In this document: one piece after another, positions 1-38,122 of the stretch
How the letters are laid out: each line of letters opens with the position of its first letter
Numbering within the stretch: the stretch's first letter is position 1
Notes under the pieces: model-generated
Told to the model about the DNA's origin: nothing
Database searches by the model: none
What the model saw: the letters and a program-made list of their open reading frames with translations, nothing else
Assembly (NCBI RefSeq): GCF_018283645.1
Contig: NZ_JAGSXH010000059.1
Coordinates: 1 to 38,122 of the forward strand
From: Actinocrinis puniceicyclus
GTDB taxonomy: Bacteria; Actinomycetota; Actinomycetes; Streptomycetales; Catenulisporaceae
Direction: 5' to 3'
Length of the DNA stretch: 38,122 nt
Made by a program: the position numbers and the translations under genes

Positions 1-120
1 CATCGTCAGCCGCCGGTCCATCGACGTCTTCTGTATCCAGCGGAACGCCTCGGGCTCGGTCATCCCGAGCTGTACCTGAAGCAGGCCCTTGGCGCGGTCG
101 ACCAGCTTGCGGGTCTCGAA
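1..120 (-). CDS. ANTAR RNA-binding domain fragment, cut at both sides
   Basis: Read on the minus strand, this edge encodes an ANTAR-like stretch: ETRKLVDRAKGLLQ, then LGMTEPEAFRWIQKTSMDRR. ANTAR domains bind paired stem-loops in nascent RNA and antiterminate transcription; they usually end response regulators or GAF-domain sensors. The conserved pattern (RAKG, then a Gly-x-Thr-Glu-x-x-Ala-Phe helix, then Lys-x-Ser-Met-Asp-x-Arg) is clear. The C-terminus runs off the window. On the other side the frame stays open to about position 126 with a plausible further residue or two (LDARF), but it then enters the flavoprotein gene read in antisense, so the rest of the gene is missing. This is either a true rearrangement breakpoint or an assembly chimera. 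Confidence 0.6.
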
Positions 121-858
121 GCGGGCGTCGAGACCGTCGTGGTGGAGACGGCGCGGCTTCCGCTGCTTCGGGTGCTCGGCCCGGAGCTGGCCGAACACTT
201 CGCCGCGCTGCATCGCGGCCACGGCGTGCAGTTCCGCTTCGGCGAGGTGGTCGACGAGATCACCACCGAGGGCGGTTACGCGACCGGTGTCCGGCTGGGC
301 GACGGCTCGGTGCTGCCGGCCGACGCCGTGCTCGTCGCGATCGGCGTCGATCCCAACACGCAGCTCGCGCAGGACGCCGACCTGGCCGTCGCGGACGGGG
401 TGCTGGTCGACGCCTCACTGCGCACCGCGGACCCGGACATCTTCGCTCTCGGCGACGTCGCGCGCGCCTTCCATCCGCGGTACGGCAAGCCGATCCGGGT
501 CGAGCACTGGGCCAACGCGCTCAACCAGCCGCAGGTGGCCGCCGCGGCGATGCTCGGCGAAGACGCGCAGTACGACCGGCTGCCGTACTTCTTCACCGAC
601 CAGTACGAGCTGGGCATGGAGTATCTCGGCTACGTCGAACCCGGCGGCTACGACCGCGTCGTCGTGCGCGGGGACCAGGCGAGCGGCCAGTTCGTCGCGT
701 TCTGGCTCGACGGCGGGCGCGTGCTGGCCGGGATGAACGTGAACGTGTGGGATGTGGGCGACCAGATCCGTGCCCTGATCGAGTCCGGGCAGGCCGTGGA
801 CACCGATCGGCTCGCCGACCCGGGCACGCCGCTCGAATCGCTCGTACCCGGCTCGTAG
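112..858 (+). CDS. NAD(P)/FAD-dependent oxidoreductase, ferredoxin-reductase type, 5' truncated
   Basis: This is the C-terminal part of a pyridine-nucleotide-disulfide oxidoreductase of the ferredoxin/rubredoxin/putidaredoxin reductase type, which moves electrons from NAD(P)H through FAD to a small iron-sulfur partner. The recognisable protein begins near GVETVVVE, the end of the second Rossmann beta-alpha-beta unit. It continues through a loop with DAVLVAIGVDPNT, the FAD-binding DIFALGDVA motif, and the reductase C-terminal domain (VEHWANALNQ, then FFTDQYELGMEYLGY). The first FAD-binding half, about 150 residues, is absent. The frame is open back to base 1, but that part reads as ANTAR antisense and not as flavoprotein. 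The first in-frame start is GTG 139, inside the domain, so it is not a real start. The gene ends 20 bp from the convergent fusion gene. Confidence 0.85.
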   Translation, partial: GLEAGVETVVVETARLPLLRVLGPELAEHFAALHRGHGVQFRFGEVVDEITTEGGYATGVRLGDGSVLPADAVLVAIGVDPNTQLAQDADLAVADGVLVDASLRTADPDIFALGDVARAFHPRYGKPIRVEHWANALNQPQVAAAAMLGEDAQYDRLPYFFTDQYELGMEYLGYVEPGGYDRVVVRGDQASGQFVAFWLDGGRVLAGMNVNVWDVGDQIRALIESGQAVDTDRLADPGTPLESLVPGS

Positions 859-878
859 CGCGAGACCGCTGCGCTCGG

Positions 879-2408
879 TCAGGTGGCCAGGGCCGTGAAT
901 CTGCGCCCGGCCGACTCCCAGTTCGTCTCAAGCCGGTATCCGAGCGGCCGGGCCAGCTCCAGCAGCGCGCCGCGCCCGACGGTGGCCCAGGGCACCGGCG
1001 CGCCGTGCTCACCGAGCCGCAACTCGTGCCGTTCGTCCTGCTCTCCCGCGGCGGTCTCCACGAGCAGCCGCCCGCCGCGCGGACAAAGCAGGGTCTTGAT
1101 ACGTGCGAGGAGTGCGTCCGGGTCGCCGCCGATCCCGATGTTGCCGTCGATCAGCAGCGCGTACGGCCAGCGGCCCTCCCCGGGCAGCCGGTCGAACACG
1201 GAGCGGCGCAGCGCGGTCGCCCCGGCGGCGCGGGCGATCAGCAACGCGACCGGGGTGACGTCCACGCCGAGCGACGGGACGCCGCGCCGGGCCAGTTCCG
1301 CGGCCAGCCGGCCGGGTCCGCAGCCGATGTCGAGGGTGGGACCGGTGCAGCGGTCCAGCAGCGAGCTGTCCGTCTCGTCGGGCGCGGCGGCGTACTTGGC
1401 CACGTCGAGATGGAATACCGCGCCGCTCTCGCAGCGCAGCATGATCGGCTCGGGGTGGGCCGGCGCGGCGCAGGAGGCGGCCGACGAGCGGCGCGGCGTC
1501 TGCGCGATCGTCTGCCACAGAGCGCGTTCGTATCCTGAGGAGACCGGTCCGCTCCAGCTCGTGGCCGCATACTGGTCGCCGAGAGGTGCGGCGGGGCGTG
1601 CGGTCGATCCGGCGCGTGGCCCGGTCAGGCCCGGTTCGAGCGGGTCCGGTGCGTTCAGGTCGGGTTGATTGAGGTGCGATTCGATCAGGTCAGGTTCGTG
1701 CGGCCCTGATTCGTCCTCGCCCGTGACGATGCGGGCGAGCAAACCGGCGAAACGAGACCCCGGCGCCTCTGCCGCGGCCGCGCGGGCGTCGGGCTCGTAG
1801 TCCACGTCGCGCAGCGTCGGCAGGATACTGATGCGCAGTTCGGCCGCGGCCAGCCGGTCGTGCTGGTGCCTACCGGTGTCCTCGCGCGACATCGGCACGC
1901 CGATCAGCAGACCGTTCACCCGCGGGTGGCCCGGCTCGCGCAGGCCCAACGCCCAGAATCCGCCGTCCTGCGCCGGGCCGAACACGGCGTCCGCGTCGGC
2001 GTAGGAGCCGGCCGTGGCTGCGCCGGCCAGGCCCGCGCCGAGTGCCAGCAGACCCTTGTTCAGCGTCGGCGCCGAAAGCTGCGGGGTGTCCATGCCGACC
2101 AGCAGCGCGGGCCCCCGATCCCGCCGCGCCGCCTCGGCGAAGGCCGCCGCCAGCCGAACGTCCAGCGTCCCCGGGACCTGCGGCACGATCGTGAAGCCGT
2201 CCCGCAGCGCGCGCGGCAGCCAGTCTCCTGCCACTCCGTCCAGGACCAGCAGGCGGTGGTCGGCCCGGGCGCCGCGGACCGCGTCGAGTGTGTCCAGCAG
2301 CGCGGCCCGGGCCAGCGCGGCGGCCTGCGCGGCGGTGAACGGCGGGCACAGCCGGGTCTTGACCCGGCCCGCGACCGGCTCCTTGGCGATGACGATCAGG
2401 GTGCTCAT
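879..2408 (-). CDS. DUF2064 glycosyltransferase-like domain fused to a SAM methyltransferase
   Basis: A 509-residue fusion. Residues 1-220 are a DUF2064/TIGR04282-type GT-A-like nucleotidyl/glycosyl transferase: the N-terminus LIVIAKEPVAGRVKTRL, an acidic motif in VGMDTPQL, and GPAQDGGFWALGL. A Pro/Asp/Leu-rich linker (about 225-285) leads to a class I SAM methyltransferase with motif I LDIGCGPGR near residue 362 and GVDVTPVALLIARA after it. In other actinobacteria, as far as I recall, these are usually two neighbouring genes. The start is placed at ATG 2408 because it precedes the conserved MSTLIVIAKEP and overlaps the upstream stop as ATGA; seven upstream codons (MAGGHEP) are less likely. 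The coupling suggests one pathway with the upstream glycosyltransferase, perhaps surface glycan or glycolipid decoration. The substrate is unknown. Confidence 0.82.
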   Translation of the reverse strand: MSTLIVIAKEPVAGRVKTRLCPPFTAAQAAALARAALLDTLDAVRGARADHRLLVLDGVAGDWLPRALRDGFTIVPQVPGTLDVRLAAAFAEAARRDRGPALLVGMDTPQLSAPTLNKGLLALGAGLAGAATAGSYADADAVFGPAQDGGFWALGLREPGHPRVNGLLIGVPMSREDTGRHQHDRLAAAELRISILPTLRDVDYEPDARAAAAEAPGSRFAGLLARIVTGEDESGPHEPDLIESHLNQPDLNAPDPLEPGLTGPRAGSTARPAAPLGDQYAATSWSGPVSSGYERALWQTIAQTPRRSSAASCAAPAHPEPIMLRCESGAVFHLDVAKYAAAPDETDSSLLDRCTGPTLDIGCGPGRLAAELARRGVPSLGVDVTPVALLIARAAGATALRRSVFDRLPGEGRWPYALLIDGNIGIGGDPDALLARIKTLLCPRGGRLLVETAAGEQDERHELRLGEHGAPVPWATVGRGALLELARPLGYRLETNWESAGRRFTALAT

Positions 2409-4927
2409 CGGCTCGTGGCCTCCCGCCACACCCGGTTCATGTCCCGCACCGCCTGCAGCGTGCCGGTGAGCGTCCCGGTGACCTTCGACTTGCCGGTGCG
2501 CGGCGCGTAGTCGACGACTGTCTCGTCGATGCGCCAGCCGGCGCGCGCGGCCGCCAGCACCGTCTCCAGCGGATAGCCGGAGCGGCGATCCGCGACGGCG
2601 AGGCCGAGCAGCGCCTCGCGGCGCGCGGCGCGCATCGGGCCGAGGTCCCGCACCTGTACGCCCGCGCGGCGCAGCCGGAAGGCGAGCACCTGATTGGCGA
2701 AGCGCGCGTGCGGCGGCCAGGCCCCGGCGCCCACCGGACGGCGCCGACCGAGTACGAGGTCTGACTCACCGGCCAGTACCGGCCCGGCGACCCGGGGCAG
2801 TTGGCGCGGATCGAGCGAGCCGTCGCAGTCACAGAAGCAGACCGCCGGCGCGCTCGCCGCACTCAGCCCGGCGTGGCAGGCCGCGCCGAACCCGCGCCGC
2901 TGCTCGGTCACCACCAGCGCGCCGAGTTCGGCGGCCAGCCGCGCGGAGCCGTCGGTGGAGCCGTTGTCCACGACGATCGCGCGGTATCCCTCCGGAAGGC
3001 GCCCGAGGACGAAAGGCAGCGCTCCTTCTTCATTCAGGCAGGGCAGAACGACATCGACGAGCGGCACGGCAGGCTCCCGGACGGTGGGTGACGGTGTGGG
3101 CGACAAGATGGATGAGGATTCTGATATGGCGTGCGCCGCGACACCGGACCCTGAGACACCGGCCCCTGAGACAGCGGACCCTGAGACAGCGGACCCTGAG
3201 ACAGCGGACCCTGAGACAGCGGACCCGGAGAGGGCGGGCAGTGCGACAGCGGGCGCGGCGGCGAGGGAAGAGGCGATGGCCGCCTCGACGCGCGCACGGC
3301 GCCGCCGCCGTGTGCGCGCCGCGGTCGCGCCCAGGACGACGAGCAGCGCGAACCCGTACCCGATGCGCAGGGAATCGACGAGGTCGAGTCCGAGCGGCTG
3401 CGCGATCTGCGAGACGAACACCGCCAGCGCGAGGGCGAGCCACTCCAGCCGCCCGTCCAGCACGACGAGGACGACCAGCAGGATCGCGTACCACTGGAAG
3501 ACCGGGGTGCTGACGAACATGGTCACGCCCGCGATCGCCAGGGTTCCGCGCCACGGCCGGCGCGGATCGCCGCGCAACAGCACCGCCAGCCCGGCCGCCC
3601 CGGTGATGAGCGCGGCCACGGCTCCCGACCACGCGTCCGGCAGCACAGTGCTCAGCAGCATGAACCCGCCGCCGCCCGCGTAGCCCTGCTCGTGCAGATA
3701 ACCGGGGATGAAGCCGATGACCTTGCCGCCGACCGCGATCACGTGCGGCAGGTACACGGCGGCGCAGGTCCCCGCGACCGCCGCCGCGATCAGGACCGGC
3801 CTGCGCCGCAACACCGCAGGCAGCGCCATCGCAGGGGTCAGCTTCGCCCCGACGGCCAGGCCGAGCAGCAGCGCGCCGAGCAGATGGCGGCGCGTGGCCG
3901 ACCTGCCTTCGGGCGCGCCGCGGGCCGCGATCGCCAGCAGCGGCAGCGCGGCCGCGGTCAGGAACGCGGCCAAGACGTCCACATGCGCTCCGTTGCCGGT
4001 CTCGAAGGCGACCAGCGGGCACCACGCCCACACGGCGGCCCCCCGCGGATCCCGGCCCAGCGCGCGCAGGCCGAGCAGCAGGGCGATCGTGGTGGCCAGG
4101 GCGAGGGCCACGCCGGCGAGCTGAATCGGCTTGTACCGGCTGCCTGGCGGCGAGAGCGCGTGCACGGCCAGGAAGTAGCTCTGCGCGACCGGCGGGTAGA
4201 TCGTGTGCACGGCAGGCCGGTTGATCAGCGAGCAGCCCGGCACCAGCCGCCCGCCGTCCGGATCGACCGCGCCCGGGCCGACGCACCAGTGGGTCTGCCC
4301 GGCCGGCCAGAGCGAGGGATCGCGAAGCGCGGCCAGTTGCGGCGCGGCGGGAACATAGTCGTACGGGTCGATCCCGGCGGCCTGTACCCGGCCGTCCCAG
4401 ACGTAGCGGTACAGGTCGTCGCTGGTGCGTTCGGGCGCCGAGGCGCAGGCGATCGCCGCCGCGAGGCCGCCGAGCAGGATCAGCGCGACCGCGGCGCGCG
4501 GTGGCACCTTGCGCAGCAGGTACACCGCGGCGGCGAAGGCCAGCCACGCGGCGCCGAACAGCAGATTCGTCGGCCAGACCGAGCCGCGTGCCGGAGGCAG
4601 GTGCACGCGCTCGGCGAGGCAGACCACGAGCGCGGCGACCGCTACGGCGACCGCGGCGGTATGCAGGAGCGCGGTGCGGTCCAGGACCGGGCGGGTACCG
4701 GGCGGTGCGGGCTGCGGGAGCGGTGCGGTCTGCGCGGTCGGGACCGACTGGGCGCCGGATTCCGCCGCTCTTGCGGGTGTCCGCGCGCGCTCGGGTGTGC
4801 CCGAAGGCGCGCCGATCGCCTGGCCCTGGTCCGATTTGCGCCCGGCGCGCGGCGCCGGAATGCCGGTGTGGGCGCCGGTGCGCTGCGGCCCGGCCGGGCC
4901 CGGCGCAGTAGATCTTGCGGAGCTCAT
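2405..4927 (-). CDS. GT-C membrane glycosyltransferase fused to a GT2 polyprenyl-phosphate sugar synthase-like domain
   Basis: An 840-residue fusion. The first ~80 residues are Ala/Pro/Gly-rich and probably cytoplasmic. Residues ~85-560 hold many membrane helices and GT-C (GT87/DUF2029 mannosyltransferase-like) motifs, including SDDLYRYVWDGRVQAAGIDP, which carries the acidic loop typical of lipid-phosphate-sugar users. A linker at ~575-610 is built of SGSAV repeats. Residues ~621-840 are a GT2 domain like dolichol-phosphate-mannose synthase: VVLPCLNEE, VVDNGSTDGS, and DCDGSLDP as the metal-binding acidic motif. A reasonable inference is that the GT2 part makes a polyprenyl-phosphate sugar and the GT-C part spends it outside the membrane. 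The start ATG 4927 (MSSARST) is the first in-frame Met before the body; an internal start is possible because the N-terminus is low complexity. Confidence 0.82.
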   Translation of the reverse strand: MSSARSTAPGPAGPQRTGAHTGIPAPRAGRKSDQGQAIGAPSGTPERARTPARAAESGAQSVPTAQTAPLPQPAPPGTRPVLDRTALLHTAAVAVAVAALVVCLAERVHLPPARGSVWPTNLLFGAAWLAFAAAVYLLRKVPPRAAVALILLGGLAAAIACASAPERTSDDLYRYVWDGRVQAAGIDPYDYVPAAPQLAALRDPSLWPAGQTHWCVGPGAVDPDGGRLVPGCSLINRPAVHTIYPPVAQSYFLAVHALSPPGSRYKPIQLAGVALALATTIALLLGLRALGRDPRGAAVWAWCPLVAFETGNGAHVDVLAAFLTAAALPLLAIAARGAPEGRSATRRHLLGALLLGLAVGAKLTPAMALPAVLRRRPVLIAAAVAGTCAAVYLPHVIAVGGKVIGFIPGYLHEQGYAGGGGFMLLSTVLPDAWSGAVAALITGAAGLAVLLRGDPRRPWRGTLAIAGVTMFVSTPVFQWYAILLVVLVVLDGRLEWLALALAVFVSQIAQPLGLDLVDSLRIGYGFALLVVLGATAARTRRRRRARVEAAIASSLAAAPAVALPALSGSAVSGSAVSGSAVSGSAVSGAGVSGSGVAAHAISESSSILSPTPSPTVREPAVPLVDVVLPCLNEEGALPFVLGRLPEGYRAIVVDNGSTDGSARLAAELGALVVTEQRRGFGAACHAGLSAASAPAVCFCDCDGSLDPRQLPRVAGPVLAGESDLVLGRRRPVGAGAWPPHARFANQVLAFRLRRAGVQVRDLGPMRAARREALLGLAVADRRSGYPLETVLAAARAGWRIDETVVDYAPRTGKSKVTGTLTGTLQAVRDMNRVWREATSR
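3151..3225 (-). repeat. 15-bp tandem repeat in the GT-C/GT2 linker
   Basis: Five head-to-tail 15-bp units lie here: four identical (CTGAGACAGCGGACC on the plus strand) after one with two substitutions, preceded by a partial copy. On the coding strand each unit gives the pentapeptide SGSAV, so the array lengthens the hinge between the two enzyme domains without a frameshift. Unit number is likely to vary between strains by slippage. Confidence 0.9.
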
Positions 4928-4978
4928 AGCGATCCACCGTGGCAGCCCGCAAGCCCTTCGGCGCGCCCGCGGCCGTGA

Positions 4979-5031
4979 CCGTAAGAGCTCCGTAATCGGG
5001 CCGGCGCCGGTGCCTGCGGCAGTTCTTACGG
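4979..5031. promoter_or_regulatory. Putative OmpR-family boxes in the divergent promoter region
   Basis: The 165-bp gap (4928-5092) between the GT fusion and the response regulator has CCGTAA at 4979-4984 and again at 4990-4995, an 11-bp phase typical of tandem OmpR/PhoB-type half sites. An inverted copy (TCTTACGG, 5024-5031) is complementary to CCGTAAGA at 4979-4986. The position suits autoregulation of the two-component genes and control of the divergent glycosyltransferase. This is an inference from pattern and position only. Confidence 0.5.
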
Positions 5032-5092
5032 ACTGGAGAACCGCACGCCGCCGACCGGTACCGGCCGCGTGCGGGCGGCCTAGAGTGGCGGG

Positions 5093-5920
5093 ATGGAAGC
5101 AAGCGCTGACGTGCTCGTCGTCGACGACGACCCCACGGTGTCCGAGGTCGTCGCCGCCTACCTGCGGCGGTGCGGCCACCGGGTGCGCCTGGCCGCCGAC
5201 GGGCCCAGCGCGGTCGCCTCCGCGCACCTCAAGCGGCCGGATCTGATCGTGTTGGACCTGATGCTGCCCGGCTTCGACGGCTTCGAGGTCTACCGGCGCA
5301 TCCGCAGGCTGGGCCCGGTACCGGTGATCATGCTGACCGCCCGCGGCGAGGAACACGACCGTATCCTCGGCCTGGAACTGGGCGCCGACGACTACGTCAC
5401 CAAGCCGTTCAGCCCCCGCGAGCTGTCCCTGCGCGCGAACTCGGTGCTGCGCCGCGCCCGGCACACCGCGAACACCCAGAACCAGGCTTCTGACATACGC
5501 CGCGTCGGCGAGCTCGAAGTCGACGTCACCGGTCACCAGGCCAGCCGAGGCGGCGTCCCGCTCTCGCTCACCGGCCGCGAGTTCGACCTGCTCGCGTTCC
5601 TGCTCGCGCACCCCGGCCAGGCGTTCACCCGGGCCGAGCTGATGCAGCTGGTGTGGGGCTGGGACTACGGCGACCAGTCCACGGTCACCGTCCACGTGCG
5701 CCGGCTGCGCGAGAAGATCGAGCAGGACCCCGCCGAGCCGCGGCTGCTGGTCACGGTCTGGGGCGTCGGCTATCGGCTCGATCCTCCCGAGGCGCAGCAG
5801 GCGGCGGCGCCCGACGGTGAACCGCCGCGGGACGCCCGACGTGGTCAGGCCGACACGACCGGCACCGCCGGCGTACCCGACCAGACATTCCCGTCCTCGC
5901 CCCCCGGAGCGCACCAGTGA
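5093..5920 (+). CDS. OmpR-family DNA-binding response regulator
   Basis: The 275-residue protein has a receiver domain at 1-120 and a winged-helix DNA-binding domain at about 133-230. The acidic pocket is in VVDDDP (residues 10-12), the phosphoacceptor is Asp55 in VLDLMLPG, the switch Thr is in MLTARGEE and the invariant Lys104 is in YVTKPFSP. The output domain shows LTGREFDLLAFLLAHPG and VTVHVRRLREKIE. About 45 residues after the domain are Pro/Ala-rich and probably disordered. The start ATG 5093 directly precedes the conserved VLVVDDDP strand. The stop overlaps the kinase start as GTGA, so the two are co-translated as one two-component system. The signal is unknown. Confidence 0.95.
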   Translation: MEASADVLVVDDDPTVSEVVAAYLRRCGHRVRLAADGPSAVASAHLKRPDLIVLDLMLPGFDGFEVYRRIRRLGPVPVIMLTARGEEHDRILGLELGADDYVTKPFSPRELSLRANSVLRRARHTANTQNQASDIRRVGELEVDVTGHQASRGGVPLSLTGREFDLLAFLLAHPGQAFTRAELMQLVWGWDYGDQSTVTVHVRRLREKIEQDPAEPRLLVTVWGVGYRLDPPEAQQAAAPDGEPPRDARRGQADTTGTAGVPDQTFPSSPPGAHQ

Positions 5921-7098
5921 GCGATCTCGTCCTGATCATCCTGATCGGTGGCGGCAGCGCGATCGGCGTAGGCGTGCTCGGGCTGCTCGCGCTGCGGCTG
6001 CTGCGCGGGCGCTCGATGCGCCTGAAACTGTTCGCGGTCGCGATGTTCACCGTGCTGGCGATGGTCGCCGGGGTGCTCGCCGCCGCGCAGGCGATGTTCC
6101 TGTCCCAGCACGACTTCGGCGTGGCGCTCGTGGTCTGCATCGCCGCCGGCCTGGTGGCCCTCGCCATGGCGATACCGCTGGCCCGCAGCGTCACCGCGGA
6201 CAGCCGCGCGCTGCGCAACGCGATGCGCGCACTGGGTGACGAAGAGCACGAATTCGAGTACTCGGTCCGGGCCGGCGGCCGTCACGCCGCGCCCGGCCCG
6301 GCGCTCGCCGACCGTCCGGCGCCCGTGGCCCTCGCCACCGCGGAACTCGACGACCTGCGCCGCGAGCTGACCACCACCGGCGCCCGGCTGGCCGAGTCCC
6401 GCGAGCGCGAGCGCGCACTGGAGCGCTCCCGGCGGGAACTGGTCGCATGGGTGTCGCACGACCTGCGCACCCCGCTGGCCGGTCTGCGCGCGATGGCCGA
6501 AGCGCTCGAGGACGGCGTTGCCACGGACCCGCTGCGGTACCACACCCAGATCCGCATGTCGGTGGACCGGCTGGCCGGCATGGTGGACGACCTGTTCGAG
6601 ATGTCCCGGATCCACGCCGGCGCGCTGAGGCTCACGCTGGAGCGGGTGCCGCTGACCGATCTGGTCGACGAGGCGGTGGTCGGCGCCGATCCGCTGGCCA
6701 GGGCCTGCGGCGTGGCCCTTGAGGCGGACGTGCGCACCCCGCTGGCCGTGCGGGTCGACCCGCGCGAACTCTCCCGCGCCCTGACCAACCTGGTGGCCAA
6801 CGCCATCCGGCACACGCCGAGCGACGGCGCGGTCCGGGTCGAGGCGATCGAGCGGGACGGTCACGCGGTGCTCGCCGTGGTCGACGCGTGCGGCGGCATC
6901 CCCGACGAGGACCTGGACCGCGTCTTCGAGGTCGCATGGCGAGGCACCGCGGCCCGCACCCCGGAACCGCTCGCCGGTGCGGGACTCGGCCTGGCGATCG
7001 TGCGGGGCATCGTCGAGGCGCACGCCGGCGAGGTGGACGTGCGCAACGTGGCGGGCGGTTGCCGCTTCGAGGTGCGGCTGCCGGTGCCGGTCGGGTAG
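5917..7098 (+). CDS. Membrane sensor histidine kinase, partner of the preceding regulator
   Basis: The 393-residue kinase has a first membrane helix at residues 4-28 and further hydrophobic segments at about 40-60 and 67-89, so very little is exposed outside the cell. A coiled linker (~143-172) leads to the HisKA domain with His181 in VSHDLRTPL. The ATP-binding domain has the N box NLVANAIRHT (Asn295), a variant G1 box DACGGIP in place of the usual DxGxGI, and the G2 box GAGLGLAIV. The DACGGIP form with a downstream AWRGTAART segment seems typical of one actinobacterial subgroup and does not by itself suggest inactivity. The small outer domain suggests it senses the membrane or an internal cue. 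GTG 5917 overlaps the regulator's TGA. Confidence 0.94.
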   Translation: MSDLVLIILIGGGSAIGVGVLGLLALRLLRGRSMRLKLFAVAMFTVLAMVAGVLAAAQAMFLSQHDFGVALVVCIAAGLVALAMAIPLARSVTADSRALRNAMRALGDEEHEFEYSVRAGGRHAAPGPALADRPAPVALATAELDDLRRELTTTGARLAESRERERALERSRRELVAWVSHDLRTPLAGLRAMAEALEDGVATDPLRYHTQIRMSVDRLAGMVDDLFEMSRIHAGALRLTLERVPLTDLVDEAVVGADPLARACGVALEADVRTPLAVRVDPRELSRALTNLVANAIRHTPSDGAVRVEAIERDGHAVLAVVDACGGIPDEDLDRVFEVAWRGTAARTPEPLAGAGLGLAIVRGIVEAHAGEVDVRNVAGGCRFEVRLPVPVG

Positions 7099-7170
7099 GG
7101 GCCGCGAAGCCCACAGCCGGTGGGCGGGCTGTCGCCCCGGCTTGTCAGTGCCGCTTTATACACTTGAGCC

Positions 7171-7737
7171 ATGGTCAACACGTACGCGGCGCTGCTCGCA
7201 GCGGTCAACGTCGGAAAACGCAAGGTCCCGATGGCGGACCTGCGCGACCTGCTCACCGGCCTCGGATACGGCGACGTGCGCACGTACCTGGCGAGCGGGA
7301 ACGCCGTGTTCACCGCGCACGATTCCGGTGGCGGCGCGGCCCAGGACGCGATCGCCGCGAAGATCTCGACGTCCCTCGCGCAGCGGTTCGGTTTCGAGGT
7401 TCCCTGCATCGTGCGCACGGGGTCGTATCTGCGTGCTGTGATCGAGGCGTGCCCGTTCCCCGCGGACGAGGTCGCCGGCAAGCACCTGCACGCCGTGTTC
7501 TACTCGGCGCCCGTCACGGCCGAGCGTTATGCGGACATCGACCAGGCGGCCTTCCTCCCGGAGGAGTTCCGCCTGGGTGATCAGGTCATGTACCTGTACC
7601 TGCCCGACGGCATGGGGCGTTCACAGTTGGCGGCCGCGCTGTCCAAGCCGGCCGGCCGCCTTCGGGGGGTGCAGGCTACCGGCCGCAACTGGAACACCGT
7701 CAAGGCGCTGGCGCAGTTGACCGGCGCCGACGACTGA
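7171..7737 (+). CDS. DUF1697 family protein
   Basis: The 188-residue protein matches the DUF1697 family, small cytoplasmic alpha/beta proteins of unknown biochemical role. Typical features are the N-terminal YAALLAAVNVGKRKVPM strand-loop, LRDLLTGLGYGDVRTYLASGN, a central HLHAVFYSAP strand, and the C-terminal ATGRNWNTVKALAQL signature. The length is usual for the family. Start ATG 7171 gives the expected N-terminus. The gene lies alone, 72 bp after the histidine kinase, with its own presumed promoter. No substrate can be deduced. Confidence 0.9.
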   Translation: MVNTYAALLAAVNVGKRKVPMADLRDLLTGLGYGDVRTYLASGNAVFTAHDSGGGAAQDAIAAKISTSLAQRFGFEVPCIVRTGSYLRAVIEACPFPADEVAGKHLHAVFYSAPVTAERYADIDQAAFLPEEFRLGDQVMYLYLPDGMGRSQLAAALSKPAGRLRGVQATGRNWNTVKALAQLTGADD

Positions 7738-7742
7738 TCGGC

Positions 7743-7800
7743 ACCGATCAGCACCAAAAGCACCGATCAGCACCAAAAGCACGGATCAGCACCGATCAGC
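7743..7800. repeat. 19-bp intergenic tandem repeat
   Basis: Two perfect copies of ACCGATCAGCACCAAAAGC (7743-7761 and 7762-7780) are followed by shortened copies sharing GATCAGCACC. The array starts just after the DUF1697 stop, between convergent genes. It has no hairpin and no spacers, so it is a simple slippage repeat. Confidence 0.85.
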
Positions 7801-7826
7801 TCGGCGGCTGAATGCGGGGGACCGGG

Positions 7827-8117
7827 TCAGCCCAGGCGCCCCAGGCCGGTGCGCAGGTCATCGGCGTTCATGCAGGGAAACGCCTCGACGCTGGCGTTCA
7901 TCTGGAGCCAGAACGGCTCGGCCATGGTCGCCAGCGAGGCTTCGTCGGGCGCGTCGACGACCAGGGTCATTGCGCGGTGGCCGTGCAGCGCGTGGAAGTA
8001 GGCCGCCTCCGGCTTGAGCGTACCGAGCACCTCCTCCATCGTCTTGGCCATGGAGTGATCGGCGATCTGCTTGTTTCCCGCTTCGGTGTCGAGTTCCACC
8101 ACGAGCATCGTGCGCAT
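7827..8117 (-). CDS. Small alpha/beta protein of unknown function
   Basis: A 96-residue protein that looks like a single ferredoxin-like alpha+beta unit, as in small dimeric alpha/beta-barrel proteins: strand MRTMLVVELD, a helix rich in Lys/Met/Glu, PEAAYFHALHGHRAMTLVVD, a second helix and a C-terminal VEAFPCMNADDLRTGL. I recall similar hypothetical proteins in streptomycetes; the exact family name is unsure. The start is set at ATG 8117, preceded by a GGAGGG Shine-Dalgarno about 10 nt upstream. The frame is open further back to 8306, but that extension is hydrophobic and Arg-rich and lacks such a site. No signal peptide is present, so it is probably cytoplasmic. Confidence 0.75.
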   Translation of the reverse strand: MRTMLVVELDTEAGNKQIADHSMAKTMEEVLGTLKPEAAYFHALHGHRAMTLVVDAPDEASLATMAEPFWLQMNASVEAFPCMNADDLRTGLGRLG

Positions 8118-8332
8118 GGGAAGCGCTCCCTCCTGGGCATCGCCCTGCCGGACCGCGCCGAAGGCGCCGAATGCGACAACGATGGCGATGATGATGACGA
8201 CGAGTCGGCGGCATCGCGCGAGCCCGTATTCGGCGCGGGCTCTCGCCCCGAAAGCTGTCGGCAAGTCCTTGAGACGGACACTGCTCTCGATGTCCAGCGC
8301 GCGCAAGGGCTCGGCGCGGCCGCTCGGCCGCG

Positions 8333-8377
8333 CTCACCCGGATGGGCCCACGAGTGGCCCGGGCCCATCCGGGTGAG
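8333..8377. terminator. Perfect 17-bp hairpin, terminator of the secreted-protein gene
   Basis: CTCACCCGGATGGGCCC (8333-8349) pairs perfectly with 8361-8377 around an 11-nt loop. It lies 13 bp past the stop of the minus-strand gene at 8391. There is no T-run, as is common for actinobacterial terminators. The rest of the 8118-8390 gap shows nothing else convincing apart from the promoter space for the small gene at 8117. Confidence 0.75.
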
Positions 8378-8390
8378 TGGCCTCGGGAGG

Positions 8391-9299
8391 TTACCCGGCC
8401 CGGTACTCGTACACCGTCGTGACCACCGCGCACACGCCCGGCTGGACGACCTCGACCCGCAGGATGCCGGCGGCCGGATCGTAATCCAGGCCCTCGGCCT
8501 CGAAGCCGCCGGAGCAGATGCTGTTCGGCTGCGGGATCGGCCCGAGGTCGGTGACGTGGCCGGTGCTGCCGACGCCGGTCAGCGCCTGCGGCAGGTCCAC
8601 CTCAAGCAGCGGCTTGGCGTCGGGGAACAGCGAGCGGCTGGTGTCGTCCGAGGAGCAGATCAGCTTCGTCGCGGTGACGAAGTCGCAGCCCTGAACGTCG
8701 GCGACCTGATGGTCGAGCTGGATGTACCCGGACAGTGCGAGGCTGCCGCCGGTCGCCGAGGTCTGCGGGTTGAGGATCGGCGTCGGGTAGACCTGCAGGT
8801 GCGACATGGTGTCCCACTCGCCTGCGACCATCCACCGGGTGTCCGGGGAGACGGTGACGAAGGAGTTGTTGTACTCCTCGCCCGGCAGCAGGTCGTGCGT
8901 GTATTCGTAGGTTGATCCGGAGGGCGTCGTCACCCGGAACATCTTCGAGGTCGGGGACGACGCACCGCTCTGGTAGGCGTCGAAGACGTAGCCGTTCGCC
9001 GAATCCGGGTCGCCGACGTGGCTCCACCCCTCGATCAGCACACTGAGAGGGATCGACGCGTCGCCGCGGTAGAGCTGGTAGGGCGAGCCTGCGCGCGGAT
9101 CGACGGTGGCCGGCCCTTGGGCCGCGGTCAGGCTGCTCTCCAGGTAATGGCCGGTCTGGGTCCAGCCGGATATCCCCGTAGCGGCCCGGGCCGGGGCGGC
9201 GGTCGCGGCCAGGCTCACGACCGCCGCACCGGTCGCGATCAGGCAGGCGGTGGCGCGCAGCGACCCGCGCGGGCGGCGAGGCTGAATACGTGTACGCAT
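8391..9299 (-). CDS. Secreted protein of unknown function
   Basis: A 302-residue protein with an N-terminal signal peptide: an Arg-rich start, a hydrophobic core at about 17-33, and a likely cleavage after APARA near residue 39. The mature part is rich in Ser, Thr, Gly, Asp and aromatic residues in short beta-strand-like stretches (GWTQTGHYLESS, SFVTVSPDTRWMVAGEWD, GGFEAEGLDYDPAAGILRV). This suggests a beta-propeller-like exported protein. Three or four Cys (QGCDF, LICSS, SICSG, PGVCA) could form disulfides. I recognise no catalytic motif. The start ATG 9299 follows GAGGA very closely. It lies 21 bp downstream of the epimerase stop on the same strand and may be co-transcribed with it. Confidence 0.75.
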   Translation of the reverse strand: MRTRIQPRRPRGSLRATACLIATGAAVVSLAATAAPARAATGISGWTQTGHYLESSLTAAQGPATVDPRAGSPYQLYRGDASIPLSVLIEGWSHVGDPDSANGYVFDAYQSGASSPTSKMFRVTTPSGSTYEYTHDLLPGEEYNNSFVTVSPDTRWMVAGEWDTMSHLQVYPTPILNPQTSATGGSLALSGYIQLDHQVADVQGCDFVTATKLICSSDDTSRSLFPDAKPLLEVDLPQALTGVGSTGHVTDLGPIPQPNSICSGGFEAEGLDYDPAAGILRVEVVQPGVCAVVTTVYEYRAG

Positions 9300-9320
9300 G
9301 TCCTCAGCATCGTGCGCGCC

Positions 9321-10373
9321 TCACGCCGGGACAACGAACTGAGCGAGACCATCGGCGAAACTCACCGCGGGCTGCCAGCCCAGTTCCTCGCGCAGCCGCC
9401 GGTTGGAGGCGGTCACGTGCCGCACGTCGCCGAGCCGGTACTGCCCGGTGACCACCGGTTCCGGTCCGCCCAGCGCGGACGCCAGGGCGGCCGCCAGTTC
9501 ACCGACGGTGCGCGGCGTGCCGCTGCCGACGTTGAACGCCCGGCCCGCGCCGGGATCCGCCTTCCCGGTCCATTCGAGCGCTGCGACGTTCGCCGCGGCG
9601 ATGTCGCGTACGTGCACGAAGTCGCGGCGCTGCCCTCCGTCCTCGAAGACGCGCGGCGGGCGTCCGGCCCGCAGCTCGGACCGGAAGATCGCCGCGACGC
9701 CGGCGTACGGCGTGTCGCGCGGCATCCGCGGGCCGTACACGTTGTGGTAGCGCAGCATCGCGACCGCGCCCTCGGTGGCGCGCGCCCACGAGGTGGCCAG
9801 GTACTCCTGTGCCGCCTTGGTCGCGGCGTAGACGTTGCGCGGATCGACTCGCGCGTCCTCGTCGACCATGCCCGGTGTCAGGGGCCTGCCGCAATGCGGG
9901 CAGGGCGGCTCGAATCTCCCGGCCGCGAGGTCCGCCACGACGCGCGGTCCCGGCTCCACGCGGCCGTGCTCGGCGCAGTCGTAGCGGCCCTCGCCGTAAA
10001 CGACCATCGAGGATGCCAACGCGAGCCGCGGCACGTCGGCGCGCGCCATCGCCGCCAGCAAGACGGCCGTGCCCAGGTCGTTGCAGCCCGCGTAGTGCGG
10101 CGCGTCGTCGAGGTCGAGCCCGAGACCTACCATCGCGGCCTGGTGGCACACCGCGTCGACGCCGCGTAGCGCCCGGCCGAGCGCGTCGGGGTCGCGCACG
10201 TCGGCCTGGACGAACTCCACGTCGGCCGGGATCCGGTCGCGCGAACGCTCCGGCTCCGGATGCACGGCCGGCAGCAGCGCGTCATAAGCCAACGCGTCGT
10301 GCCCGGCGTCCAACAGCGATTCGACCACGTGCGATCCGATGAACCCGGCAGCGCCGGTGACCAGTACCCTCAT
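9321..10373 (-). CDS. NAD-dependent nucleotide-sugar epimerase/dehydratase (extended SDR)
   Basis: A 350-residue extended SDR enzyme acting on a nucleotide-activated sugar. GAAGFIGS at residues 7-14 binds NAD; ADVRDP, the Ser in LASSMVVYGEG and YAATK (Tyr182, Lys186) form the active site. RYHNVYGPRMP and the C-terminal FNVGSGTPRTVGEL are typical. Between the Ser and Tyr active-site residues is an insertion with CAEHG, then CPHCGRPL, suggestive of a zinc-binding knuckle. I recall this insert in actinobacterial enzymes annotated near dTDP-rhamnose 4-epimerases, but the substrate cannot be fixed from sequence. Start ATG 10373 precedes the first Rossmann strand. It may serve the same glycan pathway as the glycosyltransferases at 879-4927. 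Confidence 0.88.
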   Translation of the reverse strand: MRVLVTGAAGFIGSHVVESLLDAGHDALAYDALLPAVHPEPERSRDRIPADVEFVQADVRDPDALGRALRGVDAVCHQAAMVGLGLDLDDAPHYAGCNDLGTAVLLAAMARADVPRLALASSMVVYGEGRYDCAEHGRVEPGPRVVADLAAGRFEPPCPHCGRPLTPGMVDEDARVDPRNVYAATKAAQEYLATSWARATEGAVAMLRYHNVYGPRMPRDTPYAGVAAIFRSELRAGRPPRVFEDGGQRRDFVHVRDIAAANVAALEWTGKADPGAGRAFNVGSGTPRTVGELAAALASALGGPEPVVTGQYRLGDVRHVTASNRRLREELGWQPAVSFADGLAQFVVPA

Positions 10374-10445
10374 GCCGCCACGCTAGGCGCAGGCCGACCG
10401 CCCGGGCAGCCTGCGCGCCCGGGCGTCACGGCTTCGTAAGGAACA

Positions 10446-10471
10446 CGACACGCCGTCGGCTCGGCGTGTCG
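10446..10471. promoter_or_regulatory. 10-bp perfect hairpin/inverted repeat upstream of the ROK gene
   Basis: CGACACGCCG (10446-10455), a 6-nt loop and CGGCGTGTCG (10462-10471) form a perfect inverted repeat in the 223-bp divergent gap between the epimerase and the ROK regulator. As no gene ends here, it is more likely an operator or a 5'-UTR structure than a terminator. No clear -35/-10 pair was found in the gap. Confidence 0.45.
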
Positions 10472-10596
10472 AAGGGTGTGTGCGGGAGTTTCTGCCGGTA
10501 ACAGCGATAGAGGTGCGTCAACCGGGTTAAGCTCTCAGCATTCGTACTGCTGGGAAGCCAGTCCGTAAGCGCGGTCGACAAGGGGGCGAACAGTTG

Positions 10597-11787
10597 GTGA
10601 AGCGCACGTCGCGGGACATTCGCAGGGGCAACCGCAACGAGCTGCTGCGCTACGTGATCGCGCGCTCCCCCGTGTCCAGACAGGAGTTGGCCGCGGCCAC
10701 CGGCCTGAGCCTGGCCACGGTCGCGAACCTGGTCGGCGAACTGCTGGAGCGCGGCGTGCTGGTCGAGGTCGGTTTCGAGGACTCGGACGGCGGGCGGCCG
10801 CGCGGCCTGGTGGCGATGCGGGCCGACGGCGGGGCGCTGATCGGGGTGGATGTGGCCGAGACGTACATTCACGTGGAACTGTTCGACCTTGCGCTGCGCC
10901 TGCTGGCCCGCGCCGAGGAGCCGCTCTCCGAGAGCGAGAACCGGCCCGAGCAGGTGGTGGGGCACATCACCTCCGGGGTGCGCGCGGTGCTGGACCAGGC
11001 CGGAGTGGACATCCGGCTGGTGCTCGGCGCCGGGGTCAGCATGCCGGGGCAGGTCGAGCGGGAAGGCGGGCTTTCCGTCTTCGCGCCCAACTGGAACTGG
11101 CGCGACGTGCCGCTGCGCGACCTGCTGGCCGGCGCGCTGGACTTCCCGGTGTACCTGGACAACCCGCTGATGGCCTGCACGGTCGCGGAGTTGTGGTTCG
11201 GCGCGGCGCGCGGCTGCGACGACGTGATCGTGGTGAACCTCGGCACCGGGGTCGGCGCGGGTATCGCGGTGGGCGGTTCGCTCTACCGGGGCTTCTCGAA
11301 CACGGCGGGGGAGTGGGGGCACACCACGCTGGTCCTCGACGGACGGGTGTGCCACTGCGGCGCGATGGGCTGCGTCGAGGCGTACGTCGGAGCGCCCGGC
11401 ATTCTCAACACCCTGCGTGAGGTCGACCCGGACAGCGCGATCCTGCAGCTGGATCAGGCCACTGCGATCGGCGCGCTGGCCGACGCGCTGGCGAAGGAGG
11501 ACGCGGCCGCGCTCGAGACGGTCAAGCGCACCGCGCGCTACCTTGGTGTGGCCGTCGGCAACCTGGTGAACCTGCTCAACCCGCAGGTGATCGTGCTCAG
11601 CAGCTGGGTGGCCGCCCGGCTCGGCACCGCGCTGCTGTCGGGTATGCGCGAAGCAGTGGCCGAGCATGCGCTGCCGCGGCCGCTGGAGCACACCCGCATA
11701 ATGCTGTGCCCGATCGCGACCAACGCGGTGAGTCTGGGTGCTGCGACGTTCGCGCTGGAAGGGGCGCTGGCCCCGGGCAAGGCGTAG
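10597..11787 (+). CDS. ROK-family transcriptional regulator
   Basis: A 396-residue protein with an N-terminal winged helix-turn-helix (about 14-60; SRQELAAATGLSLATVANLVGELLERG) and a ROK sugar-kinase-like body. The ATP loop VNLGTGVGAGIAVGG and the zinc motif with His near 242 and Cys near 252, 254 and 259 (CHCGAMGCVE) are intact. The usual kinase motif around the catalytic Asp (ENDANA-like) is here LDNPLMA, with Pro in place of the Asp, so phosphorylation of sugar is unlikely and it probably acts as a sugar-responsive repressor. GTG 10597 is preferred over TTG 10594; AGGGGG lies 10 nt upstream. The ORF stops at TAG 11785, and the same frame continues as a lectin module. Confidence 0.9.
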   Translation: MKRTSRDIRRGNRNELLRYVIARSPVSRQELAAATGLSLATVANLVGELLERGVLVEVGFEDSDGGRPRGLVAMRADGGALIGVDVAETYIHVELFDLALRLLARAEEPLSESENRPEQVVGHITSGVRAVLDQAGVDIRLVLGAGVSMPGQVEREGGLSVFAPNWNWRDVPLRDLLAGALDFPVYLDNPLMACTVAELWFGAARGCDDVIVVNLGTGVGAGIAVGGSLYRGFSNTAGEWGHTTLVLDGRVCHCGAMGCVEAYVGAPGILNTLREVDPDSAILQLDQATAIGALADALAKEDAAALETVKRTARYLGVAVGNLVNLLNPQVIVLSSWVAARLGTALLSGMREAVAEHALPRPLEHTRIMLCPIATNAVSLGAATFALEGALAPGKA

Positions 11788-12084
11788 GCCGCGGCCGGCG
11801 CTGACGGCGGCGGTGCTGCTCCCGGCCCAGGCACGGAGCTCGGCTCCGAGTGCCTCGACGCCTACCAGCAGGGCAGGACCGCAGGTACGATCGTGGACAT
11901 ATACACGTGCAACGGCGGCGGCGACCAGCGCTGGGAGCTGCATCCGGACGGTTCGATGACGAACAGCGAATCCGGGCTCTGCCTTGACGTCGTCGGTCAG
12001 AAGACGGCGTCCGGATCCCCGGTGGACCTGTGGACACTGTGGACCCGCAACGGAGGGGGCAACCAGCTGTGGTCGCGAGGATGA
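11788..12084 (+). pseudogene. Ricin-type beta-trefoil lectin remnant, in frame after the ROK stop
   Basis: This stretch has no good start of its own (a late ATG at 11893 lies inside the domain) and encodes about two subdomains of a ricin B/CBM13 lectin: SECLDAYQQGRTAGTIVDIY, TCNGGGDQRWELHPDGS, SGLCLDVVGQ, and NGGGNQLW, with the family's QxW-type motifs. It directly follows the ROK TAG in the same frame through a Gly/Ala/Pro linker. Signs of decay are a duplication of CTGTGGAC (around 12027-12044) that gives LWTLWT, and CGC (Arg) where the family has Cys. A full lectin domain has three subdomains. No signal peptide is present. It is best explained as a leftover of an exported glycosidase gene; readthrough of the TAG is an alternative. 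Confidence 0.7.
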
Positions 12085-12091
12085 GCGCCTA

Positions 12092-14287
12092 GTGGCGCGG
12101 TCCGGGGAGGCGCGCGGCGCCGCTGCCGCGGGCTCGGCGGGTACTGCGGGCACGGCAGGCACGGCAGGCACTGCGGCGAACGACGCGCGCCGCGCGGCCA
12201 CGCCCCCGGACCGCACCTGCCCGCCCGCGATCGGCTGGACCCGCGCCGACTGGGAGAGGCTGGCCGACCGCGCCCTGGCCGCCGTTCGCCCCTACGCCAC
12301 CCCGGACCACGCGCTGATCCACCTGCCCGGACCGGAGAGCCGGGCCGGGCGTCGCGGCGACGGGCTGCAAGCCTTCGCCCGCACCTTCCTGCTGGCCGGT
12401 TTCCGCCTCGCCCGAGGGGGCGAGCGGGATCCGGACGGCCTCGCCGAGTGGTACGCGGCCGGGCTCGCGTCGGGCACGGACCCCGACTCGGCGCAGCGCT
12501 GGCCCGAACTCGAGCGCTGCGCGCGAGCGAGGGTCGAATGCGCCCTGATGGCGATCGCCCTGCACGAGTGCCGGCCGTGGATCTGGGACCGGCTCGGCGA
12601 GCGCGCCCGCGGCAACCTGGTGCGCTGGATGAGCGGGGCGCTGGGAACCGAGTCCCCGGAAGACAACAGGACCTGGTCGCGCGCCGTGACGCAGGCGTTC
12701 CTGCGCTCGGTCGGCGGCCCTTGGCGGCGGGAGGACATCGAGCACGCTCTCGCGCGGACCGAGGAGTGGTACGTCGGCGACGGCTGGTACTCGGACGGCG
12801 AGAGCGCGCCCGGGGAACCGCGGTGCGTCGACTACTACACCGGCTGGGCCATGCACTTCTATCCGCTGTGGTACTGCCGCATCTCGGGCGATGCGGCCGA
12901 GCCCGGCCTGCTGGAGCGCTACCGGGAGCGCCTGCGCCGCTACCTGCTCGACGCCCAGCACCTGATCGGCGCCGGCGCCGGCCCGGGCGGTCGCGGCCCG
13001 GTCGGCGGCGTCGGCAGACCCCTGATCCACGGCCGGTCGCTGAGCTACCGTTTCGCGATGCTCGCGCCGTTCTGGGCGGGAGTGCTTTTCGACGCGACCC
13101 CGCTGACCCCCGGCCGTACCCGCCGGCTGACCAGTTCGGTGGCGAACCACTTCGCCGCGTCGGGCTGCTTCGACGAGTCCGGACTGCTGCCGGTCGGCTG
13201 GCACCGCGCCTTCGAGCCGCTGCGCGAGCAGGACTCGGGCGGCGGTGCGCCGTACTGGGCGGGCAAGGGCTTCGCAGGTCTCGTACTCCCTGCCGAGCAT
13301 CCGGTGTGGACGGCGGCGGAGGAGGCGCTGCCGATCGAGAGGCACGACATCTCCTTCGCGCTGCCCAAGCTCGGCTGGACCGTGTCGGGGACGAAGCAAG
13401 ACGGGATCGTGCGCGTTGCCCAGCACGGCGCCGACCACGCGGCCGGCGGCCGGTTCGGTGTCGACGTGCCCGGATGCGGCCGACACGCCTACGCCACCCA
13501 TGTCGCGCCGGAGTACGGCAGCCTCGAACCGGTGGACTCACACATCGGCCTGGTCACCGCGGACGGCCGGATCTCGCACCGCTCCCCGGCGCTGACCGTG
13601 GCCGTCGGCGTCGGCCGGGCGCTTTCGCGGCACCGTGCGCACTGGTGGCGCGACCGGCGGCCGATCCCGAACGACCCGCGCCAGCAGCACGCCGACCACC
13701 TTTTCGAGGCCGGTCCGTGGCTGACCACCGCCTCGCTGCTGCACGGCCCGTGGGAGGTGCGCCTGGCCCGGGCCGAACCGGCAACCGCGTCGCGTGCCGA
13801 TCCGGGCTCTGCCGGTCTCGGCGACCAGTGGCCGACCGCGGACGGGCCGTTCAAGCTGCGGTTCGGCGGCTGGGCGCTGGGCTTGGACGCGATCGCGCGG
13901 CCGCATGTCGCCGGCCCGGTCGCGTGGGCGGTGCGCCCGGACGGCCTGGGCACCACGGTCGCCGGGCTGCGCGGCGACCTGTTCAGCGGCTGCCTGATAT
14001 CTCAGGGCACGAATCCGCTTGGCAGGTACAGTGCGATTCCGCAGGCGGAGACGGTGCGGCCGATCGAGTACGGACGCATCTATGCGGTGCTGGTCGTGCT
14101 TTCCGGGACGCTCGCCGGGCCGCGGGCGGCCCACGGTTTCTCGCTTGAGGTGCACGGGGAGGACCGCGCCGTGGCACACGGGCCCGACGCGGCACACGGG
14201 CCCGAAGCGGACGAAGTATCAGATGGCGTGCGTGTCATTGTGCAATGGCCTGACGGCCATAGGGACGAACTGCCGTTCCCCACCTGA
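12092..14287 (+). CDS. DUF2264 family protein
   Basis: A 731-residue protein of the DUF2264 family, found near carbohydrate-degradation genes and thought to resemble (alpha/alpha)6-barrel polysaccharide lyases and hydrolases; its reaction is not established. After a low-complexity start (SAGTAGTAGTAGTAA, from 9-bp repeats) the helical domain covers about 45-390 with WSRAVTQAFLRSVGG, YYTGWAMHFYPLWYCR and HGRSLSYRFAMLAPFWAG. A beta-rich C-terminal half follows. No signal peptide is seen, so it is presumably cytoplasmic. GTG 12092 is chosen because upstream codons in this frame overlap the lectin remnant; GAGG lies 11 nt before it. The ROK gene just upstream is a likely regulator, implying sugar control. 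Confidence 0.83.
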   Translation: MARSGEARGAAAAGSAGTAGTAGTAGTAANDARRAATPPDRTCPPAIGWTRADWERLADRALAAVRPYATPDHALIHLPGPESRAGRRGDGLQAFARTFLLAGFRLARGGERDPDGLAEWYAAGLASGTDPDSAQRWPELERCARARVECALMAIALHECRPWIWDRLGERARGNLVRWMSGALGTESPEDNRTWSRAVTQAFLRSVGGPWRREDIEHALARTEEWYVGDGWYSDGESAPGEPRCVDYYTGWAMHFYPLWYCRISGDAAEPGLLERYRERLRRYLLDAQHLIGAGAGPGGRGPVGGVGRPLIHGRSLSYRFAMLAPFWAGVLFDATPLTPGRTRRLTSSVANHFAASGCFDESGLLPVGWHRAFEPLREQDSGGGAPYWAGKGFAGLVLPAEHPVWTAAEEALPIERHDISFALPKLGWTVSGTKQDGIVRVAQHGADHAAGGRFGVDVPGCGRHAYATHVAPEYGSLEPVDSHIGLVTADGRISHRSPALTVAVGVGRALSRHRAHWWRDRRPIPNDPRQQHADHLFEAGPWLTTASLLHGPWEVRLARAEPATASRADPGSAGLGDQWPTADGPFKLRFGGWALGLDAIARPHVAGPVAWAVRPDGLGTTVAGLRGDLFSGCLISQGTNPLGRYSAIPQAETVRPIEYGRIYAVLVVLSGTLAGPRAAHGFSLEVHGEDRAVAHGPDAAHGPEADEVSDGVRVIVQWPDGHRDELPFPT

Positions 14288-14289
14288 GC

Positions 14290-14339
14290 GCATCGTTGCC
14301 GCACCTGACCACGGCGCGCACCAGGTGCGCGGGCGATGC
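14290..14339. terminator. Nested hairpin between convergent genes
   Basis: CGCGCACC-A-GGTGCGCG (14315-14331) is a near-perfect palindrome, framed by GCATCG (14290-14295) and CGATGC (14334-14339), which can pair as an outer stem. It fills the 55-bp gap between the DUF2264 gene and the convergent F420/PPOX gene and probably ends both transcripts. Confidence 0.6.
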
Positions 14340-14342
14340 CGC

Positions 14343-14771
14343 TTACCGCACGCGTGTGATCCGGATGCGCATCGCGACCGGATACTTTGACGCGAAGTCG
14401 TCCGCTTGGCCGAATGCCCGCGCTGCGTGCTCGGCGTACTTCTGCATGTAAGGCTCGTGCTCGCTCGCGAGCGGGAAGCCGTCCAGCAGTTCCGCGGTAC
14501 CGGTAAGCACCACGATGTCCCCGCCGCTGCCGTTCCCGTCGAAGTTCAGCGACACCCGCGGGCGCTCCTTGACGTGCGCGATCCGGTTCGCGCCGGTCCG
14601 GTTGTAGACGAGGATCGTGTCCTCGCCCTCCCACAGGAACCAGACCGGGTTGGGCTGCGGTGTACCGTCCGCGCCGACCGTGGTGAGCCAGAGCACGACC
14701 TCCTCGGCAAGCCGTTCGCGCACGCGCCTGCCGAATGTCGTCGAGGAGTCGGGGAGCACGTCGTTCGTCAT
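14343..14771 (-). CDS. PPOX-class F420-dependent oxidoreductase-like protein (TIGR03667-like)
   Basis: A 142-residue split beta-barrel flavin/F420-binding protein. The N-terminal helix is followed by EEVVLWLTTVGADGTPQPNPVWFLWEGEDTILVY, then RIAHVKERPRVSLNFDGNGSGGDIVVLTGTAEL, the typical PPOX core. The C-terminus (YPVAMRIRITRVR) closes the barrel. It matches the actinobacterial TIGR03667 group that binds deazaflavin F420. The physiological substrate is unknown. Start ATG 14771 gives the family's usual length. The gene diverges from the ABC exporter across 111 bp. Confidence 0.9.
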   Translation of the reverse strand: MTNDVLPDSSTTFGRRVRERLAEEVVLWLTTVGADGTPQPNPVWFLWEGEDTILVYNRTGANRIAHVKERPRVSLNFDGNGSGGDIVVLTGTAELLDGFPLASEHEPYMQKYAEHAARAFGQADDFASKYPVAMRIRITRVR

Positions 14772-14882
14772 GGACGGCAGCCTATGACGCCGGCCGCGGG
14801 ACGGCCCGGCGACTGGCTGGAACGCGCTTGTCGGTGAGGTGCCGTAGCTTGTCTTCACCACACCCGATCCAGGAGGCTTCCG

Positions 14883-16004
14883 ATGGCGGACTCGCCAAAC
14901 GCCGCCGCGCCCGCGCTCGACGCGCCCGGCCGTCCGGCCGAGCCGTCGCACGCCGAAGACGCGATGATCGAGGCGCGCGGGCTGGCGAAGACGTTCAAGA
15001 ACAAGCGGGGAAGCGTGGAGGCGGTGCGCGGCCTCGACGTGACCGTGCGGCGCGGGGAGATCGTCGGCTTCCTCGGACCCAACGGCGCGGGCAAGACCAC
15101 CTCGCTGCGGATGCTGACCACCCTGCTCGACCCCACCGGCGGTACCGCGGTGGTGGCCGGGGCGGACCTGCGGCGCGAACCCGCCGAGGTACGCAGGCGG
15201 ATCGGTTACGTGGCGCAGGCCGGCGGCACCGACGGGGCGTGCACGGTCGCCGAGGAACTGATCACCCAGGCGCAGCTCTACCGGCTCGGCGCGGCCGAGG
15301 CGCGCACGCGCTGCGCGACGCTGCTGGCACAGCTGGACCTGGACGGCTTGGAGCAGCGGCTGGTCAAAACCCTGTCCGGGGGTCAGAAGCGGCGGCTGGA
15401 CATCGCGCTGGGTCTCGTGCACGCGCCGCGGCTGGTGTTCCTCGACGAGCCGACCACCGGCCTGGACCCGCAGAGCCGGGCGAACCTGTGGACGCACGTG
15501 CGCAAGCTGCGCGACGAACTGGGCACCACGGTGTTCCTGACGACGCACTATCTGGACGAGGCCGACGCGCTGTGCGACCGGATCCTGATCATCGACTCGG
15601 GGCGCATCGTCGCGGAGGGCACCCCCGAGGAGCTCAAGCACCGCATCTCCGGCGACTTGGTCACGGTCGAGTTGCAGGCGGAACGTGACACCCGATCCGC
15701 TCTGGACGCACTGCGCGAGCTCGACGGCGTGCGCGACGCGGCGCTGCACGCCAAGGCGCTGCGTCTGACCGTCGACTCCGGCGCGCAGCGGCTGATGGGC
15801 ATCATGCGCGCCCTCGACGCGGCGAACGTGCCGATCGCCTCGATCCAGTTGGCGCACCCGACCCTGGACGACGTGTTCCTCACCCTCACCGGACGCTCGC
15901 TGCGCGACGACAGCTCCGGAACCGCCGCGCCGCCGGATCCGACCCTGCAGGCCGGCTCCGACCAGCGCCGAGCCGAGACCGACACGACCGGGAGCGCCCG
16001 ATGA
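14883..16004 (+). CDS. ABC exporter ATP-binding protein, DrrA type
   Basis: The 373-residue protein is an ATPase of the daunorubicin-resistance (DrrA/CcmA) class, powering efflux of a drug or lipid. The Walker A GPNGAGKTT is at 65-73, the signature LSGGQ at 164-168, Walker B LVFLDEP at 184-190 with Glu189, and the switch His at about 222. The C-terminal ~100 residues form the DrrA regulatory region, with DDVFLTLTGRSL near the end. About 28 Ala/Pro-rich residues precede the domain and ~25 polar residues follow it. AGGAGG six nt before ATG 14883 supports the start. The stop overlaps the permease start as ATGA. Confidence 0.93.
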   Translation: MADSPNAAAPALDAPGRPAEPSHAEDAMIEARGLAKTFKNKRGSVEAVRGLDVTVRRGEIVGFLGPNGAGKTTSLRMLTTLLDPTGGTAVVAGADLRREPAEVRRRIGYVAQAGGTDGACTVAEELITQAQLYRLGAAEARTRCATLLAQLDLDGLEQRLVKTLSGGQKRRLDIALGLVHAPRLVFLDEPTTGLDPQSRANLWTHVRKLRDELGTTVFLTTHYLDEADALCDRILIIDSGRIVAEGTPEELKHRISGDLVTVELQAERDTRSALDALRELDGVRDAALHAKALRLTVDSGAQRLMGIMRALDAANVPIASIQLAHPTLDDVFLTLTGRSLRDDSSGTAAPPDPTLQAGSDQRRAETDTTGSAR

Positions 16005-16777
16005 ACGCCGTCAGTGTCCTGCGCGACACGGAGCTGATCTTCCGCCGGCAGCTGCGCCTTGCCCTGCGCAACCCGGCGTGGCTGATCATCGGCATCACCC
16101 AGCCGATCCTGTACCTGGCCCTGTTCGGCCCGCTGGTCAAGCACTTCGTCAGTGCCCCCGGCGCGCCCGCGGACGTGGCCTGGCGCATCTTCGTGCCCGG
16201 ATTGCTGGTTCAACTCGGCCTGTTCGGCTCGCTGTTCGTGGGCTTCGCCATCATCGCGGAGTGGCGCGCGGGGGTGATCGAGCGGATGCGGGTCACCCCG
16301 GTCAGCCGGTTCGCGCTGCTGTTCGGGCGGGTGCTGCGCGACGTGATCGCGCTGCTGGTGCAGTCCACCGTGCTGATTCTCACCGGCCTGGTCATGGGCC
16401 TGCGCGCCCCGCTCGGCGGCGTCCTGTTCGCGCTCGCGTTCATCGCGGTGCTGGCGATCAGCATGTCCTCGCTGTCATACGCGGTCGGCCTCGCGCTCAA
16501 GAGCGAGGACGCACTGGCGCCGCTGCTCAACTCGGTCGCCGTCCCGGTGCTGCTGCTCTCGGGCATCCTGCTGCCGATCAGCCGCCAGTCCGCGCCGACC
16601 TGGCTTTACGACCTCTCGCGCATCAACCCGTTCCGCTACATCGTCGACGCCATGCGCGAGGTGTTCCTCGGCGTCTACGCGAACTCGACGGTGCTGTGGG
16701 GCGTCCTGGTCAGCCTCGGGCTCGCGTTCGTGTGCGTCATGGTGGGCGTGCGCCGGTTCCAGATCGAAAGCGGCTGA
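16001..16777 (+). CDS. ABC-2 type permease, DrrB type
   Basis: The 258-residue membrane protein is the partner of the preceding ATPase. It has six predicted helices (about residues 27-45, 61-83, 108-130, 140-160, 172-190 and 229-250) and the ABC-2 landmark ERMRVTPVSRFALLFGR, the coupling region. NPFRYIVDAMREVFLG before the last helix is typical of the DrrB/NodJ type. One such subunit normally dimerises and pairs with two ATPases. The four-base overlap makes co-translation almost certain. No resistance or biosynthesis gene lies next to it, so the cargo is unknown. Confidence 0.92.
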   Translation: MNAVSVLRDTELIFRRQLRLALRNPAWLIIGITQPILYLALFGPLVKHFVSAPGAPADVAWRIFVPGLLVQLGLFGSLFVGFAIIAEWRAGVIERMRVTPVSRFALLFGRVLRDVIALLVQSTVLILTGLVMGLRAPLGGVLFALAFIAVLAISMSSLSYAVGLALKSEDALAPLLNSVAVPVLLLSGILLPISRQSAPTWLYDLSRINPFRYIVDAMREVFLGVYANSTVLWGVLVSLGLAFVCVMVGVRRFQIESG

Positions 16778-16807
16778 GCCGCGCGATCGCCGCCCGCCGG
16801 GCCCGCG

Positions 16808-16880
16808 CGATCGGCGCCGGTTGTCCGCGCTCGGACGTGGCCCGATCGGCGCCGGTTCACAGCTCACGGCGCCGGTTCAC
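16808..16880. repeat. Intergenic direct repeat with a GGCGCCGGTT core
   Basis: CGATCGGCGCCGGTT occurs at 16808-16822 and 16843-16857. A third copy of its core with following bases (GGCGCCGGTTCAC) is at 16868-16880 and covers the stop codon of the next minus-strand gene. This 99-bp gap separates convergent genes and shows no convincing hairpin. Confidence 0.6.
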
Positions 16881-17449
16881 GGCAGCGGCACGGCGAGCCA
16901 GAGGGAGCAGCCGGCGTCCCAGCGCAGCAGCGCGCCGTCGAACTCGGGGGCCTGCAGGTCCAGCGCCGACAGGCCCGCCCACGAGAGGGCCGGCCAACGG
17001 CTCTCGTCGCGGGGCAGCAACAGCACCACCCGCGGGCTGCGCGCCGGGACGGCGCGGCCGCCGGCCAGGTAGGAGTTGCGCCGTTGCTCGGCCCAGCGGT
17101 CCAGCAGCGCGGCCAGCGCGGCCGGGGCCTCGCCCGCCAGCTCCAGCAGCAGGGCCTTGACGAACACGGCGCTCACCGCGACCAGGCCGGGCTCACCGCC
17201 GTTGTGCCGGTCGGTCCCGTCCGCCGCCCGGTCGGCGGGCGCCGCCGTGAACGCGAAGTAAGGTCCTGAGACGGAGTCCGGCCGCCACGACACGGCGAGC
17301 GCGGCCAGGTCCTCCTCGGGCAGATCGGGGTAGCGCCGCCGCAGCGCGACAAGTTGCTCGGCCGCCGCGGCCCGCGCCGCGGCCTGGTGCGCGCCGAAAG
17401 TCCAGTCCGGCCACTCGGCGCGGATGCGGGCCTCGTAGAACTCGCTCAC
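16877..17449 (-). CDS. Conserved-looking protein of unknown function
   Basis: A 190-residue cytoplasmic protein with no family I recognise. The N-terminus is helical (SEFYEARIRAEWPDWTF, then AAARAAAAEQLVALRRRYPDLPEEDLAALAVSW). The middle has a strand-like SGPYFAFTAA and VAVSAVFVKALLLELAG, and the C-terminus ends in short hydrophobic strands (VVLLLPRDESRW, CSLWLAVPLP). Codon use fits a real gene. GTG 17449 is the assumed start; the frame stays open upstream, but further starts would run into the LacI operator and gene. It diverges from the LacI regulator, so the palindrome at 17507 may control both. Confidence 0.65.
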   Translation of the reverse strand: MSEFYEARIRAEWPDWTFGAHQAAARAAAAEQLVALRRRYPDLPEEDLAALAVSWRPDSVSGPYFAFTAAPADRAADGTDRHNGGEPGLVAVSAVFVKALLLELAGEAPAALAALLDRWAEQRRNSYLAGGRAVPARSPRVVLLLPRDESRWPALSWAGLSALDLQAPEFDGALLRWDAGCSLWLAVPLP

Positions 17450-17506
17450 CAGGCTCAGGCTACGCGCTCGCCCGCCGTGCAGACCGAGGTTCGTCCACAA
17501 GCCTGT

Positions 17507-17520
17507 GGAAAGCGCTTTCC
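17507..17520. promoter_or_regulatory. LacI-type operator palindrome GGAAAGCGCTTTCC
   Basis: The 14-bp perfect palindrome GGAAAGCGCTTTCC has the central CG and AAAGCGCTTT core typical of LacI/GalR-family operators. It lies 20 bp upstream of the LacI-family start at 17541 and 57 bp upstream of the divergent gene's start, which fits autorepression and possible shared control. Confidence 0.75.
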
Positions 17521-17540
17521 CATGCGGTAGAGTAACCGGC

Positions 17541-18608
17541 ATGGTCAAGGCGCGGTCCAGGCCCGGCGCGGCGGCGACGACCGGCGCGGTGACGCTCAGC
17601 AGCGTCGCCGAGCGCGCCGGGGTGTCGCTGGCCACGGCCTCGCGGGTGCTGCACGGTTCCGGCGGCCGGGCGGTGGGCGACGCGCTGCGCGCCCGGGTGT
17701 TCGCCGCCGCGCAGCAACTCGGGTACGTCTCCAACGGCCCGGCCCAGGCGCTGGCCCGGGCGTCCAGCTCGGTGGTCGGGCTCGTGGTGCACGACGTGGC
17801 AGACCCCTACTTCTCAGCGATCGCCGCCGGGGCCATGCGCGTGGCCCGGGCGCACGACCTGATGGTGATGGTCGCCGCCACGTTCCGCGACCCCGAGCTC
17901 GAACTCGAATACCTGGCCCGGCTGCGCGCCCAGCGTGCCCGCGCGGTGCTGCTGGCCGGCAGCGGCTTCACCGACCCGGGTTACACCTCCCGGCTCGCCG
18001 CGCAGATCGAGGGTTTCGAGCGCCAGGGCGGTCGGGTCGCGCTCGTCGGCCAGCACGGTGTGCCCGCGGACGCGGTACTCCCCGGTCATCGCGAGGGCGC
18101 TGCCGAGGCGGCGCGCTACCTGTGGGAGCTGGGCCATCGGCGCATCGCCGTGGTCTGCGGGCCGCGTGCGCTGGAGACCGTCGCGCACCGGCTGGACGGG
18201 ATCCGTGAGGCGCTGCGCGGGCTCGGCGCCGACCTGGCCGAGCGCGACGTCGTCGAGGCCGACTTCACCCGGTCCGGCGGCCGCACCGCGACGCTGGAAC
18301 TGCTGCGCCGCAACCCCGGGGTGACCGCGATCCTCGCTCTCAATGACCTGATGGCGGCGGGCGCGCTGGCGGCGCTGCGCGAAGAGCGACGGGCCGTGCC
18401 CGCCGAGGTCTCCGTGATCGGGTTCGACGATCTGCCTCAGGCCGCTGATCTGCACCCGGCGCTGACCACCGTGCGCCTGCCGCTGGAGGAGATCGGCGAA
18501 CGCGCGCTGCGCCTGATCCTGGAGGAGGAGCCCGGGTACGCCCCGCGCGCGGTACCCGTGCCGGCGACGCTCGTGATGCGGGCGAGCACCGGGCCCGCGC
18601 CGCGCTGA
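17541..18608 (+). CDS. LacI-family transcriptional regulator
   Basis: A 355-residue repressor with a helix-turn-helix at about 16-40 (TLSSVAERAGVSLATASRVLHG), a hinge helix, and a type I periplasmic-binding-like sensor domain. The sensor shows VVGLVVHDVADPYFSAIAAGA, LGHRRIAVVCGPRA, ILALNDLMAAGALAAL, and VSVIGFDDLPQAADLHPALTTVR near the C-terminus. Start ATG 17541 puts the HTH at the normal distance. A perfect LacI-type palindrome sits just upstream. No sugar-metabolism gene is adjacent, so the effector, probably a sugar, is unknown and its targets may lie elsewhere. Confidence 0.92.
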   Translation: MVKARSRPGAAATTGAVTLSSVAERAGVSLATASRVLHGSGGRAVGDALRARVFAAAQQLGYVSNGPAQALARASSSVVGLVVHDVADPYFSAIAAGAMRVARAHDLMVMVAATFRDPELELEYLARLRAQRARAVLLAGSGFTDPGYTSRLAAQIEGFERQGGRVALVGQHGVPADAVLPGHREGAAEAARYLWELGHRRIAVVCGPRALETVAHRLDGIREALRGLGADLAERDVVEADFTRSGGRTATLELLRRNPGVTAILALNDLMAAGALAALREERRAVPAEVSVIGFDDLPQAADLHPALTTVRLPLEEIGERALRLILEEEPGYAPRAVPVPATLVMRASTGPAPR

Positions 18609-18633
18609 GCCGGCCCGAACGGGCCGAAAGCGG

Positions 18634-18879
18634 TCAGAACCGCTCGGACTTGCCGTACCACGAGCGGCCCGCCCGCCGCCGCACGATCGCCCGCACCACG
18701 ACCGCCACCACCGCCAGGACCACGATCCACACCACCACCGAGCCCAGGCTGAAGCGCCACAGGGCGTGCCAGGCCAGATGGTGGAAGATGCGGTGCCCGA
18801 AACCGGACCCGGTGGAATGGCGGCCCAGCCTGCGCAGCGGAAAACGCGATAAGCCCTCGCTCGTGAGCACGGCGTGCAC
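18634..18879 (-). CDS. Small single-pass membrane protein
   Basis: An 81-residue protein with one strong membrane helix (SVVVWIVVLAVVAVVVRAIV, about residues 47-66) followed by an Arg-rich cytoplasmic tail. The first 45 residues are basic with several His (GHRIFHHLAWHALW) and could be amphipathic. I recognise no family. GTG 18879 is supported by a GAGGGGG sequence about 8 nt upstream. The gene is convergent with the LacI gene; the 25-bp gap holds a short CGGCCCG/CGGGCCG inverted repeat that may end both transcripts. Confidence 0.6.
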   Translation of the reverse strand: MHAVLTSEGLSRFPLRRLGRHSTGSGFGHRIFHHLAWHALWRFSLGSVVVWIVVLAVVAVVVRAIVRRRAGRSWYGKSERF

Positions 18880-18994
18880 CGCGCCACCCCCTCGCAGAGA
18901 CCTCGTGGAGACCCCGGTCCGGCGCCGCGCCGACCGCGCACCGGACGCACCACCTCATGGGGAGGCTAGCAGACCGGGCAATCCAGTTCGCGGC

Positions 18995-19043
18995 GCGGTG
19001 CGCTGCGCTGCGGTGCGGTGCGGTGCGGTGCGGTGCGCTGCGC
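18995..19043. repeat. GCGGT/GCGCT pentamer tandem repeat
   Basis: About nine to ten head-to-tail 5-bp units, mainly GCGGT with some GCGCT, lie in the 345-bp gap (18880-19224) before the NADH dehydrogenase gene. The remainder of this gap holds a small CTTCCA/TGGAAG inverted repeat (19088-19106) and presumably the promoter of the next gene, but no clear promoter boxes. Confidence 0.8.
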
Positions 19044-19224
19044 GTGGTCCGGCGCCGCCTGGGCCGGCTGCCGAGCGAATGAGGCTACTTCCATCAAGGC
19101 TGGAAGACCACATGGCGGTCCTGACTTGACGCGGCCGGCGCCCCGGTGTGGGTTTGATGGCGAAGGGTACGCGTGGAAGCACTGGCGGGGTTCTCGCTCG
19201 CGGAGGAAAACTGGGAGGCAGAGC

Positions 19225-20622
19225 ATGACGGTGGAGACCGGCCACACGTCGGAGAGGGGTGCCCGGGACGGCGGCGGCGGTAAGCACCGCGTCGTGATCG
19301 TCGGATCCGGTTTCGGCGCGTTGTTCGCGACCCGCGCGCTGAGCCACGCGAACGTACAGGTCACGATGGTGGCCGCGACCCCGCACCATCTCTTCCAGCC
19401 GCTGCTGTACCAGGTCGCCACCGGCATCCTGTCGCAGGGCGAGATCGCTCCGGCGACCCGGGAGATCCTGGCCCGGCAGCGCAACGCCGACGTGCTGCTC
19501 GGCGAGGTCTTCGACGTCGATCTGAACGCGCGCAGGCTCGCCGCCCGGGCGCCGGGCACCGGCGAGTTGTTCCACGTCGAATACGACAGCCTGATCGTCG
19601 CCACCGGCGCGACGCAGTCCTACTTCGGCAACGACGCCTTCGCGCAGTTCGCTCCCGGCCTCAAGAGCATCGACGACGCCCTGGAACTGCGCGGACGCAT
19701 CTTCGGTGCGTTCGAGCTCGCGGAACTTGAGCCCGACCCCGAGGTGCAGCGCAGCCGACTGACCTTCGTGGTGGTGGGAGCCGGCGCTACCGGTGTCGAG
19801 ATGGCCGGGCAGATCGCCGAGCTGGCGCACCGGGCGCTGGTGGGGGAGTACCGCCGGATCGACACGCGCGAGGCCCGCATCATCCTGCTCGACGCCGCGC
19901 CGATGGTGCTGCCCACCTTCGGCGATCCGCTCTCCGCCAAGGCCGCCGAGCGGCTGCGCCGGCTCGGCGTGGAGGTCCGCCTCGGCGCGATGGTGGTCGG
20001 CCTGGACGCCGGAGGCATCGAGATCAAGACCGAGGACGGCGGCCGCGAGCGGATCGATGCGCTGACCAAGATCTGGGCCGCCGGCGTGGCCGCCTCGCCG
20101 CTGGGCCGGTTGCTCGCCGAGCGCGCCGGAGCCGAGGTGGACCGGGCCGGGCGGGTGAAGGTCAACCCGGACTGTTCGCTGCCCGGCCATCCGAACGTGT
20201 TCGTGGTCGGCGACCTGATGGCGCTGAACCTGCCGGGCGTGGCCCAGGTCGCGATCCAGAGCGGCCGGCACGCCGCGCGGCAGATCATGCTGCGCTTGGA
20301 CGGCGAACCGGCCGGGGAGAGGTTCCACTACCACGACAAGGGCAGCATGGCGACGGTGTCCAGGTTCGACGCCGTGGCCAGCATCGGCAGGCTCAGGCTC
20401 AGCGGCTTCACGGCGTGGCTGCTGTGGCTGGTGGTGCACCTCATGTACCTGGTGGGTTTCAAGAACCGGGTGACCACGGTGTTGCACTGGGCGGTCAGCT
20501 TCGTCGGCCGCGGCCGCGCGGAGCGCGCGGTCACGGCGCAGCAGGTATTCGCGCGCACCGTGATGGAGAAGAGTGCCGCGCAGGAGCTGATCGAGCCGGA
20601 GAGCCGCGCGGGCGTCGAGTGA
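19225..20622 (+). CDS. ndh: Type II NADH dehydrogenase (NDH-2)
   Basis: The 465-residue flavoprotein oxidises NADH and passes electrons to menaquinone at the inner face of the membrane without pumping protons. The FAD motif VIVGSGFGALFATRAL is at 25-40, FQPLLYQVATGILS is the family's substrate region, and the NADH motif VVVGAGATGVEMAG is at about 182-195. NVFVVGDLM is the C-terminal FAD contact. Hydrophobic segments at about 398-440 (GFTAWLLWLVVHLMYLVG) anchor it to the membrane. ATG 19225 follows GGGAGG at a good distance. The gene stands alone, with its own 5' region. Confidence 0.93.
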   Translation: MTVETGHTSERGARDGGGGKHRVVIVGSGFGALFATRALSHANVQVTMVAATPHHLFQPLLYQVATGILSQGEIAPATREILARQRNADVLLGEVFDVDLNARRLAARAPGTGELFHVEYDSLIVATGATQSYFGNDAFAQFAPGLKSIDDALELRGRIFGAFELAELEPDPEVQRSRLTFVVVGAGATGVEMAGQIAELAHRALVGEYRRIDTREARIILLDAAPMVLPTFGDPLSAKAAERLRRLGVEVRLGAMVVGLDAGGIEIKTEDGGRERIDALTKIWAAGVAASPLGRLLAERAGAEVDRAGRVKVNPDCSLPGHPNVFVVGDLMALNLPGVAQVAIQSGRHAARQIMLRLDGEPAGERFHYHDKGSMATVSRFDAVASIGRLRLSGFTAWLLWLVVHLMYLVGFKNRVTTVLHWAVSFVGRGRAERAVTAQQVFARTVMEKSAAQELIEPESRAGVE

Positions 20623-20757
20623 CGCCGGCGCGGCGCTCCCGGTGGTCCGCCGGGACGGGCGGCGGCGCGGGGCGGCCATACGGGGTTGACCTGGGCAGAG
20701 CGCGCGTGACGCCGATTAATATCTGCGCAAAGCCCTTGCCACTGTGACAGAGCTCAC

Positions 20758-20787
20758 TTACCGTCCAGTAACACTACCGGCCGGTAG
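20758..20787. promoter_or_regulatory. Two adjacent TetR-like palindromes upstream of the lipase
   Basis: TTACCGTCCAGTAA (20758-20771, imperfect) and CTACCGGCCGGTAG (20774-20787, perfect) share a YTACCG...GTAR layout and are spaced 16 bp centre to centre. They lie about 65-95 bp before the lipase ATG in the 228-bp gap 20623-20850. Motifs of this kind are bound by TetR-family regulators in actinobacteria. The regulator is not in this window. Confidence 0.5.
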
Positions 20788-20850
20788 CTATGACGGTCGC
20801 AATGCCGCGACCGGCTCCGTGCACTACCCGTCCTGTCACGGAGGACACCC

Positions 20851-21915
20851 ATGGCTCCGGCCCACCCACGCCCATCGCAGACCCCTGGCAGCCAGACCCC
20901 TGACCGCCCAGTCGCTCACCGCCGGCTCGCCGACCAGTCGGCGCACAGGCCCGGCAGCTTCGCCGGCCGCCGCAACGCCGCCCGGCGCCGCACCCAGCGC
21001 ACCTTCCTCAGTGTCCTGACGGCGGTGCTGCTCGCGGCAGCCGCCGGCGTCACCTCCGCCGCGTCGCCGGCCGCGGCTTCCGCCACCTACCCCGTGCCGT
21101 ACAGCTTCGCCGCCGGCATCGGCGCCGAACTGCTCTCGCCCGGGTCCGCCCCGCCCGGCTCCAACGACTTCTCGTGTAAGCCCTCTGCGGCGCATCCGTA
21201 CCCTGTCGTCCTGGTGCACGGCACCTTCGCCGACATGACGGACTCCTGGCAGGCGCTCTCCCCGCTGCTGGCGGACCACGGCTACTGCGTGTTCGCCCTC
21301 AACTACGGCGGCTCGCCGGGCAACCTGTTCCAGGGCTACCAGGAGATCTCCGCGGGCGCCGGGGAACTGGCCGCCTTCGTCGACCAGGTTCTGGCCGCGA
21401 CCGGCGCCGCGAAGGTCGACATCGTCGGCCACTCGCAGGGCGGCATGATGCCGCGCTACTACCTGGACTTCCTCGGCGGCGCGGCGAAGGTGGACGCGCT
21501 GGTCGGCCTCTCGCCGTCGAATCACGGTACGAACCTCGACGGCCTGTTCGGCCTGCTCGCCGCCTTCCCCGGCGGCTCGTCCTTCCTCGGTTCGCTGTGC
21601 GCGGCGTGCACGGAGCAAGCCGTCGGTTCGTCGTTCCTGACGCACCTGAACGCCGGCGGCGACACCGTGCCGGGCGTGCGTTACACCGTGATCGCGACCA
21701 AGTACGACGAGGTCGTCACGCCTTACTCCACTCAGTTCCTGGCCGGATCGCAGGTCACGAACATCACGCTGCAGAACCAGTGCGGGATCGACTTCGCCGA
21801 CCACCTGGCCGTGATCTACGACCCGGTCGCGCTCAACGACGTGCTCAACGCCCTGGATCCGGCGCATCAGATCCCGGTCGGCTGCACTTTCGTGTTGCCC
21901 GTACTCGGCGGCTGA
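20851..21915 (+). CDS. Secreted triacylglycerol lipase (alpha/beta hydrolase)
   Basis: The 354-residue extracellular lipase/esterase has a long Arg-rich leader (about 50 residues), a hydrophobic core (TFLSVLTAVLLAAAAGV) and a probable cleavage after SPAAA-SA near residue 77. The oxyanion region is VVLVHGTF, the nucleophile Ser195 lies in GHSQGG, and Asp286 (KYDEVVTP) and His318 (ADHLAV) complete the triad. Cys at about 109/146 and 250/253 and 311/343 probably form disulfides, as in Streptomyces-type lipases. GGAGG is about 8 nt before ATG 20851. The convergent hairpin at 21961 ends it. It probably hydrolyses environmental acyl esters. Confidence 0.9.
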   Translation: MAPAHPRPSQTPGSQTPDRPVAHRRLADQSAHRPGSFAGRRNAARRRTQRTFLSVLTAVLLAAAAGVTSAASPAAASATYPVPYSFAAGIGAELLSPGSAPPGSNDFSCKPSAAHPYPVVLVHGTFADMTDSWQALSPLLADHGYCVFALNYGGSPGNLFQGYQEISAGAGELAAFVDQVLAATGAAKVDIVGHSQGGMMPRYYLDFLGGAAKVDALVGLSPSNHGTNLDGLFGLLAAFPGGSSFLGSLCAACTEQAVGSSFLTHLNAGGDTVPGVRYTVIATKYDEVVTPYSTQFLAGSQVTNITLQNQCGIDFADHLAVIYDPVALNDVLNALDPAHQIPVGCTFVLPVLGG

Positions 21916-21960
21916 GCCCGGCCCGGCCGCGAACCGAGCGGACACACTCAGCACGCAAGG

Positions 21961-22000
21961 CGTCCCCGCGGCCTGGGCCGAGACCCAAGCCGCGGGGACG
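21961..22000. terminator. Long bidirectional hairpin between lipase and glycosidase
   Basis: CGTCCCCGCGGC (21961-21972) pairs perfectly with 21989-22000, and an inner TGGG/CCCA stem closes a 6-nt loop after one mismatch. It sits in the 143-bp gap between the convergent lipase and glycosidase genes and can terminate both. Confidence 0.75.
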
Positions 22001-22058
22001 ATGCGGTCTCCTCGCGGCACGAAAGCGGCCGCCCGCCCCGAACCCGGTTCAGGGCATA

Positions 22059-24164
22059 TCAGGAGGTGTATGTGGTGGCGCAGACGGTTCCGTTGAGGGT
22101 GAACGACGCGGGCGAGGGGTCGGGCCCGTTCTGGTTTCCCACGAACCCGAAGCTGATCGTGTTGCCGCCGTTCGCGGCGAGGTAGCCGTTGTACGTGCCC
22201 GGCGTCACGATCACGTTCTGCCCGTTCTCGGCGAAGTTCGCGTTCCAGGTGCTGCTGGAGACCGACTGCGTGGTGGTGGGGAAGCTGAAGGCGAGGGTCC
22301 AGCCGGTGATCGGGGTGGGCCCGTTGTTGGTCACCGAGATGTTCGCCACGTAGCCGCTGCCCCAGCCGGTGGCGTGGTTGAAGCTCACCGCGCACGTGCT
22401 GTCGTGAGGTGTGCCCGTGATGAAGGTGACCGGCAGCGAGGGGCGCGAGAGGAAGCCCCTCTGGTCGGTGGCCAGCACGTTGAGTGTGTAAGTCGTGCCG
22501 GGCAGCAGGTTCTGCGCGGTGAAGGAGGTCGAGGTGGACTCGCCGAGCAGCACGCTGTTGGTGCCCTGCTGCTGGTAGATCTCGTAGCGGGTGACGTCCG
22601 CTCCGGTGGAGGGCTGCCAGGAGATCGTCGCGGTGCTCGCGCCGACCTGGCCCGCCGCCGGGCCGCCGGGAGCGGTGAGCGTGGTGTCGATCGGGTTGTC
22701 GGGCGACGGGTCGAGCTTGAGCGTCACGATCGAGTACGGCGGGACGACCTGGGTGCCGGCCGTGCCCACCTGCGCGGTGGTGATCGAGGTGGCCTCGTCG
22801 CCGTAGGTGTACACGGTCGGGGTGGCGCTGCTGGGCGTCCAGCCGGTGTAGTCGAGGTTCACCGTGTAGGACGTGTTCGGGTCCTTGTTGACCAGCTCGA
22901 CGCTGAGCCGGCCGTCGGCGTTGCGCGCGGCGTGCGCGGAAACCAGGGGGTTGTCCGTGCCGGCCTTGATCAGCGTGTCCCCGGGTCGTGCGACCTTGCT
23001 GAGCATCTGCAGGCCGTAGTACGAGGGGAACGGGGTGTTCAGCGGCGGCTCGCAGACGTTGCTGCTGTTGCAGTTGCCGCTGGAGAGCAGGCCGCCGTCG
23101 CCGTAGTCGGTGGCTCCGTCGGGAGCGGTGGTGACCGAGCCCATGCCGTTGCGGGTGTCCCAGTAGTCCACGGTGAAGGCGCCGTTCTCCAGCGCGGTGA
23201 AGTAGACGTCCGCGTTGTACAGCGCGCCGGGCTGGGTGTCCGCCTGGTAGGTGTTCTCGGTCTCGGTGACCGCGATGCCGATGTTCGGCGCGTTGCTCCC
23301 GGCGTACTGGTTGATCTCCTGGCGCACCTGCGCCAGCTCGGCGGGCAGCTGCCGGGTCTGCTGTAGGGAGTCGGCGGCGGAGGTCGGGCCGTTCGGGTAG
23401 TAGTGCAGGATCGCGAAGTCGACGTACGGCCCCACGATCGGCAGGACCACCTGGTTCCAGTCCCCGCTGTCGCCGGAGGCGACGACGCCGTCGGGCCAGC
23501 CGTCCGGCAGGGTGAGCACCACCCCGATCTTGACGCTCGGATCGACCGCCTTCATCGCCTGCGCGTACTGCACCACGTTGTTCGCGTAGGCCGCCGGGCT
23601 CTTACTGGCGTGGTCGTCCAGTTCCCAGTCGGCGCCGTAGTAGCCGTTGCCGTAGACCTCGTTGCCGATCTCCCAGTACTTCACCCCGTAGCCCTTGGTC
23701 ACGTTCGCGTACCGCACCCAGTCGGCGGCCTCCTGCGGCGTGCCGGTGCCGTAGTTCGCGATGAGGATCGCCTGCGCGCCCATGGTCTTGACGGTGCCCA
23801 TGAAGGCGTCGAAGCCGGTGCCGGGAGCGACGTATCCGCCCCCGGACACGGTGCCGGTCTGCCAGTGGAATCCGTCCCCGTATGAACCGCCGGGATAGCG
23901 CATCATGCCGACGCCGGCCTGGCCCAGCAGGTTCGCGGTCGCCGGGGTGTTCATGTTCGCGTCCCAAACCGCCTGGTTGGCGCCGTAAGCCGTGCCGCCG
24001 ACGGTGCCGAGACCTTCGTCGGCGTTCACCGTCACGGTCACGCTCGCCGTCGCCGCGTGGGCCGCGGTACCGCCCGTCCCGGCCGGCGCGCCGACCAGCG
24101 CGGCCGCCAGGGCCGCGACGGACCACAGCGGTCGCCTATGGCCGCGCGAAACCGAAAACTGCAT
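22059..24164 (-). CDS. Secreted clan GH-A glycosidase (arabinofuranosidase-like) with Fn3 and CBM2
   Basis: A 701-residue exported enzyme: signal peptide 1-37 (cleavage after AHA), catalytic TIM barrel plus beta domain at ~43-488, fibronectin type III at ~495-585, and CBM2 at ~589-697 bounded by Cys591 and Cys695. The probable acid/base is Glu169 in WEIGNEVYGNG and the probable nucleophile Glu301 in AVTETEN, as in retaining clan GH-A enzymes such as GH51/GH39. Relatives are often labelled alpha-L-arabinofuranosidase or cellulose-binding protein; the exact GH family and substrate are unproven. The CBM2 implies binding to cellulose or xylan. A GAGAG sequence precedes ATG 24164. It diverges from its paralogue at 24644, with which it shares 70 identical bases. 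Confidence 0.85.
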   Translation of the reverse strand: MQFSVSRGHRRPLWSVAALAAALVGAPAGTGGTAAHAATASVTVTVNADEGLGTVGGTAYGANQAVWDANMNTPATANLLGQAGVGMMRYPGGSYGDGFHWQTGTVSGGGYVAPGTGFDAFMGTVKTMGAQAILIANYGTGTPQEAADWVRYANVTKGYGVKYWEIGNEVYGNGYYGADWELDDHASKSPAAYANNVVQYAQAMKAVDPSVKIGVVLTLPDGWPDGVVASGDSGDWNQVVLPIVGPYVDFAILHYYPNGPTSAADSLQQTRQLPAELAQVRQEINQYAGSNAPNIGIAVTETENTYQADTQPGALYNADVYFTALENGAFTVDYWDTRNGMGSVTTAPDGATDYGDGGLLSSGNCNSSNVCEPPLNTPFPSYYGLQMLSKVARPGDTLIKAGTDNPLVSAHAARNADGRLSVELVNKDPNTSYTVNLDYTGWTPSSATPTVYTYGDEATSITTAQVGTAGTQVVPPYSIVTLKLDPSPDNPIDTTLTAPGGPAAGQVGASTATISWQPSTGADVTRYEIYQQQGTNSVLLGESTSTSFTAQNLLPGTTYTLNVLATDQRGFLSRPSLPVTFITGTPHDSTCAVSFNHATGWGSGYVANISVTNNGPTPITGWTLAFSFPTTTQSVSSSTWNANFAENGQNVIVTPGTYNGYLAANGGNTISFGFVGNQNGPDPSPASFTLNGTVCATTYTS

Positions 24165-24371
24165 GTATCTCTCGCTTTCTGCGCCGCTGATACGCGGGAA
24201 ACCTGGTGGTAGCGGAAGGTGAGCCGAGCGCTGTCATGGTGCGAAGGGTGCGTCGGCGCAGTCAAGCAAACCCGAGCCCTGATGCATCAGGGCACTGCCA
24301 CGCGGTGGCGCGCCGCGCAGGTGGGGAGCGCGCGGCGGTCGCAGGCTGTCGCGGTTGCTGTAGCCGCGCGA

Positions 24372-24386
24372 CGCGAAAGTTTCGCG
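24372..24386. promoter_or_regulatory. Operator CGCGAAAGTTTCGCG
   Basis: This 15-bp perfect palindrome with one central base lies in the 479-bp divergent region (24165-24643) of the two glycosidase genes. Its GAAA-N-TTTC core resembles operators of LacI-family xylan/arabinoxylan regulators of streptomycetes such as BxlR. The regulator at 26764 is a natural candidate. The rest of the region shows no clear -35/-10 pair and no gene. Confidence 0.7.
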
Positions 24387-24471
24387 CGATGATGAACTTC
24401 CCGCGAACCGCCGCTCCGGGCCGTCGAGGCCTTCGCGACCGCGTGTCAGCCCACGTGGGATCGGGCTACTC

Positions 24472-24480
24472 GAAACTTTC
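24472..24480. promoter_or_regulatory. Second operator core GAAACTTTC
   Basis: GAAACTTTC is the reverse complement of the GAAAGTTTC core at 24375-24383 and sits 97 bp away, within CGAAACTTTCCG. It lies on the side of the plus-strand glycosidase, about 165 bp before its start. Two sites of the same core in one divergent region suggest joint repression. Confidence 0.6.
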
Positions 24481-24643
24481 CGGCAGCGGCGACCCGTGGA
24501 CCTGCACCTTGTGAAGCGTGGGCCGGCGGCGGTGGTCTGGGCGGCAACGCGGCACTAGCGTGCGCGAAAACATTCTGCGATTCGGCGAGAAATTTTCCAT
24601 CCACGCGGAGATTCACCGAGCCGTGCCACCTTCGGAGGTTCCC

Positions 24644-26521
24644 ATGCGAAGACTTTCCTTTCCGCGCCGCGGCCGCCTGGTCGCTCTGGCCATGGCCATG
24701 CCGCTCGTCGCCGTGGGCGCGGTTGCCGTGACCGTCGTGCCCGCCTCCGCGGCGACGAGCGCGTCAGTGTCCGTCAACGCGGGCCAGTTGCTGGCGAAGA
24801 TCCCGGCCACCGGCGTCGGGACGAACGTCGCGGTCTATGACGGCGCCATGAACAGCTCGGCCAGCGCTGGGCTGCTGAACACCGGCGGCTTCCGCGTCGT
24901 GCGCTACCCGGGCGGCTCGTACTCGGACGGCTACCACTGGCAGACGAACACGATGCAGGGCGGCGGATACGTCGCGCCGAACACCGACTTCGACTCCTTC
25001 ATGGGCACCGTCAAGTCCGCCGGCGCGCAGGCGATCATCACCGCGAACTACGGCTCCGGCACGCCGCAGGAGGCCGCGGCGTGGGTTCAGTACGCGAACG
25101 TGACCAAGGGCTACGGGGTGAAGTACTGGGAGATCGGCAACGAGGTCTACGGCAACGGCGAGTACGGCGCCAGCTGGGAGATCGACACCCACACCAGCCA
25201 CAGCGCCACGACCTACGCGAACAACCTGCTGCAGTACGTCTCCGCGATGAAGGCGGTCGACCCGACGATCAAGATCGGCGCTGTGCTGACCACGCCGGGA
25301 TCCTGGCCGGACGCAATCGTCGGGTCCGGCGACTCGATGGACTGGAACCACACGGTCCTGTCCATCGCCGGTCCGAAGATCGACTTCGTGATCGTGCACC
25401 ACTACCCGAACAGCACCGGCGAGGCGAACCTGCTGGGCAAGCCGCAGGCCGAGATCCCGGGCATGGCCAACACACTGCACTCGCTGATCAACCAGTACAC
25501 CGGGAGCAACGCGCCGAACGTCGGCATCGCGGTGACCGAGGCGAACGCGAACGCTTACAAGGACACCGCGCCCAACGGCCTGTTCGCCCCGGACGAGTAC
25601 CTGACCTGGATGGAACACGGCGCGTTCAACCTCGACTGGTGGGACATGCGCAACGGCACCGACTGCAGCGCGGTGACCACGGTGGACGGTGCGACCGATT
25701 ACAACGACGGCGGCATGATCTCCAGCGGTGCGTCCTGCGAACCGCCCGCGCAGACCCCGTTCCCGCCGTACTACGGTACCGAGATGATCACCAAGCTCGG
25801 CTCGGCGGGTGACTCGCTGGTTCAGACGAGCAGCTCCACCTCGCTGATCTCCGCGCACGCGGTCAAGCGCGCCGACGGCGACGTGGATGTGATGCTCATC
25901 AACAAGGACCCGAACAACGCCGCCACGGTCTCGCTGTCCTACAGCGGGTTCACCCCCTCCTCGGCTACGCCGACGGTGTATTCGTACTTGAAGAACGCCA
26001 CCGCCATCGGTTCGGCCGCCGCCGGCAGCGCCGGCAGCCAGACCGTGCCCGCCTACTCGATCGTGGTGGTGCAGTTGCATCCGGGCGGCGGCGGCAGTCC
26101 CAGCCCCTCGGCCTCGTCGTCCTCGTCGCCGTCCTCGTCGCCGAGCGCGTCCCCGTCGTCCTCGCCGAGCGCCTCGGCCAGCCCCACAGGCGGCACCGGC
26201 TCGGGCACCTGCAAGGTCAGCTACGTCAAGAACGAGTGGCAGGGCGGGATGACCGCGAACCTCACCGTGACCAACACCGGCGGCGCGAGTGTCAACGGGT
26301 GGACTCTCGGCTTCACCTTCCCCGGCGACACCAGGGTGACCAACGCCTGGAACGCCAACGTGACGCAGAACGGCTCGGCCGTCACCGCGGCGAACCTGTC
26401 CTACGACGCCACCATCCCCCCCGGCGGGAACGTCTCGTTCGGCTTCCAGGGCACGTGGACCGGCAACGACGCCAACCCCTCCGCGTTCACGCTCAACGGC
26501 GCGAGCTGCGCGCTGGGCTGA
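24644..26521 (+). CDS. Secreted clan GH-A glycosidase paralogue with CBM2
   Basis: The 625-residue exported enzyme is a paralogue of the divergent neighbour. It has a signal peptide at 1-36 (cleavage after ASA) and a catalytic region at ~40-480 with Glu167 in WEIGNEVYGNG (probable acid/base) and Glu299 in AVTEAN (probable nucleophile). A Ser/Pro/Ala linker (~484-515, SPSASSSSSPSSSPSASPSS) leads to a CBM2 at ~521-625 with Cys at both ends. Unlike the neighbour it lacks Fn3 and uses this flexible linker. ATG 24644 follows CGGAGG and starts the signal peptide; upstream in-frame starts add no signal-like sequence. It probably attacks hemicellulose such as arabinoxylan; the substrate is not proven. 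Confidence 0.87.
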   Translation: MRRLSFPRRGRLVALAMAMPLVAVGAVAVTVVPASAATSASVSVNAGQLLAKIPATGVGTNVAVYDGAMNSSASAGLLNTGGFRVVRYPGGSYSDGYHWQTNTMQGGGYVAPNTDFDSFMGTVKSAGAQAIITANYGSGTPQEAAAWVQYANVTKGYGVKYWEIGNEVYGNGEYGASWEIDTHTSHSATTYANNLLQYVSAMKAVDPTIKIGAVLTTPGSWPDAIVGSGDSMDWNHTVLSIAGPKIDFVIVHHYPNSTGEANLLGKPQAEIPGMANTLHSLINQYTGSNAPNVGIAVTEANANAYKDTAPNGLFAPDEYLTWMEHGAFNLDWWDMRNGTDCSAVTTVDGATDYNDGGMISSGASCEPPAQTPFPPYYGTEMITKLGSAGDSLVQTSSSTSLISAHAVKRADGDVDVMLINKDPNNAATVSLSYSGFTPSSATPTVYSYLKNATAIGSAAAGSAGSQTVPAYSIVVVQLHPGGGGSPSPSASSSSSPSSSPSASPSSSPSASASPTGGTGSGTCKVSYVKNEWQGGMTANLTVTNTGGASVNGWTLGFTFPGDTRVTNAWNANVTQNGSAVTAANLSYDATIPPGGNVSFGFQGTWTGNDANPSAFTLNGASCALG

Positions 26522-26534
26522 TCGCGCGCGCATC

Positions 26535-26573
26535 CCGTGGTTCCCCGGCCATGCGACGGCCGGGGAACCACGG
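26535..26573. terminator. Perfect 16-bp hairpin after the plus-strand glycosidase
   Basis: CCGTGGTTCCCCGGCC (26535-26550) pairs perfectly with 26558-26573 across a 7-nt loop, 13 bp past the glycosidase stop. It separates the gene from the LacI regulator at 26764, which therefore probably has its own promoter in 26574-26763. Confidence 0.8.
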
Positions 26574-26763
26574 CCGCTCGGGGGTCCTCGGCGAACGCCC
26601 GCGGGTGTGCCCGGGCTCCGACCGCGCTCCGGCTCCCGGGCCGCCCGCGGCCGGCGGGTGCCAAAATGGCGGTGGTCGCGGTCGGCGAACTCGTCCGGTC
26701 CTGCCTCAAGCGGATCTCGCGAACGAGACGAGCGCGCCCGTGACCAGGTGAGGGGAGGAAACC

Positions 26764-27819
26764 GTGGCCGACAACGGATCGGGAAGGCAGGCAGTGGACG
26801 TAGACACCCCGCGGAGCAACGCGCGTGGTCCGGTCACCATCGCGTACATCGCGCAATCAGGCGGGGTCTCGATTCCCACCGTTTCCAAGGTGCTCAACGG
26901 CAAGAAGGGCGTGTCCGACGAAACCCGGGCCCGCATCGAGGAGCTGATCAACAGATACGGGTACCGCAGGCCACCGAACCGCAGCAACGTCGTCGAGCTC
27001 GTATTCCGCGAGCTGGAGAGCATGTGGGCGGTGGAGATCATCCGCGGCGTCGAGCGGGTGGCCCGCAAGAACCGGGTCGGGCTCATGGTCTCCGAGTTCG
27101 GCCTTCACGACACGGCCGCCGCGTCCATGGACGACACGGTGGAACGGCGTCCGCGATGTGTGCTCTCGGTCGCGCAGCTCTCGGACGAGGAACGCGACCA
27201 GTTACGGGCGAAGGGCATCCCGTTCGTCGTCTTCGACCCGACCACCGACCTGCCCGACGACGTGCCCTTCGTGGGCGCCACCAACTGGCGGGGCGGCCGG
27301 TCCGCGACGCAGCACCTGATCGAGCTGGGGCATCGCCGCATCGCCATGATCAGCGGACCGGACGACGTGCTGTGCGCCCGCGCACGGCTGGCCGGATACC
27401 GCACGGCGATGCAGGCCGCCGGCCTCACGGTCGCGCCCGACCTGGTGATCGGCGCCCCCTTCACCCACGAGGACGGCTACGCGGCGGCGTGCACCCTCCT
27501 GGCCCGGCCCGATCGGCCCAGCGCGATCTTCGCGGGCAACGACCTGCAGGCGCTCGGCGTGTACCGGGCCGCCCGCGTGGCCGGCCTGCGCATTCCGCGG
27601 GACCTGAGCGTGGTGGGGTTCGATGATCTGCCGATCGTGGCCTGGGCGGATCCGCCGCTGACCACGGTCCACCAGCCGCTGACCGAGATGGCGATGGCCG
27701 CGACCGAACTGGCGCTGGCTCTCGGCCGCGGCGAGGAGCCCGCACAGGTGGGGGTGGAGATAGCCACAACGTTGACGGTCCGCGACAGCACGGCTGCGCC
27801 GGGACCTGACCTGGCCTGA
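26764..27819 (+). CDS. LacI-family regulator, probable repressor of the glycosidase pair
   Basis: The 351-residue repressor has a helix-turn-helix at about 21-47 (VTIAYIAQSGGVSIPTVSKVLNG) and hinge residues SDETRARIEELINRYGYR. The sugar-binding sensor has LGHRRIAMISGPDD, SAIFAGNDLQALGVYRAA and LSVVGFDDLPIVAWADPPLTTV. An N-terminal tail of about 20 polar residues precedes the HTH. GTG 26764 follows GGGGAGGA. It lies downstream of a CBM2 glycosidase; the GAAAGTTTC palindromes between the glycosidases are the likely targets. The inducer is presumably an oligosaccharide released by the enzymes. The last codons run into a CTGAC repeat. Confidence 0.9.
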   Translation: MADNGSGRQAVDVDTPRSNARGPVTIAYIAQSGGVSIPTVSKVLNGKKGVSDETRARIEELINRYGYRRPPNRSNVVELVFRELESMWAVEIIRGVERVARKNRVGLMVSEFGLHDTAAASMDDTVERRPRCVLSVAQLSDEERDQLRAKGIPFVVFDPTTDLPDDVPFVGATNWRGGRSATQHLIELGHRRIAMISGPDDVLCARARLAGYRTAMQAAGLTVAPDLVIGAPFTHEDGYAAACTLLARPDRPSAIFAGNDLQALGVYRAARVAGLRIPRDLSVVGFDDLPIVAWADPPLTTVHQPLTEMAMAATELALALGRGEEPAQVGVEIATTLTVRDSTAAPGPDLA

Positions 27820-27862
27820 CCTGACCTGACCTGACTTGACTTGACCGGGCCGGGCCGGGCCG
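27802..27862. repeat. CTGAC/TTGAC and CCGGG pentamer repeats
   Basis: About eight 5-bp units (CTGAC, with one GG variant and two TTGAC) start within the last codons of the LacI gene, supply its TGA stop, and run to 27845. Three to four CCGGG/GCCGG units follow. The remaining bases to 27898 hold only a short GAAC/GTTC stem followed by a pyrimidine tract, a weak terminator for the convergent genes. Confidence 0.8.
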
Positions 27863-27898
27863 GCGGCGTGGCGCGCGGAACCAGGGTTCTTTCTTTCG

Positions 27899-29638
27899 TC
27901 AGTTCCCGCAGAAGGGCAGGCCCGGTTCCGGCTGGTCGTCCGAGCCGCCGGCCAGGTCGACCGCGGACACCCAGCCGAAGGTGCCCTGCGCCGACTCCGT
28001 CCACGCCCACCAGTGGTTGTGGAAGCCGTTGAACGAGTACTGCGCGCCGGAGGACTGGCAGTAGAACGGCTGGGGGCCCGGGGCGATGGCGCCGGCCCGG
28101 TCCAGCGTCCCGGCCTGGAACACCGGGGCGCCGTCGGCGCGGCCGACGGTGCATTCGAACTGCCCGGGAGCCAGCTTCGCGCAACCGCCCGTGCCCGCGG
28201 CGGCCGCGGTGTAGCGCAGATACGGCGTGATCGGCGCGTTCGGGGTGACGTTCGACGTCGCCCCCTGATTCACGGCCTTGGCCGACGCCGTCGGCTTCGT
28301 CGTCGCGCCGCCGCCCGCGCCCGCGGCCATGTTCGTCGCGGCCGCCGACGATGTCGCGGCGCTCGCGCCGGCGCCCGTACCTGTGCCAGCGGGTTTCGCG
28401 GCCTGCCCGTTGCCGGGCATCGCGCCGGCGGCGGTGCGGGTGACGTGCAGCGCGTCCGCGCTGGGCATCGCGCCGATCACGGTTCCGGCACTGCTCATCG
28501 CCTGGCGGCTGAGCACGACCCCGAGAGCCAGCCCGGCGACCACACTGACCGCGAGGAAGACGGCCGGGGCGTGCCGCTTGCGCCCGGTCCTGACGAACGC
28601 GGCGTCGCGACCGTTCTTCGCCGAGCCGCGTCCGGCGCGCTCGCCGCCGCGGCCCGCGCCCGGATCGGCGTCCTGCTCCAGGTCCAGTTCGACGAACGGC
28701 ACCGGTTGCGTCGCCGTGGTCGCGCCGAACAACTCGTCGAGCGTCTGCTCGCGTGTTATATCAGCATTCGGATAAGCCATCGCCAGCGACTCCAGCCGCC
28801 CGGCCACGATCGCCGCCGAGGCGGGCCGCGCCGCCGGGTCCTTCGCCAGCAGCCACAGCACCAGTTGGTCGATCTCCGGCGCCACCTCCGGGCGCCAGCG
28901 GCGCACCGGCGTCGGCTCGTCGTGCAGGTGCCGGTGCAGGATGGTCAGACTGTCGTCGGCAGGGAACGGCGGCAGGCCGGTCAGCAGGACGTAGAGGACG
29001 CAGCCGACCGAGTAGAGGTCCGAGCGCACGTCCGCCTGAGCTCCCATGATCCGCTCAGGGGCGGTATACGCCGGGGTGCCCAGGCTGTCCGCGCCTGTGC
29101 GCGTCAGCCGTTCGGTGAAACCGGCGCCCTGCAGGAACCCGGCGATGCCGAAGTCGAGCACCTTCACCACGCCGTCGTGGTTGACCATGATGTTGGCCGG
29201 CTTGATGTCCCGGTGCAGCACCGCGGCCTCGTGTGCGGCCTCCAGCGCGCGGCTGATCTGCACCCCGATGGCCAGCGCCGCGCCGATCGGCATCGGGCGC
29301 CCGCCGCGCAGTTCGTCCAGGTTGCACCCGGTGACCAGTTCCATCACGACGAACTGGTGGCGCTGGTACTCGCCCTGGTCGTAGACCGCGACCACGTTCG
29401 GGTGGGTGATGCGCGCCACCGCGATCGCCTCGCGGGTGAAGCGGTCCGCGGTCTGCGGGTCGGCGCTCGGGTCGCCGAGCACCAGCTTGACCGCCACGTC
29501 GCGGCCGAGCCGCTCGTCGCGTGCCGCCCAGACCTCACCGGTGGCCCCGAGGCCGAGCCAGCGCGCGAGCCGGTAGCGGCCCGCGATCAGGGCTCCTTCG
29601 TCGATCTGCTGGGAGTAGTGGTGTTCGGTGCTGGTCAC
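27899..29638 (-). CDS. Transmembrane Ser/Thr protein kinase (PknB-like) with an extracellular domain
   Basis: A 579-residue receptor kinase with its catalytic domain at ~22-285: Gly loop GLGATGEV, Lys51 in VAVKLV, Glu70, HRDIKPAN (142-149), DFG 162-164 and GTPAYTAPER. After a charged juxtamembrane region comes one helix (~358-376). The outer part has an Ala/Thr/Gly-rich stalk (~385-465) and a compact domain at ~470-579 with Cys486, Cys496, Cys527 and Cys577 and Trp-rich NHWWAWTESAQGTFGWVSAV, resembling an SH3-like ligand module, not PASTA repeats. GTG 29638 is close to a GGGGGGA stretch. It lies downstream of the propeller gene on the same strand, separated by a hairpin. The ligand is unknown. 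Confidence 0.92.
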   Translation of the reverse strand: MTSTEHHYSQQIDEGALIAGRYRLARWLGLGATGEVWAARDERLGRDVAVKLVLGDPSADPQTADRFTREAIAVARITHPNVVAVYDQGEYQRHQFVVMELVTGCNLDELRGGRPMPIGAALAIGVQISRALEAAHEAAVLHRDIKPANIMVNHDGVVKVLDFGIAGFLQGAGFTERLTRTGADSLGTPAYTAPERIMGAQADVRSDLYSVGCVLYVLLTGLPPFPADDSLTILHRHLHDEPTPVRRWRPEVAPEIDQLVLWLLAKDPAARPASAAIVAGRLESLAMAYPNADITREQTLDELFGATTATQPVPFVELDLEQDADPGAGRGGERAGRGSAKNGRDAAFVRTGRKRHAPAVFLAVSVVAGLALGVVLSRQAMSSAGTVIGAMPSADALHVTRTAAGAMPGNGQAAKPAGTGTGAGASAATSSAAATNMAAGAGGGATTKPTASAKAVNQGATSNVTPNAPITPYLRYTAAAAGTGGCAKLAPGQFECTVGRADGAPVFQAGTLDRAGAIAPGPQPFYCQSSGAQYSFNGFHNHWWAWTESAQGTFGWVSAVDLAGGSDDQPEPGLPFCGN

Positions 29639-29670
29639 AGGTCCCCCCTGTTCGGGCTCGCTGCGGATGC

Positions 29671-29713
29671 GTGGCGTGGCGTGGCGTGACGGGGCTCGGG
29701 GCTCGGGGCTCGG
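29671..29713. repeat. GTGGC and GGGGCTC tandem repeats
   Basis: Three GTGGC units and a GTGAC variant (29671-29690) are followed by three near-identical GGGGCTC-type units (29691-29713). They fill part of the 145-bp gap (29639-29783) upstream of the kinase gene. Confidence 0.7.
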
Positions 29714-29714
29714 G

Positions 29715-29749
29715 CGTCCCGCGCCGGCGTGCGGCGCCGGCGCGGGACG
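29715..29749. terminator. Perfect 14-bp hairpin after the propeller gene
   Basis: CGTCCCGCGCCGGC (29715-29728) pairs perfectly with 29736-29749 across a 7-nt loop, about 35 bp beyond the stop of the minus-strand gene at 29784. It should limit transcription into the kinase gene downstream. Confidence 0.75.
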
Positions 29750-29783
29750 GTTGTGGGTGTTTCGGATGGACCGGCAGGGGCGG

Positions 29784-31016
29784 TCAGCCGCCGTAGTTGT
29801 AGCCGCCCCAGTAGCTGCCCTTGCCGCCGCCGCGCAGCGGGCCGGTGGCGCTGAGGTTGTTCTGCAGGTCGTTGACGTAGTACAGCCACTTGCCGTCCCA
29901 GCTGGGGGCCAGGCCGAACAGCGCGCCCGCGCCCGGCATCGACCCGGCGACCGCGGTGGTGTCCAGCGCCTTGACCAGCGCGACCTGGCCGCGCAGGCTG
30001 ATCGCGATCAGGTTGCCGTTCTCGCCGTTGACGGTCAGCAGCAGCCCGCCGAACGAGGTGAGCCCGAGCGGCATCTTCAGCAGCCCGGCCTCGGCCAGGG
30101 TGAATCCGAGCCCTGCGCTGTTGTGCCGGGTGGTCGCCCAGTTGATCTGCGCGATCCGGTTCGCCAGGGTGTCGGCGACGAACAGCGTGTTGCCCACGAG
30201 CGTCACGCCGGTCGGACCCTGCACGAAGCCGTCCTGGCTGACCATCTCCGGGAAGCCGGAGCCCACGATCACCGCGGTGTCGACGCGGAAGCGCTGCTGG
30301 GTCACGTCCAGCTTGAGCCGGACCACGGTGCCCTTGTTGACCTGCTGCCCGACCCGGCCGTTCACGCCGTTGAGGACGTTGCTGACGAACAGCTGGACGT
30401 CGTCGCCGTGTTCCCAGGCCGACATGCCCCACGGGCCGTTGATCCCGTGGCCGGTGATCACGGCCTTGGCGTGCCCGAGGCTGTTGAGCACGATCAGGCA
30501 GCCGGACTTCGCGGTCTTGTACGTGCCGTCGGTGGTCGGCAGGCTGCCGACCACGACCCAGCCGTTCTTGAGCACCACGAGGGCGGTGGTCAGGCCGATG
30601 CCGCCGGGACAGGTGGAGGGCAGCCGGTTGGGTGTGAGCCAGGCGAACAGCGTCTGCCTTCCGGTCCGCGGGTCGACCTCGACGATGCTGCTGCCGGTGC
30701 CGTTGAGGTTCGCCTTGTTGTTGTAGTTGCTCACCAGCACGTCGCCGGCCATCAGGTGTCCGACGCTGCGCGGCACGACCGCGACGCCGTACGGGTTGAC
30801 GTCCCCGTTCGACGGGACCGTGGAGGACACCGTCTTGAGGGTGGTGGTGCCGGTGGCGATCTGCGGTGACCATCGGGCGGAGAATGCCGTGTTGGACACC
30901 GAGGAGTTGTTCCCGTGTCTCCACGGCGAGGCGTAAGCGGTCGTCAGTGCCCCGGCGGCCAGGGCGAGCGCCGCGGCCGACCCGATGCCGATCCGGACCT
31001 TCGTTCTGCTCAACAT
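29784..31016 (-). CDS. Secreted NHL-like beta-propeller protein of unknown function
   Basis: A protein of about 410 residues with a signal peptide (basic start, GIGSAAALALAAGALTTAYA). The mature part has repeated strand patterns of an NHL/SMP-30-like propeller: GDVNPYGVAVVPRS, LMAGDVLVSNYNNKAN, GPWGMSAWEHGDDVQLFVSN, GPTGVTLVGNTLFVADTLAN, and LLKMPLGLTSFGGLLLTVNG. The tail is Gly/Tyr/Trp-rich (GKGSYWGGYNYGG). No catalytic residues are evident. Two starts are possible: GTG 31028 lies only 1 nt after AAGGAG, whereas ATG 31016 is 13 nt from it; the latter is used here with modest confidence. The kinase lies downstream, and an anchored and a His-rich exported protein diverge upstream. Confidence 0.78.
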   Translation of the reverse strand: MLSRTKVRIGIGSAAALALAAGALTTAYASPWRHGNNSSVSNTAFSARWSPQIATGTTTLKTVSSTVPSNGDVNPYGVAVVPRSVGHLMAGDVLVSNYNNKANLNGTGSSIVEVDPRTGRQTLFAWLTPNRLPSTCPGGIGLTTALVVLKNGWVVVGSLPTTDGTYKTAKSGCLIVLNSLGHAKAVITGHGINGPWGMSAWEHGDDVQLFVSNVLNGVNGRVGQQVNKGTVVRLKLDVTQQRFRVDTAVIVGSGFPEMVSQDGFVQGPTGVTLVGNTLFVADTLANRIAQINWATTRHNSAGLGFTLAEAGLLKMPLGLTSFGGLLLTVNGENGNLIAISLRGQVALVKALDTTAVAGSMPGAGALFGLAPSWDGKWLYYVNDLQNNLSATGPLRGGGKGSYWGGYNYGG

Positions 31017-31161
31017 GTCGCTGAACACACTCCTTGAGTTCTTGTTGCTTCAGGCTTTGTTCGGCGTGGTGCCGAGGGCGAGGCTGCGGACGGTTATCGG
31101 CCAAGCACGCGGGAACCGCGGATCCGGTTCAACCCGATGGGCCGCGGGCGTATTACGAAAC

Positions 31162-31238
31162 GCTGACGCGCCCTGACGCGCCTGCACCCTGACGCGCCCT
31201 GACGCGCCTGCACCCTGACGCGCCTGCACCCTGACGTA
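31162..31238. repeat. CCTGACGCGC / CTGCAC tandem array in a divergent region
   Basis: Units of CCTGACGCGC, with or without CTGCAC, alternate six times; the 16-bp form CCTGACGCGCCTGCAC appears three times. The array lies in the 387-bp region 31017-31403 between divergent secreted-protein genes, so it may space their promoters. Apart from it, the region shows a CCGATCGG palindrome near 31357 but no clear promoter boxes. Confidence 0.8.
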
Positions 31239-31403
31239 GCCGCATATGAGAACTCGTGGAACAGCTGGTGCGCTGTCAGCCGGCCGACGCGGTCGGCGGC
31301 CGGATTGAACCGCTCTCGAAAACCTTGCGTGCTAGCGGTCACGCGTGCGCCGAGCCGATCGGCCCGGCGCCTCCGACAGCTACGGAAAGGGCGTGATGAG
31401 CAC

Positions 31404-32183
31404 GTGCGCCGTCCTCTAGCAGCCCGCTTCTGCGCTCTTGCCGTCCCGTTGGGGGCGGCCGGCGCGCTGCTGCTGTCCGTCGGACCCGCTCACGCGGGCA
31501 CCGGCTACGGCCAGCTGATCGTCAACCCGGGCACGGCCGCGCCCGGACAGAGTGTCAGCGTCCTGGGGACCTGCCCGAACAACGGCCAGGGCTTCGGCGG
31601 CGTGAAATCCGCGGCCTTCGTCGGCGGTTCCGCCTCGGTGACGCAGAGCTCGATCAACTTCTCCGGCTCGGCGACCATCGCGCCGGGTACGTCCGGCACC
31701 TACACGGTCTCCGCGGACTGCGGTTCGGGCAGCCCGTCGGTGACGATCACGGTCTCCGGTTCGGCCGTCGCGCCCCCGCCCTCGACGCAGCCGGCCGATC
31801 CGACATCCCAGGCCGCGGCGCCGCCGCCCGCGACGACGCCGGCCTCGGCGCCCGCGATGCCGCGGCCCGCGGCCGGCGGCGGCGCGGCGGGCGGTGGCAT
31901 GAGCCCGGCCAATGCGCGGCCCGCCGCTCCCGCGGCGAGTGGCGCGGCGACGGCGACGGGTTCGACGGCAGCGCAGGCGATGTCCCCGATGCCGGGTACG
32001 ACCGCGGCCGGGAACGGTCCGGTGACCAGCACGGGCATCGTGCGGGTCGGGCTGGCCGGGTCGAGCCGTTCCGCACTGACCACAGCTGGAGCCGCGGCCA
32101 TCGCCGTGGCCCTCGCGCTTGCCGGCGGGGTCGGATTCCTGGTGATCCGCCGTCGACGCAACACATCGGGTACGCACTTCTAA
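31404..32183 (+). CDS. Exported membrane-anchored Pro/Ala-rich protein
   Basis: A 259-residue protein: signal peptide 1-31 (cleavage after AHA), then an Ig-like beta domain (~32-118; GYGQLIVNPGTAAPGQSVSV, GTSGTYTVSADCGSGSPSVTITV) with two Cys. A Pro/Ala/Gly-rich stalk (~120-215) leads to a C-terminal membrane helix (AAAIAVALALAGGVGFLVI) and the tail RRRRNTSGTHF. No LPxTG sortase motif is visible, so the helix is the anchor. GTG 31404 is chosen since it begins the signal peptide; an upstream frame to 31305 is not signal-like. It is the first gene of an operon with the next, which starts 9 bp after its TAA. Function unknown. Confidence 0.75.
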   Translation: MRRPLAARFCALAVPLGAAGALLLSVGPAHAGTGYGQLIVNPGTAAPGQSVSVLGTCPNNGQGFGGVKSAAFVGGSASVTQSSINFSGSATIAPGTSGTYTVSADCGSGSPSVTITVSGSAVAPPPSTQPADPTSQAAAPPPATTPASAPAMPRPAAGGGAAGGGMSPANARPAAPAASGAATATGSTAAQAMSPMPGTTAAGNGPVTSTGIVRVGLAGSSRSALTTAGAAAIAVALALAGGVGFLVIRRRRNTSGTHF

Positions 32184-32192
32184 GGAGCGAGA

Positions 32193-34295
32193 GTGTCCGC
32201 ATCCAGTTCGCACGGTCGGCCGCGGGGTCAGGAACCCGGCCAGCCGCTACGCAGGTCGTCAAGGGTCGAGTCGACCCGGGCGCGCCGGGAGCGTCGCAGT
32301 TGGCGGACTCGCAAGGTCGGCACGATTTTCGCCGCCATGCCGGTCGTGGTGATCGCCGCTGTAGGCATAGCCATGGCCTCGCCCCTGCATCATCATCATC
32401 ACAACAACAACAACAACGCGGGCGGCGCGGTGGCGTGTGCGAACCCTGCCACGGGCGTCTCCGGGTCGACCGCGGCGGGCGCAGCCGGTGCGGCGAACGG
32501 GACCGGCGGCGCTGCCGGCACGGGTACGAGCACGATCGCCCAGGGCGGCAACTACGGCGGTTACGGCGGTTACGGTGGCAACACCAAGCACCACCACAAC
32601 CACGCCACGGCCTCCGCCACGACCACGTCGAGCATGGCGGCCGGAACCGGCATGAACACCGGCACGGGTGCGGGCACGGCCACCGGGACCACGACAGGCA
32701 TGACGACCGGTAACGGCGGCGCCATGGCGACGACCTCCGCCGCCGCGGGCATTGGCACTGGCACCGGCACTAACACTGGCACCGCGACCAGCACGGCCGC
32801 GACGACGACTTCCGCCGCCGCCGCCGCGTCGCCGTCGGCGACCAAGGCGTGTGCGACCGCCACCGCCACCGCCACCGCCGCCGCCGCTGCCACCACGTCC
32901 GCCACCGCCGCCGCCGCTGCCACCACGTCCGCCGCCGCCGCAGCCGCGGCGACTCCGAACCCGAACTGCACGCTGGTCGTGCCGCCCAACCCGCTCACGG
33001 CGCAGGGCCTGGCGACCCCGTACCAGTTCACCGCGACCAACGCGGCGATGGGCCCGTGCCACGAGGCGAACATCAACCAGAGCGCCTTCGTCCAGGCCAC
33101 CGTCTACGACCCGGCCACCGGCGCGCTGTCGATCTACGATCCGCTGGTGGTCGACATGGGCACGCAGCCGGCCGCCGCACCGGTCGTGCCGACGCTCCCG
33201 GCGAACGCCGTCGTCGGCATCTGGTTCGGCTTCAACGCCACCAACCTCACCTTGCAGGACTCGAACGGCAGCCTGGCCGCGGGCAAGTGCGTCAACGGCA
33301 TGGGCGCCGGCGACGTGTTCGGCCAGTTCGCGTACTGCAACTCCCCGGCGTTCTTCGCGGCGGTCAACCAGGGCATCCAGGCGGGGATGGTCACCGTGCC
33401 GAACCCCGGCACCGCGACCGACGGCCAGCCGTGCGAGACGCTGCGCGACTTCGCCCTGATCGACCAGGACCAGAGCGACAACGTCACCACCGCGTACCTC
33501 GCGAACGGCAACGGCCAGATCGCGCAGAAGACCGCGACCACCGCGGCGGCGATGGCCGGCGCGACCACCATCTCCAACCCGAGTGACAACGGCCTGCTGG
33601 ACGCCTTCGTGGACCCGGCTCTCGGCTGCGCGCCGTGGACCGCCCCGGACCTGGCGAACAACAACACTCCGACCACGTCGCTGGGCCTCGACGAACTCCA
33701 GGCCAACGCCTTCGCGCACACTCCGGTGGCGCTGGTCCCGGCCAACGACCCGATGACCCTGGTCAACGGCAACATGAGCAACACCAAGACCAACCTGTAC
33801 CGCGCGGGCGTGGACCAGCCGCCGCTGCCGGCCGGTGAGAGCCCGGCTGTCTACTGCGGCGACATGGACAGCATCCAGAGCGCTCGGCTCCAGCAGGACG
33901 TCAACCTCCTGATCAACCAGACGTCCCCGAACGCGGCGGCGGCCAGCAATCTGTTCACCTTCCTCGGGATGCGGCTGCAGCAGTCCTTCGGCAACCTCAA
34001 CTGCCAGAACTTCGGCCTGAAGAACCCGGTGACCACGCTCGGCATGAACGGCAACGTGGTGGTCTCGGTGGTCTTCACCCAGATGACCAACGCGGTCACC
34101 GCCGGCGCGGGCAACCCGGCGCAGAAGTGCCTCAACACGGCCGGGGCCACGGCACAGATGAACTGCGCGCTCACCGCGGTCGGCGTTGCGGCCAACGGCA
34201 ACGGCCAGGCGATGGCCCCGATGCCGATGCCGACCCAGACCGCCACCCCGCGTCCCTCGGGCGACATGCGCAAGCACAGCGGCCACCACTGGTAA
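32193..34295 (+). CDS. Large exported His/Asn-run protein with a low-complexity stalk
   Basis: The 700-residue protein has a long Arg-rich leader (1-41), a membrane segment (~43-62) that is a signal peptide or an anchor, then HHHHHNNNNN directly after it. Residues ~76-255 are Ala/Thr/Gly low complexity with GGNYGGYGGYGGN and KHHHNH. A structured part (~256-660) has several Cys and no family I know (CTLVVPPNPLTAQGLATPYQF, AVVGIWFGFNATNLTLQ, YCGDMDSIQSARLQQDVNLL). The C-terminus is KHSGHHW. His at three places suggests metal binding, but this is a guess. AAGGAG five nt before GTG 32193 fixes the start. It is translated right after the anchored Pro-rich protein, so the two may form one surface structure. 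Confidence 0.8.
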   Translation: MSASSSHGRPRGQEPGQPLRRSSRVESTRARRERRSWRTRKVGTIFAAMPVVVIAAVGIAMASPLHHHHHNNNNNAGGAVACANPATGVSGSTAAGAAGAANGTGGAAGTGTSTIAQGGNYGGYGGYGGNTKHHHNHATASATTTSSMAAGTGMNTGTGAGTATGTTTGMTTGNGGAMATTSAAAGIGTGTGTNTGTATSTAATTTSAAAAASPSATKACATATATATAAAAATTSATAAAAATTSAAAAAAATPNPNCTLVVPPNPLTAQGLATPYQFTATNAAMGPCHEANINQSAFVQATVYDPATGALSIYDPLVVDMGTQPAAAPVVPTLPANAVVGIWFGFNATNLTLQDSNGSLAAGKCVNGMGAGDVFGQFAYCNSPAFFAAVNQGIQAGMVTVPNPGTATDGQPCETLRDFALIDQDQSDNVTTAYLANGNGQIAQKTATTAAAMAGATTISNPSDNGLLDAFVDPALGCAPWTAPDLANNNTPTTSLGLDELQANAFAHTPVALVPANDPMTLVNGNMSNTKTNLYRAGVDQPPLPAGESPAVYCGDMDSIQSARLQQDVNLLINQTSPNAAAASNLFTFLGMRLQQSFGNLNCQNFGLKNPVTTLGMNGNVVVSVVFTQMTNAVTAGAGNPAQKCLNTAGATAQMNCALTAVGVAANGNGQAMAPMPMPTQTATPRPSGDMRKHSGHHW
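32874..32933 (+). repeat. 30-bp perfect tandem duplication inside the Ala/Thr stalk
   Basis: Two identical 30-bp units (32874-32903 and 32904-32933) begin ACCGCCGCCGCCGCTGCC and end ACCACGTCCGCC. They encode an Ala/Thr/Ser-rich decapeptide twice, in frame. Flanking GCCACC hexamers show the same slippage. Confidence 0.9.
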
Positions 34296-34388
34296 ACCCT
34301 GGGCCACCGGCGATGCGGATTAAGGGGACTGATGACGCGGGCCAGATGGTGACAGGGAGCGGATGAACACGGCAGAGACGCGCCGCTG

Positions 34389-34408
34389 AGGACTGGGAAC
34401 GCAGTCCT
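34389..34408. terminator. Small 7-bp hairpin after the His-run protein gene
   Basis: AGGACTG (34389-34395), loop GGAACG and CAGTCCT (34402-34408) lie in the 225-bp convergent gap 34296-34520, just before the stronger hairpin at 34419. It may be a first, weaker terminator stem. Confidence 0.5.
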
Positions 34409-34418
34409 GTGAAGCACC

Positions 34419-34456
34419 CGGCCCGCGTACCCTGGAAAGTCAGGGTACGCGGGCCG
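34419..34456. terminator. Perfect 16-bp hairpin between convergent genes
   Basis: CGGCCCGCGTACCCTG (34419-34434), loop GAAAGT, and its exact complement at 34441-34456 form a strong stem. It lies between the His-run protein gene and the convergent methionine aminopeptidase and can end both. Confidence 0.85.
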
Positions 34457-34520
34457 CTCGCATGCGCCGGATCTCGCCAGCGGCCCATTGTCGTCGGCCG
34501 GGACGGGCGCGGGCACGACC

Positions 34521-35303
34521 TCACGAGTGCGCGTGCTCGGGCAGAGTGAGGATCTCGGCGCCGTCGCGGGTGATGGCGATCGTGTGCTCACTGTGTGCCG
34601 TCCGGCAGCCCGTCGCGCTTCGCAGCGTCCACCCGTCGTCGTCGGTGACGAGCTCGGCGGTGTCCGCCATGACCCACGGCTCCAGCGCCAGCAGCAGCCC
34701 GGGACGCAGTCGGTAGCCGCGGCCGGGCCGCCCGGTGTTCGAGACGTGCGGGTCCTGATGCATCGTCGATCCGACGCCGTGGCCTCCGAACTCGGTGTTG
34801 ACCGGATACCCCGCTTCGCGCAGGGTCGAGCCGATGGCATGGGAGATGTCGCCGATGCGAGCCCCGGGCCCGGCTGCGGCGATCCCCGCGCGCAGCGCCC
34901 GCTCGGTCGCGCTGATCATCGCGACGCTCTGCGGCGGCTTCGACTCGCCCACGATGAAGCTGATGGCGCTGTCCGCGACGATTCCGTCCGTTGAGACGGC
35001 GAGGTCGAGCGACAGCAGATCGCCGTCGGCGAGCGTGTAGTCGTGAGGCAGTCCGTGCAGCACGGCGTCGTTGACGGACGTGCAGATGTAGTGACCGAAC
35101 GGGCCGCGCCCGAAGGACGGCGCGTAGTCGACGTAGCAGGACACCGCCCCGGCCTCGACGATCATGGTCTCGGCCCATCGGTCGATGTCCAGCAGGTTGG
35201 TACCCACTACACTGCGGCTCTTGAGGGTCTGCAGAATGCGCGCGACCAGGGCACCTGCCTGCTTGGCTCGGTGCAGTTCGGTCGGGCTCAGGATCTCGAT
35301 CAT
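34521..35303 (-). CDS. map: Type I methionine aminopeptidase
   Basis: The 260-residue cytoplasmic metalloenzyme removes the initiator Met from nascent proteins. It has the pita-bread fold with ligands and catalytic His in order: His83 (VLHGLP), Asp100 (LSLDLAV), Asp111 (VADSA), His175 (GGHGVG), Glu208 (LEPW) and Glu239 (HSEHT). The length is usual for a type Ia enzyme without an N-terminal extension. ATG 35303 gives MIEILSPTEL, the family's normal start; an in-frame ATG at 35342 would add 13 residues and reach into the operator-like repeats. It is divergent from a small XRE regulator, which may control it; actinomycetes often carry several such paralogues. Confidence 0.92.
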   Translation of the reverse strand: MIEILSPTELHRAKQAGALVARILQTLKSRSVVGTNLLDIDRWAETMIVEAGAVSCYVDYAPSFGRGPFGHYICTSVNDAVLHGLPHDYTLADGDLLSLDLAVSTDGIVADSAISFIVGESKPPQSVAMISATERALRAGIAAAGPGARIGDISHAIGSTLREAGYPVNTEFGGHGVGSTMHQDPHVSNTGRPGRGYRLRPGLLLALEPWVMADTAELVTDDDGWTLRSATGCRTAHSEHTIAITRDGAEILTLPEHAHS

Positions 35304-35330
35304 GCGGCGCCATTCCCGGTTGCCAATAAC

Positions 35331-35366
35331 TATCCCGGCCATGTTATCCCGGTATTAGTATCGGGA
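35331..35366. promoter_or_regulatory. TATCCCGG repeats in the MetAP/XRE divergent promoter
   Basis: TATCCCGG occurs at 35331-35338 and 35345-35352 (14-bp phase), and an inverted TATCGGGA at 35359-35366 pairs with the second copy (CCCG...CGGG). TATTAGTAT between them could be a -10 region for the XRE gene, whose ATG is at 35369, giving a very short leader. The likely binder is the XRE protein itself. Confidence 0.5.
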
Positions 35367-35368
35367 CC

Positions 35369-35677
35369 ATGGTCAGGTTGCCGCTCACACCCGCGGAGGT
35401 CGAGCGCGGACAGCGCCTCGGTGCCCTCTTGCGTCGCGCCAGGGGAGAGCGCTCGATGCTTGAGACCGCGCTCGAAGCACGCGTGTCACCGGAGACCCTC
35501 CGCAAGATCGAGTCGGGCCGTGTGGCGACCCCCGCCTTCCCGACCATCGCGGCGATCGCCGCCGTCCTCGGCCTCTCCCTCGACGCGGTCTGGGCCGAGA
35601 TCAACCGGCCCGAACCCGGTGACGAACCGGCCGGACCGGTGCGGGGCGCACGGGAACGACTGGCGTCGTACGGCTGA
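35369..35677 (+). CDS. Small XRE-family helix-turn-helix regulator
   Basis: A 102-residue protein with a Cro/CI-type HTH at about 16-72: RLGALLRRARGERSMLETALEARVSPETLRKIESG, then PTIAAIAAVLGLSLDAVW. The short tail is polar with no sensor domain, so it binds DNA as a small dimer and may respond through a partner. It lies divergent to methionine aminopeptidase over TATCCCGG repeats, suggesting autoregulation and control of that gene. ATG 35369 is only a few bases after the possible -10 region, so translation may be nearly leaderless. It is not part of an obvious toxin-antitoxin pair, because no toxin-like ORF adjoins it. Confidence 0.85.
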   Translation: MVRLPLTPAEVERGQRLGALLRRARGERSMLETALEARVSPETLRKIESGRVATPAFPTIAAIAAVLGLSLDAVWAEINRPEPGDEPAGPVRGARERLASYG

Positions 35678-35689
35678 GACCCGGACGCG

Positions 35690-35736
35690 GTGCCGGTGCC
35701 CCTGCCCGTGCCGGTGCCCCTGCCCCTGCCCCTGCC
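35690..35736. repeat. 18-bp GTGCCGGTGCCCCTGCCC repeat
   Basis: Two perfect 18-bp units (35690-35707 and 35708-35725) continue as CCTGCC hexamers. They lie in the 202-bp gap 35678-35879 between the convergent XRE and anti-sigma genes. Confidence 0.8.
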
Positions 35737-35764
35737 TCGCGCGGATGCGAAGCCGACACAGGTA

Positions 35765-35836
35765 CGCCCCCGAAGCAGACCGGTTCCGTCAGGCCGACCG
35801 TCGTGGCCGGTCGCGGTCCCGGCCGCCTCGGGGGCG
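35765..35836. terminator. Large nested stem-loop between XRE and anti-sigma genes
   Basis: An outer stem CGCCCCCGA (35765-35773) / TCGGGGGCG (35828-35836) encloses an inner CGACCG (35795-35800) / CGGTCG (35808-35813) hairpin. The position between convergent genes fits a shared terminator. Confidence 0.55.
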
Positions 35837-35879
35837 AAGCAGGGCGCTGTTAGCCGCCGCTCGCGCGCAGCCGCGCGAG

Positions 35880-36830
35880 TCAGTGCACGGGCACCTCTAG
35901 CAGCGTCTTGCCGGTGGCGGTCACCACCTGGAACTTCGTGATCTCGTCGGCCTGCATCGCCACTCCGCCCGGAATGGTCGCGGTGCCGCTCGACGGCGCC
36001 CACCAGGTACTGGCCACGACGCGGTTGCCCTTGCCGTCGAGCGCCAGCAGCATGCAGTCGTCACCGGGAGGGACGTTGTGCATCGTCACCTGCACCCAGC
36101 TGCCCCACTCGGTCGCGTGGTACTGGACCGTGCCGGTGATGCCCATCGCCGTGTTGCTTCCATCGAGGGTCTTGCCGAAAGCCGACGGGGCCTTCGGACC
36201 CGCCGTCCCGGCGTACACGCCGATCACCGCGACCGCGGCCAGCACGCCGCCGGCCGCCGCGATCGACACGCGGCGCACGAGCGTGCCCGACCAGAGCCCG
36301 GCCAGGAAGCCGGACTTCTGATGCCCGCCGGAGCGCTGCCGCGCGGAACGGCGCCGCCGCGCCCGGCCCGAGTGACCGGAGCCGGCCGCCGCGGGGGAGA
36401 AGGAGTGATCCGAGCCGGCGGAGGCGTCGGCGAACCCGCCCGCGCCGCGCGCCGACGCGCCGGCGGCCGGGCCGTCCGGCACCGCCAGGCCCGAGGCCTC
36501 GCGAGCCGCGGCCTTCTCCAGCAGCCGCGTGAGCAGTTCGCCGTCCGGGGGCACCGGACCGGCGGCCATCTCGGTTTCGGTGATGCGGGCCAGGATCCCC
36601 GGGACGGCGGCCATCTCCCGGTACTCGGCGCGGCACGCGGCACAGTCCACCAGGTGCATGCGCACGTGGTCGGCCTCGGCCGGGTCCAGCGCGCCGAGCG
36701 CGTACGAGCCGAGCGAGATCCGCTGGTCCGGCGAGCAGGAGTCCGCCGGCGGCGGGTATCCGGGCGGGTAGCCGGGAGGTCCGGTCCTTCCCCGGCCGGA
36801 CCCGGCGCCCGCGTGCGAGCGATCGGTCAC
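35880..36830 (-). CDS. Membrane anti-sigma factor with ZAS zinc domain (RskA-like)
   Basis: The 316-residue anti-sigma factor has a Pro/Gly-rich start and a ZAS domain at ~33-80 with zinc ligands His55, His59, Cys63 and Cys66 (HVRMHLVDCAACRAEY). A polar Ala/Gly/Ser linker with RARRRRSARQR precedes one membrane helix (~188-208). The outer domain (~210-316) is RskA-like: WGSWVQVTMHNVPPGDDCMLLALDGKGNRVV and the closing GKTLLEVPVH. It should hold the sigma factor at the membrane until regulated proteolysis frees it. GTG 36830 overlaps the sigma stop as GTGA. This pairing is typical of ECF sigma factors of the SigK/SigL type. Confidence 0.92.
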   Translation of the reverse strand: MTDRSHAGAGSGRGRTGPPGYPPGYPPPADSCSPDQRISLGSYALGALDPAEADHVRMHLVDCAACRAEYREMAAVPGILARITETEMAAGPVPPDGELLTRLLEKAAAREASGLAVPDGPAAGASARGAGGFADASAGSDHSFSPAAAGSGHSGRARRRRSARQRSGGHQKSGFLAGLWSGTLVRRVSIAAAGGVLAAVAVIGVYAGTAGPKAPSAFGKTLDGSNTAMGITGTVQYHATEWGSWVQVTMHNVPPGDDCMLLALDGKGNRVVASTWWAPSSGTATIPGGVAMQADEITKFQVVTATGKTLLEVPVH

Positions 36831-37465
36831 AGAGTGACCCCCCGTTCCTCACAGGCGAGCCGCAGGGCTCTCAATGCGTAGTAGGTGCGGGACTTCACGG
36901 TCCCGGGAGGTATACCGAGCGTCTTCGCGGCCTGCGCCACCGACGCTCCATGGTAGTAGGTTTCCACGAGCACGGCCCGGTGCTCCGGGGAGAGCACCGA
37001 GACCACCTCGGCCAGTTCCCACGCATCCAGACTGCGGTCGTACGGGTCGGCCGAGGTGTCGGCCAGCGACTGCGCCCAGTCCTCCCCCAGGCGGCCCTCG
37101 CCGACCTCGGCCGGACGGGTCTTGCGCGCCCTGATCGCGTCGATGACCAGGTTGCGCGCGACCGTGAACAGCCAGTTGCGCGGCGAGCCGCGGGACGGAT
37201 CCATCGCCTCCGGGTGTGTCCACGCCCGCAGCAGGGTCTCCTGGACCACATCCTCGGCTGACGAGCGGTCCCCGTGCAGCAGCCGCAGCGCGTATCCGAG
37301 CAGCGGTCCGGCATGCTCGGCGTAGAGCGCCCGCAGCCGCTCCTCGCTGGTGCGCGCCGGTTTTCGGGACTGATCCGCCTTGGTTGGCAGGGTTCTGCCA
37401 AACGACCGGTTCAACAGTTCCACTCCGAGTGGGTAGGGCTTCGGGAGCGTAGCGTTATCTGCCAC
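36827..37465 (-). CDS. ECF-family RNA polymerase sigma factor
   Basis: The 212-residue sigma factor has an N-terminal extension of about 40 residues, sigma region 2 at ~42-112 (LYAEHAGPLLGYALRLLHG, AEDVVQETLLRAW, NWLFTVARNLVIDAIRARK), and region 4 at ~150-203 (LSPEHRAVLVETYYHG, VAQAAKTLGIPPGTVKSRTY). The YYHG form and the RskA-like partner suggest the ECF group of SigK/SigL. GTG 37465 overlaps the upstream gene by 11 bp; GTG 37423 (VELLNRSFG) is an alternative start that would avoid the overlap. The anti-sigma gene follows with a GTGA overlap. The stimulus is unknown, though an envelope signal is likely. Confidence 0.92.
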   Translation of the reverse strand: MADNATLPKPYPLGVELLNRSFGRTLPTKADQSRKPARTSEERLRALYAEHAGPLLGYALRLLHGDRSSAEDVVQETLLRAWTHPEAMDPSRGSPRNWLFTVARNLVIDAIRARKTRPAEVGEGRLGEDWAQSLADTSADPYDRSLDAWELAEVVSVLSPEHRAVLVETYYHGASVAQAAKTLGIPPGTVKSRTYYALRALRLACEERGVTL

Positions 37466-38122
37466 GGAGTTCTCGCACCGCCGCTCCGAGCCGGCTGCTC
37501 AGTCTTCCGCCGCGGCGCTCGTACGACGGTTCCTGCGTGTCCTCCTCCTCGTTCTGCGGTCGGACGTTCTGCGCGTTCTGGCCGAGCCAGCCCGCCCAGT
37601 CCTGGTTGAGCATCCCGGCGAAGGTCTGCGTCGCCTCGGCCGGAGGCAGCGCGGGCGGCACGGCCGAGGCCACGGGCACCGCGGTGTCAGGGCCCGAGGG
37701 CAGCGCGGGCAGCACGTTCTGGGCCTGGCCGGCGGCCAGCATCGCCTGCTGCGCGGCAGCCCACTCGTATGCCTGCTGATACGCCTGGGTCATCGCGCCG
37801 TACTGCGGGCCGGAGCCGGGGACCGCATCGTCCACCCCATAGCCGAAGCCACTGCCGAAGCGGTAGCCAGGAACGTTACCGTACCCTGAGGGCGCAGGCG
37901 CCGGGTATTGCGGAACCGAGCCGAACTGCTGCATGAACTGATACTGACGTAGCTGGTCTGCGATCGGACCGCCGAAGACCAGCACGGCGACCCAGCTTTG
38001 CCCGTCGCCCAGGCTCTGCCCGTTTCCGAACATCTGGCCGAGGAACTGGGAGAGCATGGCCGGCCCGGTGTTCGGCGGCAGCATGCCCGCGCCCGGCATG
38101 GCCGGCCCGCCCGCCGCCGCAC
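37455..38122 (-). CDS. Gln/Pro/Gly-rich protein of unknown function, 5' end outside the window
   Basis: At least 214 residues from ATG 38099, but the frame stays open to the window edge with similar composition (AAAGGPAMPGAGM), so the start may lie outside. Composition is rich in Gln, Pro, Gly, Ala and aromatic residues: PNTGPAMLSQFLGQMFGNGQ, SGYGNVPGYRFGSGFGYG, then a helical QAYQQAYEWAAAQQAMLAAG and the tail EEEDTQEPSYERRGGRLSSR. There is no membrane helix. A short hydrophobic SWVAVLVFGGPIADQL lies near the start. It overlaps the sigma gene by 11 bp and is probably the first known gene of that operon. No family is recognised. Confidence 0.6.
   Translation of the reverse strand, partial: AAAGGPAMPGAGMLPPNTGPAMLSQFLGQMFGNGQSLGDGQSWVAVLVFGGPIADQLRQYQFMQQFGSVPQYPAPAPSGYGNVPGYRFGSGFGYGVDDAVPGSGPQYGAMTQAYQQAYEWAAAQQAMLAAGQAQNVLPALPSGPDTAVPVASAVPPALPPAEATQTFAGMLNQDWAGWLGQNAQNVRPQNEEEDTQEPSYERRGGRLSSRLGAAVRELRGR

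Follow-up and report, generated by a model that had tools for sequence, protein, structure and literature searches.

An apparently undescribed family of exported eight-cysteine domains in mycelial Actinomycetota and Ktedonobacteria, with a member encoded beside a stalk protein and a propeller in Actinocrinis puniceicyclus

The stretch of DNA analyzed here, referred to as the window, comprises 38,122 nucleotides of Actinocrinis puniceicyclus. It holds three neighboring open reading frames with exported-looking or membrane-anchored products, as judged by reading the sequence: an exported-looking propeller of the NHL/SMP-30-like type (29784..31028, minus strand) and, divergent from it, a stalk protein of 259 amino acids (31404..32183, plus strand) followed by a large exported protein of 700 amino acids (32193..34295, plus strand). 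A PknB-type Ser/Thr kinase gene, whose product, by its sequence, contains a TM-like segment, lies on the other side of the propeller gene (27899..29638, minus strand). The stalk ORF as listed opens at TTG 31305; as a signal-peptide-like segment directly follows GTG 31404, the latter is the likely start. For the large gene, the GTG start is preceded by GGAG just upstream, and similarity to the counterpart in an Actinospica genome (G001:C199, locus L019) runs from residue 1. The gap between the stalk and large genes is 9 bp in the window and 22 bp in Actinospica, and the two genes probably form a co-transcribed two-gene operon, as the original prediction had proposed. A scan for sigma-70 promoters and terminators between 29500 and 34600 found none. 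Compared with the Actinospica orthologues, dS exceeded dN for the propeller (0.54/0.31), the stalk protein (0.74/0.51), and the folded domain of the large protein (0.41/0.16); the signal is clear for the large domain and weak for the stalk protein.

The large protein consists of a basic N-terminus, a hydrophobic signal or anchor segment preceded by basic residues (32313..32381, plus strand, read from the translation), an Ala/Thr/Gly-rich linker, a folded domain of 376 amino acids (32958..34085, plus strand), and a short tail ending in KHSGHHW (34272..34292, plus strand). Further features are a HHHHHNNNNN run (residues 66-75; 32388..32417, plus strand), encoded by four CAT, one CAC, and five AAC codons, and a YGGYGGYGG run (residues 121-129; 32553..32579, plus strand) with the tandem array TACGGCGGT underneath (32553-32575). 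KHHHNH is present as well, and the propeller tail reads YWGGYNYGG, so that all motifs named in the original prediction were found again.

The roles assigned to these motifs fared less well. Contact or co-assembly of the propeller and the large protein through Tyr-Gly-Gly motifs had been suggested; the YGG run occurs in one of 83 family members, and the Actinospica large protein lacks any YGG. Metal binding by histidines had been suggested too, and as a family trait it was not upheld: no His column of the folded domain is invariant (best column, 46/77), and the His/Asn run is not conserved, its counterpart in Actinospica being HHH with no Asn run. As signals, both motif runs are weak. Given that YGG is found in a single member and that the His/Asn run consists of repeated codons, neither contact nor metal binding by way of these runs is supported, and both were discarded as family traits on the grounds of rarity, tandem arrays, and repeated codons. 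The C-terminal His tail may have a local role, since SGHHW is likewise terminal in the Actinospica orthologue.

In Actinospica, the propeller, stalk, and large genes occur in the same order and orientations, so that the trio is kept in a second genus; none of the genes flanking this trio matches a window gene. The proposed link to the receptor kinase was not seen there. A kinase-coupled signaling module was rejected, as no kinase homologue lies beside the Actinospica trio and the kinase matches found at other loci are only remotely related (27-38% identity). The suggested co-occurrence of four genes was thus confirmed for the trio in this one genome and not for the kinase, and the genes are largely separate elsewhere. 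A module was said to be refuted if its genes were scattered in related genomes, and they were indeed found to be largely independent. Sixty genomes were searched, own genome included, with the best 40 candidates per genome scored in one of these searches. In one genome (G003), about 1.9 Mb separates the propeller gene from the large gene, and in another (G005) the two lie on different contigs; within genus g3, of the same family as the window, the propeller occurs in 4/10 genomes and the large gene in 0/10. Through 24 of the 80 kept loci, 23 other genomes carrying the large domain were reached, of which three gave a strong and two a weak propeller match. When the propeller profile was run against 84 loci (six-frame ORFs ≥120 aa), matches were obtained only in the window and in the Actinospica locus. 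A YVTN-like protein, identified by reading, is encoded upstream of the domain gene in a Chloroflexota genome (G513) and has no match in the other 83 loci. An all-against-all comparison of 1076 gene calls from 83 loci revealed no widely common gene partner of the domain; the imperfect GC3-based caller recovered the domain gene in 62 of the 83 loci and therefore misses lower-GC loci. The next common gene clusters were present at 17 and 12 loci, one with a response-regulator-like and one with an ABC ATPase-like start (by reading). On these comparisons, the stalk protein and the propeller look like optional neighbors or accessories and not like parts of a general machine.

All three proteins had been described as lacking known families, which holds for the large and stalk proteins and not for the propeller, whose profile matches NHL. 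NHL (PF01436) matched all six aligned propeller members at E ≤ 1 (best 2.1e-6), SGL (PF08450) matched four of the six (best 1.1e-5), and the profile also retrieved the solved propellers Pizza7H (E 2e-12) and TRIM71 NHL (E 2.4e-10). The window protein differs from known NHL/SMP-30 propellers in that it is exported-looking, falls below the Pfam cut-off as a single sequence (NHL, 16.9 bits vs a 20-bit cut-off), belongs to a rare subfamily (7/13 other genomes of the window's family; at least 3/296 genomes of the phylum, own included, with six candidates scored per genome), and carries a Tyr/Gly-rich tail. The tail is Ser/Tyr/Gly-rich in Actinospica, and only these two of the six aligned members possess one.

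The stalk protein has a signal-peptide-like start, an Ig-like-looking segment of about 90 amino acids, a Pro/Ala/Thr stalk, a TM-like segment, and an RRRR tail. This architecture resembles membrane-anchored stalk surface proteins of actinomycetes, which combine a signal peptide, a small beta domain, a Pro/Ala/Thr stalk, a TM segment, and a basic tail; a paralogue of the large protein in the same genome (L004) likewise ends in a stalk and a TM-like segment, as judged by reading. The window protein departs from this group in showing no LPxTG sortase motif before its TM segment in the translation and no hit at E ≤ 1 in Pfam or NCBIfam. Its Ig-like segment was strong in Actinospica and was detected in five of the 25 further genomes searched (best E 8.6e-18, worst 4.3e-4). 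Chaplins, the known hydrophobic coat of aerial hyphae in mycelial actinomycetes, are similarly exported proteins of mycelial, sporulating bacteria. The large protein is unlike them in its globular eight-Cys domain and its occurrence also in Chloroflexota, and the Pfam scan at E ≤ 1 detected no chaplin domain in either it or the stalk protein.

For the 376-aa domain, a 77-row alignment (A3) was used, which leaves out L029, L034, and L035 (same loci as L019, L020, and L021), L044 and L047 for oddities of length or frame, L064 as a partial row, and L074, L083, and L084, which were taken to be near copies; a further alignment, A2, was made without L028 and without L025, which had not been called as a gene. 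Eight Cys residues are invariant in A3, as are D169, D171, S173, D174, and N175 of an acidic loop DQDQSDN, and N207, S209, D210, E246, K277, and R282. The polar set R163, D169, D171, D174, D210, E246, K277, R282, and R339 is present in 77/77 rows. With a six-row alignment as input, AlphaFold2 reached a pLDDT of 45.7, whereas the 77-row alignment gave a model with a pLDDT of 94.3 and a pTM of 0.93. In the libraries searched, the claim that no named family covers the large protein was sustained. Among the 77 domain members scanned, Pfam returned only three unrelated families (0.026-0.098, one member each), NCBIfam gave no match for the large window protein, and a PDB sequence search with the domain had a best E of 0.96. 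Fold searches with the whole domain model yielded a best E of 0.75 (Foldseek) and a best Z of 4.0 over 71 residues (VIA-align), and the best E against a viral structure library was 0.95. The missing PDB fold match shows neither a new nor a different fold. As no solved relative was found, an activity cannot be read off. The DQDQSDN motif was not found in a literature text search, and the titles and abstract openings searched named no described family matching the eight-Cys domain, which looks like an apparently undescribed family missing from Pfam and the PDB.

Of 76 relatives, 70 have a hydrophobic 18-mer in the 200 residues preceding the domain, 68 of them with at least two K/R just before it; three of the six rows that failed this threshold carry the segment further upstream. 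The linker is variable and of low complexity throughout the family. Tails vary as well: some are basic or His/Trp-rich, many are neither basic nor anchored, and five of 76 relatives show a C-terminal TM-like segment. A C-terminal Trp was present in 13/83 family members compared with 23/1014 other gene calls from the same loci, and tails with at least two His were counted in 13/83; these counts over 83 members include related rows.

The genome collection contained 131 relatives of the domain, 80 of which were kept (by record title, 50 from Actinomycetota and 30 from Chloroflexota). In the class of Dictyobacter arantiisoli, 31 of 47 genomes carry the domain and 16 gave no match, with up to five matches per genome, some of which are pieces of one gene. 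Among 296 evenly drawn genomes of Actinomycetota, the matches listed contain the domain in the own genome only, and in the window's order it occurs in at least eight of 293 genomes, own included; both surveys scored the best six candidates per genome. The domain is patchy in actinomycetes and missing from the ten genus-g3 genomes, and is therefore no core coat of hyphae. The member in the Chloroflexota genome G513 lies outside the class list of 47 and departs in part from the otherwise invariant loop and from the SDN motif, having lost S173 and S209 (by reading). Some hosts are MAGs of unknown cell shape. A plasmid search for the domain gave no match. The domain tree splits cleanly by phylum, and the midpoint root alone sets Chloroflexota rows beside some actinomycete rows; the tree was dropped as proof of transfer between the phyla, which is only suggested. 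The patchiness in actinomycetes, the member outside the class list with its altered loop, the MAG hosts, the 16 genomes of the class that gave no match, the six rows below the export-segment threshold, and the tails that are neither basic nor anchored count against a head displayed at the cell surface.

The reading we prefer, with a probability of roughly 0.45, is an undescribed exported family of mycelial Actinomycetota and Ktedonobacteria that displays a disulfide-braced, possibly calcium-binding head on hyphae. The large protein would leave the cell via Sec, as its N-terminus suggests. The eight Cys would form four disulfides bracing the domain, and the DQDQSDN loop is a predicted site for calcium or another divalent cation. 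Linker and tail or anchor would hold the domain at the wall of hyphae or spores, where it may bind or process a ligand outside the cell, probably a polymer. The membrane-anchored stalk protein and the divergent propeller, which adjoin it in both the window and Actinospica, would be optional accessories. The alternatives below are not all exclusive, and the probabilities assigned do not sum to one.

The strongest competitor, which we consider a tenable if minority explanation, is that exported proteins of low complexity and rapid evolution have come to lie side by side by chance and share no role, the motifs being products of replication slippage. It is favored by the tandem arrays that underlie the YGG run and the linker, by the repeated codons of the His/Asn run, and by the independence of the trio genes in most genomes, whereas the retention of the trio across two genera and the strong conservation of the folded domain over two phyla do not.

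Alternatively, the 376-aa domain could work as a secreted enzyme on polymers of the soil, with the invariant Asp, Glu, Lys, and Arg as active site and surface retention as incidental, which we regard as possible though rather unlikely. The polar set is unusually invariant, beyond what a structural coat would appear to require, and a CBM2-bearing glycosidase-like gene lies at 24518-26521 (by Pfam, the glycosidase match being under the cut-off). However, no match to an enzyme family or a solved enzyme fold was found, and the long linkers with basic or anchored tails suggest display.

It is doubtful that the large gene is the output of an ECF sigma/anti-sigma pair, e.g., in an envelope-stress regulon, with the trio as a positional by-product. 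Such a pair lies downstream, starting 1.6 kb from the large gene: an anti-sigma gene (35880-36830, minus strand; zf-HC2 above and RskA_N below the Pfam cut-off) and an ECF sigma gene (36827-37465, minus strand; Sigma70 regions 2 and 4). At three of three further loci of the family (L020, L021, L022), anti-sigma homologues lie one small gene from the domain gene, and sigma homologues occur at two of them, the third locus being cut by a contig end. The pair at 35880-37465 resembles RskA-type pairs, and its regulatory link to the large gene is putative. Yet the 18 kb surrounding the Actinospica trio did not yield the pair, nor did domain loci outside the family, bar two weak sigma matches (L069, L075). 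A crude ECF promoter pattern gave two isolated matches in 11 stretches, upstream of the Actinospica propeller and the G003 sigma gene; no large or stalk gene tested was preceded by it. Assembly of propeller, stalk, and large protein into one surface complex is improbable. The order and orientations conserved in Actinospica between unmatched flanks, and the short gaps (9 and 22 bp), speak for it. Against it, this arrangement is seen in two genomes only, the propeller gene is not linked to the large gene in G003 or G005, few other domain genomes have a strong propeller match (3/23) or the Ig-like segment (5/25), and the Actinospica large protein lacks YGG.

Returning to the displayed head, mycelial growth with spores is known from actinomycetes and from Ktedonobacteria, which belong to different phyla. 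A bolder and distinctly speculative version holds that the domain is a new fold, a calcium-braced four-disulfide head belonging to a transferable mycelial toolkit passed between actinomycetes and the unrelated Ktedonobacteria. Similar secreted proteins may occur in filamentous fungi; if true, the toolkit would extend across kingdoms. Isolates of Ktedonobacteria grow as mycelia bearing spores or sporangia, and the species described first was initially mistaken for an actinomycete (PMC6497799). Through this domain, the question whether unrelated mycelial bacteria have surface machinery in common, and by which route, can be put to a concrete protein, and the domain is a lead on how mould-like soil bacteria of two phyla build or use their cell surface.

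The large protein (32193-34295, forward strand) carries in its C-terminal part a folded domain of 376 aa (32958-34085, forward strand). Over the 77 rows of the domain alignment, eight cysteines, an acidic loop, and the residues E246, K277, and R282 were invariant. With these rows, AlphaFold2 returned a mixed alpha/beta domain with a pLDDT of 94.3 and a pTM of 0.93. Sequence relatives were not found in Pfam, NCBIfam, or the PDB, and no structural match to the model was obtained (best E 0.75 with Foldseek, best Z 4.0 with VIA-align, best E 0.95 against a viral library). The fold is possibly new. From the alignment we infer that the domain contains disulfides and a candidate cation site.

A hydrophobic segment was located at most 200 residues N-terminal of the domain in 70 of the 76 relatives, and basic residues stood just before it in 68. 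Five of the 76, and by reading also the paralogue in the same genome, have a C-terminal TM-like segment. The last 12 residues contained at least four K/R/H in 26 of 83 family proteins versus 102 of 1014 other gene calls from the same loci, and at least two His in 13 versus 47; the last residue was Trp in 13 versus 23. As the rows are related, this enrichment of basic, His, and Trp tails is suggestive only. Tails similar to the KHSGHHW of the window protein occur in Dictyobacter and Streptacidiphilus (RRHHRW and KHRHHMRW). Basic or His-rich stretches ending in a terminal Trp recur in both phyla (34272-34292 in the window, and the domain loci L037, L046, L054, and L093). The strongest rival to a surface-displayed head is that the domain is an extracellular enzyme; we favor the displayed head.

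The window is one complete contig of a 6.77-Mb genome, which holds one further copy of the domain (contig C222, 53% identity). A collection of genomes yielded 131 relatives, of which 80 were kept, 50 from Actinomycetota and 30 from Chloroflexota according to the record titles. Metagenome-assembled genomes from the two phyla are also among the hosts; the title of one gives no more than Chloroflexi. Cultured actinomycete hosts, among them Actinospica, Actinoallomurus, Streptacidiphilus, Kitasatospora, Streptomyces, Amycolatopsis, Kutzneria, Frankia, and Actinoplanes, are all known as mycelial organisms. Among the Chloroflexota, all cultured hosts belong to the Ktedonobacteria (Dictyobacter, Ktedonobacter, Thermogemmatispora, and relatives). 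Nine Ktedonobacteria strains tabulated in one study produce exospores or sporangia on aerial mycelia (PMC6497799). In the class of Dictyobacter arantiisoli, 31 of 47 genomes carried the domain; an even draw of its phylum gave 12 of 151, 11 of them within the class list. When scoring was limited to the six top first-look candidates of each genome, the domain was found only in the own genome among 296 Actinomycetota, and in 8 of 293 genomes of the order, the own included. Acidity rather than hyphae could explain this distribution, as many named hosts (Actinospica, Streptacidiphilus, Actinoallomurus, and Ktedonobacteria) are acid-soil organisms.

A divergent member was found in a Chloroflexota genome outside that class list (locus L122, contig G513:C213, 3233-6548). 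It shares 46-49% identity with its eight best matches in the alignment and is preceded by a gene that reads as a YVTN-like propeller.

In a maximum-likelihood tree of the 77 rows, from which the divergent member was left out, a branch of length 0.083 (support 99/95) parts 27 Chloroflexota rows from all 44 grouped Actinomycetota rows. Under a midpoint root, the Chloroflexota rows group with 11 Streptomycetaceae rows; the branch parting these 38 rows from the other 39 (97/95) is ~0.09 long, versus a median end branch of 0.13. An ancient divergence followed by many losses would account for so clean a separation of the phyla as readily as a single transfer between them. We tentatively prefer transfer, given how alike the sequences of two such distant phyla are (in either phylum, most rows share ~50-60% identity with the window) and how patchily the domain is distributed in actinomycetes.

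The propeller gene (29784-31028, reverse strand) encodes an exported-looking, NHL/SMP-30-like protein. Six homologues could be aligned; all six matched NHL and four SGL, and the profile also matched solved propellers. The original prediction of no known family thus fails for the propeller; for the 376-aa domain it stands in the libraries searched. The propeller is rare in the phylum, with matches in the own genome and two weaker ones among 296 evenly drawn genomes; within the family to which the window belongs, 7 of the 13 other genomes had it.

The stalk protein (31404-32183, forward strand; 259 aa from a GTG start at 31404) consists of a signal-peptide-like start, a ~90-aa two-Cys segment read as Ig-like, a Pro/Ala/Thr stalk, a TM-like segment, and a basic tail. 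The GTG start of the large gene follows 9 bp after the end of the stalk gene. Of 60 genomes searched, Actinospica acidithermotolerans alone held a near full-length relative, and G010 gave a weak match of 94 residues. The Ig-like segment matched strongly in A. acidithermotolerans; in 5 of the 25 other genomes scanned, its matches ranged from E 8.6e-18 to 4.3e-4. The predicted reading frames proved genuine. In comparison with A. acidithermotolerans, dS exceeded dN, a clear signal for the large-protein domain and a weak one for the stalk protein. Between the divergently oriented propeller and stalk genes lies a GC-rich tandem array (31163-31236), whose CTGACGCGCC-type units are 10, 16, and 26 bp long.

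The order propeller (reverse), stalk (forward), large gene (forward) was retained on contig C199 of A. acidithermotolerans, a member of the same family, with different flanking genes on both sides. In G003, which carries the same genus label, ~1.9 Mb separates propeller and large gene, and in A. durhamensis they lie on different contigs. Another genus of the family had the propeller in 4 of 10 genomes and the large gene in none. In 23 other domain-bearing genomes, reached via 24 of the 80 loci (two in one genome; L101 left out), three strong and two weak partial propeller matches were obtained. The trio is therefore an association found in two genera rather than a general module.

Linkage of the domain gene to an ECF sigma/anti-sigma pair (35880-37465 in the window) is supported at least as well. 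At each of three other loci in the family (L020, L021, and L022), anti-sigma homologues lie one small gene from the domain gene; sigma homologues do so at two, and the third is truncated by the end of its contig. A search around the A. acidithermotolerans trio did not recover the pair; the domain gene of this trio and the sigma-linked copy in that genome are distinct paralogues. In two genomes, the domain gene adjoins a gene for a protein of ~570-600 aa (L021 5626-7344 and L022 8249-10042); the two proteins are 84% identical to each other and partially match the CBM2 glycosidase-like gene of the window (37-41% over 86-100 aa).

We take the large protein to be a surface-displayed, probably disulfide-braced head of mycelial bacteria, to which the propeller and the stalk protein would be local accessories.
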